A DNA stretch of 64,000 nucleotides from the NCBI GenBank assembly GCA_019448385.1, contig JAGTXO010000026.1:2501-66500 (forward strand), given 5' to 3'. Positions 1 through 64,000 of the stretch are shown here, in pieces; positions within the stretch are counted from its first letter, which is position 1; each line of letters begins with the position of its first letter. This stretch comes from Diacronema lutheri. Lineage: Eukaryota; Haptophyta; Pavlovophyceae; Pavlovales; Pavlovaceae. The notes under the pieces were generated by a model. It was not told the origin of the DNA, searched no databases, and saw nothing but the letters and a program-made list of their open reading frames with translations. Made by a program: the position numbers and the translations under genes.

Positions 1-2801
1 CCATCGTGAAAGTCGTTGTCTCTGCCAGTGCTCGGAACGCGCTCGGAACGCATTAGCTCGTCGCGCACCGCCGGATAGAGCGCGCGCACCGTCTCATTGA
101 AGTCGGACATGCCCGCCATCTCGACAAGCCGTACGACTCGCCGCTCACTTGCCGTCTGCGGCTCACGGCAGTACATGACGTGGAACGCGTCGATGGCCGT
201 GAGCAGCGCGCTGCCCTCGTGCTCGTCGGCGACGACGGGCAGCACGCGCACCATATCCTGCCCGCCGCCCGTCAGCCGCCAGACGAAGACTTCCATCGTT
301 GGCCACAGCTGCTCGAAGAGCGGCGCCGACGCGAGGACGAGCAGCTGCGACGAGCGTGCCATCCGCACGGGCAGGTGCTCGAGCGGGCGAAACGCGGCGG
401 CGTGGCCGGGCGCGCGTGGCGTGACGCCGGGTCGTCCGCTCGGTGTGCGCACCGCGTTGCTCACGCGCAACGGCGCGGACGCCAAGGCGGACGGCTGCGA
501 CGAGCGCGCCGAGCACCACGCCTGCAGCGCCGCCAGCCACGCGTGGTGCGTCGCGCCGTTGCCGCTCGACCTTGCCTCGTCGGGCGGCGGTGCGGGCTGC
601 GCGACGTTGGGCCAGTCCGAGCCCGAGCTCATGGCCGTAGCGCGCACGCCGGGCTCTTGTGCGCTCAGCCGGTCGCACAGCGTCGCGACGAACGCGACGG
701 GCGGCCGGCCCCTTATGCGCTCAAACTGCCGCGCGAAGCGGCGCAGCGCGCTCACTTTGATCCGAGCGTCGCCGCTGCAACTGTCGTGCACGATGTAGCA
801 GTCGTACGTGGTCACCACGGCGGTGTGCGCGCGCGCGAGCGCGTCGAGCTGCCGCGCGCGATCCGCTTCGGACAATGCGACGTGCTGGGCGACCGGCGGC
901 GCGGGCGGCGCGGGCCCGCGCCACGCCACGCCACCCACCGCCGCACAGTCCTCGACCCACGGGCCACGCGCTCGCTCTGACGCGCACGGCACCGTCGACC
1001 CGCGCGACTGGTCTGCGGGTGAGCGGCCCGGTACGCTGGTGGCGAGCGTGCGCGCAGCGCGCAGCAGGCGGCTGGCGGCGCTCGTCCGGCCGCGCGCGCC
1101 GGCTAGCTGCGCGCCCGGCGTGAATTGCGCCTCGACGAGCGCCCACGCCGCGCCTAGCGCGTCGAGACCGGTGCTGTCGAGCAGCATGCCGCGAAGCGCG
1201 CCGAGCGCCTCGGCCTGCAAATCGACCGTGTTGCGTTCGCCCTCGATCGAGCCGTATCCGATGAGGGGCGCGAGCGACGCGACAACGCTCTGCATGCCGC
1301 CGCCCGGCCGGGCGATCATCGCTTGCGCGCGCCGCTGCAGCCGCGGCAAGGCGGCAAACGCGGCGAAGAGCGCGTTCGCCGCAACGGGCACAACGGCGAT
1401 AAAGGTAGCCACGGCATCGACGCCGTTGCCACTGCTCGAGAGCTCCCCGCCCGCCGCACGCCCGACAAACTCGACAAGGCGTGCCGCCCCTGTACCCACA
1501 TATCCGATCTGGACCGAGCTCCACAAGGTGTCGAGTAGCCGATGCGCGTCGGCGCGGTGCCACCATAGGAGCGTGAGCCCGCGCCCAACACAGACGATGG
1601 CAGCCATCACCTGCAGCACCGCCGCGAGCACCTCAGCGAGCACGCTCGCCTCGCGCGCGGCGCGCACTGTCGAACCTGCCGCGAGCTGCGGCGCGAGCCG
1701 CACAGCCGTCACCAGCCACGGCACGCTCGCGGTGGCGAACACGGCGAAGCCAAAGAGCCCGACCGCGATGATGCGCGCGCGCTCCTGCGCCGACGGGTGA
1801 AGACAAAGTAAAAGCAGGTTGCCCATCCCGCCAATCCCAAACGTGACCACCATACTGCGCGCGTGAGCGAGCATGGCTGCGTCGGCCAGAGCGGGGCGTG
1901 CGATCGTGCGCTGCTCGACCCGCTCGGCTGGCTGTGCGGTGGCGTCGCGCCGGCCAACATCGGTCGGCGCCAACACGATGAGGAAGACCGCGAGTGCGCC
2001 CGCGCACAGGCATGCTGCGACCGCGGCGACGCGGAGCATCAAAACCGTCTGCCGCACGTGCGCCTCCTCGATCGTTCGCGCGAGCAGCTCGGCCGTCAGC
2101 TCGTGCGACGCAACGCCGTCGGCGGAGCGGAGGCGGTCGGCATGCATCGTGTTGAGGACGGTCGCGGTGGAGAGGCGCGTCGTTGACGGGTGCAGCTGCG
2201 CGTCGTGCGGTGCGGCACACGACCACCATCTCGGCACGCGTGCCCGCGGGACGAAACGGCGGAGCGCGCCGCCATGCGCCCGGCGCCACATCGGCAGTGC
2301 GCCGCCGCCCCTCGACGAGGCGCGCTGTGCGGCCGAGGCCATGCGCGCGGCCGATGACAAGGTTGACGCACGAGACAGGACGGCGAGCACGTTGGCAGAT
2401 GCGCGCATCCCGCTTGGCCACGAATTTGCGGGCGGCCGGAGCGGTGGCATCGCGCTCTGCGACGCGTGCTGCTGATGCTGCTGCTGCTGCAGCTGCTGGT
2501 GATGATCCTCGTGCAGCGGCTGCTGCCACAGCGACGGCGGCGGCACACGGGAGGTCGGAAGGATTGCCACGGTGGCGGCGCGGTGCGCGTGTTGCAGGCC
2601 CAGGCGGAGCGGGATGCAACGGCGCCTGCGCGCGTCGGCGTCGAGGAGCGCGACCGAGTGGTACGTCTCGCGCAGCAGGTTGTGCACCGAGCGCACGTTG
2701 ATCGTGTGCTCGGCGCGGAGCAGCAGCCGGTGCGCCGTGCCGTTCACCATCACCTCGGCGTCGGGTGAAAACCAGCCCGACGTCGCAGGCAGCACGGTCA
2801 T
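1..2801 (-). CDS. Multi-span membrane protein, 5' part only (runs off left edge)
   Basis: One reading frame stays open on the minus strand from the ATG at 2801 to base 1, about 933 residues, with no stop before the edge. It is not recognised. The N-terminal third is Gln/Ser/Arg-rich with a glutamine run. About five hydrophobic segments follow, near residues 250-275, 305-320, 344-370, 384-412 and 467-487, including RIIAVGLFGFAVFATASVPW and AAIVCVGRGLTLLWW. A long, probably cytosolic region comes after them. An in-frame ATG at 2915 lies upstream but would overlap the end of the next gene, so 2801 was chosen; it leaves 55 bp between the two genes. The other frames here are Arg-rich shadows. Function is unknown. 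That it is a real gene rests on open length and ordered hydrophobic segments; introns inside it are possible. Confidence 0.65.
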   Translation of the reverse strand, partial: MTVLPATSGWFSPDAEVMVNGTAHRLLLRAEHTINVRSVHNLLRETYHSVALLDADARRRRCIPLRLGLQHAHRAATVAILPTSRVPPPSLWQQPLHEDHHQQLQQQQHQQHASQSAMPPLRPPANSWPSGMRASANVLAVLSRASTLSSAARMASAAQRASSRGGGALPMWRRAHGGALRRFVPRARVPRWWSCAAPHDAQLHPSTTRLSTATVLNTMHADRLRSADGVASHELTAELLARTIEEAHVRQTVLMLRVAAVAACLCAGALAVFLIVLAPTDVGRRDATAQPAERVEQRTIARPALADAAMLAHARSMVVTFGIGGMGNLLLLCLHPSAQERARIIAVGLFGFAVFATASVPWLVTAVRLAPQLAAGSTVRAAREASVLAEVLAAVLQVMAAIVCVGRGLTLLWWHRADAHRLLDTLWSSVQIGYVGTGAARLVEFVGRAAGGELSSSGNGVDAVATFIAVVPVAANALFAAFAALPRLQRRAQAMIARPGGGMQSVVASLAPLIGYGSIEGERNTVDLQAEALGALRGMLLDSTGLDALGAAWALVEAQFTPGAQLAGARGRTSAASRLLRAARTLATSVPGRSPADQSRGSTVPCASERARGPWVEDCAAVGGVAWRGPAPPAPPVAQHVALSEADRARQLDALARAHTAVVTTYDCYIVHDSCSGDARIKVSALRRFARQFERIRGRPPVAFVATLCDRLSAQEPGVRATAMSSGSDWPNVAQPAPPPDEARSSGNGATHHAWLAALQAWCSARSSQPSALASAPLRVSNAVRTPSGRPGVTPRAPGHAAAFRPLEHLPVRMARSSQLLVLASAPLFEQLWPTMEVFVWRLTGGGQDMVRVLPVVADEHEGSALLTAIDAFHVMYCREPQTASERRVVRLVEMAGMSDFNETVRALYPAVRDELMRSERVPSTGRDNDFHD

Positions 2802-2856
2802 CGCCGCGATCACTGCGAGGCACGGCGCGGCGGGCCGACCGGTGGCGCGAGCGCGG

Positions 2857-3936
2857 TCAGCGCGCACGGCCACAAGGGCGCGAGCAGCGCGCGACGGCGT
2901 GCGACGGCGCACCATCGTACGGCTTGACAAAGCCGTTCAAATATTCGAGGATGTCGGCCCGCTCGTCGAGCACACCAAGCGCCCGCCGCTCAAATTCGGC
3001 GTCGTCGATGCCGCAGAAGGTCGCAAAGTACCACGCCTTGTCGCACCGTGCGGGCAGCTGGCCGGTGCACAGCTTCTGCCACAGGCCGGCGAGGCCAAGA
3101 AACTGCGCGTTGGCAAGGTAGCGCAGCATCTCCGACTCGGTGCGCACTGCGAACGAGCGCGCGAGCTGCATCGGCAGCAGCTGCGCGCGCACCGCGCACG
3201 GCGAGGGCACACGCCACAGCGTGGGATGAGACGCCGGGCGAGCTGCCGCGCACATCGTGGGAAAGAATGCGCGCGCCATAAGGCGGGCGCAGGTGCGTGC
3301 GCGCGCAGCACGCACCGGCACGGCGTTGCGGCTGACGACGCTCATCCGGATGCCGTGCGCGAAGCAGAAGCCGTAGACCACGTCGGCTGCGGCCAGATCA
3401 AAGGCGTTGTTCTGCGACGTGTCGGGCGCAAAGCCAAACGGCGAAGCAGCGTCGGGCACGAGCCCGCCCTGAATGGACACGATGCGCACCTTGCGCAGAA
3501 CCTGCTCCGGCTGCGCGAGGACGACGTCTGCAAAGTCGCGCAGTCCCGAGATGAGCAGCATCGTGATCGCGCGCGGCGCGGCGCGCGCGAGCGTGCGCGC
3601 GAGCAGCACCTTGCCGTCGAGCAGGCGGGCAGCATCGACAGCGTCAAAGCCGCGCAGGTCGCATTCATGCGGCTGCTCCGCCGTCGCCACGCCAACTGAG
3701 CCCACGCCGACAGGCACCGCCGGCTCACCCACGCGGTCGAGGATGAGCCGCGCGAGCTGTGCGCGCCGTGCCGGCTGGCCGCCGCCGTTCGCGATCACGG
3801 CGGAGAGGCGGATGCGCCCTTGTCGGTGCGCGATCGCGAGCACAAGCAGCGCCTTAGCGTCGTCCGGATCGGGCCCCACGTCAGTGATCACCACGAACTC
3901 CGCTGGCCGAGATCGCGGGGCCCCGGAGCGCCACAT
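2857..3936 (-). CDS. Nucleoside hydrolase-like (IUNH superfamily) protein
   Basis: From the ATG at 3936 the protein begins with a short basic stretch and then FVVITDVGPDPDDAKALL. This matches the Asp-rich calcium-binding N-terminal motif of inosine/uridine-preferring nucleoside hydrolases (usual form DTDPGxDD). TMLLISGLRDFADVV and FAPDTSQNNAFDLAAADVVY also fit the fold. A phase-0 GT-AG intron is inferred at 3181-3315 (135 bp); removing it joins SRNAVP to LLPMQL and drops an Arg/Ala-rich stretch. Spliced length is about 314 residues, the usual size. Family members cleave N-glycosidic bonds of nucleosides, but the motif is a variant and the substrate cannot be told. It lies on the same strand as, and 608 bp downstream of, the H-NOX/TIR-like gene. 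Whether it handles products of that domain is speculation. Confidence 0.7.
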   Translation of the reverse strand: MWRSGAPRSRPAEFVVITDVGPDPDDAKALLVLAIAHRQGRIRLSAVIANGGGQPARRAQLARLILDRVGEPAVPVGVGSVGVATAEQPHECDLRGFDAVDAARLLDGKVLLARTLARAAPRAITMLLISGLRDFADVVLAQPEQVLRKVRIVSIQGGLVPDAASPFGFAPDTSQNNAFDLAAADVVYGFCFAHGIRMSVVSRNAVPVRAARARTCARLMARAFFPTMCAAARPASHPTLWRVPSPCAVRAQLLPMQLARSFAVRTESEMLRYLANAQFLGLAGLWQKLCTGQLPARCDKAWYFATFCGIDDAEFERRALGVLDERADILEYLNGFVKPYDGAPSHAVARCSRPCGRAR

Positions 3937-4370
3937 GGAGTCGCAGCACGGGCCTCAAAATACCATAATTATGGATGGATAACTACTGTGTTGCTCAAAG
4001 AGCGTGAATCGATCGCACAGTTTGAGCTCATCCCCGACGCGGCACCACGGGGTCGAATGGTATTGAGGTTTAAAAAAGTACCTGGTGCAGTTCCCTCGAT
4101 TGCGCGCGCACACGCGCTTACCGACGCCGAAGTGGCATTTCGCGCACCCGGACGGGCCGCTGCTGCCGGTGCGGCTCACGTGCGCGCGGCCGTGCGCGCG
4201 CATGGCGTCAACGTTCTGCTTGACGTCGTGTCGCGCGGCGGCGGCGCGCCCGAGCGGCTCGTGTGTAATGCGCCGCGCCGCCACGCCGCCGCGTGCGCGT
4301 TACGGCCGACTGGTGCGGTCATTGCGCGCGTGCCTGGCTGCACGGCGGACATCCGCCGTCATCGCCGCCG

Positions 4371-4420
<50 letters not shown>

Positions 4421-4544
4421 TAGCCCACCTCTCACGCCGCCGCAGCCGCCGTCGCCCTCGCCGAGTCCGCCGCCCCAACCGTCGCCGCCACCGTCGCCTC
4501 CGTCGAGCCCGTCACCCCCCTTAGGCGGCTCCTGTATCCAGGTT
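3937..4544. other. Intergenic stretch: nucleoside hydrolase promoter and homopolymer C tract
   Basis: No convincing gene. The first 100 bases, next to the start at 3936, are clearly AT-richer than the surroundings and are the likely promoter of the minus-strand nucleoside hydrolase gene. The rest lies downstream of the H-NOX/TIR-like gene and holds a long C run and a Ser/Pro-codon-rich tract. Plus-strand frames here are open but carry no ordered motif. Confidence 0.5.
4371..4417. repeat. Homopolymer C tract, 47 bp
   Basis: An unbroken run of 47 C (G on the minus strand), lying 128 bp past the stop codon of the minus-strand H-NOX/TIR-like gene. It is followed on the plus strand by a C-rich tract that would read as Ser/Pro. 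It is long enough to vary in length between copies and to be miscounted in assembly. Confidence 0.9.
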
Positions 4545-7326
4545 CTACGCGTGAAGCTCGCCCGCCTCCGCGCCGTCGTCTTCCTGGAGCGCCCAGCGTG
4601 CGATGCTTGTAGGTGGCATGACCTGCGCTCGCCTGCGCCTTTGAGGCGCCGACGCGGTCGTGTTGCCGCCATGATTGCTCGGCATGGCCGAGATCGAGTT
4701 CCATCGCCGGCTTGCGGGCACCGGCTGGATGAGCAAGCTTGGAAGCGACGGCTCACGGCGCCGGCTCGGCGTCAGAATCTGCCCATCCGCGCTGGTGTGA
4801 GGTTTGTTCGCATCGAGGTGCTCAGCCTTTGTTTCGGCTCCCATGTGCGAGCCCGCTGGTAAGCTCATCGTCTCGCCATGTGCTTGCACGACCTGCCCCT
4901 CGTGTGCATCGCCGACGGGCGCACCTTGCGCGATGTGGCGCGCAAACGCGCCATGCGCCGCGGCTTGCCAGTCGCCTGACGAGAGCGGGCTGGGCGATTT
5001 GAGGCCGAGGAACGCGGGCCGCACGGCGAGCGACCGGCTCGCGCTGAAGAGCGGCTTCAGCTCGTTTTGATACCACGAGTCGACGCGGCTGGCAAAGTGC
5101 GCTCGCCACGTTTTGCCACCGACCATCCAGCGCATGCGCACCACCACGCCATGCGCCTCTGCTGAAGCGTCTTGCGCGAGCCATACGGCCGGACGCGCGT
5201 GCGCGAGCACCTCGGCAAGCTGCTCAAAGCCCAAATCAGCTGCGAGGCGCGCCCACACGAGCAGGTCGCTCCCAGTCGAGGCACCTTCGCTGATAGGGCT
5301 CGTGCGCTTTGCGACGACGACGGCGACGTGCACGATTACAGCGAGCTGCACAAAGCGCTCAAAATGCTCGACCGACCAGTACATGGCCTCGATGCGCATG
5401 CGTACGAGCTTGAGATCGCTCGCATAATAAGTGTGCGCATGCGCGAGCTTGAAGCCGCGGATTGCGGCCACGTAACGCTGCAGCGTGCGCTCGGTGAGGA
5501 GGAAGTCAACGCACAGCTGCACGTGCTCCGCGTCGTGCATCACCAGGAAGAGCGCCCATTCGTACACGCACCTGGCTCAGCACGGCGCATGGCAGACCGA
5601 TGCGCGTGAGCGTGCCGCACGCAACGCGCGCGGCGCCGTGTGCGCGCCCGGGCGCACGATGCCGCCGCTGGCGCGCACCAGAGGCGCTCGAAAAAGTCCC
5701 ACGTGAAGAGCACGATCATCCCCTCGCACCGGCGCACGAATTGCTCGAGCAGCTCGATCGTCGGCACCATGATCGGGTGCTGCTGCGCGACGCAGCATTT
5801 GTCGACCCACAGCGTCACGTCCTGCCACCGCTCGATCGGCGCGGGCTTCTGCGCGAGCCGCGCGTCATCCGCCGCGGAGGAAGCACGACGCGCACGCTCG
5901 GGCGATGCAGCGGCAGGCGGCGCGCACGCCGGTGTGACGCCCGTCGCAAGCACGCGCGCGCGGCCAACGTGCCGCCGGCGCTCCCACACAACGTCACGCG
6001 CGGCCGACGCGAGCACGGCGGCCTTGACGTCTGCAAAGTCGAGTTTGGCGCCCATCAGCACGTGCCAGTCGGCCGGCGGCTGCCACGTGTGCGAGACGAA
6101 GCGTGTCGCAAAGCTAGCCGGCGCCGAGAGCTCGTAGTCGGCGATCGAGCCCACGTTGGTGCGCCAGAAAGCCGACGCACGCGCCATTTCGCCGACGTCG
6201 ACAAAGTCGGCAGCCACCTTGCCGCACGGCACGGCGCGCATGAGCGCCGCGCCTGGGTCGACAAGGCCGGGCAGCGTTAGGAGCAACTGGTCGAGCTGTT
6301 GCACGAGCGTCGGCTCCTTGACGCTGCACGGTGTGATGCTCGGCACATTGGAAGCGCGGCGCGCAACCCGGCCGAGCGACATCGTGCGGAGCGGCATCCA
6401 GCCTGCCGCCGCCGCCTCGCTCGCCGCCAAGTCGCTCGGTGAACGCGACCTGCGCGCGCTGGACAAGCGAGCGACGAAGGCTGCCGATGTGCTCCCACGC
6501 TGCAGCACGGGCGCCACACGCGCCCACCACGCCCATCGCGCGCGCGGCTGTGGCGCGGGTAGCGCGGGCGGTGCGCCTGCGCAACACGACTCGACGAGCG
6601 CGTGATGCCAGCCGCGAGACATGCGCACCTCGTGCGCCGTGCGCGCGCGGGCGGTGGGTGGTGTTGCAGGCGTCGCATTGCCGGCGGTGAGTGTGCACGC
6701 CCACGTTGCGTCAAAGTTGGTGTGCGGCACGCTCAGCCGGCGCATCTCGAGATGCGCACCCGTCTTGAGCCTCGCGACGGCGCGCACGACGCCCGCGGCG
6801 AATAGGGCGAACGCCGCGCCGCGGCTCGACGCGTACCTGGCGCGAGCGTGGGCGCGGCACGAGCGTGAATGAGAACCGCAGCTGGCCAAAATGACCCTGC
6901 GCGCGCGCGCGCACGGCCACCCGCCACGACGCACGAGATGACGAGCGTGCCGTTGGCCGCACGGCCGTCGACCTTGAGGATTGGAAAGTGTGCGCCGCGG
7001 TGCGTGCGCCACAAAGTGTGGTGCAGCGTGTTGACGTTGCGAAGCACTTCGTCGAGCGTCGCGCCCATCGCGTCAAGCATGCGCATGTGCCCCATCTCCG
7101 CGAGCCAGCCGACAAAATGCTCGCCGAGCGCGCCGAGCGCGGCGTCCGGCTCGAGGCCACGTGCAGCCGCCGATGCGCGGAAGAGCGCAAATGTCGTCGC
7201 GTCGGGGTAGTGCACGGCATCAAAGAGGGTATCCTCGTCAAACACGCCCGCCTCGCGCAACACCGAGCGCCACGCCCTCTCGTCGGGGACGAACGAGCGG
7301 AGGGCGAGATGCACGAGGCCGTGCAT
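4545..7326 (-). CDS. H-NOX (haem NO/O2-binding) domain fused to a TIR-like domain
   Basis: Exons on the minus strand are 7326-6935, 6836-5679 and 5571-4545, with phase-2 GT-AG introns of 98 and 107 bp, giving 858 residues. Residues 1-185 are an H-NOX (HNOB) domain: start MHGLVHLALR, YPDATTF, LGEHFVGWLAEMGH, proximal haem ligand His102 in NVNTLH, and the propionate-binding YxSxR motif as Y132, S134, R136. That motif appears only after the first intron is removed. Residues 377-530 are TIR-like: FVSHTW (377-382), WVDKCC (474-479), then FERLWCVYEWALF, created exactly at the second splice. Glu521 in WCVYE sits where TIR NADases keep their catalytic Glu. There is no guanylate cyclase domain, the usual eukaryotic partner of H-NOX. 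The C-terminal 300 residues are unassigned. The H-NOX call is firm. The second domain could instead be a HET-like relative of TIR, and NAD cleavage is inferred. Confidence 0.82.
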
Positions 7327-7867
7327 CGGACGCGCGAGATTTGGACAGCCTACCTCGAGTGTTCGCCCTCAAAACGGCGTGTTCGACTATTGTGTACGTT
7401 GTACAACAGGTATGAATACAACTACGTATCACTAGTAGAGACGGGAACGCGCCCCGAGAAATTGATTGCCCGACATTTGCGACGCCTCCACTTCCTGCGC
7501 GCCGTCGCGCCCAGAAGCTGAAGGTGGTGGCGGCACGAAGAAGCTCGCTGCGCATATCAGCTCGATGCTCATGCGGACGACGGCGACTGTGTGTAATGGC
7601 GCGCGCTTCGGCGCTCGCGTCAGCGCTCGCGTCGGCGCGAGCAGCACGCGTGGCGCACGGCGGCGGCGGCGCGCTCCTCGAGGAAGAGGCCATGCACAGG
7701 TCGCACGCACAGCTGCCGAGCGGCTCGAGTGATGACTACGAGTCCTGAGGCAATGCGCCCGTCGCGCACGCCGACTGTTCATCGGTGATTCAAGTCCGTA
7801 CAGCGCTGCACGACGGCGCACGTGCGCGCGTGCGCGCCCCCCTCTCCACGTGCGCACGCTCGCCGCG
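7327..7867. other. Intergenic region upstream of the H-NOX/TIR-like gene
   Basis: About 540 bp between two minus-strand genes. Bases 7370-7440 are unusually AT-rich for this window and sit 50-115 bp before the ATG at 7326, so they probably contain the core promoter. The remainder (7450-7867) is the 3' flank of the AAA+ gene. Open frames here show no family motif, and no RNA gene was seen. Confidence 0.45.
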
Positions 7868-7996
7868 TCAGCACACGGCGCACTGGCAAATACACGCCGG
7901 GCTGCCGCCGAGCAGCATGCCGCGGTTTCGCCGCGAAACGCCAGCGCCGATCAGCAGGCCGCGCTCGACCTCCGCTACGCCAGCCGCCTCGTCGCT

Positions 7997-8049
<53 letters not shown>

Positions 8050-10102
8050 CCCCGCCCGCGTGCGCGACAAAGTCGAGTGTGATCGCCACCGTCTGCTCGA
8101 GGTGCGCGCGGCTGAGCGGCGCGCCGTCGCGCCGGCTGAGCGCCAGCGCGAGCTGCACGGCGTTCTTGATTTGCCGCCCGTTGAGCGCGTGCTGCGCGAG
8201 CTGGTCGACGCGCAGCTCGTCCTCGTCCGCGCCGGCCGCGTTGAGCAGGTTGGCCCAAACCTGCGCGCGCGCGTCGGCGCCGAGCGGCTCGTACTGCAGC
8301 GCGCACTGCACGCGCGACTGGAAAGCCGGATCGATCGAGCGCGCTCGATTGGATGTGAGGAAGAGCACTGCCGGGTAGTATTCAATCAAGCGCAGCATCA
8401 CGCACACCATCGCGTTCCGCACAAGCGCGTCCTTTGAGCGCCGCTCGAGCAGCATCTCCGCCTCGTCGATCAGCACGAGCGCGCCCCACGGCGCGCACAG
8501 CGCGAACACCTCGTTCAGCGCGCGCTCGAGCGCGTCGGCGCTCGCGCCGAGCTCGCCCATTGACACGACGTACAGCGGCCGGCGCAGCAGCTCGGCAATG
8601 GCCTCGGCGGTCAGCGTCTTGCCCACGCCCGGGGGGCCGTGCAGCAGAAAGACGGCGCCCTCGCCCTTCCCCGTGATCAGATCAGCGCCGCCGCCGCCGC
8701 CGCCGCCGCTGCCGCCGCCTGTACCGCCGCGTGCGCCCGCCGAGTGCAACACGAGCGCCTCGATCAGCCGCTTTCGCCCTGGCGGCAAGACGAGCTGCTC
8801 GAAGGCGCGCGCGTTGAAGGCCACTTCGCTCAGACCGTCGACGATCGCGACGCCCCAGCGCTTGGCGCCAAAAGAGAAGCCGGCGATGAGCGGCCACGCG
8901 GTCCAGCGCAGCTCGGCGGGCAGCGGCGTGCCAACGAGCAGCAGGCCGAGCTCGGCCGCGGCCGCATCTGCTGCGGTGGTCGGTGGTGGTGACGCCGACG
9001 TGCGGGCGCCGTCAGTGGCCGCTGGCTCGGCCGTGCCGGCGCGGCCGCGGCCGGCGTGCGCAACGGCGCGAAGCACGCCGGCGACCGCCTCGCTCGCCGT
9101 GCCCGGCAGCCGGCCCGCGTGCACGCCGCGCGCGAGCGCGGCCACCGTGTCGAGCATGGCACGGCCGGCGGCCGCGCGCGCCGGCGGCGCACCAGCCGCG
9201 CCCGGCGCGCTGACGGGCAAAAACGCAGCGGCTGTGTGCGCCATCAGCGTCGGTGCGGCAGCGGCGCGCTCGTAGGTGCGCCCGCGCGCTTCCAAACGCG
9301 CGCGCACGCCGTCGGTGACGGGCCCAAAGTCCGCGCCGGCCGCGGCGAGCGGCCGCTGAGCGACGAACGCACCAACGACGTGCGTCTGCTCGACGACGGC
9401 GAACGTGCCCCCGCCGATGGCGACGACGAACTCGAGCGCGGCGTAGAAGGCGGCGCCTTCGCCAAAGAGCGTCTTCCCGCGCGTGTAGTAGCATGCGCGG
9501 CACACCGACCCCGCCGCCACGCCGTGCAGCCCCGTCGAAATGCCGTGCTCGACGAGTTCGCGCCCGGGCGTGAAGAGCTCGCCGAGCGACGCGAAGTCGA
9601 CGCAGCCGTCGCGCACGAGGCGGCGCGCGTACGCAATCTCGACCGCATGCCTTGCTTCAACGTGCGCGATCAGCTCGTCCAATCCAGCCACCTCAACCGC
9701 CGGCGGCGGCGGCGCGCCGCCAGCGCCGCCCTTGTCGGCCACGCCGCCCAGCCGAGCGCCAAACGCCGACGCCTGCTGGAGGAGGCGGTGGGTGCCGAGG
9801 CGTATGCGCGTGGCATGCAGCCGCAGCGCCTCTTCATCGGCGCCCGCGTGCGGCGGCGCGAGCCGCACCGCCGCGTTGTACCGGTCGACGTCGTGCCGGA
9901 GCGCGCGCAGCAGCCCGAGCGCGTCGTAGAGCTGGCGCGCGTCGACGCGCACGACGCTGCCGCCGGTGCCATGCGTCGGGCGCGCGTTGGTGTACTTGCG
10001 CACGGCCGTCGCCAGATGAATCGCGTTGCCGCCGCGCTCGCGGAAAACCACCGTGTCGCCCTCGACGTCAAACGCCGCGCCGTCGTCCGCCCGCATTTTC
10101 AT
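7868..10102 (-). CDS. AAA+ ATPase with DUF7025-like N-terminal region
   Basis: A single open frame of about 744 residues from the ATG at 10102; another in-frame ATG at 10216 would add 38 Arg-rich residues and is less likely. The N-terminal half carries an LFTPGRELVEHG segment followed by a beta-rich region, as in the DUF7025 domain that precedes AAA modules in many fungal and algal ATPases. The AAA module has Walker A GPPGVGKT, Walker B ALVLIDEAE, a sensor-like FLTSNR and a C-terminal lid (GRQIKNAVQLAL). A GCC-repeat-coded glycine run (about 7999-8050) interrupts the tail. It lacks the M41 protease of FtsH-type enzymes and there is only one AAA module. Cellular role unknown. Confidence 0.8.
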
Positions 10103-10677
10103 TCGGGCGATGGCGTGGCGTGCCGTATGCCCATTGGTGGGTGCGCACTGCGCACTGCGCACTGCGCACGCTGGCACTCGCCGCCGCCTCGCTGTCCTAC
10201 GCCGCCGCCTCGTCATCCTCCGGATGGCGCGACAGGTAGGGTCGTGTGCGCCATTTCTGGACGAATGCACACCAGTTCAGGCACCTGCCCCAGCCCGCTG
10301 CACTCGCCGGCGCGCGGTCCCAGGTCCGCCGCCCTCGTGCAGCGTAGGCTCGCGCTTTGGGCCGGTACGCATGGGTCGCTCGTAGGCGCGGTGTGCCCGC
10401 GGCGGCGTCCGAGGCATGAGGGTGGCTCGGACGCTGATCGTCGCAGAGCGCGCCGTCTCGTCGCGGCGCGCTTCACCGCTGCCCGGAGGGCAAGGCGGCC
10501 AAAGAGGTGCGCAAGCCGCCATCACGCCCGCCTGTGCCCACACCGCGCACCAGCAGGAGCCAACCGGCGCAGCCGCCACTCGCGCGGCGGTTTGCTGCGC
10601 CCGAGCGTGAGCGGGCCGACCGTCCGCATTGTCGCCATCGATGGTGCCAGCCACCCCGTGCCGGCGCCCGCGCGCGC
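10103..10677. other. Intergenic region upstream of the AAA+ gene
   Basis: Lies between two minus-strand genes. At 10142-10169 a short 7-bp direct repeat (unit cgcactg, about four copies) sits 40-70 bp before the chosen AAA+ start, in the likely promoter. Open frames across the region are Arg/Ala/Pro-rich in every phase and show no domain. Confidence 0.4.
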
Positions 10678-11239
10678 TCACATGAGCGCGCATTGCTGCA
10701 TCGCGCGCGCGCGTATACGCCGGAGCGTGGCCGAGTTGGGCGCGCACTCGCACGCGCTCGACTGCGCTTTGGACGGCAGCGCCTTGGGCAGCGAGAAGTC
10801 GAGCTGCTCGTCGTCGGACGTCTGCGCGCGCGCCGCGCGGCGCGCGCGGCGCCGGCGGTCGGCGCCGGGCTCGGCGCGCGCGCACGCGCGCGCGGCCGAC
10901 GGCGCGGCCACAGCGCATCGGGCCGCGGCCGGCGAGCCGCACCTCGTCGAGGTGCCAGCCGTCCGAGCGCAGCTGCTCGTCGTAAAAGTCGTCGTTGAGC
11001 GCGTCGTCGCCGTCGGAGAGCGCGGTCTGCGCGTACTCGCCCTTCTTGCGGGCGGAGCCGCGCTCTGTCGCGAGAGGCACGACGCAGCGGCGAACGCGCA
11101 CCGCCAGCGCGCGGGCTCGGCGCGCGCACGCGCGGCGCCGCGCGGCGCACCGCGACGCGCGCGCGCGCATACCGGCACTCGCGCCGTGCGGATCGCGATG
11201 GTTGCGATTGAGGAGGCCGGCGAGCGAGCTTGAGGCCAT
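10678..11239 (-). CDS. Small acidic protein, unrecognised (three exons)
   Basis: Minus-strand exons 11239-11173, 11064-10943 and 10821-10678 join through GT-AG introns of 108 and 121 bp and give 110 residues. The start is MASSSLAGLLNRNHRDPHG, the middle is acidic (SDGDDALNDDFYDEQLRSDG), then DEQLDFSLPKALPSK and a basic C-terminal helix ending RAMQQCALM. Exon boundaries were chosen because phases match (1, then 0) and because the sequence changes from Arg-rich intron-like to mixed composition at each site. No family is recognised. It is divergent from the RTF2 gene, with 173 bp between start codons. Confidence 0.5.
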
Positions 11240-11412
11240 CTCCGTGCCAGCCGGACGGTCGACGTGCGTCGCGGCGTCCAGCTCGGCCCCGGGGTGCGCC
11301 CTAGACATCAACAGAGGCCCCGCGGGCCCGCTCGCTCCAGCTCGCTCTCCCTCCTGCGTTGAAAGGCTTGGCGCGGGTTTCCGACGGGTTTTGGGACTCG
11401 GCCCCAGCTGCC

Positions 11413-12765
11413 ATGCTCCGCCTTATCATCGCCCGCCCGCTCTGCACGGTGGAGGTGGACGCCTCGGCGGACGTGGCGGCGCTACGCGAGGCGGTCGGGC
11501 GCAAGTGCGGGCAACCGATACGCGACCTTCGCCTTCACCATCACGGCCGCGCCCTCGCCACGCACCGCCCGCTCGGAGAGCTGGGCGTGCGGTCGGGCGA
11601 TACGGTGCACGCGCTCGGGCGCCTGCGCGGCGGCGGCGGCGACGGCGGCGTGTACCCGCCGACGGCGCACGAGCTCAAGTGGATGAACGATATTGGCGGT
11701 GGTACCAAGCGCAATTCGTGGGCCGTGCTCGGCGGCTCGGTCAGCCGCACGCAGTTTGAGCGCGCGTCGGCGTCGCTCCGCCGCTTCGAGGCGTGCGCAA
11801 CGTGCGCGCTGAGCGGCGAGCCGCTGCGCGCGCCCGTGGTGTGCTGCGAGCTCGGGATGCTGTACAACAAGACGGCGCTGCTTGAGGCGCTCCTCGCCAG
11901 GGCCACGCGCCCGCTCGACGCGCGCGTGTCGCACGTGCGTTCGCTCAGGGACGTGGTCGACGTGACGCTGCACGCCGACCCGCTCCACGCGGCTGCGCGC
12001 GCGGCGACGGCGGCCGACGCGAGCGAGGACGGGCTGCTGGGCGCGGCACCCTTTCAGTGCCCCGTGACCAAGCTCCCCTTCAACGGGCGCCACCCCTTCT
12101 ACGCCATCCGCTGCTCGGGCCACGTCGTGTCGGAGCGTGCCCTTGCGATGACGCGTTGGGCGGTTTGCCCGGTGAGCGAGGCACCGCTGCGACCGGCGGC
12201 ACCGCCGCCGGCCGCCGGCGCGGCCGTCGCGGGCCGCCGCCGGCTCTCGCCTGACCTCGTCCCGCTCGCGCTCGCCGACGACGAGCTCGACGCCGCGCGT
12301 GCGGCGCTCGGCGCGAGCCGCGCGGCGGACGGCGGAGGCAGCGGCGGCAAGAAGCGCGCGGCGCAGCAGCCCGCGCACGGCGCGCACGGCGCGCCCGTGG
12401 CCGGCGTGGGGGCTGGCAGCGGCAAGCGCGCGCGCGCGGCCGACGACGCGGGTCCAAGCGCGCTCGCCGGCGAAGCGATGGCCGCGTGCTCAGAGCGAGC
12501 GATGGCCGCGCGCTCCGAGCGAGCACCGCCAGGGGCGGCGGGCGCGGCCGCCGCGCCCGCCGAGCCCGCAACGCGCGTCTCGTCGCTTGCCGTCGGCCAG
12601 ACTGTCCAGGCGGCGCGCGAGGAGGTCGCGCGCAAGGCGCAGTCCGGCGTCTTCTCATCGCTCTTCCTGCCGCAGGCGACCAAGGACGAAGAGGCGCGCA
12701 AGATCCGCGACGGCAAAGATTACATGACCCGCGCCATCCAGCCGGGCCGGCTCAAGGAGCGCTAG
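11413..12765 (+). CDS. RTF2: Replication termination factor 2 (RTF2) with ubiquitin-like N-terminus
   Basis: 450 residues from the ATG at 11413. Residues 1-75 are ubiquitin-like (MLRLIIARPLCTVEVDA, ending HALGRLRGGGG, much like the ubiquitin LRGG tail). The RTF2 zinc domain follows: TFK/N-type landmark GGTKRNSWAVLGG, first finger CALSGEPLRAPVVCCELG with LYNKTALLEALL, then CPVTKLPFNGRHPFYAIRCSGHVVSERAL. The C-terminus is an Ala/Gly/Lys-rich linker and a conserved-looking VFSSLF helix. RTF2 is a nuclear factor that acts at stalled replication forks and has been tied to splicing; its RING-like fold resembles U-box proteins. A ubiquitin-like fusion is known from plant-type RTF2. No intron seen. 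Confidence 0.88.
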   Translation: MLRLIIARPLCTVEVDASADVAALREAVGRKCGQPIRDLRLHHHGRALATHRPLGELGVRSGDTVHALGRLRGGGGDGGVYPPTAHELKWMNDIGGGTKRNSWAVLGGSVSRTQFERASASLRRFEACATCALSGEPLRAPVVCCELGMLYNKTALLEALLARATRPLDARVSHVRSLRDVVDVTLHADPLHAAARAATAADASEDGLLGAAPFQCPVTKLPFNGRHPFYAIRCSGHVVSERALAMTRWAVCPVSEAPLRPAAPPPAAGAAVAGRRRLSPDLVPLALADDELDAARAALGASRAADGGGSGGKKRAAQQPAHGAHGAPVAGVGAGSGKRARAADDAGPSALAGEAMAACSERAMAARSERAPPGAAGAAAAPAEPATRVSSLAVGQTVQAAREEVARKAQSGVFSSLFLPQATKDEEARKIRDGKDYMTRAIQPGRLKER

Positions 12766-12987
12766 GGGCGCGCGCGCCGCCGCCGGACGGGCTGACCGCA
12801 TGTGCTGTCTGCTGATTCCGTTCACAGCGATTGGATTGACTCAGCGACTGCTGCATGCCAGCTCGCCGACCGCATTTTACACCGGCCAGCTCGCCGGCGT
12901 GCGGCGAGCGTCGCTTCGCAGCGCCCACCACCTCCCGCTTCGGCCGGCCATGCGCGAGCGCCGCGCGGCGGCGCGTCGCCGTGCGCC

Positions 12988-13345
12988 TCATTGGCCGAGG
13001 AGCTTCTTGATCGCGGCCAGCTCCGCCTGCAGCTTGTCCAGCTTGGCCTTGGGCACGGTGACGGTCACGCCGTCCGCCTCGAGCGAGTCGCGGTAAATCC
13101 ACAGCGCGGCGCCTGCGCGCGCGCGCCACGCGCCGAGCGCGCGGCGGTCGTAAGCAAGGCGCGCGCGCGCGCGCCTGCGCGCGCGCGCGCGCCCGCGCCG
13201 TACCGACGTAGCAGGCGGCGATGACGTTGTAGTGGCCCTGGTCGAAGGCGGGGCTCGGCGTGGGTGCCGCGCTGGACGAAAGGCGGCGCGCCGCACCGAC
13301 CGCCGCGCGCCTCAGATCCCCCACGCGGCTGGTGGCGAGCATCAT
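12988..13345 (-). CDS. Small probable mitochondrial single-span membrane protein
   Basis: Minus-strand exons 13345-13204 and 13112-12988 with a 91-bp phase-1 GT-AG intron give 88 residues. The N-terminus MMLATSRVGDLRRAAVGAARR is Arg/Ala/Ser-rich with no acidic residue after the start, like a mitochondrial presequence. The splice creates one hydrophobic span, HYNVIAACYVGAALWIYRD. A short soluble tail ends KLDKLQAELAAIKKLLGQ. The size and layout are those of small respiratory-chain or import subunits, but no specific family is recognised. It is head-to-head with the glycosyltransferase gene, 79 bp between starts. Confidence 0.6.
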
Positions 13346-13424
13346 CTCGACCTCGGCCTCGGTGCTGCAGGAGCTCAGGAGCGCGTCACGGCTGCACACC
13401 CTCGGTGACGCGCGTCACCACACG

Positions 13425-14798
13425 ATGGCGGATGGGGACGATGCGGTGGACGAGCGCACGCCGCTCGCTCGGCCGCGCGCCGCGCGGCCGGCGGCCGCGC
13501 CAGGCGCGTGGCGCGCGGGTGTGGCGCCGGCCGTGCCACTTGCTGCGTTGCTTGCCATCGCGCTCCTCCACTGGCGCTCGCGGCCGTACCGCGCGCGGTC
13601 GGACGCGGCGCTCGCCGCCGCGCTCGCCGAGGGCCCGCCCGCGCGTGTCGCGCTCGCGGACGCGCTGCGCCTCGGGCTGCTGCCCGACGCGCTACGGCGC
13701 GCCGGTGTGGCCAACCGCTCGGCTGGTGCGCGCTGGCGGCCCGCGGCGCGCGCGCTCACGCTCTTCACCGCGCGCGCCGACCGGCGGCCGTCGTACACCG
13801 AGCCGGTCGTCGCGACGCTCGCGACCGCGCCGCTCGACGGCCCGCCCTTCTCGCCGATGACCAACCACGCGCGCTACTGCTTGCGCCTCGGCTGCGATTA
13901 CGCCGTGCGCACGGCCGGCTACGCGGCGTACGGCGGCGTGTACATCATGTGGCACAAGATTTTGCTTCTGCGCCACCTGCTCGCGCTCGGGTACGGCCTC
14001 GTCTTTTGGACGGACTACGACGCGGTCTTCACCGACTGTCACACGCCGCTGCGCGCGGTGCTCTTCGGTGGGCTCTCCGACGCGCACGCCTCGGGCTTCC
14101 TCGCCGAGTCGGCGCTGCCCTCCGTAGTGTTCGCGGGCGACTTGAGCACGGCGCTTAACGCGGGCGCGCTCGCCGTGCGGCGCACCGACTTTGGCGACGG
14201 CTTCCTCCGCGCGGCGTGGGAGGAGTGGGGCAGCTGGCCGCGCTGCGACGGACGCGCCGACGAGCCGCGCTGCGTGCGCGGCGTCAGCCGCCATCTCTGC
14301 GGCCAGCGCAACCTGCGCCCGTCCGACCAAGGCGCGCTGATGCGCTCGCTCGCTGCCGGGCTGCCAAATTGCACGGCCGCGCTCGTGCGGCCGTGCGTGA
14401 GCGCGGCGGATTGCGACGCCGTCGTCGCCTCGCTCAGCGTCGAGAGCCGCGCGCACGTCCGCTGCCTGCCGCAGGCCGCGATCAACGCGTACCCCGAGCG
14501 AACGGGCTACCGCTCGCAGCGGCCGGGCTGCGAGCAGTATGGGGGCGACTGCGCCGCGCGCGACGCGTCGTGGCAGGCGCTCGCGCGCGCCATCTGGAAG
14601 CGCGGCCGGTTCCGTCTGCACGCAGCCGGCTCGACGACGCGCAAGGCCGAGAGCATGATCTTGGCGCTGCGCGGCGTGCGGCGCGGCTGGCGGCGGTCGC
14701 CGGAGCTGCTCTGCGCCGCGCCGCCGCGCGCGGACGACTACTTTGCGGGTGAGACGCTGCCGCCCGGCATCAAGGCGCGGCGGCGGCGAGACAGGTAG
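13425..14798 (+). CDS. Type II membrane glycosyltransferase, GT34-like
   Basis: 457 residues from the ATG at 13425. A short acidic cytosolic tail is followed by one membrane span (APAVPLAALLAIALLHW), the layout of Golgi glycosyltransferases. In the lumenal domain, NHARYCLRLGCDYAV, GVYIMWHKILLLRHLL and GLVFWTDYDAVFTD resemble the galactosyl/mannosyltransferase (GMA12/MNN10, GT34) pattern, with DYD as the DxD nucleotide-sugar and metal site. Paired cysteines follow in the second half. Donor and acceptor are unknown; a related GT-A family is possible. Confidence 0.62.
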   Translation: MADGDDAVDERTPLARPRAARPAAAPGAWRAGVAPAVPLAALLAIALLHWRSRPYRARSDAALAAALAEGPPARVALADALRLGLLPDALRRAGVANRSAGARWRPAARALTLFTARADRRPSYTEPVVATLATAPLDGPPFSPMTNHARYCLRLGCDYAVRTAGYAAYGGVYIMWHKILLLRHLLALGYGLVFWTDYDAVFTDCHTPLRAVLFGGLSDAHASGFLAESALPSVVFAGDLSTALNAGALAVRRTDFGDGFLRAAWEEWGSWPRCDGRADEPRCVRGVSRHLCGQRNLRPSDQGALMRSLAAGLPNCTAALVRPCVSAADCDAVVASLSVESRAHVRCLPQAAINAYPERTGYRSQRPGCEQYGGDCAARDASWQALARAIWKRGRFRLHAAGSTTRKAESMILALRGVRRGWRRSPELLCAAPPRADDYFAGETLPPGIKARRRRDR

Positions 14799-14888
14799 CG
14801 CGCCCCATGTGCGCGTCGTCCGACACTCACTCGAGCATGCGCGCTAAACAAAGGCGTTCAATACGACGTTTCAATTTTCATACGCTTC

Positions 14889-17402
14889 TCACACGCCCAA
14901 GCGCGCGTAGTCCGCCTCGCGCTGGGCACTGTCGTCGCTGTCGCTGTCGGCCGGGGCGCGCGTCGGCCGCTCGGCCCGCTCTCCACGCGGTGGGGACCCG
15001 GCGCGCGCTCTCGTCGGCAGCTCGACGAGCAGTGTATCGAGGCTCACGCGCTCGTTGCGGCGACCGGCGCCGGGCGGGCTGGGCGGGCGCGGCGCAACCT
15101 GCGGCGCCGCGCGATCCCATCGCTGCTGCGGCGGCGAGCGCGGCGGGTCGCCGCCCACCTCGCGCGCGGCCGTCGGCGACGACGGCCTCTGCCCGTCGCC
15201 GTCGAGGAGCGGCTGCGTCGAGCAGCGCGATCGGCGGCTGCCAAGCCCGCGCGCGCCCTCGGCCGCGCGCGTGGGGCCGGGCTGCGCGAGGCCCTTTTGA
15301 AAGCTCACGAGCCGCGAGCGCATCCCAACGCCGCCGCCGCCCTCGCCGTCGGCCGGCGTCTCCGCGCTCGCGCCCGCGTCCGCGCCCGCCGGTGCCACGG
15401 CGTCCGCAGCGCGCGCCTCGCCCGGCCCGCCGGCCGACGCGGGCGTGAGCGCGAGCCACGGCTCGCCCGGCGGCTCGCGCCTCTCGGCCGCGCTGCTGCC
15501 CGTCCGCACGAACAAGCGCGGCGCGGCCGAGTGCGCGCGCCGCGCCATGCGCTGGTGCGCGCTCGAAGGCCGGCGTGAGCCGCCGCGCGACGAGGCGGTC
15601 GAGGCGGCGTCGCCGCGCGAGTTGGCGCGCGAGAGCGCCGACGAGAGGCGGCCGCCCATCGCCTCGATCCGGCCGAGCGCGCCCAGTGCCGCCGCGAGGA
15701 ATGGCCCGCGCTGCGTGCGATGCTCGCTGCCGCCACCGCCGCTGCCGCGCGTTGACGTCACGCGCTCGAGCCGCGCGTGCATGCGCGCCTCCTCGTGGCG
15801 CAGCCGCTGCGCGAGGTGCTGCACGGTCGCCGGATCGACGTCGCGCGCACCCGGCACGACCGCCGCCGAGTGCAAGAAGTGCGCCATCGCGAGCTCGGCC
15901 GCTTTGGCGCGCCTGCGCACGACGGCCATCACTGCGTGCACGGCGGCGGCGGAGAGGAACAGGGGCAACAGGATGGTGCCGAGCGTGCGCGACACGCCCG
16001 ACGCGCGGTGCGTCTTGACGCACATGGGCGGCTGCAGCGTGGCCGCGTCGCACGCCGGGTAGAGCGCGTTGAGCCCGTCGAGGTCGCCCTGGCCCAGGCA
16101 CACCTGCGGCGTGAACTGCGTGAGGGCGTGCATCACCGAATACGCGGACGAGGCAGCGGGGGCGCTCTCACTCACGCGCAGGTGGTCTTCGACGCGCTCG
16201 CCGCACGCGACTGCACGCCGCGCGCCGAGCAGCAGCTCCTGCTCCTCCTCGCCGCCGCGCGCGCCGGCTACGTCGCCGTCGGCGACGAGTGCGACGGACG
16301 GCGCCACGTCCGGGTGGTCGAGGCCGAGCGCGTGGCCGAGCTCGTGCGCGGCGGTGCCGCCAAAGTCGTAGCAGTTGAGGCATGGCGCGAACACCTTCCT
16401 CCACATGAGCGGCAGCATCACCATCAGCGAGACGGCGAGCAGGATCCGCTCGGCGCGGAACTTGGTCGCGGCGAGGACCGCACGCTCGCGCCGGCCGATG
16501 CCGGCGAAGACAGCTTCGGGCACCTGCTCGCGCGACCACGCGCCGTCGGCGGGCTTGGCTTGGATCAGGCGCAGCGCGAGCGACGCCAGGTAGCCCGCGC
16601 ACAGCGTCCAGACGAGGCACAGCGCCGTGAGCAGGCCCGTCTCGAGCCCGTCGGCCGCGCCCTTGCCACGCGTGCGCTGCGAGTTGAGCGCAGCGCACCA
16701 CGCGCTGTCGAGGTACCAGCACATCGACTGGTTGAAGCGCACGTCCACGCGGTGCAGCACGAGCGAGGGAACCACCACCTGCACGTCGTCCGCGCCATCG
16801 CACACCACGGCCGCGCTGCCGTTCGCGCCGGCCGGCGGCGGCGGCGACGGCGCGGCAGGCGCGCGCGCGCGCAGAAAGGTGCGCGCCTCGCCAACGGTGT
16901 AGCTGAGCACCTGCGTGAAGCCGGCGCGCGAGCGACCGGTCGTCGACCTGCCGTCGTCGTCGAATGTCGAGAAGAAGATCTCGGTCGTCGCGCAATCGGG
17001 CAAGCCGGCGCACGGCGACGTGTCGCGCTTGAAGGAGATGTGCGGGTGATTGTGCTCCCACGTGGCCATCGCGCCGATGAGCGCGTCGACGAGCTGGTCG
17101 CACCCCGTATACTGCGCGAGCAGCAGCGGGTCGAGCGTCTCGATGGCCGCCTCATAGTTCTCGCCCACGAACCGCGGGAGCAGCTGCGCGCACAGCCGCC
17201 GGTCGAGCGCGTACGCGATCCCGCCGCCAAAGCCTTCGGACGAACCGACGGACGCGGGCGCGCTCCAGCGGCGCGCGCTGTCGAGCACGCCACGCACGCT
17301 CGCCTGCGGATCGTCGACGCCGTGCAACAGCGTGAACGCCGCCGCCGCTCGCGCCGGCACGGCTAGCGAGAGCGCGGCCCTGAGCAACGTTACGACGCCC
17401 AT
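14889..17402 (-). CDS. Membrane-bound zinc metalloprotease (metzincin-like)
   Basis: 837 residues from the ATG at 17402. Residues 1-24 look like a signal peptide (MGVVTLLRAALSLAVPARA). The zinc site is HELGHALGLDHPD, near residues 352-364, the HExxHxxGxxH/D form of matrixin-type metzincins. A Met-turn candidate, AYSVMHALTQF, and DLDGLNALYP follow as in that fold. Three hydrophobic spans are near 254-280, 318-336 and 473-494; the first two lie between the N-terminal part of the catalytic domain and the zinc helix, which is unusual. The C-terminal 340 residues are a disordered Ser/Pro/Gly/Arg tail, presumably cytosolic. Substrates unknown; cell-wall or scale remodelling is only a guess. No clear intron, though an in-frame one cannot be excluded. 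Confidence 0.75.
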   Translation of the reverse strand: MGVVTLLRAALSLAVPARAAAAFTLLHGVDDPQASVRGVLDSARRWSAPASVGSSEGFGGGIAYALDRRLCAQLLPRFVGENYEAAIETLDPLLLAQYTGCDQLVDALIGAMATWEHNHPHISFKRDTSPCAGLPDCATTEIFFSTFDDDGRSTTGRSRAGFTQVLSYTVGEARTFLRARAPAAPSPPPPAGANGSAAVVCDGADDVQVVVPSLVLHRVDVRFNQSMCWYLDSAWCAALNSQRTRGKGAADGLETGLLTALCLVWTLCAGYLASLALRLIQAKPADGAWSREQVPEAVFAGIGRRERAVLAATKFRAERILLAVSLMVMLPLMWRKVFAPCLNCYDFGGTAAHELGHALGLDHPDVAPSVALVADGDVAGARGGEEEQELLLGARRAVACGERVEDHLRVSESAPAASSAYSVMHALTQFTPQVCLGQGDLDGLNALYPACDAATLQPPMCVKTHRASGVSRTLGTILLPLFLSAAAVHAVMAVVRRRAKAAELAMAHFLHSAAVVPGARDVDPATVQHLAQRLRHEEARMHARLERVTSTRGSGGGGSEHRTQRGPFLAAALGALGRIEAMGGRLSSALSRANSRGDAASTASSRGGSRRPSSAHQRMARRAHSAAPRLFVRTGSSAAERREPPGEPWLALTPASAGGPGEARAADAVAPAGADAGASAETPADGEGGGGVGMRSRLVSFQKGLAQPGPTRAAEGARGLGSRRSRCSTQPLLDGDGQRPSSPTAAREVGGDPPRSPPQQRWDRAAPQVAPRPPSPPGAGRRNERVSLDTLLVELPTRARAGSPPRGERAERPTRAPADSDSDDSAQREADYARLGV

Positions 17403-17578
17403 GGGGCGCAAGTCGTTGACGACTTGACGACCGGGTCAGACCGTCAGTGCCACACACTCAGGCAAGTGTCCGTAAGTGTTGTGTGTCGCCACCAGCAGCC
17501 GCCAGCAGCCGCCTGCCGCCTGCAGGCCCTTCCATCTTCCCCTTCCATTCCCCTCCCTCGCCCCCTTCCCTTCCCTCA

Positions 17579-20500
17579 TCAGTTCGCGGCGCCCAGCTGC
17601 GGCAGCGGGTGGAGGAGCTCGAACGCGCCCGTGCCCACCTTCACCGGCCTGCCCACGACAATGTTGGCCGCGGGCGACGCGAGCGTGTCGTCCTCGGCGC
17701 CGGTCGCCGCGGCGGTGAGAAAGCCGACCGTCGTCTCGAAGGACATCTTGAGGAGGGGCGACGTGCTGCTCCCCATCCCGAGCCGCGAGAGCGGCTTGTA
17801 CCCGCCCTCGTACGTCATGTAGTCGGCGATCAGCGACAGGTGGCGCGCGTCGACCGCGATGCCGTACGCGCCGAACACGGCGCGCACCTCGCGCACGAGC
17901 GCGTTGCGCGCAGCCTCGACGCCGTAGGTGTTGAGCACCGCCCACACGTCGTTGCTCAACACCTGCACCGCCAGCACAAGGCGCCCGCGCGCCACGCGGC
18001 GGCTGAGCGGAGCGGCGCGGCGCGCGGCGGCGCGCGCGGCGCGGTGCGGCGCGGCGGCGCGCACCTCGTTCGGGTCGACCCACTGCGCGAGGCGCCAGAG
18101 GACACCAAAGTTGACGCCCGCCGTCTGCACGCTCGCCATTGCGCCGCCCTTGCCCGGCAGCGCGAACGCATCGGCGATGCGCGGTACCGCGCGCACCTCG
18201 ACGGTCTGCGCGACGTCGCGCACGGCCGCGGCGACGAGCACGGCCGCGCGCGGCGGCAGATCGACGACGAGCCACAGCCGGAGCAGCCCGTCCTCAGCCC
18301 TCTCGCTGCCGCACGCGCGCACGTACTTGAGGTGCTGCGAGATGCCGTCCGCGCCGGGCGCGCGCGCGCGCGTGGCGCGCGCGGCCGCGCCGCCGCCGTC
18401 CGCCGTCTCGCGCTCGTCGTCGTCGTCGCGCTCGGCGCGCGCGCGCGCCTCGGCGTCGTCGGCGCCGAGCGCCGCCGTGTCGTCCGCCGACGGCCCGTCG
18501 TACGAGATGAAGCCGCCACGCGACGCGCGCGCAGCGTCGGCGCCGTCGTCGTCGGCGGCGGCATCATCCTCGTCCGCCTCACCGTCGCCGTCGGCGCCGC
18601 CGTCGTCATCGTCGTCACCGAGCACGTCGACCTGGCCGAGCCGCGCGCCGGCCGCGCCGTCCGCCCCGCCCTCCGCCTCCGCGTCCGCCCCGCCCGCCGC
18701 ACCGTCCGCCGCCTCGCCCGCTTCGCCGTCGGCCGCGCCGCTCGCGCGCCGGCCCGTGCGGCCGCCGCGGCCGGCGGCGCGCGGCATGCGGGCGCGCGCG
18801 CCCCGACCGCGCGCGACAGCGCCCGTGCCGCGCCGGCCGCCGCCACTCGCGCCGACGTCGCCCCCGTCGTCGCCTTCGCCGTGCGTGCGCTCCGCCGCGC
18901 GCACGGCGTGCGCGTCGCGCAGCGCCTCGCCCTGCCGGCGGAGCGCGCGGTCAAGGTGCGCGTCGAGCGCGCCGACGAATGGCCCACAAAAGGCGCTGAG
19001 CACGATGGCCGCGCCCGTCTGCTCGCCGAGCGGCGCGAGCTGCAGCGTGACGCGGCTCTGCACCGCGTACCCGCCACTCGCGCCACTCCCGCCACTCGCG
19101 CCGCTCGCGCCACTCGCGCCGCTCGCGCCGCTCGCGCCGCCGCCGCCGCCGTGGGGCAGCGCGCCGCCCACGCCGGGCACGGGCGCGTCGGCGGGGACAA
19201 GGCGCGACGCGGCCGTCACGGCCGCGCACAGCTGGCCGAGCGTCACGCGCCGGAGCGAGCCGGCCAGCTCGCGCGCGCGCGCGGCGCCCGCGTCGGCCTG
19301 CCCATCGGCGCCGGGCTGCGCGGCGGACGCGCGCAGCGGGAGCGTCATCAGCGGCGTGGCGGGCGCGCGCGACGCGACCATGATGACCTCGCGCATCCGC
19401 GGGATGCCGAGCGTCACGTTGCCGCCGCCCACGCCCGCGAGATGGAAGGTGTTGAGCGTCATCTGCGTCGACGGCTCGCCAACGGACTGCGCGGCGAGGA
19501 GCCCAACCGCCTCGCCCGGCTGCGCGAGCGCGCGCAAATACTTGGTGCACAGCAGCTGCACAAAGTGCGAGCGGCCCATCCGCCCGTCGCCCGCCGCGTC
19601 AGCGCGCGCGTCCGCCTCGCGCGCCGGCCGCTTGCGCTGCTCGCGCGCGTGCGCGTGCGCCCCGTCGTCCAGCCGCTGCGCGAACGCGTCCGACACGGAG
19701 CCGAGGGTGAGGCGCGGCAGCGCAGCGGAGAGGAGCGTCTCGCCGCGCTCGGCGAGGAGCGCCCTGCGCTTGAGCGCCTCCCTCGCCTTGCCGAGCGGCC
19801 GGCCGAGCTGGTGCGGCTGGCCAGCGTGCCACGCTGCCGCGAGCGCCTTGCCGTTGGCCGCGTAGAAGGCGAAGCCCTGCTCCGATGCGAGCCAGCGCGT
19901 CTTGGTCGGGTCGAGGCCGTCCTCGCCGTAGCAGAACTGCACGACGCCGCCGTCCGCCCCGCGCACCGTGTGATCGTACGCGAGCGCGAGCCCCTCGAGG
20001 TGCTTGACGAGGCAGCGCTGCAAGTAGCCCGAGCGACTCGTCTTCACCGCCGTGTCAACGAGCCCCTCGCGCCCACTCATGCAGTGGAAGTAAAAGCAGC
20101 CCGCGCTCACGCCCGTCAGGAAGCGGTCGGTGATGTACCCGCCCGCGCGCGCGCCCAACTCGTAGGGCGCCGCCCACGGCGCCGTGCGGCCCGCGGGCGT
20201 GAGCGGCACGCGCCTCCCCTCAAGCTCCTGCTGGCCGAGCGCGCATGAGATCTGCAAAAAGTTGACGAGCGAGCCCTTGGCACCCGTGCCGATCATCGCC
20301 GCGAACGCGTTCTTCGGGAACGCGACGCGCTGCCCCTGCGGCAAACACGCCGCCTGCACCGCCGACGTGACCGGCGCGACAGCCGCCTTGAGCGCGCCGT
20401 CGACCTGCGCGCCCCACGGCTCGGCGCGCGCGTGCGCCGCGGCGAAGCGCTCGCGCAGCGACGCGCGCAGCGACGCGCGCGTGCGCAGCGGCTCGGCCAC

Positions 20501-23500
20501 GGCCACGGCCACGGCTGCGGCCGCGCCGCCGCCGCCCGCGTCGCCGCCCGCGCCGCGCGCGCTCGCCGCGTCCGAGGCGAGCAGCGCGCGTAGCGCGTCG
20601 TTCGCGGCGGGCTCGGCGCGCGCGAGCTGCGCCGCGCGCGCCGCCTCCGCGTCCGCGCGAAGCGCAAAGTTGGATATGCAGCAGGTGAAGGCGTGCAGCT
20701 GCAGGTAGGCGGTGAGCACGCGGCCAAGCGCCGTGAGCAGCCGCGACGCCGCCGTTGGCCCAGCAAACTCGTGCACCGCATGCACGAGCCCGTACTCGGA
20801 GGCACCGAAGGCGCTCTTGTCGAGCAACCCGACGAGCAGCTCGCCGTCGCGCACGACCACGTCGCCCTCCTCGCACGCGCCCTTGCTCGGCGGGTTGAGC
20901 GGCCGGCCGTCGCCGTCGCGCGCCACGTGCGCCCAGCCCCAGGCGTCCGCCGCCACCTTGGACTTTGCGTCGAGATTGAGCGCGGCGCAAAGCGGGCTGG
21001 CGATGCGCAGCAGGCAGCCGGCGAGCTGCTTGCCACTCCACAGCCGCAGCGGCTTGAGCAGCGCAGGCGGCGGGAGCGCGGGCAGCTCGGGCGCGTTCGG
21101 CGCTGCGCAGTGCAGCAGCTGGCAGAACTCGGCGTGGGTGAAGAAGGCGCCGCGCTGCGTGATGAGCACCCCCGCGATCACGTGGTCCTGGATGAGGCCA
21201 CGCAGCGGCTTGCCCGACGTGGGCACCGTGTACTGCTCGTGCGTCGCCGCGATGAAGTAGGCCTCGGAGCGCGCAAGCTGCGACTGCGGGAAGTGCAGGT
21301 TGATCTCGTCGCCGTCAAAGTCGGCGTTGTACGTGTTGCAGTTTGCGTAGTGCATGCGAATGACGCGCTCAGCCGACAGCACGAGCGCGCAGTGTGCCAT
21401 CATCCCCGGCTTGTGCAACGTCGGCTGCCGGTTGACGAGCAGCACGTCGCCGCTCACGAGGTGGCGCAGGACGCGCTTGGGCGCCAGCTGCGCGCCCACG
21501 CCGCCACCGCCGCCACCGCCGCCGCCGCCGCCACCGCCGCCGCCGAGCGCACCGAGCGCACCGAGCTGCGTGCCGAGCGGCAGCCCGGCCGGCAGCGCGG
21601 ACGCGGCGGCTGTGCGCGCGTCGACGACGCGCAGCGTGTTGGCGAGGGCCTGGCGCTGCTTGAGCGAGCGTCGCGAGAGGTCGATCATCTCGCCCGACTC
21701 GGTCTGCACGTAGTTTGCGCCCGGGTGCGTGTGCGCGCCATTCACAACGGCCTTGCGCAGCGCCTCCGCGTTCCACGCATTCACCGGCTCAGCGACTGCG
21801 GGTGGGGAAATGGGGGGGGGGGGGGGGGGGGATGATGCAAAGCGCATGGCGATGCAAGGCGGGCAGGTGCGAGGCCGGGGAATGGTGGGGGGGAGCGTGG
21901 GCGCACAGGTGAGCGTCTTTGCAAAATGGAGCGGCACGCCAATCTGCGCAGTGGAGATGTACGGGTCGGGTGAGATGACAGAGCGAGCCGCGTAGTTGAC
22001 ACGCTTGCCCATCATGTGCATGCGGAAGAGCCCTTCCTTCCGCTCGAGCAGCTGCTTCACGCCAGGCGGCTCCGTTGCGGATGCGCTCGCCGAGCTGCCG
22101 CCAAGAGCCGAGTCGTACACGCAGTTGACCGCGAGCTGCAGGCTCTGCCAGCGCGCGAGCAGCGCGCCGAGCGCACCGTTGGCCGCGCCTGCGCGCTCGA
22201 GAACCGCCTCGGCAACGAGTGGCCGCGTGCCGACTGCTCCGCCGGGCGAGCCCACGCCCGCGTCCTCGCCCGCGCCCGCGGCAGGCTGCACGCTCGCCTC
22301 TGCGCGGGCGGAGAGCTGCGCGAGGAGCGCGCGAAGCTGAGCGTTCGCCGTGATGATGCGCACGAGGTACACGTTGTGCGGGTGCTCGACAAGCTCGTCG
22401 CCGAGCTTGAGCGGCTGGCGGAAGCGGGAGGGCGGCACGGGCGCCGCGTCGAGCGTGAGCGCAGCTGGCGACAGCCCGGGGTAGGCGGCAGCGAGCAGCT
22501 CGCCCTCCTCACGCCACAGCAACGCCAGCCGCTTTGCCGCTTCGCTCGCCGCGAGGAATTTTCGCCCGGCGAGCGACGCGCCGCCGCGCGGGCCACGCGC
22601 GAGTGCGTCCGCAGCCGCCTCAGCCGCGGCGGCGGCGGCGGCGGCGGCTTCGGACGCGGCAGCGGACGCTGCGGCGACGGCCGCCGTCGTGGTCGGCTGG
22701 CCCGCCCCACCGTTGCCGTCGCCATCGTCATCTTGATCATCATCGCTCTCTGCGCCCGCCTCCGAGCTCGAAGTCGGCCCGTCCGATGTGTCAGAGCCGC
22801 CATTCGAGCCGCCATTCGTGCCGCCATTCAAGCCCGCACGCGACGTGCCCGCGCCGGCGCCCGCGCCGGCGCCCGCGCCGGCGCCCGCGCCGGCGCCCGC
22901 GCGCGCACTCTCGAGCTCGTGCCGGAGCGCGTCGTTCTTCCTCGCGTGCTTCGCGGGGAGGGGGAGGACAAAGAGCTTCCCCACGCCCTCGCTCTTCAGC
23001 CGGTGCGCGTGAAAGCCGCAGCCGTCGCAACGGTCGGCGTGCACCGCGCCAAGCAGCCGCCTGCGCAGCTCGGCGCGCAGCTCAGACGAGTGCGTGCTCG
23101 CACACGCGCGCCGCCGACGGCTGCGCGCGGCGCGTGACTGCGTGAGAAGACGGACGGCCGCATCGGTGAGGTGCACGCCCACAGGCACGCCCTCCACGCC
23201 GTCACTGCGCACTGCCTCGCTCGGCTTGCTCGCGCCGCCGAGGCCGAGCGCGCCGCCCGTGCCGTCGCCGCCGTCGCGCTCGCCCTCACCTTCCTCCTCC
23301 TCGCCGGCGGCGTCGACGGCGCGCGTGGCGAGCTCGTCGGCGGCGCCCTTGAAGTCGATCGCGGCGGCCACGTTGGCCGCATCCACCAGCAACCCGGCGT
23401 CGAGCAGCGCGTGCGCCGCGACGAGCGCGCGCGCGCGCACGCGCGGCACGCGCAGCCTATTGCACTGGGCGCAATGCGCGCGCAGCAGCTCGACGGCCTG

Positions 23501-23803
23501 CGGGTAGACGACGGGGTTGAAGACGGGCACGGCCAAGTCAATGTGGCCCAAGTGCCCTGGGCAATCCTTGAACGTCAGGCCGCACGTGACGCAGCGGTGG
23601 AACGCGTCGATCGGTCCCATCCGCTCGTCGTAGAGGCCGTTCGGCACCGGCTGGTTGAGCGCATCGAGCAGGTGTGCGGCGGTCACCGCCTTGACGGACA
23701 CGGCGCGGAGCTGAACGGACGAATAGAAGGAGAAGCGGCAGCCCGTCACCTCGTGCTCCAGCACGCTCGTCGCCGCCGGCGCGCGCACCGCGCCGCCGTC
23801 CAT
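17579..23803 (-). CDS. RPA1: RNA polymerase I largest subunit
   Basis: From the ATG at 23803, about 2003 residues after removing two in-frame GT-AG introns, 21796-21906 (phase 1) and 17963-18064 (phase 0). The first splice joins AKTLTF to AEPVNAWN, the second DPNE to [14 protein letters not shown]; both match Pol I subunit sequence. The N-terminal clamp has [17 protein letters not shown]. The active-site loop is [16 protein letters not shown] (nt 21300-21335). The jaw region near 18500-18900 holds a long Ala/Gly/Asp-rich acidic insert, common in Pol I. The tail has [15 protein letters not shown] and [11 protein letters not shown]. It transcribes rRNA in the nucleolus. Runs of Ala/Gly in the N-terminal third are lineage-specific padding. 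It is divergent from uL11. Confidence 0.96.
21812..21831. repeat. G tract of 20 inside an RPA1 intron
   Basis: Twenty uninterrupted G (C on the coding strand) between the donor and acceptor of the 111-bp RPA1 intron, close to the acceptor. On the transcript it is a C-rich pyrimidine tract. Confidence 0.9.
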
Positions 23804-23916
23804 CGACGCGGGAGGATCGGGCCGCAGCCACGCGAAATGCCGCCCGGACAGCGTTTCCGGGGTGGCGGCCGGAACGACCGTGCCACGTGCAGGGGCGCAC
23901 ACCTCGCACCGCAGCC
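23804..23916. promoter_or_regulatory. Shared divergent promoter of RPA1 and RPL12
   Basis: Only 113 bp separate the two start codons, so both 5' leaders and core promoters must fit or overlap here. No TATA-like element is visible. Pairing of a Pol I subunit with a ribosomal protein suggests joint control of ribosome production. Confidence 0.55.
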
Positions 23917-24607
23917 ATGCCGCCCAAGTTCGACCCGAACGACATCCTCACGAGTGAGCGCACGGGGCACGGCGGGGTGCCGGCCGCGCGGTTGCACGCG
24001 CCGGGCCGGCCTCGTGGCGCGCGCGCGCCGCCGTTCGACGCGGCCTCGTCGCGCCGCACCGAGCGGCGGCGCACGCGTGCCGCCGCTCAGCCGCGCCGGG
24101 CTGACGTGCGTGCCGCGCCGCGCCGCCGCGCGCGCTCGCCGCGCAGTCTACGTGCGCGTCACGGGCGGTGAGGTGGGCGCTGTCTCGTCGCTCGCGCCCA
24201 AGGTCGGTCCGCTCGGTCTGTCGCCCAAGAAGATTGGCGACGACCTTGCGAAGGCGACCAAGGACTGGAAGGGCCTGAAGGTGACGGCCAAGCTCGAGGT
24301 GCAGAACCGCCAAGCGAAGGTCTCGGTGGTGCCGTCGGCGGCCGCGCTGGTGATCAAGGCTCTCAAGGAGCCGTACCGCGACCGGAAGAAGGTCAAGCAC
24401 GTGCAGCACTCGGGCAACATCTCGATGGAGGCGGTGTTGGAGGTTGCGCGCATCATGCGGCCGCGCTCGATCGCGCGCGAGCTCAAGGGCACCGTGCTCG
24501 AGGTGCTCGGCAGCTGCGTCAGCGTCGGCTGCACGGTGGAGGGTGACGACCCCCGCGAGCTGCAGGAGGCGATCCACAACGGACAGCTCGAAATTCCCGC
24601 CGCCTAG
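23917..24607 (+). CDS. RPL12: Cytosolic ribosomal protein uL11 (L12)
   Basis: Exons 23917-23953 and 24147-24607 with a 193-bp phase-1 GT-AG intron give 165 residues, exactly the family length. Hallmarks are [59 protein letters not shown]-type [10 protein letters not shown], and [11 protein letters not shown] near the end. It forms the base of the ribosomal stalk in the GTPase centre of the 60S subunit. The intron sits directly after 12 codons, an early position typical of ribosomal protein genes. Confidence 0.97.
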
Positions 24608-24918
24608 GCGCGCGGCGGGCGGCGCGCTGGCGCTGGTGTGCAGGGTTGCACGGCCGCGCAATTGACGGGATTCCTTGGTCGGGCGCGTGTGGCCGATCGC
24701 CGGGGGCTCGACCGCTGCCCCGCCAGGCCCACGCCTTCGCCGGCGACAGCTGTGTGTGAAACCGACCTAATTTGCGGAGGAGGGGGCCTCCACCCCGCCC
24801 CCCCCCGCCTCCAGGCCCGCGCCCTAGCCAACAAGTCCACGCACCGCGTCAACGCTCCTGCACGTGGCATGCCAGGCTATGCAAACTGCGCGCGGCGCGC
24901 GGCCGCGCGCGGCCGTCG
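24608..24918. other. Convergent 3' region between RPL12 and the thioesterase gene
   Basis: About 310 bp between two stop codons that face each other. It should contain both 3' UTRs and polyadenylation sites. A slightly AT-richer patch is at 24755-24780. No gene or RNA was seen. Confidence 0.5.
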
Positions 24919-25773
24919 TCACAGTTTGGACGCGACGCGCCGCACGCGCAGCACGCCCTCCTGCACCATGCTCGCGAGGGCGCGCCCGTCCGCCGCCCAC
25001 ACGTGCCCGCGCACGAGCGCGCGCTCGGCTGCGGCGAAGGGCGAGTCGAGTTTGAAGAGCATCCAGTCGCTCGCGCACGGCCGCTCGGCGTGCAGGTAGA
25101 GCCCGTGGTCGAGGGAGGTGATCATCTGCACCTTGTGCGTCGCCGCATGTGGCCAGAGCGCCGCCCAGAGGAATTGCAGGTCGGAGAGGAAGCCGAGCGC
25201 AGCCGCGTGCTCGACGTGTGCCCCGCCGAGCGGCTGCTCGGCCGAGCCGCCGTGCCAGCGGACCCAGCAGAGGTAGGGCGAGCCGGCAACGGGTCGCGTT
25301 TGCCAGCAGACGTGCGCGAGGCCCTCCGCCTTGGAGTCCTCCCACGCCTTCATCGCACCCGGCGCGCACGCCTCGGGCGGCGGCACGGCCGGCATCGGCG
25401 GCGCGTGCAGCCGCACGCCCGTCCACAGCCCATCCGGGGGTGCGACGGCGTGAAAGCTGACGGTGGCGCTCACGATGAGGCGGCGATTGGGCAGCTCCTC
25501 GCCGCGCACTGCGTAGAGCGCGAACGAACGCCCCTCGCGCAGCGGCAGCACCTCGTAGCGCGTGCGCACCATCCGCGCAGCGTTGACAAAGTGCACGTGC
25601 ACGGCGTGCACGCTGCCCTGCGCGGACGGCGAGACGGCGCCCGCCGCTACGATGCACTGCGCGACGAGCTGGCCGCCAAACGCCCGCTCACTCGCGCGCC
25701 ACCAGCAGGCCGCGTCGGCAACGAGCACGTTGGCCTCGGCCGTCCGCTCGAGCGCCAAAAACCGCGCGCCCAT
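24919..25773 (-). CDS. Peroxisomal acyl-CoA thioesterase II (TesB/ACOT8 type)
   Basis: 284 residues from the ATG at 25773, close to bacterial TesB length. Double hotdog fold: first half has ASERAFGGQLVAQCIVAAG and HAVHVHFVN; second half has LGFLSDLQFLW, ITSLDHGLYLH (catalytic Asp region) and SMVQEGVLRVR (catalytic Gln). The protein ends in SKL, the classical PTS1 signal for peroxisomal import. It hydrolyses acyl-CoA to free acid and CoA, probably to tune CoA during peroxisomal beta-oxidation. Start codons of this gene and the UNC-45-like gene are only 49 bp apart on opposite strands. Confidence 0.93.
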   Translation of the reverse strand: MGARFLALERTAEANVLVADAACWWRASERAFGGQLVAQCIVAAGAVSPSAQGSVHAVHVHFVNAARMVRTRYEVLPLREGRSFALYAVRGEELPNRRLIVSATVSFHAVAPPDGLWTGVRLHAPPMPAVPPPEACAPGAMKAWEDSKAEGLAHVCWQTRPVAGSPYLCWVRWHGGSAEQPLGGAHVEHAAALGFLSDLQFLWAALWPHAATHKVQMITSLDHGLYLHAERPCASDWMLFKLDSPFAAAERALVRGHVWAADGRALASMVQEGVLRVRRVASKL

Positions 25774-25822
25774 GCTCGAGCGGACGCCCGAGCCGCCCCC
25801 TGCGCTCCACCTTTGGCGCGCA
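25774..25822. promoter_or_regulatory. 49-bp divergent intergenic region (thioesterase / UNC-45-like)
   Basis: The whole gap between two opposing ATGs. One or both transcripts must start inside the opposite gene's 5' coding sequence or have almost no leader. Confidence 0.5.
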
Positions 25823-26956
25823 ATGGCAACGCCGCTTAAGGACGCCGGGAATACGCATCTCGCGGCGGGGCGGCTGGACGACGCGATCGCGTCGTACGAC
25901 GCGGCGCTCGCCGCGGGCGAGGGCAGCGCGACCGTGCTCCACGCCAACCGCGCCGCCGCGCTGCTGCGCGCCGGCCGCGCCGCGGACGCGCTCACGTCGG
26001 CAGACGCCGCGCTGGCCGCAGACGGCGCGTACGCGAAGGCCTTGTTCCGGCGCGCGCAGGCGCTCGAGGCGCTCGATCGGCTCAGCGACGCGCACCTCGC
26101 CCTCCGTCGCCTCCTCGACCTCGAGCCGCGCAACGCGGACGCGGCCAGCGTGCTCCGGCGCGTGCACGCGGCGGCGGCGGCGCGCGCGGCGACCGCCGGC
26201 CTGTCGGGCGCGTCCGACGCGGCGGCGGGACTGCGCGCCGAGGGCGTGAGCGACGCGCAGCGCGCGGCGCACGCGCGCAAGCTCGCGGCGATCGCCTCCG
26301 ACCGCGAGCGGCTGCCCGAGCTGCTCGGCTGCGGCGCCGTCGACGCGCTGCTCGGCGCGCTTCCGCGGCACGACGCGCTCGCGCCGCACGCGCGCGACGG
26401 CGACGCGCCGTGCGGCGGCGCCGAGCCGGCGGCGACGGCGGCGACGGCGGTGGCGTCCGTCGGTACCGTCGCCGCCACCGTCGCCGCCGTTTTACCCGGC
26501 GCGCGCTTCGAGGAGCTGCTCGACGGCGAGACGGACGGTACGGACGGTCCGGACGGCGCGCCCGCCGGCGCGCCCGCCGGCGCGCCCGCCGAGCCGCCGG
26601 CAGCGCTCGCGAGCCTCGGCGCGCTCGGCTCGCTGCTCCCGTGCCTCGAGGCGGTGTGCTCGCTTCTCGCCGCGGCGACGCCGTCGCCGCTCGCCGCCGC
26701 GCACGCCACCACCGCCGATCGGCCGACCGCCGCCGACGCGCGCGTCGCGGGGCAGGTGCGCGCGGCCGCCCTGCGCGCGGTGAGCGTGCCGCACGCGGCC
26801 GCGCTCGCGCACGCGGCGCTGAGCGCGGTTGATGAGGCGCGCGCGCGCGCGCCCGCCGACGCGGATGGCGAGCCGACGCGGCTTGATCGCGCGGCCAGCA
26901 GCCCGCTGGTGCACGCCGCGTGCTGCGCGCTGCTCCTCGTCGCGCGCCTCGGCGCG

Positions 26957-26988
<32 letters not shown>

Positions 26989-28317
26989 GGCGCGCGCACC
27001 CGGCAGCGCGTCGCTCGAGGACGAGCCGCCCAGCCCGTCGCCCGCGGTGCTCGTCGCGCTCGGCGCGCTCGCGCGCCTCACCGACCGGACGCGCGCCCTC
27101 CCAACGAGCGCTGATGCGCGCACGCTCTGCCGCGCGTGCCTCGACGGCTGGCTCGTCGCCGCCGCGCACCCGCACGCCCTCGGCGCCGCGTCGCTCGACG
27201 ACGGCTGCCGCGCGGCGGCGGTGCGCGCGCTGCTCCCCTTCTTGCTCGCGGACCGCGGCGCCGCGCTCGCGCTCGCGCCCGCGTGCGCCGTGCGCGCACC
27301 GGCCACCGCCACCGCCACCGCCTCCGCCTCCGCTGACGACGCCGACGACGACGGCTGCCACCGGCACGCGGCGCTCGCCGCGCTCACGCCACTGCTGCGC
27401 GCGCGCGGCGCGAAGGGGCAGGGCAATGAGCCGGCGCTCCTCGGTACGTGCACGCGGCTCTGCCGCCCCGCGCTTGACGCCGCGGAGCGCGCCGCCGCCG
27501 CCGGTCGGCACGGCGAGGCGCGCGCGCTCCGCGCCTCGGTCGTTGAGGTGCTCGCGTGCCTCGCCGAGCAGAACCGGCAGGCGGCGGCGCGCGCGGCGCT
27601 GCAGCAGGGCCTGCCCGCCGTCGTCGCCACTTGGCACGCCGACGGCGCCGCGCCGCAGCCGCCGCCGCCGCCGCGCGGCGGCGGCGGCGGCAGTGGCGGC
27701 AGCAGCAGCGCGGGCGGCGGCGTCGACGGCGGCGCGGCGTGCGCGCTGTGGGCGGACGAGCGATGCTGCCTCGCCCTCGCCGAGCTGTACGCGCACGCGC
27801 TCGCTGGCTCGGAGCTGCTCGCGGACAAGGCGTCGGCGCTTCTCGCCCTCCGCCAACTGCGCATGTGTGCTCAGCATCGCAGCGCGCCCGTGCGTTGCCG
27901 GGCCATCGTAGCCATCGCAAAGGCGCAGGCCGTCCACTCGGCGCTGCGCGGGCAGGCTGTCTCGTTGCGCGCGCTGCTCGGCGGTGCGCTCGCGCTTCTC
28001 ACCGCCGCGCAGCCGGGCGAAGGCGCGTCGCCGTTGCCGTCGGACAGCGTCGCGTCGCGGCTGAACGATGGCCATGGCCTCGATGGCCTCCATGGCCGCC
28101 ATGGCCTCCATGGCCTCGACCTCCGCCCGCGCGCACAGCTGAGCACCTACCGCTGGGCTGTTGAGGGCCTCATGTACCTCGCCTCTGTCGGCGAGGCGAA
28201 GCAGCTGCTCCTCGGCGCGACGGAGAGCACCGGCCTTTCCTCCTTCCGCAAGCTCGCCACCTTCTTGCACGCCGCGCACGCGGCGGCGCGCGCGCGTGGC
28301 GCGGCGGCGGCGGGCGG

Positions 28318-28348
<31 letters not shown>

Positions 28349-30328
28349 TCGCCCGCCGCGGCGGCGGCGGCGGCGGCAAGCGCGAGCAGCGTGCTCTCCC
28401 TGCACTACCCGCTCGCGTGGTGCATCTGGCGGCTCGTTGGCGGCAAGGAGCTCTCCGATGACGAGAAGCGCTTGCAGCGCGAGATGGCGCCCGAGCAGGT
28501 CGCCCAATTTAAAAAGCTCGCGCGCGGGCAGAGCGCGGCCGCGGGGCAGGACGGCGGCGACGATGGCGGCGACGACGACAGCGCCTACGAGCCCGCGCTG
28601 CTCGACGCGCTGCGCGCGCGGCTGCTGCGCGACGATGGTGTTTGCCTTCTCGCCGAGATTGCCACGCAGGCGGGCAGCGCGCCGCACGGCGCGTCGACGC
28701 GTGCGGCGTGTGCCAAGGCGCTGCTCGCGCTTGCCGAGCTGCCGCACGCGCGCGGCCAGCTGTGCGCGCAGGGCGGCTTCTCCGCCTGCCTGCTTCTCGC
28801 CAATGGTCCGGGCGCCGATTTTGGCGATCCGCCCGGCGCACCGCCACGCACAGATGTGTCGAGCGGCGCGCGCTTTGACCGCCAGGCGGCGGAGGCGGCG
28901 GCGTGCTGCCTCGCCAAGCTTGCCATCTCGACGGACCCGCAGCTGCTGCCCGGCGCGGGAGGTGCGGCGAGCGCGCAGGCGAGCCTCGTGCGCCCCCTCG
29001 TCCGGCTGCTCGAGGTTGCCGAACATGAGCTGCCGCAGTTTGAGGCAGCGATGGCGATGACCAACCTCGCCGCGGCAGGCGCGGAGAGCCAGGCGCGGCT
29101 GATGCGCGCTGGCGCGTGGCGGCGGATGCAGCTGCTTCTCGCCGAGGACAACCCGCTCCTCTGCCGCGCGGCGACCGAGTGCCTCGCAAACTTGGCCACG
29201 TGTGACGACGCGCTTGAGCTCATCCTCGCGCCCGCCTCGACGGACCTGCAGGTGGTGACGCACGCCGCGCGCGGCCCGGCGCGAAGGCTGGCGCCGCCGC
29301 TCAGGCCCCGCTCCGCCTCTGCGCCGCGCCTGCGCATCCGCGCATCGCGCGCGCAGATCTTCGTCGGGCTGTGCGAGGCGGACGACGAGCTCACGCAGCA
29401 GGCGGCCGCGGGCGCGTGCGCGACGCTCGCGTCCGTGCGCGAGGTGGCGTCGGCGATGCTGCGCGGCGAGCAGAAGGCCAAGACGCTCGAGAAGGCGAGC
29501 GCGCCGCGCCATGCGCTGCGCGCAACCGTGTGCGCGCGCGCACCGCGCCGCGCCCGGCCGCTGACGGCGCGCCGCGCGCCGCCTCCCCTCCCCCCCTCCC
29601 CTCCCCTCCCCTCCCCTCCCCTCCCCTCCCCTCCCCTCCCCTCCCCTCCCCTCCCCTCCCCTCCCCTCCCCTCCCCTCCCCTTCCCTCCCCTCCCCTCCC
29701 CTCCCCTCCCCTCCCCTCCCCTCCCCTCCCCTCCCCTCCCCTCCCCTCCCCTCCCCTCCCCTCCCCTCCACTCCCCTCCCCTCCCCTCCCCTTCCCTTCC
29801 CCCTTGCCCGGCCAGCTGACCGGACTGCTGCTGAGCGCGGGCAGTCCGGCGCTGCAGCACCGCGCCGTCGTCTGGCTCGGCGCCCTCGCGCAGCACGACG
29901 CGAGCGCCATCTTTGGCGAGCGGGGCGGCGACGTGCCCGCGCACGCGCTCAGCCTCGCAGCAGCTCTCTCGCTCTGCGCGCGCGCCGAGCGCGGCCCTGC
30001 GCCAGCGATGGCGCGTGCGCTGCTGCGCGATGCCGAGCGCCGGCGCGGCGGCCAGCTGCCCGTCCCACCGGCCGACGTGCTCGAGGAGCTCCTGCAGCGC
30101 TGCCGCGCGGACGAGGCGGCGCGCGCGGCTGCGGCCGAAGAGCGCGCCGAGGAGGAGCGAGCGGCGAAGGCGGCAAAGGCCAAGGCCGAACGCGAGGCGC
30201 GGGAGGCCGAGATGAAGGCGCGCGCGGCAGAGCACCGCCGCCGGCAGGAGGCGGAGGAGCGGCAAAGCCGCCGGTGGGCGGGTGAGATTGACTCGGACGA
30301 CTCGGACGAAGGCGAGCTCATCGGCTAG
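25823..30328 (+). CDS. UNC-45/SMAP1-like myosin chaperone (TPR plus armadillo repeats)
   Basis: From the ATG at 25823. Residues 1-110 form three TPR repeats (LKDAGNTHLAAGRLDDAI, VLHANRAAALLRAG, AKALFRRAQALEAL), the Hsp90-binding part of UNC-45. A long Ala-rich armadillo region follows, then the UCS part: WCIWRLVGGKELSDDEK, AEAAACCLAKLAI, FEAAMAMTNLAAAG and AATECLANLATCDDA. Intron 1 is 29252-29356, joining STDLQ to IFVGLCEADDELT. Intron 2 ends at 29815 and contains a long CCCCT repeat; its donor is either GT at 29528 or a GC donor at 29495, both phase 0. About 1360-1370 residues, longer than the usual 930 because of low-complexity inserts. A charged coiled coil and acidic tail (EIDSDDSDEGELIG) end the protein. 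It should fold myosin heads. Confidence 0.82.
29581..29808. repeat. CCCCT microsatellite inside an intron of the UNC-45-like gene
   Basis: About 228 bp of nearly perfect 5-bp repeats (ctccc / cccct), with a few single-base changes. It lies just before the acceptor at 29815, so the transcript carries a very long polypyrimidine tract. The complementary strand has regular runs of four G every five bases and could form G-quadruplexes. Confidence 0.92.
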
Positions 30329-30418
30329 ACGTTCGAGTGTAGCACGTTCCGTGTCCACCCACACACTCACGCGCTCTGATGACTCTGGAGGCATCCGTCC
30401 GTCCGTGCACCGCGCCAC

Positions 30419-33400
30419 TCAGTGCGGCGTGCTGCCGTGCGCGCGCAGCTTCCAGCCAACGGCAGGTGCGACAAGGTCGGCCGCGGGCGGCGGCTCGTTG
30501 GCGACGCAGTTGGCCCACGCGTTCGCGCACGCGCCGTGGTACGGCCTGCCCGCCCACATGACGCCACGCGGCAGTACGGCGCGCGCGCCATCGCCGCCGA
30601 GCGGGACGAGCGTGAGCGCGCACCGCTCGTGCAGCGGCACAACGCCGATCGCCGAGCACGCCGTCAGCGCGCGCGCATCTTCGCGGCCGAGCGGCGGCTG
30701 CGCGCCCGTGCCGCTCGCCTTGAGCGCGGCGGTGACGAGCTGGGCGAGCCCCTCCTCCGGCGCTTGGCTGCCAGCCGACGCAAGCGAGCGCGCCTCTGCC
30801 GAGTGGCGGGCGCGAGGGGGCGGGGGCGTGCACGCGCGTGAGGCGGCGGCGCGGCGCGGACGCGCGCGTGCGTGCGGTCGGGCGCCGCACCGGCGCTGAC
30901 GGCGTCGGCGTGCCAGTAGCTGCAGTGGTGCTCGAGCGCCGCGCGCAGCAGGCGCGAGACGGTGCAGAGCGCGGCCGCTCCGCGCAGCAACTCGTCACCG
31001 GGCGCGCCTTGTGCCGTGAGCGCCGCTTGGCTGTCAGCTGGCAGCTCGCGCAATCGCTCGAGGGACATGCGAGCATCCGCGACAAGCGGCGCGCTCTGTG
31101 CGAGCAGCAGCGCCCATTGGCGCACGAAGCGACTCTGCGCGCGCGTCGGCAGCGCGAGGAGAAGGAGCGCAGCCGCGTGGCCTTCGCGCTGCAGCGAGCC
31201 CCACGCCGCCAGCTCGCCGTGCGGAAGGCGCCCTTGCGCAAACGCTTCGAGCGCGCGCGGCACCGCCGTTTCGAGGGGCGCGACGAACGTGGAGGCGAAG
31301 AGCGCGGCGCCGAGCTCGCCAAGCACGCTCTCGACGGCCGCACGCTGCGCGGCGGGCGGCGGCACCGCGGGCGGCTGCGCCCATGCCTCCTGCTGCGCTA
31401 GCGGCGCGAGCTGCTCCTTGAGCGGCTGCAGGCACTCCTTTTTAATCCGGAGCGCCTCCTCGAGGTCATCGCTCTCCTTGGCGCGTGCGTACGCCGCCTG
31501 CTCGAACGGGGGCGCGTGCGCGCGCGCGCGCGCGGGGAGGGCGGCTGTTCACGTCCGGTAGCTGTCCGGTAGCTGTCCGGTGGCTGTGCGCCGCGCGCGC
31601 GCAGTACGCGGCGTGCCTACCTCGTGGGTGGCCATCGCGTTGAGCGCTCGCACGTGTGCGTCGCACTGCGCCGCGTCCGCAAAGCGGCCGGCGCGCAGCA
31701 GCGCGCCGAGCGCGCGCGCGGCGCCTTCCTTCGAGCCATCCGGTCGCTCAGACGAGGGCAGCGCGCTCCCCTGCGCGAGTAAACTCAGCGCAGCGGCAGC
31801 CGCGGCCGGCAGATCGCCTGCGCTCGCCGACAGCGCACCCACCGCGCCGACGGTCGGCATCGCAAGGCCGACGGAGGGCGACGCGTTCCCGTTGCTCTCA
31901 GCCGCGCCAAAAAGCGACGGATCAAGCGCACCCACCAGCCTGGGCGGCGCAACCGGCATATTCGCCACAACGCTCGGCGGCGGTTGCACCGACGTGAAGC
32001 CACCAAAGTCGTCCGCGGCGAGCGGCGCAGGCGGCGCGGCGCCAGCCGTCGGCGCCGCGTCAAAGCCGCCAAAGTCGTCCGCGGCGAGCGGCGCAGGCGG
32101 CGCGGCGCCAGCCGTCGGCGCCGCATCAAAGCCGCCAAAGTCGTCCGCGGCGAGCGGCGCGGCGCCAGCCGTCGGCGCCGCGTCAAAGCCGCCAAAGTCG
32201 TCCGCGGCGAGCGGCGCAGGCGGCACGGCGCTAGCCGTCGGCGCCGCGTCAAAGCCGCCAAAGTCGTCCGCGGCGAGCGGCGCAGGCGGCGCGGCGCTAG
32301 CCGTCGGCGCCGCGTCAAAGCCGCCAAAGTCGTCCGCGGCGAGCGGCGCAGGCGGCGCGGCGCTAGCCGTCGGCGCCGCGTCAAAGCCGCCAAAGTCGTC
32401 CGCGGCGAGCGGCGCGGCGCCAGCCGTCGGCGCCGCGTCAAAGCCGCCAAAGTCGTCCGCGGCGAGCGGCGCAGGCGGCGCGGCGCCAGCCGTCGGCGCC
32501 GCGTCAAAGCCGCCAAAGTCGTCCGCGGCGAGCGGCGCGGCGCCAGCCGTCGGCGCCGCGTCAAAGCCGCCAAAGTCGTCCGCGGCGAGCGGCGCAGGCG
32601 GCGCGGCGCTAGCCGTCGGCGCCGCGTCAAAGCCGCCAAAGTCGTCCGCGGCGAGCGGCGCAGGCGGCGCGGCGCTAGCCGTCGGCGCCGCGTCAAAGCC
32701 GCCAAAGTCGTCCGCGGCGAGCGGCGCAGGCGGCGCGGCGCTAGCCGTCGGCACCGCGTCAAAGCCGCCAAAGCCGCCTGCATCGAAGGCGCCAAACTCG
32801 CCGTCGCCCGCCTCGCCGACGGCGACAGTTGAGAGCTGTGAGGGCTGCTGATGCAAGGCGCTGCCAGCGGGCGCAAAGGCAGGCGTGCTGACCAGCGGCG
32901 CTGCACCCGAGGGCGGTGGCGCGTTGAAGCCGCCAAAGTCATCAGCGGCAAGCGGCGCACTTCCGTCAGGCGGCGGCGCCTCAAAGTTGCCAAAATTGGA
33001 CGCGTCGAGCGGCGGCGCTGCGCCCGCTCGCTGCGCGGCGGCGCGAGCGGTGCCCCGCGCAAAATCCTCCGATCCATGCGGCGGGGGCACGCCACTGCCG
33101 GCTGCGCTGGGGCCAATGCCCGGAAGCGCGCCGAGAGAGCCGCCAAAGGCGCCATTGGCAATGATTGGCTGCGGCTGCGCGCCGAGAGAGCCGCCAAAGG
33201 CGCCACTGGCAATGATTGGCTGCGGCTGCGCGGCTGGCGGCTGCTGCGCGCCGCCAAAGGGCGCCGCAGGCAGCGCTGTCGGCGGGGCGCAGCAGCTCGG
33301 TGCACGCGCGCCACCAAAATCGGCAAAGTCATCGGCAGCGGGTGGCGGAGGCGGTGCGGCATGCGCGTCGGTGTGCAGCGCGGCGTACCGCTCGTGGGGC

Positions 33401-34988
33401 CTGCGCAGCCTTGGCCGTTCCGTCTGCTTCTCATCGCGCTCCGGCGTATCGAGGCGCACCGAATAATACGCGGGTAGCGCCTCGATGTGTACTCGCAGCA
33501 CAGTGCAACTGACCTCGAGCTGCTGGCGCATGTCGAGGTAGAGCACGCGCTCGCCCTCAACCAAATCGCTCTCGCTCAGCGGAAGGCTGGCCAAGTGTGC
33601 GGGCAGCGCGCGCGCGCCGACCGGGCCGACGGCGCCCGCGCCGGCAGCGTGCGGCTGCGGCTGCGGCTGCGGCTGCGGCTGCGGCTGCGGCTGCGGCTGC
33701 GGCTGCGGCTGCGGCTGCGGCGCGCCAAACAGGTCAGCGGGCAGCCCGCCCTTTGGAATCGCACCAGTGCGCGCGGCAGACGCAGCGGACGGCGCAGCCG
33801 CTCCCTTCACAGTCGGCACTGACTCAAAGTCACCAAAGTCATCGCCGCCAAAGTCGTCGCCGCCCTGCAAGGCCGCGCCCGAGGCTGGCGCGAGCGCGCC
33901 GAGCGCAGCGAATGCCGGCAGCGCGCCACCACCGCCCGGCGCCAGCTGCGCGTGCGGCTGCACCTGATGCAGCTGCGGCTGCACCTGATGCAGCTGCGGA
34001 TTAAGCAGCGGCTGCGGCTGCGGCTGCGGCTGCAGTTGGGGCTGGGGCTGGGGCTGAGGCTGCGGCTGCAGCTGCGGCTGCAGCTGGGTGTGGGGCTGTG
34101 GCTGAACGTGCGGCTGTGCACCCGTCAACTGCACGCCGGGAGGCTGCGGCGCGCGCTGCGCGCCATGCGCGCCGAGGACAAACTCGGGCGGCGCGACCCA
34201 CGTCGATTGTCCGCTGCCATGGTGCGCGTAATAGACGACGAGCGTGCTGCTGTCAAGACGCGACTCCCACGGCCCCACGCGCAGCCCGGGCGGGTATTGG
34301 CCGCGGTAGGGCGGCAGGTAGCGCTGCGCGTGCGGCTGCTGCGGCTGCTGCAGCTGCTGCGGCTGCTGCGGCTGCTGCGGCTGCGACGGCTGTGCCGTGA
34401 GCTGCCGCATCTGCCCCATCTGCTGCGGCTGTGCCGTGAGCTGCCCCAACTGGCCGGGCACTGCGCCGCCCGCGTGGTGTGCGCCAAAAGGCTCATGCGA
34501 TACGTGCGGGTGCGTGAGCGGCTGCGTGCCACCAAGCTGCTTTGCGCCCATTCCGTGATGCGAGGCCATGCCTCCGCCGCAGAGGCCGCCGTGCGCGAGC
34601 TGCTGCTGCTGCTGAGCCTGCTGCTGCATCCCGGCCGGCATCGCGCCGCTGCAAGCGAAGCCGCTCGGCGTGGCGCAGCCGCGCATCGCGGTGCCCGGTG
34701 AGCAAGCACCGCCCATGCCAGCAGTGGACATGGCGAACGGCGTGCCGCTCATGCAGCCCGCGCCGCCCATGCCGCCCATCATCGGCTGCTGTTGCTGCGC
34801 GCCGTAGCCGAAGCCTGCGCACGGCGCGCCCGGCGGCGCGCGGGCGCGTGCGAGGCGCGGGTTAGCCGCGCGCGCACCGTCGTGCTGAAGGGCGCGCAGT
34901 GTGCAGCGGACGCACCGCCCTGCGGCTGGTGCGGCATCTGCGCGCCAGGCTGCCCGTAGTACCCCGGCGGCATGCCGTATTGCGACAT
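30419..34988 (-). CDS. Gamma-synergin-like AP-1/clathrin accessory protein with DFGGF repeats
   Basis: Minus-strand exons 34988-34916, 34814-31621, 31497-30891 and 30795-30419 give 1416 residues; all phases match and introns are 95-123 bp. The start is MSQYGMPPGYYGQPG, then Gln/Pro/Gly-rich sequence and a WW-like segment (GPWESRLD..VVYYAHHG..STWVAPP). A Gln-Pro run follows, then many DDFGGF/DFGDF motifs, the type that binds the ear domain of AP-1 gamma and GGA adaptors. The last third has a helical region (SDDLEEALRIKKECLQPLK) and a C-terminal module HERCALTLVPLGG ... VMWAGRPYHGACANAWANCV, resembling the end of gamma-synergin. Expected role: trafficking between the trans-Golgi and endosomes. 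The family call rests on motifs plus the C-terminal module. Confidence 0.68.
31995..32780 (-). repeat. Coding tandem repeat, 12 units of 57 or 66 bp (DFGGF array)
   Basis: Each unit encodes DFGGFDAAPT followed by a spacer ending PLAAD. Eight or nine units are 66 bp (22 codons) and the rest are 57 bp, lacking a three-codon piece, so the frame is always kept. Units are nearly identical at the DNA level, which points to recent expansion or ongoing homogenisation. Confidence 0.93.
33655..33720 (-). repeat. Gln-Pro coding hexanucleotide repeat
   Basis: About eleven perfect copies of a 6-bp unit (gcggct on the plus strand) encoding alternating Gln and Pro in the synergin-like gene. A looser Gln-Pro-rich tract recurs at 33950-34110. 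Confidence 0.9.
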
Positions 34989-35025
34989 TCTTGCCTCGCC
35001 CGGCCGGTCGAACATAGAATTCACG
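34989..35025. promoter_or_regulatory. 37-bp divergent intergenic region
   Basis: Smallest gap between opposing start codons in the window (synergin-like gene and the plastid-type gene at 35026). An in-frame ATG at 34972 in the plus gene would make the two coding regions overlap, so 35026 is preferred. Confidence 0.45.
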
Positions 35026-35472
35026 ATGCGCGCGGCAGCGGTGGCGTGCACACTGGCGTGCCTGCTTGTGCGTGAGTCGTGCACGGCCTGCCACCGGGCC
35101 CTGACGGTCTGCCGCCGCCCGATGATACGGCGTCGCGCGGCAGTATCGTCGGAGCTGAGCGACAGCGAGCTGCACGCGGAGCTGCGCAAGGCGGTCGACG
35201 CGATCAGCGACCCCGAGCTGCGGCGCGAGCTGCAAGAGGACACGTGGCAAGGGCTGCGCGAGCGGTACCCCGTGAGCTCCGACTTTCTGGAGGCGATGCG
35301 TGAGATCGAGGAGGAGAAGCGCCTCCGTCAGCGCAATGTCAGTTTGATCACGGCGGTGGGGCTTGTCGTCTCCGTCGCGATCGCACTCGTGCGCGGCGGC
35401 GACCTTAGCGCGCTGACTCTTCCCACGGGCGCGGGGATCCTCGATCTCGGCGGCTTCGCCAGCAGAAGCTGA
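35026..35472 (+). CDS. Small single-span protein with probable plastid-type presequence
   Basis: 148 residues from the ATG at 35026. The N-terminus has a hydrophobic core (AAAVACTLACLL) followed by an Arg-rich, acid-poor stretch (CRRPMIRRRAAV), as in the signal-plus-transit presequences of complex-plastid algae. The mature part is an acidic helix (LSDSELHAELRKAVDAISD) with RERYPVSSDFLEAMREIEEEK, then one membrane span (SLITAVGLVVSVAIALV). No family recognised. Membrane-bound plastid location is inferred only. Confidence 0.62.
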   Translation: MRAAAVACTLACLLVRESCTACHRALTVCRRPMIRRRAAVSSELSDSELHAELRKAVDAISDPELRRELQEDTWQGLRERYPVSSDFLEAMREIEEEKRLRQRNVSLITAVGLVVSVAIALVRGGDLSALTLPTGAGILDLGGFASRS

Positions 35473-35612
35473 GGAGCACGAGATGCGTGCTGTGCGGCGC
35501 GGCTGATTTGACTGCACGCGGCGCAGACACGCACACGAAAGGAGGACGGCCCACCCCCGGGGAATCGTGCCCGCTTCACCAAATAGAGGAGCGCGCGAGC
35601 CGGCCGGCCCGC

Positions 35613-37236
35613 TCAGCCGAAAAGGCCGAAGGCGCGCGTCGGCTTGGCACCGTCGGCCTTGCCCTCGGTATGCGGCAGTGCGATGTGCACCTGCGCGAGC
35701 TCGGCGGCGGCACCGTCGATGCGGATGTGCTGTGACGGGCGCGAGGCCTCGCGCGCGACGAGGTACGTGGTCAGGTCGACGCCGCGATCGGCAAGCTGCG
35801 AAAAATAGGCGAGCTCGGTGTCGCGCTGCAGTTGTGCGCGTTCATGCTCAGCCTGCGCCTGCTCTCGCCAGTGGCGCAGCCGCTGCGCGTGCTCCTTGTC
35901 CGCACGCTCGCGCAGCTCGGCCGCGGCGTGCGAGTCGGCCGCGAGCTGTGCGCGCTCGCGCTCCGCCTTATGCCGCGTGCCAAGATCGAGCTGCCGCTCG
36001 CGCTGCTCGGCCTCGAGCGCCTCGAGGCGCAGCCGCGTCGCGTTCGACACGGCCTTGTTGTGCATGTCCTGCAGGTGCGAGCTCGTCCTGAGCCCGCGAA
36101 AGACGACCTTGTCGATCGTGAAGCCGATCGACTTTGCGCGCCCGCAGAGGATCGGGAAGGTTGCGAGCTCACACATGGACGCCGTGCGCGAGAGCACGTG
36201 CTCGTACGCCTTGTCCGCAGCGAACGACATGATGTCGGCGGCAAGGGCGTTGACAAAGTCGCCGATCGGGTCCTGCGTCGTGTCGAGCATCAGCTCGACG
36301 TCTGCGCGCGTCGCGCACTCGGCGCGCGTCGGCCGACCGCGCGCGCCGCGCGCGCGCCGCGCGCTGTCGGCGCGAGCGCGGCGCGGCGCGCCCCTCTCGC
36401 GCGCGCGCGCACCGACGATGTGGTAGAAGACCATCAGGCCGATGGTGATCTGCGCGTCGTCGGTGGTGCGCGCGTCCTTGACGTCAAAGTAGAGCTGCGT
36501 GGGCGTGAGGTTGAGCTTGGTGAACTTGAGTGCGTGCGGCTGCTTGTCGCCCACGTGGCCGCCCTTCTCCGCGTCCTCGCCTATTGCGTGCCGGCCGGGC
36601 GTGCTCGCACTCGCGGTCGGACGCGCGCCGTGCCACGAGAAGGCGTGGATCCACTCGGACGCGTCCGGGAAGAAGAGCGTCGGCCCGCGAATGACGCGCC
36701 GGCGCACGGTCGACTGCATCGCCGAGTGCCCGGCCGCCTCGGGCGAGCGCGGCGCCGGCTCGCCGCGTTCGGCGGAGTGGCCGAAGCGCCGGTCATCGCT
36801 GTACACGACGAGCGCCTCAAAGGTCTCCAGCGTGATCCCCTTCTCCGCCCGGATCGACTCGTGGTGCACCGGGTTGCAGTGCATCACGAGCGGCCCGCGC
36901 AGGTGCTCCTTGTGGCCCGAGCAGTGCTTCACAACAAGGTACTCCGACTGTCGCGGCGACGGAGCGGTTCGCGGCGCGCGCGCGGAGGGTCAAGCGCACG
37001 GGCGGCGGGCGGGCCACGCGGTGGGCGGATGTGTCGTCGCCCACCTGGTCGGCGGTGAAGCGCGAAAGGAAGCGCACGTCGGACATGAAGATCCACTGGC
37101 GGTGCGGGCCGACGACGGTCTTGTGCTGCCCGCTCAGATTCCAGACCGCGCACACCTCGCCCTCCTTGACCGTCCGCTTGCCGAAGAAGACACGCTTGCG
37201 GTAGGTGCCGTCGCGGAAGTCGCCGCCGCGCGCCAT
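35613..37236 (-). CDS. SPFH/band-7-like protein with C-terminal coiled coil
   Basis: Minus-strand exons 37236-37045, 36947-36413 and 36301-35613 give 471 residues; GT-AG introns are 97 bp (phase 0) and 111 bp (phase 1). Splicing joins RFTADQ to SEYLVVKHCSGHK, and VFYHIV to DVELMLDTTQDPIGD. The order of elements (VKEGEVCAVWNLSG, VVGPHRQWIFMSDV, ETFEALVVYSDDRR, then ADIMSFAADKAYEHVLSR and IGFTIDKVVFRGLR) follows the beta-rich SPFH fold with its helical end. An alanine/glutamate/arginine coiled coil follows (ATRLRLEALEAEQRERQLD). SPFH proteins form membrane-associated scaffolds. No membrane anchor is visible. The family is inferred from architecture. Confidence 0.6.
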
Positions 37237-37322
37237 TCTTGGCGCTGGACGGTCGGACGCCAAGGCATCGACCGGCCCCCGTGGGTTTGGCGCCTCGAGC
37301 GCGCCCACACGACCGAACAATC

Positions 37323-38153
37323 ATGCCATCGGGAGTGGCCGCGGCGCGCGCTCTGTTGCGCGCGCGCGGTGGCGGTGGCTCGGTGACGTTGCACCGCAAC
37401 GGCGCGATCGCGACGCTCCTCCTCGCCAATCCGCGCGAAAAGAATGCGCTCACGCCCGCGATGATGTGCGACCTTGCCGACCGTGTCGACGAGCTCGAGG
37501 CCGATGCGCACTCGGTCGGCCTCCTCCTCCGTGGGCAGGCGGGCAGCTTCTGCGCGGGCGCGAGCTTCTCCATCTTCGCCGACGCGCCGACCGAGCGCGA
37601 GTTGCGTGAGCTGGGCGCGGCGATGCGCACGGTGATGGCCGACACGACCGGCCGCATCTACTCGCGCCTGCCGCACGTGAGCGCAGCGCTCATCGAGGGG
37701 CACGCGATCGGCGGCGGGGCGGAGCTCGCGACGTGCACGGACCTGCGCGTGTGGGCGCCCGGTGCGCAGCTGCGCTTCGTGCACGCGCGCATGGGCCTCA
37801 CGCCTGGCTGGGGCGGCGGCGCGCGCCTTGTCGAAGCGATCGGCCGGCGGCGCGCTCTGCTCCTCCTCGGCACGGGCGCGCCGCTCGCGTACGCCGCCGC
37901 CGCGGAGCTCGGCCTCGCGGACGCGTGCGCCGCGTCGGACAGCGAGGTGGACGTGGACGCCGCCGCCGCCGGCCTGCTCGCGCCCTTTGTCGAGCAGCCC
38001 TACGCGGACGCGGTGCGCGCCGCGCGGCTCCTGGCCGCGAGCGGCGGCGATGGCGCTGCGGAGGAGCGCGCCTTCCTCGCGCAGTGGGCGGGCCGTTCAA
38101 ACATGGAGGCGGTGCGCGCCGTGCGCGCCCGCAGTGGCCGCCCGCGGCGATGA
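37323..38153 (+). CDS. Enoyl-CoA hydratase/isomerase family, ECHDC1-like decarboxylase
   Basis: 276 residues from the ATG at 37323. Crotonase-fold landmarks: IATLLLANPREKNALTPAMM, oxyanion-hole segment SFCAGASFS, then EGHAIGGGAELATCTDLRVW and VHARMGLTPGWGGGARL. The GxGWGGG-type end and AIGGGAEL pattern resemble ethylmalonyl-CoA decarboxylase (ECHDC1) and bacterial methylmalonyl-CoA decarboxylase more than hydratases, which would make it a metabolite-repair enzyme for malonyl-type side products of acetyl-CoA carboxylase. It is divergent from the SPFH-like gene, 86 bp between starts. Confidence 0.78.
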   Translation: MPSGVAAARALLRARGGGGSVTLHRNGAIATLLLANPREKNALTPAMMCDLADRVDELEADAHSVGLLLRGQAGSFCAGASFSIFADAPTERELRELGAAMRTVMADTTGRIYSRLPHVSAALIEGHAIGGGAELATCTDLRVWAPGAQLRFVHARMGLTPGWGGGARLVEAIGRRRALLLLGTGAPLAYAAAAELGLADACAASDSEVDVDAAAAGLLAPFVEQPYADAVRAARLLAASGGDGAAEERAFLAQWAGRSNMEAVRAVRARSGRPRR

Positions 38154-38330
38154 TTTGTATTTAGCTCGATGTGACGGTGTGGCATCAAAGCCCTCGTCCC
38201 GAGTCCCTGTCGGGCGACCTGCGCAGTTCGGCGGCGCGCCGCGCAGCGTCGTGCAACTCGGCAGCGGGGCGGCCCACAAGCCTCCACAGCCAACAGCCGA
38301 GTGTCCAGGTCTTCCCCGCTGGGCGTGTGC

Positions 38331-41300
38331 TCACTGTGTCGAGGCGAGCTTGGGGAGGCGTGCCGCGCGTCCGCGCCGCGCCGCGCCGCCGCCCGCCAAG
38401 TCGCGCCGCTGCGAGGCGCTCGACGCGAGCCGGTCGAGCAACGCCTGCGCGTGCGCATCGTCAGGCTCGCCGTCGCTGCCCGTCGCGCTCGTCGATCCTG
38501 GCCGCTGCTCGCGCGCCGCGCGCGGCGTGTTCGAGATCGACGTGCGGCGCGCCGCCGCCTGCACGTCGCGCGACAGCTCGGTGGTGCGCCCAGCGCGCTC
38601 GTCCTCGTCGACCGCCGCCGCGTCGCCGTCGCCGCGCTGCGCGCCGTCCACGCGCCGTGCGCCGGCGGCGGGCGCGAGCGGCGCCCACAGCCCCGGCAGC
38701 AGCAGCGCGCGCGAGTTCCACGCGCGGTGCATGCGCACGCGGCGCTTGCGTCGACTCGTCGCCACCTCGGCGACGAGCCGGCGCATCGCCTCGAGCTGGG
38801 GCACGTCGAGAGCGGCCTTGTCGAGCGCGAGCGCCCACGCGGGCGGTGGCTCGTTGCCGCGCGCCGCCTTGGCGAGCAGCGCGCGCGCGTCCGACCGGCG
38901 CGCGCCGCGAGCGTTCGCCTCGTCCGCCTCGGCCTGCGCAATGCTCATCGCGCCGAGCAGCTCGGGCGCCGGCAGCGACTCGCCCGGCGCGTGCGCCAGC
39001 TGCTCCACCTCGGCGTCGGCCGCGCCGGCCGCTTCGCGCGCGCCACCGAGAGGATCGCGTGGGCGCACGGCGGGCATGCTGCTCGCCGCCGCGCTTGCCG
39101 GCGGCCCGGCCCCGTCCCCGCCGCGTGCAGCGCGCGCGACGGCGCGCTGCGCGTGCAGCGCGCCGCGCGTGTGCGCGCGTTGCACGCGCGCGAGCTGGCG
39201 GGACGCGTCTGTCGGCGGGAGCGCGCGCCAGAGCCGCACGACGCCGGCCGACGATGCGGACAGGAGCACGAGCGTGCTGTGCGCACCAGGCGCGGACGGC
39301 GCGCGCGCGCCATCGATCGCCGCGCCACGCGGCGCGTCCGGCGGCGGCGGCGGCGCTCGCGCGCCACCGCCCTGTGCGTCGTCCTGTGCGTCGCCCTGTG
39401 CGTCGTCGGCGCCGCCCGCGCCGACCGCGCGCGCGCCAGCCGGCAGTGGCGGTAGCACAGGCAGTCGCGCGAGCGCGAGCGCGCCCACCGTCTCGTCGTG
39501 CGCGCGCAAGCTGAGCAGCGGCCGCGCGCCCACCGCAACGGCCGAGCCGTCCAGCTGCGCGCGCGTAGCGCGGCGCACGCGCGGGTTGGGCGCGCAGTCA
39601 GCGCCGCTGGACGCGGGCGTGCTCGCGCGCGGCACGCGCTCGCGCGCGCCACCGCCGCGCGCACGACGAGCTCCCACGCGACGAGCGTGCCCGACTCGTC
39701 GCCCGCGTAGAGGAGCGCCGCGTCCGCGTCCCACAGCGCGCACTGCACCGCCGCCGACGGCCGGCGCGGCGCGGTGCCCGCCACGGCGGCGACGGCCGCG
39801 TCGCCCATCGAGCGCAGCTCGGCGTGCCCGCGCGCCGCGCCGGCCGCGCGCAGCGAAATCGATGGGCGCGGCGCCTCCGCGTGCGCGCAGCAGAAGCGGA
39901 GGGCAAACTTGTCCGCGGCAGGCGGCAGCGCCCAGCCTGCGACCGCGCCGCGCGAGTCGGTTGCGAGGAGCAGCTGCGGCTGCCGGGCGAAGGCGAGCGC
40001 GGTGACCTCGCCCTGCGCATGCGCACCGACGCACACGGCTTCGCGCCGGCCATGCGTGAGCTGCCAGAGCTGCACGCTGCCGGCCGTGCTGCCCGCCGCG
40101 AGGAGCTGCTCGTCGTGCGAGAGCGCGAGGCATGTGAGCTCCGACGCGGCGCCCTCGCCCCCGGGCGCGCGCAGCAGCGTCGCGTCATCGGCGCGCATCG
40201 CGCCGCCGCCCGCCGGTGAGGGTGTGAGTGCGATCGTGCCGTCCCAGCTCGCGCTCACGATCGCGCGCCGCCTGTCGGCATACACAATCGCCACGACCTC
40301 CGCGTCGTGCGGCGACCATTCGCGCAGTCGCCTGCCCGACAGGAAGGAGAGCTCGAGCAGGCGGCCGGAGTGGTCGCCCACGACGAAGCGGCGGCTGCAG
40401 CGCGCGCAGAAGGCGGTCAACGCCGCGCCGCCCAGCGCGCAGTCGAAGGAGCGCAGCGCACGGCCGCTCGCCAAGTCCCACGTGCGCACGCCCGCAGCTG
40501 TCGCCGTCACCGCCGTGCCCGTGCCGTCGAGCACGCGCATCGCGAGGATCGAGCGGCCGCCCGGGAAGCCGTCCGGGAAGCCGTCCGGGAAGCCGTCCGG
40601 GAAGCCGCCCGGGAAGCCGTCCAAGAAGCCGCCCGGGAAGCCGCCCGGGAAGCCGCCCGGGAAGCCGCCCGGGAAGCCGCCCGGGAAGCCGTCTGGCCCA
40701 GCCGCCGCGCCGCGCGCCGCGCGCACCGCCGCCGCGCGCGCCGCGTCGGCGGCCGCGGCGCCCGGCGCGGCGCCGAGCGGCCGCGCGGCCGCGAGCGCCG
40801 CCGCCGCCTCCCGTGGCGCCGCCGCCGCCTCCCGATGCGGAGGCGCCGCCTCCCGATGCGGAGGCGCCGCCTCCCGATGCGGAGGCGCCGCCTCCCGATG
40901 CGGAGGCGCCGCCTCCCGATGCGGAGGCGCCGCCTCCCGATGCGGAGGCGCCGCCTCCCGATGCGGAGGCGCCGCCTCCCGATGCGGAGGCGCCGCCTCC
41001 CGATGCGGAGGCGCCGCCTCCCGATGCGGAGGCGCCGCCTCCCGATGCGGAGGCGCCGCCTCCCGATGCGGAGGCGCCGCCTCCCGATGCGGAGGCGCCG
41101 CCTCCCGATGCGGAGGCGCCGCCTCCCGATGCGGAGGCGCCGCCTCCCGATGCGGAGGCGCCGCCTCCCGATGCGATGCGGAGGCGCCGCCTCCCGATGC
41201 GGAGGCGCCGCCTCCCGATGCGGAGGCGCCGCCTCCCGATGCGGAGGCGCCGCCTCCCGATGCGGAGGCGCCGCCTCCCAATGCGGAGGCGCCGCCTCCC

Positions 41301-43035
41301 GATGCGGAGGCGCCGCCTCCCGATGCGGAGGCGCCGCCTCCCGATGCGGAGGCGCCGCCTCCCGATGCGGAGGCGCCGCCTCCCGATGCGGAGGCGCCGC
41401 CTCCCGATGCGGAGGCGCCGCCTCCCGATGCGGAGGCGCGCTGCGCGCTGCCAGCCCGACGGGCGCAAAGAGGCGGAGAAGTGGCCCCTTGGCGGGCGCG
41501 ACGACGAGCCGATCCGAGTTCGCGCCCTGCAACGCGAAGCCGACGAGCCGCGCGCCGTCGGTGTCGCGAAGGTCGTCAAGCTGCGCGAAGCGCGCCGCCG
41601 CCGAGCCGCGCGCGCGCGCGCCCGCGAGCGCGCCCGCCGCGCCCGCCGCGCCCACCGCGGGTGCGCGCGTGGCGTGCACCACGGACAGCGCGCCGTGCGC
41701 GCCGCCCTCGTCGTGCAGCGCGAAGCGTTGCAGCACGCGCAGGGTGCGCAGCGAGACGACGCGAAAATTGCCCAAAGCGTCCGCCGCGACGCACACGTGC
41801 CCGCCGTGGCCTTCCGCCTCGGCGCGCGGCAGCGCGAGCTGGACGAGCGCGCCGCAGCCGAGCTGAAGCCGCGCCACCGGCCCCGAGCGCGCGCTGCCCA
41901 GGTTCCACACGCAGAGCTGCCTGTCGAGCCCCGCGGAGAGGAGGAAGTGGCACGCCTCCGAGTAGCACAGCGCACAGATCCCGCCAACGTGCCCGCGCAG
42001 CGTCGCGTGCGGCTGCTTGGCCACGCCGCCACCCCCGCCACCGCCTCCACCGCCCTCGCCGTTCGCCGCTGCCGCGTGCGGCCCGTGCGCGTGCCGCCTG
42101 CCGACGCGCAGCGGCGTCCACAGCTTGAGCTCGCCCGACAGAGAGCCCGCCGCGACAAGCTCCGACTCGGCCATGCGCACGCGCAGCAGCGCGGTGATCG
42201 GCGCGCGGTCGGCGCTCGGCGCGCTCTCACGCGCCGCCCAGTCGCGCTGCGCGTGGAAGAAGGCGAGCCCGCCGTCCGTGCTGCCGCCAACGAGTATGCC
42301 CGCGCTCGCGCACCACGCGAGGCACACGACGGACGGCCGAAGCGGGCCGCTGATGCGGCGGACGGGCGCGTAGCCGCGCGCGATGTCCCACAGCTGCACC
42401 CACGTGCCGACGAATGAGCCGGCGAGCAGCTCGTGCGCGTCGATGTGCGCCGCGTCCGTCAGCACGAAGGGCGGCGCGTGCAGCGCGCGCACGAACGCGA
42501 CGCCTGCGGCCGTGGGCGCGTACAGCCGCAGATGCACGGCGGCGCCGTGGCGCTCGCAGAGGAGGAAGCGGTCGAGCGGCGCGTCGAGGTACACCAGCTT
42601 GAGCACGACAACCTGAACCGCGCCCTCGCCCATCTTGCGCGGCTGCGAGGGCGCGCCGTCCGCCGACTCGTCGACCGCGCGACACACGTCGGCGACCGCC
42701 GGGTGCGCCGGCCGGTAGATGCGCAACGTCTCGTTGGGCTTGACCGACTGGCTGAGCGAGGTCGCGGTGTGCGAGAGGAACGCCGAGAACGCGTCCCATC
42801 TCACCGTGCCGTCCGCCGCCGTGTCGAGGTCCGCCCAGCACTCCATCATGCCGCGCAGCACGTCCACCTCCGAGAAGGCCGCCGCGTCCGAACCGAGGGC
42901 GCAGCTGCGCGAGAGGAGCCAGACGAAGTCGGCGGCGCGCACGCTCCCGCCATGCGCGAGCCACTCCGCCTTCAGCCGCTGCAGCCGCCCCGAGTCGAGG
43001 TTGGAGATCAGCGCGCGCGCTACCTCGCCCTGCAT
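38331..43035 (-). CDS. Large WD40-repeat protein interrupted by coding minisatellites
   Basis: Starts at the ATG at 43035 (MQGEVARALISNLDSGRLQ). The N-terminal region has an EF-hand-like helical part (EVDVLRGMMECWADLDTAADG), then WD40 blades (THVGTWVQLWDIARG-like SFVGTWVQLWDIARG, GELKLWTPL, LLSAGLDRQLCVWNLG). The frame enters the minisatellite near 41440; blades resume downstream (AAGVRTWDLASGRALRSF, IVSASWDGTIAL, AAGSTAGSVQLWQL, YAGDESGTLVAWEL) but one frame over. A GT-AG intron (39555-39667, phase 0) joins AWEL to LDGSAVAVGARP. The last exon has another blade (AGVVRLWRAL) and a basic tail. A 26-bp odd unit in the repeat accounts for the frame change. Either an intron removes the repeat, this copy is frame-broken, or the assembly is wrong. 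Homologous to large WD40 scaffold proteins, role unknown. Confidence 0.7.
40556..40691 (-). repeat. 12-bp coding minisatellite (Gly-Phe-Pro-Gly/Asp)
   Basis: About eleven 12-bp units encoding GFPG or GFPD in the frame of the downstream WD40 blades. It sits directly before the blade starting RSILAMRVLDG. Confidence 0.9.
40828..41439 (-). repeat. 21-bp minisatellite, about 29 units, with one 26-bp unit
   Basis: Nearly perfect 21-bp units that read HREAAPP, IGRRRLR or SGGGASA in the three minus-strand frames. All three frames are open. One unit near 41170 carries a 5-base duplication (gatgc), shifting the phase between its two sides. One other unit near 41280 has a single base change. The HREAAPP reading is in frame with the WD40 blades on each side of the odd unit. 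Confidence 0.95.
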
Positions 43036-43082
43036 CGACGGCCCGCGAAACGTGCACTCAAAAGGGCGCAAACCGGCACGAC

Positions 43083-45443
43083 ATGGCCGGGAGCGCGGGA
43101 GGCGGGGCGCGAGCGGCGCAGCTGCTCGCGTGCGCCGCGTGCGCCGCGTTCGGCCGCGCATCGGCTGCGCTGCCGCGCGCGCCCGTCGCGCCGGGCGCCG
43201 ACGGCGACGGCGCGTTCCCGCTGCCCTACCTCTTCGCCTATCCGGACCAGTACCCGCAGTCGGGCCGCTTCCCGGCCAACTTCACGTGGGGCGCCGGGAC
43301 GGCGGCGTACCAGGTCGAAGGCGGCTGGGACGCGGACGGCAAGGGCGCGTCGATCTGGGACACGTTCACCGGTACGGACGGCGCGCCGATCAACCCGGGG
43401 ATGGTCGACCGCGGCCAGACGGGCGCGATCGCGTGCGACAGCTACCACCGCGCGAAGGACGATGTCGCGCTGCTCGTGCGCCTTGGGCTCAGCGCGTACC
43501 GCTTCTCCATCTCGTGGCCGCGGCTGCTGCCCAACGGCACGCTCGTCATGTCGGGCGGCGCGCCCAATATGCCGGGCGTCGACTACTACAACGCGCTGAT
43601 CGACGAGCTGCTGCGCAACCGCATCACGCCGTACGTGACGCTCTACCACTGGGACCTGCCACAGGCGCTCCTGCACGACCCGTACGCGCAGCGCCCGTCG
43701 AGGGACAATTGGCGTGGCTGGCTCGATGACCGCCTGCCCGGCGCGTTTGCGCAGTACGCCGAGCTGTGCTTCTCGCTCTTCGGCGACCGCGTGAAGCACT
43801 GGATCACGCTCAACGAGCCATTCACCTTCGCCGTCTTGGGCCACTCGGGGCCGCATGCACCGTCGCTGTGCAACTGGGAGGAGACGCTCGGCGGCTGCTC
43901 TGGCGGCCCGCGCCCGGCCGCCGGCTGGGACGTGTACGTCGCCGGCCACCACGCGCTGCTCGCGCACGCGCTCGTGGCCAAGGTGTACCGCGAAAAGTAC
44001 CGCGCAGCGCAGGGCGGCGAGCTCGGTGTCGCGCTCAGCTCGTACTGGTACGAGCCGGCCTCGCACATGCGCGAGGACGTGGCCGCCGCCGAGCGCGCGC
44101 TCGCCTTCGAGCTCGGCTGGTTCGCTCAGCCGCTCACGCACGGCTCCTATCCGCGGCAGATGCGCGACAAGCTGGGGGCACGGCTGCCCGCCTTCTCGGC
44201 GGAGGAGGCGGCGCTGCTCGCCGGATCGACCGACTTTTTCGCGCTCAATTTGTACTCGGCGTTGCTCGTGCGCGACAAGCCGCCCGCGCCCGGCTACGGC
44301 GCGCCCGGCGGGGCGCCCGTCAGCCAGCGCGCCGACTGCGACTGCGAGACGAGCGCATCGGCAGCATGGCCGCGCTCCAACGCGACGTGGCTACGCTCCG
44401 TGCCGTGGGCGCTGCGCAAGATGCTGCGCCACGTGCACGCGCGTTACGCGCCCGCCGCCGTGTACGTGACCGAGAACGGCTGGGCCGACTCGGCCGCCTC
44501 CTTCCGCGAGGGCGCGCACGACGAGGGCCGAATCTCCTTCCTCGCCAACTACACCGCCGAGCTCTGGCGCGCGGCCAACGAGGACGGCGTGCCCGTGCGC
44601 GGCTACTTCGTCTGGTCGCTGCTCGACAAGTGCGCGCCGCGCCGCACGCGCCCACCACGCGCGGCGCGCGCGCCCCCGCCGACGCGCCGCGCGCGCGTTC
44701 GCGCGCGCGCGGCCGCGTTTGGGTCTGTGCGCTTTTGGCGTTTGGGTCTGTGCGCTTTTGGCGTTTGGGTCTGTGCGCTTTTGCGCGCAGCTTCGAGTGG
44801 GAGCACGGCTTCTCGCTGCGGTATGGCGTCACCTTTGTCGATTTTCACAGCGCGCGGCGCACGCGCTACGCAAAGACCTCCGCGTGCTGGCTTCGCGCGC
44901 TCGCTACGGGCAACGCGCTCGTGCCGCCCTCCGCCTTCGCGGAGGGTCTCTCGAGCCGCAGGGCAGCGCGCCGCGCGCCGCTCGACGTCGTGCTCGCCGG
45001 GAGGCACGCGCTGCCCGCGTGGATGCGGGTGAGGCGCGCGCGCGCCGCTGCGTGCCCACGCCGCACTCGGCCGGCGCCTTGCGCGTCCGCCGCGCGCCGC
45101 GCGATGGCGCCGCGAGCCCCCGGCGCTCGACGGCTGAGGCGCGCATCTATCTCGCGCGCAGGCGTGGGAGGCGGAGGGCGATGAGCTCGACCTGTGCGAC
45201 CCGGGCTTTTTCCTGCGCACGCCCTTTTCGATGGACTTCCTCGACTCGTTCGACTTTCTGTTCGCGCTGCTCGTCGTCGCGTGCGTGTGCGCGTGCGTCT
45301 ATGTCAATCTGTCCCTTCTCGCCGACCTCAAGCAGCTGCTCGTCAGCGCCGCTCGCGCCCAGACGCGCCGTGCAGTGTCCGTGCAGGCAGACGATGCGGA
45401 TGCGGACAGTTTGCGCCTCGCAGCCCGCGGGCGCGAGCCTTGA
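43083..45443 (+). CDS. Family 1 beta-glucosidase with C-terminal membrane anchor
   Basis: Exons 43083-44629, 44791-45028 and 45162-45443 give 688 residues. A signal peptide (AAQLLACAACAAFGRASA) is followed by the GH1 barrel: FTWGAGTAAYQVEGGWDADG, SWPRLLPNG, acid/base Glu in WITLNEP, nucleophile Glu in YVTENGW, and WSLLDNFEWEHGFSLRYG, where DNFEWEH is produced exactly by the first splice (phase 2). The last exon adds a linker and one membrane span (FLFALLVVACVCACVYV) with a cytosolic tail, as in lactase/klotho-type GH1 proteins. It should cleave beta-glucosides outside the cell or in a vacuole. Intron 1 carries a 23-bp triplicate. Head-to-head with the WD40 gene (47 bp). Confidence 0.93.
44715..44783 (+). 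repeat. Three perfect 23-bp repeats in an intron
   Basis: Units at 44715-44737, 44738-44760 and 44761-44783 contain gtttgggtctgtgcgc and end just before the acceptor at 44790. They are AT-richer than the rest of the intron. Confidence 0.95.
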
Positions 45444-45459
45444 GCACGCGCACGGTTCT

Positions 45460-45998
45460 TTATGATGCGATCCCTGCCGGCTGCCCGTCGGGCGATGCGG
45501 CGAGTGCAGCCAGCCCCGCAGCCCTCCCTTTGATCCGCTTGATCTTCTTCTTAAGCGCGATCGCCTGCGGGTTGAGGATGAGCGAGTTCGGGCTCTTGAG
45601 CAGCCAGCGGTCGATATCGCCCGCCTTATCTACGCATCGGATCGCGTGCGTCGTCGCGCGGAACTTGAGCACGCGGCCGAGCGTCTGGCTGTAGAACGAC
45701 GCGGGCTGCACATTTGGAAGCTGCCGCATTTTTGTCCTGCGCTGACGCGCGGCGCGCGCCCGTGAGCACAAGCGCGCCGGCGGCGCGGGCCTGCGGCGCA
45801 CGCGCGGCACCTGCGCTTCGAGAAGCTGACGTTGTTGCCAAAGTTGATGCCGCGGCCAGCGTAGAGGCCTCTTCGGGCGCGGTGGCAAAAAGCGAGCCCG
45901 CGTGTGAACACACTCGCGCACAGCGCGCCAATCGCTGTCGGACGCGCCATCGCCGCCGCGCGCCACGAGGTGCACAGCGCCTTCACCATCGACGCCAT
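45460..45998 (-). CDS. Mitochondrial ribosomal protein bL28m
   Basis: Minus-strand exons 45998-45811 and 45736-45460 with a 74-bp phase-2 GT-AG intron, the shortest seen here, give 154 residues. The L28 signature is [20 protein letters not shown], then [33 protein letters not shown] and DIDRWLLK. The Arg/Ala-rich N-terminus ([20 protein letters not shown]) suggests mitochondrial import, though a plastid location is not excluded. Its stop lies 16 bp from the convergent beta-glucosidase stop. Confidence 0.85.
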
Positions 45999-46109
45999 CC
46001 CGGAATTGCGTATGCCGGACCTCTCGAACTTTTTGGTCCGACGACGGCCGCACCGCACCCTCCCTGGAAAGGGGGCGGAAGGTCGAGTCCAGAGCGGTCG
46101 AGGCGCGCG

Positions 46110-46856
46110 ATGGCGGCCGCGCCCGCGACCCGCGTGTTCCAGTTCAAGCTGGTGCTGCTCGGGGACAGTGCCGTGGGCAAGAGCAGCCTAGTGCTCCGCT
46201 TTGTCCGCGGTCAGTTCTTCGAGTACCAGGAGAGCACGATCGGCGCGGCGTTCCTCACGCAGACCGTAGCGCTCAACGACACGACGGTCAAGTTTGAGAT
46301 CTGGGACACCGCTGGGCAGGAGCGGTACCATTCGCTCGCGCCCATGTATTACCGCGGCGCCGCCGCCGCGATCGTCGTCTACGACATCACCAATCGCGAC
46401 ACGTTTGCGCGCGCAAAGAACTGGGTGAAGGAGTTGCAGCGGCAGGGCAACCCGCACATTGTCATCGCTCTCGCAGGCAACAAGGCGGACCTCGCGTCGA
46501 AGCGCAAGGTTGAGCCGGAGGAGGCAGAGGCGTACGCCAACGAGAGCGGCATCTTCTTCATGGAGACCTCCGCCAAGAGCGCGACCAACGTGAACGAGCT
46601 CTTCGTCGAGATCGGTGCGGCGCGCGCGCCGGCTGCACGGCGGCCGGCCCGCGATAGCCCTCGGCGTGCGCGCCCCCGCGCGCGCACGCTGCGCGAGCCG
46701 CCGTGCTGCGCATTCACGCGGTCGTCGTGCGTCCAAACCTCGCGCCGCGCAGCGCGCAAGCTGCCCAAATCGACGCCGTCCGCCCGACCCGGTGGCTCGA
46801 ACATAGTGATTCAGCCGCAGGCGACCATGAAGAAGAACGGCTGCTGCGGAGGCTGA
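46110..46856 (+). CDS. RAB5: Rab5 small GTPase
   Basis: Exons 46110-46614 and 46753-46856 with a 138-bp in-frame phase-1 GT-AG intron give 202 residues. All GTPase boxes are present: GDSAVGKS, switch [12 protein letters not shown] (the Rab5-type AAF), [20 protein letters not shown] and ETSAK. The splice restores the Rab5 segment VEIARKLPK. The C-terminus is NGCCGG, a double-Cys prenylation site. It controls early endosome docking and fusion. Confidence 0.95.
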
Positions 46857-47172
46857 CGACTTGACCTCGTGTGTGCTCTGGTTTTCCTGCGTCTCCGTCG
46901 GGGCCCGCCGCGCTGCGCCGCTGCAACGCAACCCTGGCACCCGCGCTGCTCAGGGATCGTCACGGGCGTGCCGCTTCGCCCTTCGGCCCGTCGGCCGCCT
47001 TGGCCACATGTGGGCGTATGCAGTGACCGGGCGAGAGTGAGAGCGTCATGAGCCCGTGCGGATGAGTCTTGAGCTGCGACGCTGGCACTCGGGCACTCGG
47101 GTCCGAGGCGTTAGTTACATGGCGTGAGTCACACGCGGTCCCAGACTGGCGGCCGTACCAGATTCGCGACGA
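46857..47172. other. Intergenic region between Rab5 and the Lon-domain gene
   Basis: About 316 bp between a stop and a start on the same strand. AT-richer patches at 46857-46885 (probable Rab5 3' UTR) and 47010-47070. No gene or RNA recognised. Confidence 0.5.
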
Positions 47173-48063
47173 ATGGCTGCGCTCTTGGTGCACGGCGCGC
47201 TGCTCGGACTCGGCGCGTCGACGGGTCGCGCGCAATCGGGCGGCGTGCGGCGCGCGCGTACGTCGTGGTGCAGAAGCGCGGTGCGCCTCGCCGCCGGCGC
47301 GGGGCCGGGCGATTTGGCCGACGACCGCGGCGCTGACGGGAGCGAGGGCGGCGCGCGCTCGCTCGACATGGCGCTCCTCTCGGACCGCATCGCGCGGCTG
47401 CGCGCGGCTGCCGCAGCGTGCGACGCGCGCGCGCTGCCGCTGATCGTCGTCGATTCGCTGCTGCCCCGCCAGCGCCTCGCGCTCAGCATGGACGACGACG
47501 CGGGGCTCGCGCTCGTGCGCGAGTGTGTTGCGCGGCACGGCGGCTGCGTCGGCGTGCACGGCGTGCATCCGGTGAGCCGCGGCGTCAATCCGATCGGCAC
47601 TCAGGCGCGGATCGTTGAGCGCAGCGGCTCGAAGGTCGAGCTTGTGGGCGAGCGCAGGTACACGCTTTGCGCGCAACCCGTGCTGCAGCCCGGTGGATTC
47701 TTCGTGTGCGAGTTGCGCTGGGCAAGGCCGCACGCAGGCAGCGCGAGCGACGCGCGCGCGGCGGAGGAGCTCGAGCCGCTCGTCGCGCGCTGGCAGCAGC
47801 TCGTGCGCGCGGGGCACGAGCGTGAGCGCGGCCAGCTCGACGCGCTGCTCGCCGACCTCGGCCCAATGCCGTCGTCGGGGGACGCGGACGAGCGCGCGCT
47901 CTGGTGCGCGGCGCTCATCAACCCGCTGCCCGCGCTCGGCGTCGCATTCGAGATCCGGCCGGCCGTGCTGACCGCCGACAGCGTCGAGCTGAGGCTGCAG
48001 ATCGTGCGCGGCGCGCTCGAGCGGAGCATCGCCCATCTCGACGGCTCGCGCCCGATTGACTGA
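47173..48063 (+). CDS. Lon N-terminal (substrate-binding) domain protein, no ATPase
   Basis: 296 residues from the ATG at 47173. The N-terminus (ALLVHGALLGLGAS then RRARTSWCRSAVR) looks like a signal-plus-transit plastid presequence. The core fits the Lon/ABO N-terminal domain: ALPLIVVDSLLPRQRLALSM, IGTQARIVERSG, VELVGERRYTL and a helical second half. No AAA module or protease domain follows, as in stand-alone Lon-domain proteins of plants and algae. Role unclear; possibly a plastid proteostasis adaptor. Confidence 0.72.
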   Translation: MAALLVHGALLGLGASTGRAQSGGVRRARTSWCRSAVRLAAGAGPGDLADDRGADGSEGGARSLDMALLSDRIARLRAAAAACDARALPLIVVDSLLPRQRLALSMDDDAGLALVRECVARHGGCVGVHGVHPVSRGVNPIGTQARIVERSGSKVELVGERRYTLCAQPVLQPGGFFVCELRWARPHAGSASDARAAEELEPLVARWQQLVRAGHERERGQLDALLADLGPMPSSGDADERALWCAALINPLPALGVAFEIRPAVLTADSVELRLQIVRGALERSIAHLDGSRPID

Positions 48064-48182
48064 GAGTCCAACAATGTCCGCCGCCTGAAAAGGTATACCC
48101 AATGCCCGTGGCGGAATCCGGGGCCTCGCCGCCTCGGCCTACGCCCGTGCAATCGGCCCGGCGGGATGTGCGCGGATGATGG

Positions 48183-51100
48183 TCACACAGCCGCAGCCGC
48201 GTGCTGCTGCCACTCGGCAAAGAGCGTGTTGAGCTGGCGCATGCTCCTCGCGCCGAGCGCGCGCTGCCGCTCCGCCTCGGCGAGCGCGAGCCGCACGTCG
48301 CGCTCGAGCGCGGCGCGCTGCTCGTCGGCGGCGGCGAGCTGCTCGCGCGCGCGCTGCAGCTCGGCGCCGAGGCCGTCGGCGCGCGCGGCCGCTGCGGCCG
48401 CCGCCTCGCGCGCGGCGCGGTCCGAGCGCTCGGCGTCGGCCGCGCGCATGGCGCTCGCATCGCGCTCGGCGCGCAGGCCGCTCTCGCGCTCGGCCGCGCC
48501 GCTCGCCGCCGCCTCGGCCTGCGCCGCGCGCATCTGCGCGCGCTGCAGCTCGTCGCCGCGCGCCGCGAGCGCCGCCTCCGTCGCCTCGAACGCGGCGCGC
48601 AGCTGCGCCACCTCGCCCTCGACGAAGCGGAGCGTCTCGCCGCGCTGCGCCGCCTTGCGCCGCGCATCGGCGAGCTCGCGCTCGGCGCGCGCGCGCGCCT
48701 CGTCCGCGTCGGCCGCGCGCACGTCGGCCGCGCGCTGCGCGTCGTGCGCGTGCGCGAGCGCGGCGGCGAGCCGCTCGGCGCGCGCCGCCTCGCCGCGCGC
48801 GTCGGCCGCGTGCGCCTCGGCGGCGGCGAGCGAGTCGCGCAGCTGGCGCAGCGCGGCATGCGCGTCGTCGAGCATCGCCTTCTTCACGCCGAGCGCGCGC
48901 TCCGCGTCGGCGCGCGCGTCCGCCGCGTCCGCCGCCGCGCGCGCGCGCTCGGCGTCGCGCGCGGCCGCCGCGTCAGACGCGTCGGCGCGCGCGCGCCCCG
49001 CGTCGGCGCGCGCGTCTGCGGCGTCGCGCGCGGCGCGCTGCGCCTCGGCGAGCGCCGCGTGCTCCGACGCCGCACGCCGCCGCGCCTCGGCCTGCGCCTC
49101 GGCCGCCGCTGCGTCCGCCGCCGCCGCCCCGCGCGCCGCATCGTCACGTGTCACGCGCACCAGGTCACTCAGCTCGCGCACGGCGGCGCGCGCGCGCGCC
49201 TCGCCGTCGCGCGCGGCGGCGAGCGCGGCGTCGAGCTCGGCGGCGCGCGCCTCCGCCCCGCGCAGCACCATCGCCGCCTCATCCGCGCCCCGCAGCTCGG
49301 CGCCGAGCGCAGCCACGCACGCGTCCGCGCGCTCTGCGGCCGCGCGCGCGTCGGCCGCGTCCGCCTCGGCGCGGCGCGCGCGCGCGCTCAGCTCGCCAAA
49401 GGCGCCGCGCAGCGTGTCCGCCAGCCCGCCCAGCCCGCCGTCGCCACCGGCGAGCAGCGCGCGCAGCGTGTGCGCGGCCGCGTCGTCGGCGCGCACCGCG
49501 CGGCTCGCAACGTGCGCCGTGCGGTCGAGCTGGCGCGACAGGTGCGCCGCCGCGCGCTCCGAGGCCGCACGCCGCTCGGCCGCGTCGGCGGCCGCCTCCT
49601 CCGCGCGCGCGAGCCGCGCGAGCAGCTGTGCTTCGCGCGCGAGCGCTGCCGTGTGCGCCGCGCGCCACTCGGCGCGCGCGCGCTCGGCGCCCGCCGCGTG
49701 TGCGACGAGCGCGCGCTCGAGGCCGGCAACGTCGGCGCGCGCGCCGTCGTCGGCGGGCGCACGCGCGCCCTGGGCGAGCACCGCGGCGCTGCGCGCGCCG
49801 ACGACGGGCGCACGTTGTGGCGAGCGCGGCAACGGCGGCGGCGGCGGCGGCGGCGACGACGGCCAAGCCGCAGCCGCAGCCGGAGCGGCCGACGGCACGC
49901 CGACGGCGCCGCCCGCCGGCAGCTGCGCCGCGCCCGCCGCGCAGACGCAGCACGATGGCGACCAGATGCACAGCCCGCCACCGAGCTGACCGCCGCCATC
50001 GTTGCCTGCCCACCAGACGCCGCCGGGCGCGCGTGCGCCCGCGCCCGCGCGCGCGCCAAGCGCCGCGCGCGCCGAGGGCGCCAAGGGCGGCGAAGGCGGC
50101 GATGGCGGCGCGCGCTCGGCAGACTGCGCGCAACGCGCCACGCCAGGCGTGGTCGCGAGCGGCGCGGTGCGCGCGTCGGCGCCCACGGCGGCTCGAGCCG
50201 GCTCCGCGCCGCCGCCGGCCGCGCCACCGCCGTCGCCAACGCCCGGCGCAACGGGCGTCGGCGTTGCGCATGCGATCGGCGCCGCGCCCTCGGCCGCGAC
50301 CGTCGCGCGCTCGCGCGCCGCGTGCGGCGCGGGCGGCGTTGCGCGCGCGACGGTCATCATGGGCGAGCACTCCGCGTCACGAGTGCGCGCACGCTCGGCG
50401 CGCGGGCTGGGGTCGGGGCTGCTGCTGCGGCTGCGGCTGCGGCTGCTGCGGGCGGGCGCCCTCCCTCCTCCAGCGGGGCGCTGCGCCGCGCCATCGTCCC
50501 CGTCTCCGCGTCGCCCGCCAACCGCTGCGCCGGACGGGCCGTCGTCGGCTGGCCGCCAGCGCGCGAGCATCACCGCTTCCGCGAGTCGCGCCTCCGCGTG
50601 CGCTCCCGCCGCGAGCTGCTGCGCCGCGCGCGCGCAACTCGCCGCCGAGTCCGTGGCGGCGCCGCCGGGTGAGGCCCACCGCCGCGGCGAGTTGCCCTCG
50701 TCCGCGCCCTTGTCGCCGTCGCGCTGGGCGCTCGGCGCGCGCGCGCCGCGCGCAAACGTGCGCGCGCGCAGCGCAGCGTCGATCGTAGGCGTGTCGCTCG
50801 GCGCGCCGGCTGCCGGCTGCGCGCGCGGCAGCAGCTCGCGACGCAAGCCTCCCGCGCGCGCCTCGCGGCCGGGCTGCTGCACGCGCGGCGAGCTGGGCGC
50901 GGTGCGTGGGCTGAGGTTGGCCGAGCTCGCGGCCGGGCTGCTCGCGCAGTCGGGCTGCTGCTGCTGCGGCTGCGGCTGCGCGCCCGTCGGCGGCGCGAGG
51001 CGCAACGCGTGTCCGCCTCCGCCTCCGCCTCCGCCTCCGCCTCCGCCTCCGCCTCCGCCTCCGCCTCCGCCTCCGCCGCCGCCTCCGCCGCCGCCGCCGC

Positions 51101-52013
51101 CGACGGACCGCGCGGCGCGCGCGCGCTCCGACGGCGGCGCCTCCGCTCGGCCGGGCCGCGCGCTGCTCGGCGCGGTCGGCGGCGAGCGCAGGTGGGCGCG
51201 CGGCGACGTGGCGCCACCCGTCGCGCCATTCGCCTCGTGCTCGCCGCCCGCCGCAGCCTCGCCCGCGCCGAGCTCGCGCCCATCGAGCGCGCGCAGCGCC
51301 GGGAGGAGGGGGGTGAGGAGCGTGCCGTACCCGAGCAGCGCGCACGCGGGGTTGGCGTGCTCGCCGCCCTGCTGGAGCCAGAGAACCTGCGCGCGGTGCG
51401 GCCGTAGGACGCCACGCGCGCGCGCGCACAGCGCCGGGGGTTCGGAGACGAGGCGCGTGCAGCCGCCTCTCCACGCGGCGCGGCGCGAGCGGCGCCGCGC
51501 CGTCGTGCGGGCCGCGGGCGCGGCGCGAGCGCGGCGCGGCAGGGCGCGCACCTCGAGCGCGGAGAGGCCATCGAGGAAGTGAAGCTCGTGCAGCGTACCC
51601 ACGCGGTTGCCGCGCAGGTCGAGCTCGCGCAGAGGCGCACCGTGCGCCGAGACGAGGCCCGAGAGCGCCTCGATCCGGTTGAACGCGAGCGCGAGCCTCT
51701 GCAGCGACGTAAGCGCGGCGAGGCCCTCGATGCGGCGGAGGCGGTTGCTCGAGAGGTCGAGCGCGACAAGTGACGTCAGCGCGCCCACGCCCGCCATCGA
51801 CGCCAGCGCGTTGGAAGAGAGGTTGAGCGACGCGAGCCGCGGCGCGGCGGGCGCAAGCGCGTCTCCGTCGATCCGCGCGAGCGCGTTCGCGTGGAGGTTG
51901 AGCACCTCGAGCGTGGCGAGGGCGCTGCGGTCGGGGCGCGAGGCGACGAGCTCGGCGAGCGAGCGCACGCCCGCGCCGTACACGTGCAGCTCCGCCTCGT
52001 CGTGCGGCTCCAT
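48183..52013 (-). CDS. LRR plus long coiled-coil protein, LRRCC1-like centrosomal type
   Basis: From the ATG at 52013, about 1221 residues after an in-frame 165-bp phase-0 GT-AG intron (51387-51551) that joins SALE to VLWLQQGG. Residues 1-150 are SDS22-type leucine-rich repeats ([58 protein letters not shown]) closed by an LRR cap. The middle is low-complexity Ser/Pro/Gly with a glycine run. The last 550 residues are one Ala/Glu/Arg-rich coiled coil. This layout matches LRRCC1/CLERC proteins of centrioles and basal bodies, which fits a flagellated cell. The coiled-coil part alone would not support the call. Confidence 0.7.
51013..51102 (-). repeat. Hexanucleotide repeat encoding glycine
   Basis: About fifteen copies of cctccg on the plus strand, giving a run of some 30 Gly in the LRR/coiled-coil protein. 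Confidence 0.9.
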
Positions 52014-52187
52014 CCCCGAACCAAGCCTTGGGATGGATCAGCGCCGCTCGGTTGGCGCCATTTCTCGCGTGGGCCTCTGCGAAAAAGGGTCGGTCGCACA
52101 ACCGCCAGCGAGCGCGTGTGGCGCAGCCTCCGAGCCCCTCAACTGCCTCCGCACGCGCCTCCAGCGCGCGCCCCGGCCTCGACCGGC

Positions 52188-54187
52188 ATGATTCCGAACG
52201 CCTCGACGCGTGGCGACATGCTTCGCACGCGTGCGCAGGAGCGCAGCGTCCGCGAGAACAACATCACTGCGGCCAAGGGTGCGCGCGCGCGGCGCGCGCG
52301 GCGCGCGCGCGGCCGCGCGCGGCCGAACGCGCGGCCCGCCACGGCTCGCTCGCCGACGCGCGCGCATGCTGGGGCGCGCGCGTGGCCTCCGTTGCCGTCG
52401 CCGCTGCGCCGCGCGCGCGCAGCCGTGGCCGACGTGGTGCGCACGTCGCTCGGCCCGAAGGGCATGGACAAGATGGTCGTGTCCAAGTCGGGCGAGGTGA
52501 TCATCACGAACGACGGCGCGACGATCCTCGCGCGCATGGAGGTGGCACATCCGGCGGCCAAGATGCTAGTCGACGTGGCCAAGTCGCAGGACACGGAAGC
52601 GGGCGACGGCACCACGTCGGTCACCGTGCTCTGCGGCGCCATCCTCGAGGCCGCACAGCGCCTGCTCGAGAAGGGCATCCACCCGACGATCATCTCCGAC
52701 GCCTTCCTCACCGCCGAGAAGAAGGCGGAGGCGTACATCGAGGCGATGAGCCGGCCGATCGACTTGACCGACCGCGCCGAGCTCATCAAGGTCGCCTCCA
52801 CCTCGCTCAATTCGAAGGTCGTCTCGGCCAACGCGGCCGTGCTCGCGCCAATCGCCGTCGACGCGATGCTGCGCATCATAGATCCACTGACCTCGACGAA
52901 TGTCGATCTGCGCGACGTGGCGATCGTCAAGAAGCTGGGCGGCACGATCGACGACACGGAGCTGATCGACGGCCTCGTCTTCACGCAGAAGGCCGTCAAG
53001 GTGGCGGGCGGCCCGACGCGTGTTGCGAACGCAAAGATCGGGCTCATCCAGTTCTGCCTCTCGCCGCCCAAGACGGACATCGACCAGTCCGTCGTCGTGA
53101 GCGACTACACGCAGATGGACCGGATCCTCAAGGAGGAGCGCAAGTACATGCTCGACATGTGCAAGCAGATCTCGAAGACGGGCTGCAACGTGCTGCTCGT
53201 GCAGAAGAGCATCCTGCGCGATGCCGTCACCGACCTCTCCCTCCACTTCCTCGCAAAGCTCAAGATCCTCGTCGTCACGGACATCGAGCGGGACGACGTT
53301 GAGTTCATCTGCAAGACCGTCGGCTGCCACCCGATCGCCTCGATCGAGAGTTTCGTCGCCGACAAGCTCGGACGCGCCGACCTCGTCGCGGAGGAGGCGA
53401 CGCCCGACTCGAAGATTGTGCGCGTGTCGGGCGTGCCCAACCCGGGCAAGACCGTCACCATCTTCGTGCGTGCCTCCAACCGGATGGTGCTTGACGAGGT
53501 GAAGGCGGCTGCGCGCGCCGCGCGGCCCTGGACGCCCCCCCCCCCCCCCCCCCCCCCCCCTGCTCTCTCCTCGCCGCCCATCGCGCGTATGCGCGCGCGC
53601 TCCAACGTCCGCCTATCTTCCGGCCCCGCCCCGGCGCGCGCAGGCCGACCGCTCAATCCACGACGCGCTGTGCGTGCTGCGCTGCATCGTCAAGAAGAGG
53701 CTGCTCACGCCCGGCGGCGGCGCGCCCGAGGCGGAGGCGTCGTTCCAGCTCTCGCGCTTTGCAAACTCCCTCGGCGGCACCGAGGCCTACTGCGTCAAGC
53801 AGTTCTCGCAGGCACTCGAGGTGACCCCCCCCCCCCCCCCCTTTCCTTTCCTTCACCCGATGAAGGCCAGCCGAGCGACCGCTGTGGTGCCCCGCTCACC
53901 GCCAAGCGTGCGCGCGCACACGTCGGCCGCTGCTGCGCGCGCAGGTCGTGCCGTACACGCTCGCGGAGAACGCCGGCCTCTCGGCGATCAACATTGTGAC
54001 CGAGCTGCGTAACAAGCACGCGGCGGGCGAGACGTCGGCGGGCATCAACGTACGCAAGGGCTGCGTCGGCGACATCCTCGAGGAGGATGTTGTCGTGCCG
54101 TGCCTCGTGTACACATCGGCGATTGCGCTCGCGACCGAGTGCGTCCGGATGATCCTCAAGATTGACGACATCGTCGTCACCAGGTAG
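52188..54187 (+). CDS. CCT4: Chaperonin TCP-1 delta subunit
   Basis: Exons 52188-52278, 52423-53498, 53644-53820 and 53945-54187 (introns 144, 145 and 124 bp) give 528 residues, the normal CCT length. Landmarks: [38 protein letters not shown] (ATP hydrolysis Asp), [57 protein letters not shown] and the end [18 protein letters not shown] and the C-terminus point to delta. It is one of eight subunits of the cytosolic ring that folds actin and tubulin. Two introns contain C homopolymer runs directly after the donor region. Confidence 0.95.
53535..53560. repeat. C tract of 26 in CCT4 intron 2
   Basis: Uninterrupted C run 36 bp after the donor of the 145-bp intron. Confidence 0.9.
53825..53841. 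repeat. C tract of 17 in CCT4 intron 3
   Basis: Starts four bases after the donor GT of the 124-bp intron and runs into a CT-rich stretch. Confidence 0.9.
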
Positions 54188-55425
54188 GCGGGCGGCCGTT
54201 TGTTCGTGGCGCTAACGTACAGCCCTTCCGCGGGCAGAGCTTCGGCGAGCCTTGTGCGTGCATGCACGCTGCGCGCGCGCGCTGGCCGGCGCGGCGACGG
54301 AGCGCGGCCGTTGGAGAGGAGCGGAAAGCCGGAAGAGAGTGTGCATCGAAGCGATCTGCCAGGGCGTTAGCCGAGGCGCGGTCAGCCGGGGTGGGTGGGG
54401 GGGGGGGGGGGGGGGTGGCGCCGAGAATGGTCGCCCGGCCACGTCCGGCCTGGGAGACGCGCCTCCGTCGCCCGTGACGCCAACCTGGCGATCACGGCGC
54501 GAGAATTGGCACCGTGGAGCGCGAGTTGAGCGACGAATCGGCCGGCGAGGGGGAGCAGGACCGGAGCGTGTCGTGCACAGCTTCCAGCTTGCCAGCGCAC
54601 GCAAGGCTCGAGCTCGCCGCTTCCGAGGAGGATGACGACGAGCAGCTCGAGCGAACGCGCTAGATCGTGCCGCACGCGCGGAGAGTGCCCTCGCCGCGGC
54701 TCGGCCGCGTGTTTGCGCTGCTGCTGCTCGCACAGTGTCTGTCAACTGCGATTCACCATGGCTTGAGCGCTCCAAAGGGCCATGGCGGGAGCCATCCTCC
54801 TGCTCAATGGTTCGCGCCTTTCTGCCCACCAAATGGGCCGGGCGCTCACGGCGCTGACCCTTGCTGCCCCCCTCTCCGCTCGTTCTCGTCCTCCCGCCCC
54901 AACGCTGCCACCAATACGCGCCGTGCAGCTGGCGGTCGCGCGCGTGGCTCTCGCTGCCTGCGTGGGCTCGCCGCATCTGTTTGTCATCGGCTACTGTTGC
55001 GCGCCCTGTGCTCGCCGACGAGCCGCCGGGCGGTGAGCTGCGCGCGACGGACGCTCGCGTTTGGCCTTCCCTCGCGCTTTATTTGCGCCCCTGCTCCGTC
55101 CTGCATGCGCCCCATGACCGCGCGCGCCACCGGCCCGCGTTCACGCCGCAGAGCGACGCCGCCGTCGCGATTCTCGCCGAGAAGCGCGAGCGCGGCTCTT
55201 CCAGCGCACCTACGGGTGTGCGGCCGCTGACCAGCGCTTCTACCGTGGCCGCAGCGGACGGTGCGCTCGACGCACAGCATGCAGCCGCGTGCGCGGCGTG
55301 CAGCGCACCCGTGCTTGCCTTGTTGGCTCAGGCGCGCGCTCTCCCTGCCGCGTGCAGGTCCGCCCGATTACCTGGGCACTTTGGAGCTGGTCTTTGCCCC
55401 GCTCGCGCCCCTCGTGGAGGTGCCT
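54188..55425. other. Ambiguous region between CCT4 and the coiled-coil gene
   Basis: No gene could be defined. A G run lies at 54397-54415. The short frame at 54491-54663 ends in an acidic stretch (ASEEDDDEQLERTR) and could be a terminal exon. A plus-strand frame at about 55000-55360 has mixed, protein-like composition (VAILAEKRERGS, LDAQHAAACAACSAPVLAL) and may be a 5' exon of the next gene, joined by an intron whose acceptor could be the cag near 55360; the donor was not found. GC content here is lower than in the rest of the window. Confidence 0.4.
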
Positions 55426-56220
55426 ATGCTCCGCACGATCCGCCAAGCCGTGGAGTACCTGATTGAGACCAAGGTCTCGGCCCTCGCGGAGAAGGTCTCG
55501 GCCCTCGCGGAGAAGGACAAGGTGCTCGCGTTTGCGCTCGCGGAGAAGGACAAGATGCTCGCGGAGAAGGACAAGGTGCTCGCGGAGAAGGACAAGGTGC
55601 TCGCGTTTGCGCTCGCGGAGAACGACAAGGTGCTCGCGGAGAAGGTCTCGGCCCTCGCGGAGAAGGACAAGATGCTCGCGGAGAAGGACAAGTTGCTCGA
55701 GGTAGTCGAGGACAGAAACACGCTCATGATCAACGCAAAGGCGATCGCGCTCGCATCCTTCAAGGCGCAGTATGAGCCGCGCATCATGCTCGACATCCTG
55801 TGGACTGGGCTCGAATCCGCGCAGCTCTTCGACCGTGCGCAAAGCCGCGCCAAGTGGCAAATGCTGGTGCGCGACGTGCTGCACGAGGGCAAACTCACGG
55901 AAGCGGCCGAGGCTGATCTCAAGGACCTCGACGGCTTGAACGAGCTCCCGACTGTCATTTACGACCTGGGATCGCTAGCCAACCGCCTGTGTTCGGCGCA
56001 CCACAAGGGCGCCACGGACTTTGGGGGCACTGGCTGGCGCCTCGGAGTGTCGCCTTCGCCAGGTTTGGCGACGGCTCTCGTGCTCGCCGCGGTCGCGCGC
56101 ACCTTGCGCAAGGAGGGAATCGACTCCATGCTGGCTGGGCGCATCATCTACCTCAACCCGCAGTGCGAGGACTTTCGCGAGTTTGACAAGGGATCTTTGC
56201 GCTGGGTGGGAATTGGGTGA
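55426..56220 (+). CDS. Coiled-coil protein with LAEKDKV-type heptad repeats, unrecognised
   Basis: 264 residues from the ATG at 55426 (MLRTIRQAVEYLIETKVSA); the frame is open further upstream (PPDYLGTLELVF), so the true 5' end is probably an earlier exon. Residues 16-92 are tandem heptads built on LAEKDKV and LAEKVSA, predicted as one long helix. The C-terminal 165 residues look globular (ALASFKAQYEPRIMLDILW, RAKWQMLVRDVLHEGKLTE, LVLAAVARTLRKEGIDSML, IIYLNPQCEDF). No family recognised. Codon use is more balanced and less GC-rich than in the neighbours. It sits next to the Fanzor-bearing gene, tail to tail, and might belong to that element or to an expanded family. Confidence 0.6.
   Translation: MLRTIRQAVEYLIETKVSALAEKVSALAEKDKVLAFALAEKDKMLAEKDKVLAEKDKVLAFALAENDKVLAEKVSALAEKDKMLAEKDKLLEVVEDRNTLMINAKAIALASFKAQYEPRIMLDILWTGLESAQLFDRAQSRAKWQMLVRDVLHEGKLTEAAEADLKDLDGLNELPTVIYDLGSLANRLCSAHHKGATDFGGTGWRLGVSPSPGLATALVLAAVARTLRKEGIDSMLAGRIIYLNPQCEDFREFDKGSLRWVGIG
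55470..55697 (+). repeat. Heptad-coding tandem repeat
   Basis: Mixed 21-bp units (ctcgcggagaaggacaag plus one codon) with a longer variant that inserts FA codons. Around ten units, in frame throughout. Confidence 0.9.
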
Positions 56221-56241
56221 GAAATCACGGAAAACTGAGGT

Positions 56242-56275
<34 letters not shown>
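56242..56275. repeat. G tract of 34 bp
   Basis: Begins 21 bp after the stop of the coiled-coil gene, on the side facing the Fanzor-bearing gene. Possible boundary between two sequence blocks. Confidence 0.92.
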
Positions 56276-56278
<3 letters not shown>

Positions 56279-56832
56279 CAGCTCACAGTGGCGCTGAGGA
56301 GAAAAGGGCGCGGCCCGACCATGAGGGGTATAGTACGACCCGGGTCGCAAAGCTCGAGCAATCAAGCCCAGCCAATGAGCGCTCGAGGATTGTGAGCGAC
56401 GTCCGGGACGAGTCCAGGACTGGGCCCGTATAGATGGTCAAGCCAAATCCGATCAGGGGCACGATCGCGCCCCGAGTGCAGCGCGGGCCGTTCGGAAGGA
56501 CGTCCTTGTGAGGGAGCTCTTCGCGTTTGGCGAGCGGGGGAGCACGACGCGCAGCGTTGCTGCGGCGGCGTGCGGGCGGCGAGCAGCGGTCGGGCTGCTC
56601 GCGACGAGGCCGGAGCAGACGGCGCCGTGGCCGCCGGCGCAGGTGACGCGCGCCGACGAGCCGTAGCGAGCGTCCGTGATCCGCACGGCGGTTGGAGCGG
56701 GCCGGCTGGTGCGGCGCGCTCGGCCACGGGTGGCGGCGTGCACGGTCGTGCCGCGCGCGGCACGCGTCGCCAGCCGCGCGCGACCTGGGCAGAGCCCGCA
56801 AAGCGTCGACCGCTGCGCGGCTCGGCCGTGCG
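56276..56832 (-). other. 3' flank of the Fanzor-bearing gene; place to look for a guide RNA
   Basis: About 560 bp after the stop at 56833. The part at 56276-56530 is clearly less GC-rich than the gene; the part nearest the stop is GC-rich with weak Arg/Ala frames. In TnpB and Fanzor loci the guide (omega) RNA normally comes from the 3' end of the nuclease gene and the adjoining element end. No inverted repeat or defined end was recognised by eye, so this is position only. Confidence 0.3.
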
Positions 56833-59800
56833 TCAACGCCGGCCGCGCTTCGGCCCGCGCGCGCTGCCGCCGCCGGCACTGGCGCTGGCAGCTCCGCGGG
56901 CGGGGGTGCGGGCGCGAGAGCCGCCGCCGCCACCGCCGCCGCGCCCGCCGCCGTCGTCGCCACCGCCGTCGCCGCCGCCGCCTCCCCCGCCGTCATCGTC
57001 GTCGTCGCCGCCGCCGCCTCCGTCGCCGTCGCCGTCGCCGTCGCCCTCGCCGCCGCCGCCGTCGCCGCTGCCATCGTCGTCGTCGTCGTCGTCGCCCTCG
57101 TCGTCGCCCTCGTCGTCGCCGTCGCACTCGTCGTCGCAGTCGTCGCCCTCGCCGTGCACCATGCGCTCCTCACGCTCCCACACCTCGCCGCGCGCCCACC
57201 AGGCGAGCACGAGGGCAAAGCGCTCAGGCGTCGACGTGGTGTCGCGCCCGGCCGCGTGCGCCGCCATGTCGTGCACGTCGTAGAAGATGTTGCGCGCGGC
57301 GTTGTAGTCGCGGTGCACGGGCTTCTTGCCGCCGTTGCACGCCGGGCAGATGACGAGCGCGTGCACCGTGCGCGTGCCGCCCTTTGCCACGGGCAGGCGC
57401 GGGTTCTGCGCGAGCTCCGCGCCGCAGCGCTGCAGCCTGCCGCCCTTGGCGAGCCGCGGCATCGAGCAGTGCATCGACGTGTACGGCTCGGGCACGAAGA
57501 CGGCCGCGACGCCGCGCCGCCGCAGCTCGCGCAGCAGCCCCACCTGGAAGGCGGGCGGCGCGCCCTTGGGCTGCGCGCCCTTGTGGTCGCGCAGCCACTT
57601 GCCCACGCACACGAGCAGCCGGTCGCGCGTCACGCCGTCGACACAGTGCGCCGCGATGAGCGCCTCGGCGACGCGCGCCGCGTTGGACCGCCCGCCGCTG
57701 TCGCGCCGCCAGCGCTCCTTCCGGCGCGCCGGCGCGTCGTACACGTGCTCGGCGGCGCGCTCGCGCACCCGCGCGCTCTCGCGGTGGAAGGCGTGGAACT
57801 CGCCCTCGCCGAGCACCTTGGCGCTGTGCGCCTCGCCAAGCCGCGCCTCGTCCGCCTCCACGCTGAACTCCTCGCCGCGCCCGTCCTTGCGCACGCGCCG
57901 CCGCGCCGCGTTGGTCTTGGCCGTCTCGCGCGCAAAGCCCGCGGCGCGCGCGCGCGCGCGCTGCGTGAACTGCCGCCAGACGGCCGCCCGCCCGACGTGC
58001 GCAGAGTAGGTGGTGATGTTGCCCATGTTCGGGTCGGCCGCGACGACGACCGCCGCCTCGACGTCGATCGCCCGCCGCAGCTCGGAGCCGAGCGCGACGG
58101 CGATGCGCCCGTCCGGCCGGCGCCAGCGGTGCAGGACGCCCGAGCCGCCGGCCGGCGCCTGCGCCTTCGGCACGAGGACGGTCCCGACGGCGTGCACGGC
58201 GACGCCATCTGTCACCACCGACTTGACGGGCTGCCGGCCCGGGAGCGGCACGCGCGGCAGCGGCGCGAGGCCAACCCACGAGCGCCGCGCGTGCCACGGC
58301 AGATCGGCCGGCGGCCGCTCGCGCCCGGCGTAGTCGAAGACGCGGTTGGAGATGTCGAAGCGCGTCGCAAAGACCGCGTACCTGACGCGCACGTCCGACA
58401 TCGGCGGGGTGTTGCCGTTTGTGCCTGTCCACTTGATCGGCTCGCCATCGTGGTCGCGCAGGTCCAGCGCCTTGAGCCGCGCGCGCAGCTCCTTGCGCTC
58501 GTCATCCGAAAGCGTCACCCAGATGGCGCTCGCGGCGAGGCGCACGTTGCGCGGCACCTGCGCGCAGCGCGCGGCGCGCGAGCGCGCGGGCGCGTGACCA
58601 ACCTGGCCGCGGGGCGGCGCGCACGGCGGCGGCGCGCGCGCTTGGGCGCTCGGCGGCGGCAGCGGCAGCCACGCCTCGCGCGCACATTGTGCGTGCGCAG
58701 CGGCGCCACATTGTACCGCGGCGGCCGTCCGGTCAGCTGCGTGTGGATGTGCGCGAGCCGGCAGAGCAGCGCCTGCCCCTCGGCCACGTGCTGCAGGGTG
58801 CGGATCTGCACGAGGAAGTAGCGCGTCGTGTGCCGGTCGTAGTTCCACCTTTTCGTGGGCGTGCACTTGTAGTCGATCTTGTGGAGGACCATGTCGGGCA
58901 GGTGGCGGTCGAGCGCGGCGGGGCAGCCGACGCGCGCGCCCTCCACGTCGCCGCGCAGCAGCCGCTCGCACAGCTCGCGCACGCGCGCGTTTCGCTGCAT
59001 CTCGGGCAGCGCGACGAGCGCCTCGTCGCGCTCGACTGCCGCGCGGACGACGTCGCGGAGCAGCCCGTTCACGACGCGCGATGGATGCATCAGGCACGCG
59101 GTGGACACCTGCGTCGCCTCCGCCTCGAGGATCTCCGTGAGGCCCACCGCCTGGACGCCCTCGGCCATCTCGCCGACGGCGCGCGCCGTCGCCGCCTTGG
59201 TCTGCGCGGCGGCTTGCTCGGCGGGCTTGCCTCGGGGCGCTGCACCGTACGTGCTCTCGTCCTTGTGCCAGCCGATGGCCGAGAAGATCGCACGGACGGT
59301 TCCCTTGTCCATCGTGGTCGACGTGTGCACGCTGGTCGACGGGCCGCCCGACGCCGCGCCGACGGCCTGCGCGCTCGCCACCGCAGCCTCGTCGCGCACC
59401 ACCTTGTTGATGACGCGGTACGCCTGTGTCGTGAGCCTGTGCACGGCCGCCGCGATGCGCCGCAGCTCCTTCCGCGCACCGGGCTGCGCCGTCACCGCCT
59501 GCGGCCCCGCGTTGAGCGTCGAGCGCTTGACCACGAAGCCCGGGAGCACGCTGCCGCGCGTGCGCGCCGTCGCGCCGCCGGCGGCGCGCGCGCTCGGCGC
59601 AGCGGGCTCGTCCACGCGCGCGCTCTCGACGCCGCGCGCGCGGGGAACGCTCGGCGCGCGCGCGCCCGCGGCGCCGCGCGCGCTCGCGGCGGCACCCGCC
59701 ACGGCGCGCTTGCCCGCGGCGCCCGACACGCCGTGCGCGCGAAGCGGCGCCGACGCCAATGCCGACGCCGCGCCCGCGCCGCCGCTGCCGCTGCCCGATC

Positions 59801-62800
59801 CGCCCGCGCGCCGCTTCTGCTCGTCGCGCGTCTTGCGGAACTGGGCGACGAGGTCGCTGCTCACGTTGGCCTCAGGCTCCCACGTGTCGGCGCTCTCGTC
59901 GTAGCCCCGCCACCTGATCCGGAACTGGAACGTCACCTTCTTGCCCGCCTTGCGGCGCTCGTCGACGACCGCCTCGACCTCGTACGTGCGCGCCTCCTCG
60001 TCGACGCTCGCGCCCGCCGCGCTCGCGCCCGTGTCCGGCCACCCAGCGACCGTGCCGCCCAGCCTCTCGGCGGCCGCGCGCAGCTGCCGCTCGCGCTGGG
60101 CGGCCGCGGCGCCTCGCGCGACCAGCGCGGGCAGCATGCCCGCGCCGCCCGCGAGGCCGTGCGCGCCGACGCTGGCGGTCATCAGCGCGTCGAGGCACGC
60201 GAACGTTGCGAGCGCACGCGCGCCATCGTCGCCGCCGCGCGGCTGCGAGCGCACGACGGGCGATGGCCGCGGCTCCCCCTCGGCCGCGAGCAGCGGCCAG
60301 ATCGCACTGGCCAGCGCGACGGCATGCGCGCCGACCGCGACGGCCACGTCCGCGTCGAGCGGCGCAAAGTCGTAGCGCACGAGCGCGGCCGGGCGCGAGT
60401 CGTCCGTCGGCCGGTCGGCGACGAGCAGCCCGACCGGGCGCGGCGGCTCGCCGGACGGCGCGGCGACGGGCACGCAGAGGAGCACGACGAGCAGGCGCGG
60501 CGTGCCGCCGAGCAGCGCGCGCGCGGCATCCGCCCCGTCGGCTCCGCCGCGCGCGGCCGCGGCGAGCAGCTCGGCCGCGCGCGTCGGGCCCAGCGCCGTG
60601 CGCGCGTCCTTGCGCGCGCGTGCGCGGGCCGTGTACGCGGCGCAGGCGTCGTCGAGCACCGCCGCGCTGGGCGCGGTGCCAGTCGTCGCCCACGCGCGCA
60701 GCGCGTCGCGCACCCGCGTGACGATCGCCTGGTCGACCGCCGCCTCGCCGGCAGCGTGCGCCGGCGCGCACGCCGGCGGTGCGGCGGCAGGCGCGAGCGC
60801 GGGCGCGCCGTCGGCGCCGTCAACGCCGACGGCGCCGTCGGCGCGCCGCCACGCGAGCTTCGCCTCGATCTGCTGCCGGACGGCGTGGCAGTGCCGGTCG
60901 ATGCCGCGCGCGTCGTCGAGCGCGGCCAGCGCGTCCTCAGCGGCGGGACGGTCGCTCGCGTCCGCGACGGCCTGCAGGCAGAGCAGCGCGGCCGCACGCG
61001 CGTTGCACGCGCTCTGCGGCTCGGGCGCGAGCGCGAGCTCGAGCTCGAGCGGCGACGCGCCTCGCGCCGCGGCGATCGCGTCCATCAGCACGTCCAACCG
61101 CTGCACCAGCGCCCTGTGCGCGTCGCGCGGCGCGCCCGTCGACGGCGCGCGCGAGCGCGTCGCCACGAGCCCGAGCGCGCGCGCCGGCGCGCCCGCCGGC
61201 GTGTGCAGCACGAGCAGCGCCGCGCCCGCCAAGCTCGCGTTGCGCGTGACGAGCGCGAAGATGCGCGTCGCCTCGTGCGCGCCCACCGACGCCCAGATCG
61301 CAGCGCGATCGGCGTCCGTCTGCGCGTCGCACAGGTCGCGCACGTCGTCCGGCGCGAGCAGCGCGCCGCCGCCGGCGGAGCGCGCGACGATCGCCCGCGC
61401 CTCCGCCACGAAGACGGCCTGCGGCAGGTCGGCGTGGCGCGCGTCGACGATGGCGCGCGTCGCGTGCACGCCGAGCTCCACGCCGCGGTAGAAGGCGCGC
61501 GCGTTGGCCGCGCGCGCGTGCGCCGGCCGTCCGTCCGCGTTGCGCCTCGCGCGCGCCTGCTTGCTCGTGCGCGCGAGGCCGTCGCGTGGCGGTGGCGGCA
61601 GCGTGGCGAGGAAGCGCGCGGCGGGCGGCGGCGCGCGCACGCCGCGCTGCCGCCGTGCGATGGCCGCGAGCCGCCGGCCCGCCGCGCTGCCGCCCGCGCC
61701 GACGTGCTGCCGGCGGCCGAGCGCCGCCGGTGGCGGCGGCGGCGGCGGCGCGGCGGCGGGCGGCGGCGCGACGGCGGGCGGCGGCGCGGCGGCGGGCGGC
61801 GGCGCGGCGGTGGGCGGCGGCGCGGCGGCGGGCGGCGGCGCGGCGGCGGGCGGCAGCGGCGGCGGCGCGGCGGCGACGGCAGCACCAGTCGGCTTGTCCG
61901 CCCACGCACCCGAGACTCTGTCCCAGACCTTGCCCCATGGCGCGCGCCCACGCGGCCGCGCGAACTGCCCCGGCTCGAGCGCCTGGCCGCGCTTGGCGGC
62001 GGCGGCGGCGGCAGGGGGCGGGCGGCCGGCGCGCCAGTCGAAGACAGGTGCAACCGTGGCGGCAGGCGCCGAGTGCCGCGCGTCGGTCACAGAGCGCGTG
62101 GTGCGCGCGGCGACCGTGGCACGCCTGGCGGGCGGGCGGTGAGCAGCGCCCGCCGGCGCGCCGGCGGGCGCGGCCGCCTCGAGCCCGGCGGAGGCGCCGC
62201 GCTTGCGCTTGCGCGTGCCGCCGCGCGTGCGCCTGCGCGCGCGCCCGCCGCGCGCCCGTTCGGCCTGCGCGTCGCCAGCCGCGTCGCCGGCCGCGTCGCC
62301 GCGCCGCACGTAGACGACCGCGAACGCCTCCTCGCCGGTCCCGTCGACGCCGCCGCGCGCGCGGCGCAGGACCGACCGCCACTGCAGCCGCCGCGCGCGG
62401 CCGGGCTCGCACGCAAACCAGCGCCCACCGCGCCTGACGACGGCCACAAAGTCGTCGTCGCGCCGCCCGCGCCGGCGCGTGCGCAGCAGCACGCACTGCA
62501 CGTCGAGCCAGCCCTCGTGCCAGTCGGCCGTGCTGGGGGCGACGCGAATCGACTGCGGGAGCTCGACGCCAAAGCCGGCGAGGCGCACGATGTGCGCGAC
62601 GATGACGCTCGAAATGGCGGGGGCGCTCGACGGGTCGCCCGCTGCAGCGAGCACCGCCCCGCCCCAGTGCTCACGCGTGACGCAATCCGCGTCCTCGACG
62701 TGCACGTGCGCCACGCTCGCGCCGAGCTGGTGCAGCAACGCGCAGATGTCGGCGTCGACCGTCCTCTCCTCCTCGGCCGCCTCGGCCGTGCCGCGGGCGG

Positions 62801-64000
62801 CGGCGTCGCCTGTCGGCTGCCCGAGGTACGCGATCGCCCGCTCGACGGCCGCGCGCTCCGCACGCGCTGCGCTGTCGATCGCCGCATTGCCGACGGGCGC
62901 GCGCAGCGCCGCGATCGCGTCTTGCAACGCCGTCGCGTCGCCCGTCGCCGCCGCCGCCGTCACCGCCGCCGCGCTCGCGGTGCCGTGCGCGACGGCGTGC
63001 AGCGCGGCGGCGCGCGCGGCGGGGATGCGCCCGTCCAGCGCGAGCACGAGCGGCGGCCCGGCCGGCGTCTGCTGCCGCCGGTGCCGCCGGCTCGCAGCCG
63101 GGTGGTCGGCGCGCGCGCGCTCGAGCCGCGCGCGCCGCTCGACGACGCGCGCCCAGAAGGCCTGCACCCTCGGCTGCGCGAATGCAAGCCAGCCGGCGCC
63201 GCGCGTCACGACGTGCACGACGATCCGGTCCTCGTGCCTGAGGTACTGCACGTAGAGCGCTTTGCTCACGCCGAGGACGTGCATGCCGAGCTGCAGCTGA
63301 TCGCGGTGCGGCTGCGGCGGCCCGTCCTCGTGCGCCGTGGCGCCCGCCTTGGTGAGCGTCTTCACCTCGACGAGGACCTGCTCGTTGTTTTCGGGGAGGA
63401 TGGCGAGCCCGTCCGGCGAGAAGGCGAACGGCGCGCTCTTGTCGTGCGGGTCCGCACGCACCATCGGCAGGTTGCACACGACGGTGATGCCGTACGCGGC
63501 CGCCAGCTTGCGCAGCGCGACGGCCTCGCCGAGGATGCCCGCGGTCGTCGCCTTGGTCCGCACCTCGCGCCGCCGCCGGTGCACGTACTCGTCGGTGAGC
63601 GTCTCGTGCGCGACGCCGGCGTTGTCGTTCACGACGTCGCCAACCTTGCTGCCCGTGACCTCCTCCCATCGCTCGTCGTGCCAGCGCGGGCTGCGCTGCG
63701 CGGGCGCGCCCGCGCCGACGGCGTCGAGCACGCGGCGCAGCGCTGTGCCGTCGGGCGCAGCAGGCACGCGCGCGCGGTCCTGGGCCTCGCGAGCGTCGAG
63801 GACGCGGCCCGTAGTGGAATCTTGGGGTAGGTCGAGCTTGCTCGCCTCGCCGTAGCGGCTCTCCAGCTGGCGCGGTGCGTCGGCAGGGCCGCCGTCCGTG
63901 CGCGCACCCGACGCGCCCGCCAGTGCACGCGGCGCAGCGTCCGAGGCGCCCGCCGCGCCCGCGCCGCCGCCAATCGCGCCAGCGCACGCGCGCGCCGCGA
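56833..64000 (-). CDS. YqaJ-type nuclease / chromodomain / Fanzor (TnpB-like RuvC) fusion, 5' end off the window
   Basis: Exons 64000-58686 and 58557-56833 with a 128-bp phase-0 GT-AG intron; the frame is open off the right edge, so over 2340 residues. In order: (1) YqaJ-type PD-(D/E)xK nuclease at 63.7-63.2 kb, with GILGEAVALRKLA, FSPDGLAIL, VEVKTL and DQLQLGMHVLG; (2) about 3 kb of unassigned and Pro/Ala-rich sequence; (3) a chromodomain at 60.0-59.8 kb (YEVEAVVDERR, FRIRWRGYDESADTWEPE); (4) an alpha-helical region and the Fanzor core: Asp at 58033 in ADPNMGN, Glu at 57487 in VPEPYTS, a zinc ribbon ending ICPACNGG, and Asp at 57307 in HRDYNAARNI. An acidic/Gly tail ends GPKRGRR, a possible nuclear signal. 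Fanzors are eukaryotic RNA-guided DNA nucleases. All key residues look intact. Confidence 0.85.

Follow-up and report, generated by a model that had tools for sequence, protein, structure and literature searches.

H-NOX domains bind several gases, and a tyrosine at their distal position stabilises O2; in bacterial H-NOX signalling the domain is partnered by a kinase or a cyclase. Known triggers of TIR enzymes are the recognition of pathogens, nucleotide ratios and nucleic acids, and the partner domains of the known enzymes are NLR, SAM/ARM or Argonaute. A gene of the haptophyte Diacronema lutheri (Pavlovales), contained in the window analysed here (a 64,000-nucleotide stretch of contig JAGTXO010000026.1), joins an H-NOX domain to a TIR-like domain in one polypeptide. 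Both kinds of domain are known, and their pairing appears to be new as far as the searched literature goes; i.e. neither an H-NOX/TIR-domain pairing nor heme NO-binding together with TIR in algae was found in the literature outside subscription journals and preprints. The occurrence of the pairing in D. lutheri and in at least one further algal group suggests an undescribed gas switch for an immune- or cell-death-type enzyme.

The fusion gene lies on the minus strand (7326-4545), as do all of its features given below, and its predicted splice model has three exons that encode 858 amino acids. Exon 1 (7326-6935) covers codons 1-130 of the H-NOX part and two bases of the next codon, 131; its frame alone matches HNOB at E 2.6e-14 and contains the putative haem ligand His102, which aligns with the LH of sGC beta1. 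Intron 1 (6934-6837; 98 nt, GTGCGT..CCAG, phase 2) is followed by predicted exon 2 (6836-5679), which opens with the end of the H-NOX domain (6674..6836), i.e. the motif Y132-x-S134-x-R136 and the helix after it, to residue 185. A linker motif, WHHALVESCC (6581..6610, residues 207-216), precedes the first part of the TIR-like domain (5679..6121), which is homologous to the modelled region of the relative P0019 and comprises SHTW (379-382), an insertion at about residues 418-466 and WVDKCC (474-479), ending two bases into W517. Intron 2 (5678-5572; 107 nt, GTGCGC..CCAG, phase 2) falls within the WCxxE codons. Predicted exon 3 (5571-4545) supplies the second part of the domain (5292..5571), with CVYE including Glu521 (WCVYE, 517-521) and the helices after it to residue 610, and a C-terminal region (4545..5291) that by alignment is partly conserved to about residue 700 and then runs through a variable tail, which differs among the paralogues, to the stop codon. 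A 47-base run of C (4371-4417) is found past the 3' end of the gene.

Removal of intron 1 restores the YASSR of the H-NOX motif and removal of intron 2 restores WCVYE, and the HNOB score, 53.9 bits before exons 1 and 2 are joined, is 67 bits afterwards, with the match ending at profile position 153 instead of 127. Both introns occur at the identical codon and phase in the annotated D. lutheri paralogues P0001 and P0005 (VI/SYAS and L/WCVYE), the joined motifs are present in the paralogues P0002 and P0004 as well, and P0001 (hypothetical protein KFE25_004787) splices exactly onto contig C11. The published D. lutheri gene models were produced with BRAKER2 and RNA-seq, according to the genome description (PMC8379373). 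Since the paralogue introns coincide and RNA-seq went into the gene models of this genome, the creation of both motifs at splice junctions is not a matter of chance, and the first-pass annotation was correct in this as in placing the two domains and their motifs in one spliced frame. It is hardly credible that two adjacent genes, one H-NOX and one TIR-like, have been wrongly merged: although the joining of the window gene rests on a predicted splice model, the annotated paralogues carry the fusion with the same introns, a divergent paralogue (C55:16465) runs from H-NOX through the TIR-like part in one unbroken frame, and the fusion recurs in the single proteins P0026 and P0027, which bear MMETSP transcriptome names, and in P0017 of the dinoflagellate Prorocentrum cordatum, so that this reading is already contradicted by the relatives.

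Other frames in the window were noted for their own sake. Close upstream of the fusion gene, and in its orientation, is an AAA ATPase frame (7868-10276, minus strand; PF00004, E 1.5e-15), and a nucleoside hydrolase-like frame (2857-3954, minus strand; PF01156, E 2.3e-5, under the cut-off) lies downstream; a tie between the latter and NAD breakdown would be speculative. A glycosyl hydrolase family 1 frame (PF00232, E 3.3e-118) occupies 43083-45032 of the plus strand.

A profile search of the D. lutheri genome (43.49 Mb, 103 contigs) gave at least 11 HNOB exon matches at at least 10 loci, and at least eight loci join H-NOX to a TIR-like part: one on C28, two on C11, two on C102, one on C97 (called from adjacent matches on one strand) and two on C55, both divergent. 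The C55 pair is arranged on opposite strands (C55:14000-23900), and in both members a 126-nt in-frame stretch, which may be a GC-AG intron, interrupts the intron 2 site. At the H-NOX loci C55:104728 and C40 a TIR-like match was not found. The C40 gene (C40:163500-168500) is followed by a hydrophobic stretch and, by eye, a kinase-like HDLRSPL; the histidine kinase thus suspected was not confirmed by Pfam. The same genome also contains TIR-like domains without H-NOX, with the motifs SHSW, WxDK and RLWCVxEL (L024, L025, L029-L033 and L035-L038, on C11, C20, C9, C89 and C46), several of which appear by eye to follow an extended hydrophobic N-terminus; such copies are evenly spaced on C9, and the two that were read, L029 and L030, are nearly identical. 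No case could be made for a telomere-linked expansion: among the TTAGGG matches listed none falls on C11 or C28, among the 600-base contig ends read those of C11, C102 and C97 are without TTAGGG/CCCTAA, that of C55 has 11 CCCTAA, and C28:1-600 reads N.

Relatives were sought in three protein searches of about 5.8 billion proteins, in each of which the best 8000 candidates by shared words were scored. At least 14 proteins not labelled D. lutheri combine a precomputed PF07700 match with the TIR-like part (P0007, P0010, P0012, P0013, P0016, P0017, P0018, P0021, P0023, P0024, P0025, P0026, P0027 and P0033), and in the 12 of these that were compared the TIR-like part is at most 53% identical to that of the window fusion; the evidence for the breadth of the family comes from D. 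lutheri, Prorocentrum cordatum and further transcriptome and metagenome proteins. The alignments hold 27 rows of 35 proteins, with P0009 and P0014 (pieces of the window gene), P0003 and P0011 (which read into an intron) and the partial or odd P0015, P0030, P0034 and P0035 left out. Distance matrices of the H-NOX and TIR-like parts correlate at r 0.94 among 18 fusions (the 18 HNOB rows less P0024 and P0033, whose N-termini are short, plus the window protein and one C55 paralogue, with the slightly short P0021 kept), a value reached in 0 of 5000 permutations, and the main groups of the two trees agree, with P0012 and the long-branched C55 copy placed differently. The correlation and the agreeing trees fit one old fusion that would have moved as a unit, by descent or by transfer between the two algal lineages. 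Virus and prokaryote relatives of the TIR-like part were sought with two short peptide patterns in collections with few or no eukaryotes, and none of the stretches retrieved (30 from viral_contigs, 26 from genome_contigs) was a relative by tblastn. In P0035 of Prorocentrum cordatum, remnants that look H-NOX-like and TIR-like by eye are joined to a PF13967/PF14703 region; this protein could be the product of a copy in decay, or its gene model could be chimeric.

In the spliced 858-residue protein, residues 3-153 match HNOB (PF07700) at E 2.3e-18, the 67 bits comparing with a Pfam cut-off of 25.5, so that the H-NOX assignment stands. Of the solved structures, sGC beta1 chains come closest (E 2.1e-12), followed by the cyanobacterial-type H-NOX Alr2278 (1.2e-9). 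Among the 27 aligned relatives, His102, Tyr132 and Arg136 are present in all 18 that reach these columns, and at position 134 serine is found in 17 and threonine in the other; binding of haem and of a gas is accordingly a putative property read from conserved residues. The position equivalent to sGC Ile145, which Phe143 faces in the alignment of the window fusion protein, is Leu in 15, Phe in three and Val in one of the 19 relatives reaching the column, the twentieth row (P0006) being omitted from the count as its linker sequence is misaligned there. Because the distal Tyr is absent from all 19, the pocket points to NO, and O2, the other gas first suggested for this protein, becomes an unlikely ligand; from family knowledge the haem domain would be NO-selective. 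That it senses O2, CO or redox state with the same output is very unlikely: the range of gases bound by H-NOX domains and the failure of an exon-by-exon search, whose controls matched in two bacteria, to find an NO synthase in the D. lutheri genome speak for such a ligand, but the distal residues and the closeness to sGC beta1 speak against it. Given the result of the synthase search, the source of NO may be nitrite reduction or neighbours. A cyclase domain has no match in the spliced fusion protein, and the six PF00211 cyclase matches in the genome (on C32, C12, C83 and C5) include none on a contig with H-NOX.

The second part is more remote from described families. Pfam TIR (PF01582, PF13676) and HET (PF06985) each give no match to the window fusion protein at E up to 5, whereas among the 27 relatives 14 match TIR_2 weakly (best fused relative 23.4 bits, under the 28-bit cut-off) and 10 have a PF06985 match at E 1 or lower (best 0.0066, printed scores under the Pfam cut-off). 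Searched across the genome, TIR_2 matched elsewhere only, and HET had no match, its controls likewise having none. A single-sequence search of the PDB with the TIR-like part returned one chance-level match (3i7a, E 0.07), and a profile search four weak ones, two of them TIR (IL1RAP, E 0.57; Cat1, E 2) and two unrelated (Shedu SduA, E 0.23; MEH1, E 2.9). PADLOC reported nothing for four of five proteins and one weak PDC-S66 match (E 0.045), while all four proteins compared with NCBIfam weakly match the TIR-like protein FxsC (best E 0.0054, 16.7 of 130 bits). The predicted structure of P0019 has a TIR-type strand-helix fold that matches solved TIR domains, plant and bacterial TIRs among them, and the WxxxE glutamate is placed on the helix that follows the strand with FTW at its end. 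Modelling of this relative supports a TIR-like fold with a WxxxE glutamate for the second part of the window fusion, in line with the first-pass annotation; a fold other than TIR or HET, which would have contradicted that annotation, was not what the P0019 model showed.

All 27 aligned relatives have the WxxxE motif (W517..E521 in the window fusion protein), and none departs from its Trp and Glu, from WxDK or from the residues equivalent to Lys402 and Arg515. Linker residues are also retained: His208 in all 21 aligned rows having a letter there, and Cys216 in every row having one, with Cys215 replaced by Ser in P0024 and both cysteines gapped in P0023. Family knowledge of the glutamate makes NAD cleavage through Glu521 a putative activity. 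The domain might instead be a non-enzymatic scaffold, NO driving a MyD88-like TIR-TIR assembly that recruits partners; this is unlikely, since the invariance of these residues exceeds what a pure scaffold would seem to need, and plant and bacterial TIRs are also among the matches of the P0019 model. Distinctly unlikely, too, is a cell-death effector of HET-like kind whose chemistry is not NAD cleavage. It would accord with the motif WIDKxCIxQ, which resembles the HET motif, with the PF06985 matches and with the name HET domain-containing given to P0035 by one source; however, those matches score below the cut-off, TIR_2 is matched by more members, and WxxxE and the structural matches, compared without a solved HET structure, point to TIR. 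HET has been reported to be remotely homologous to TIR and to suffice for cell death in fungi (PMC10197012), which lends the TIR/HET-like character extra interest.

On balance a one-chain gas-sensing effector is favoured, composed of a putatively NO-selective haem H-NOX domain, a linker with a conserved His and usually Cys-Cys, a TIR-fold domain bearing the WxxxE glutamate and a C-terminal helical part. It builds on the fusion itself, the conserved haem residues, the TIR-like fold of the relative and the invariant WxxxE glutamate; its NO selectivity and NAD chemistry are drawn from family knowledge, and it is a guess how gating would work and that the protein acts in stress, defence or death. 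NO would bind the haem on His102 and the H-NOX domain would change shape; by analogy to sGC and the TIR enzymes, inhibition would then be released or the TIR-like domains would assemble, whereupon NAD+ or a related nucleotide would be cleaved through Glu521, so that under NO stress NAD would be lost or a nucleotide signal produced. Of the gas-gated NAD-consuming or death/defence enzyme originally put forward, the domain pairing stands and the O2 option is made unlikely by the distal residues. More tentatively, the fusions may form a conserved algal class in haptophytes and dinoflagellates, with at least eight copies in D. lutheri, in which NO directly gates a TIR-type NAD-consuming enzyme within one polypeptide; in marine phytoplankton such proteins might drive programmed cell death or stress signalling that depends on NO. 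If so, the class would parallel the TIR immunity of plants and bacteria, with a gas as the trigger: the haem domain would provide a direct chemical route from NO to NAD loss or nucleotide signalling, H-NOX would gain a eukaryotic output other than cyclic GMP, and the link of NO to phytoplankton stress or death would become testable with one purified protein.

The fusion shares with bacterial H-NOX signalling the combination of H-NOX and an output, whose control in the algal protein is a proposal, and differs in output domain and lineage. It resembles the H-NOX of sGC beta1 in sequence, proximal His, YxSxR and a non-Tyr distal position, but its output is TIR-like, with no cyclase match at the locus or on any H-NOX contig. 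Fungal HET (PF06985) is weakly matched around SHxW..WIDKxC; unlike HET, the algal part is under the cut-off and has WCxxE and TIR structural matches. With the TIR NAD hydrolases (plant RPP1 and RUN1; bacterial AbTir, ThsB-type and SPARTA TIR-APAZ; animal SARM1) it shares the fold, as judged from the P0019 model, and the WxxxE glutamate on the helix after the strand ending FTW. It departs from them in scoring under the Pfam TIR cut-offs, in its WIDKxC and RLWC motifs, and in having a haem domain as partner where the known enzymes have NLR, SAM/ARM or Argonaute.
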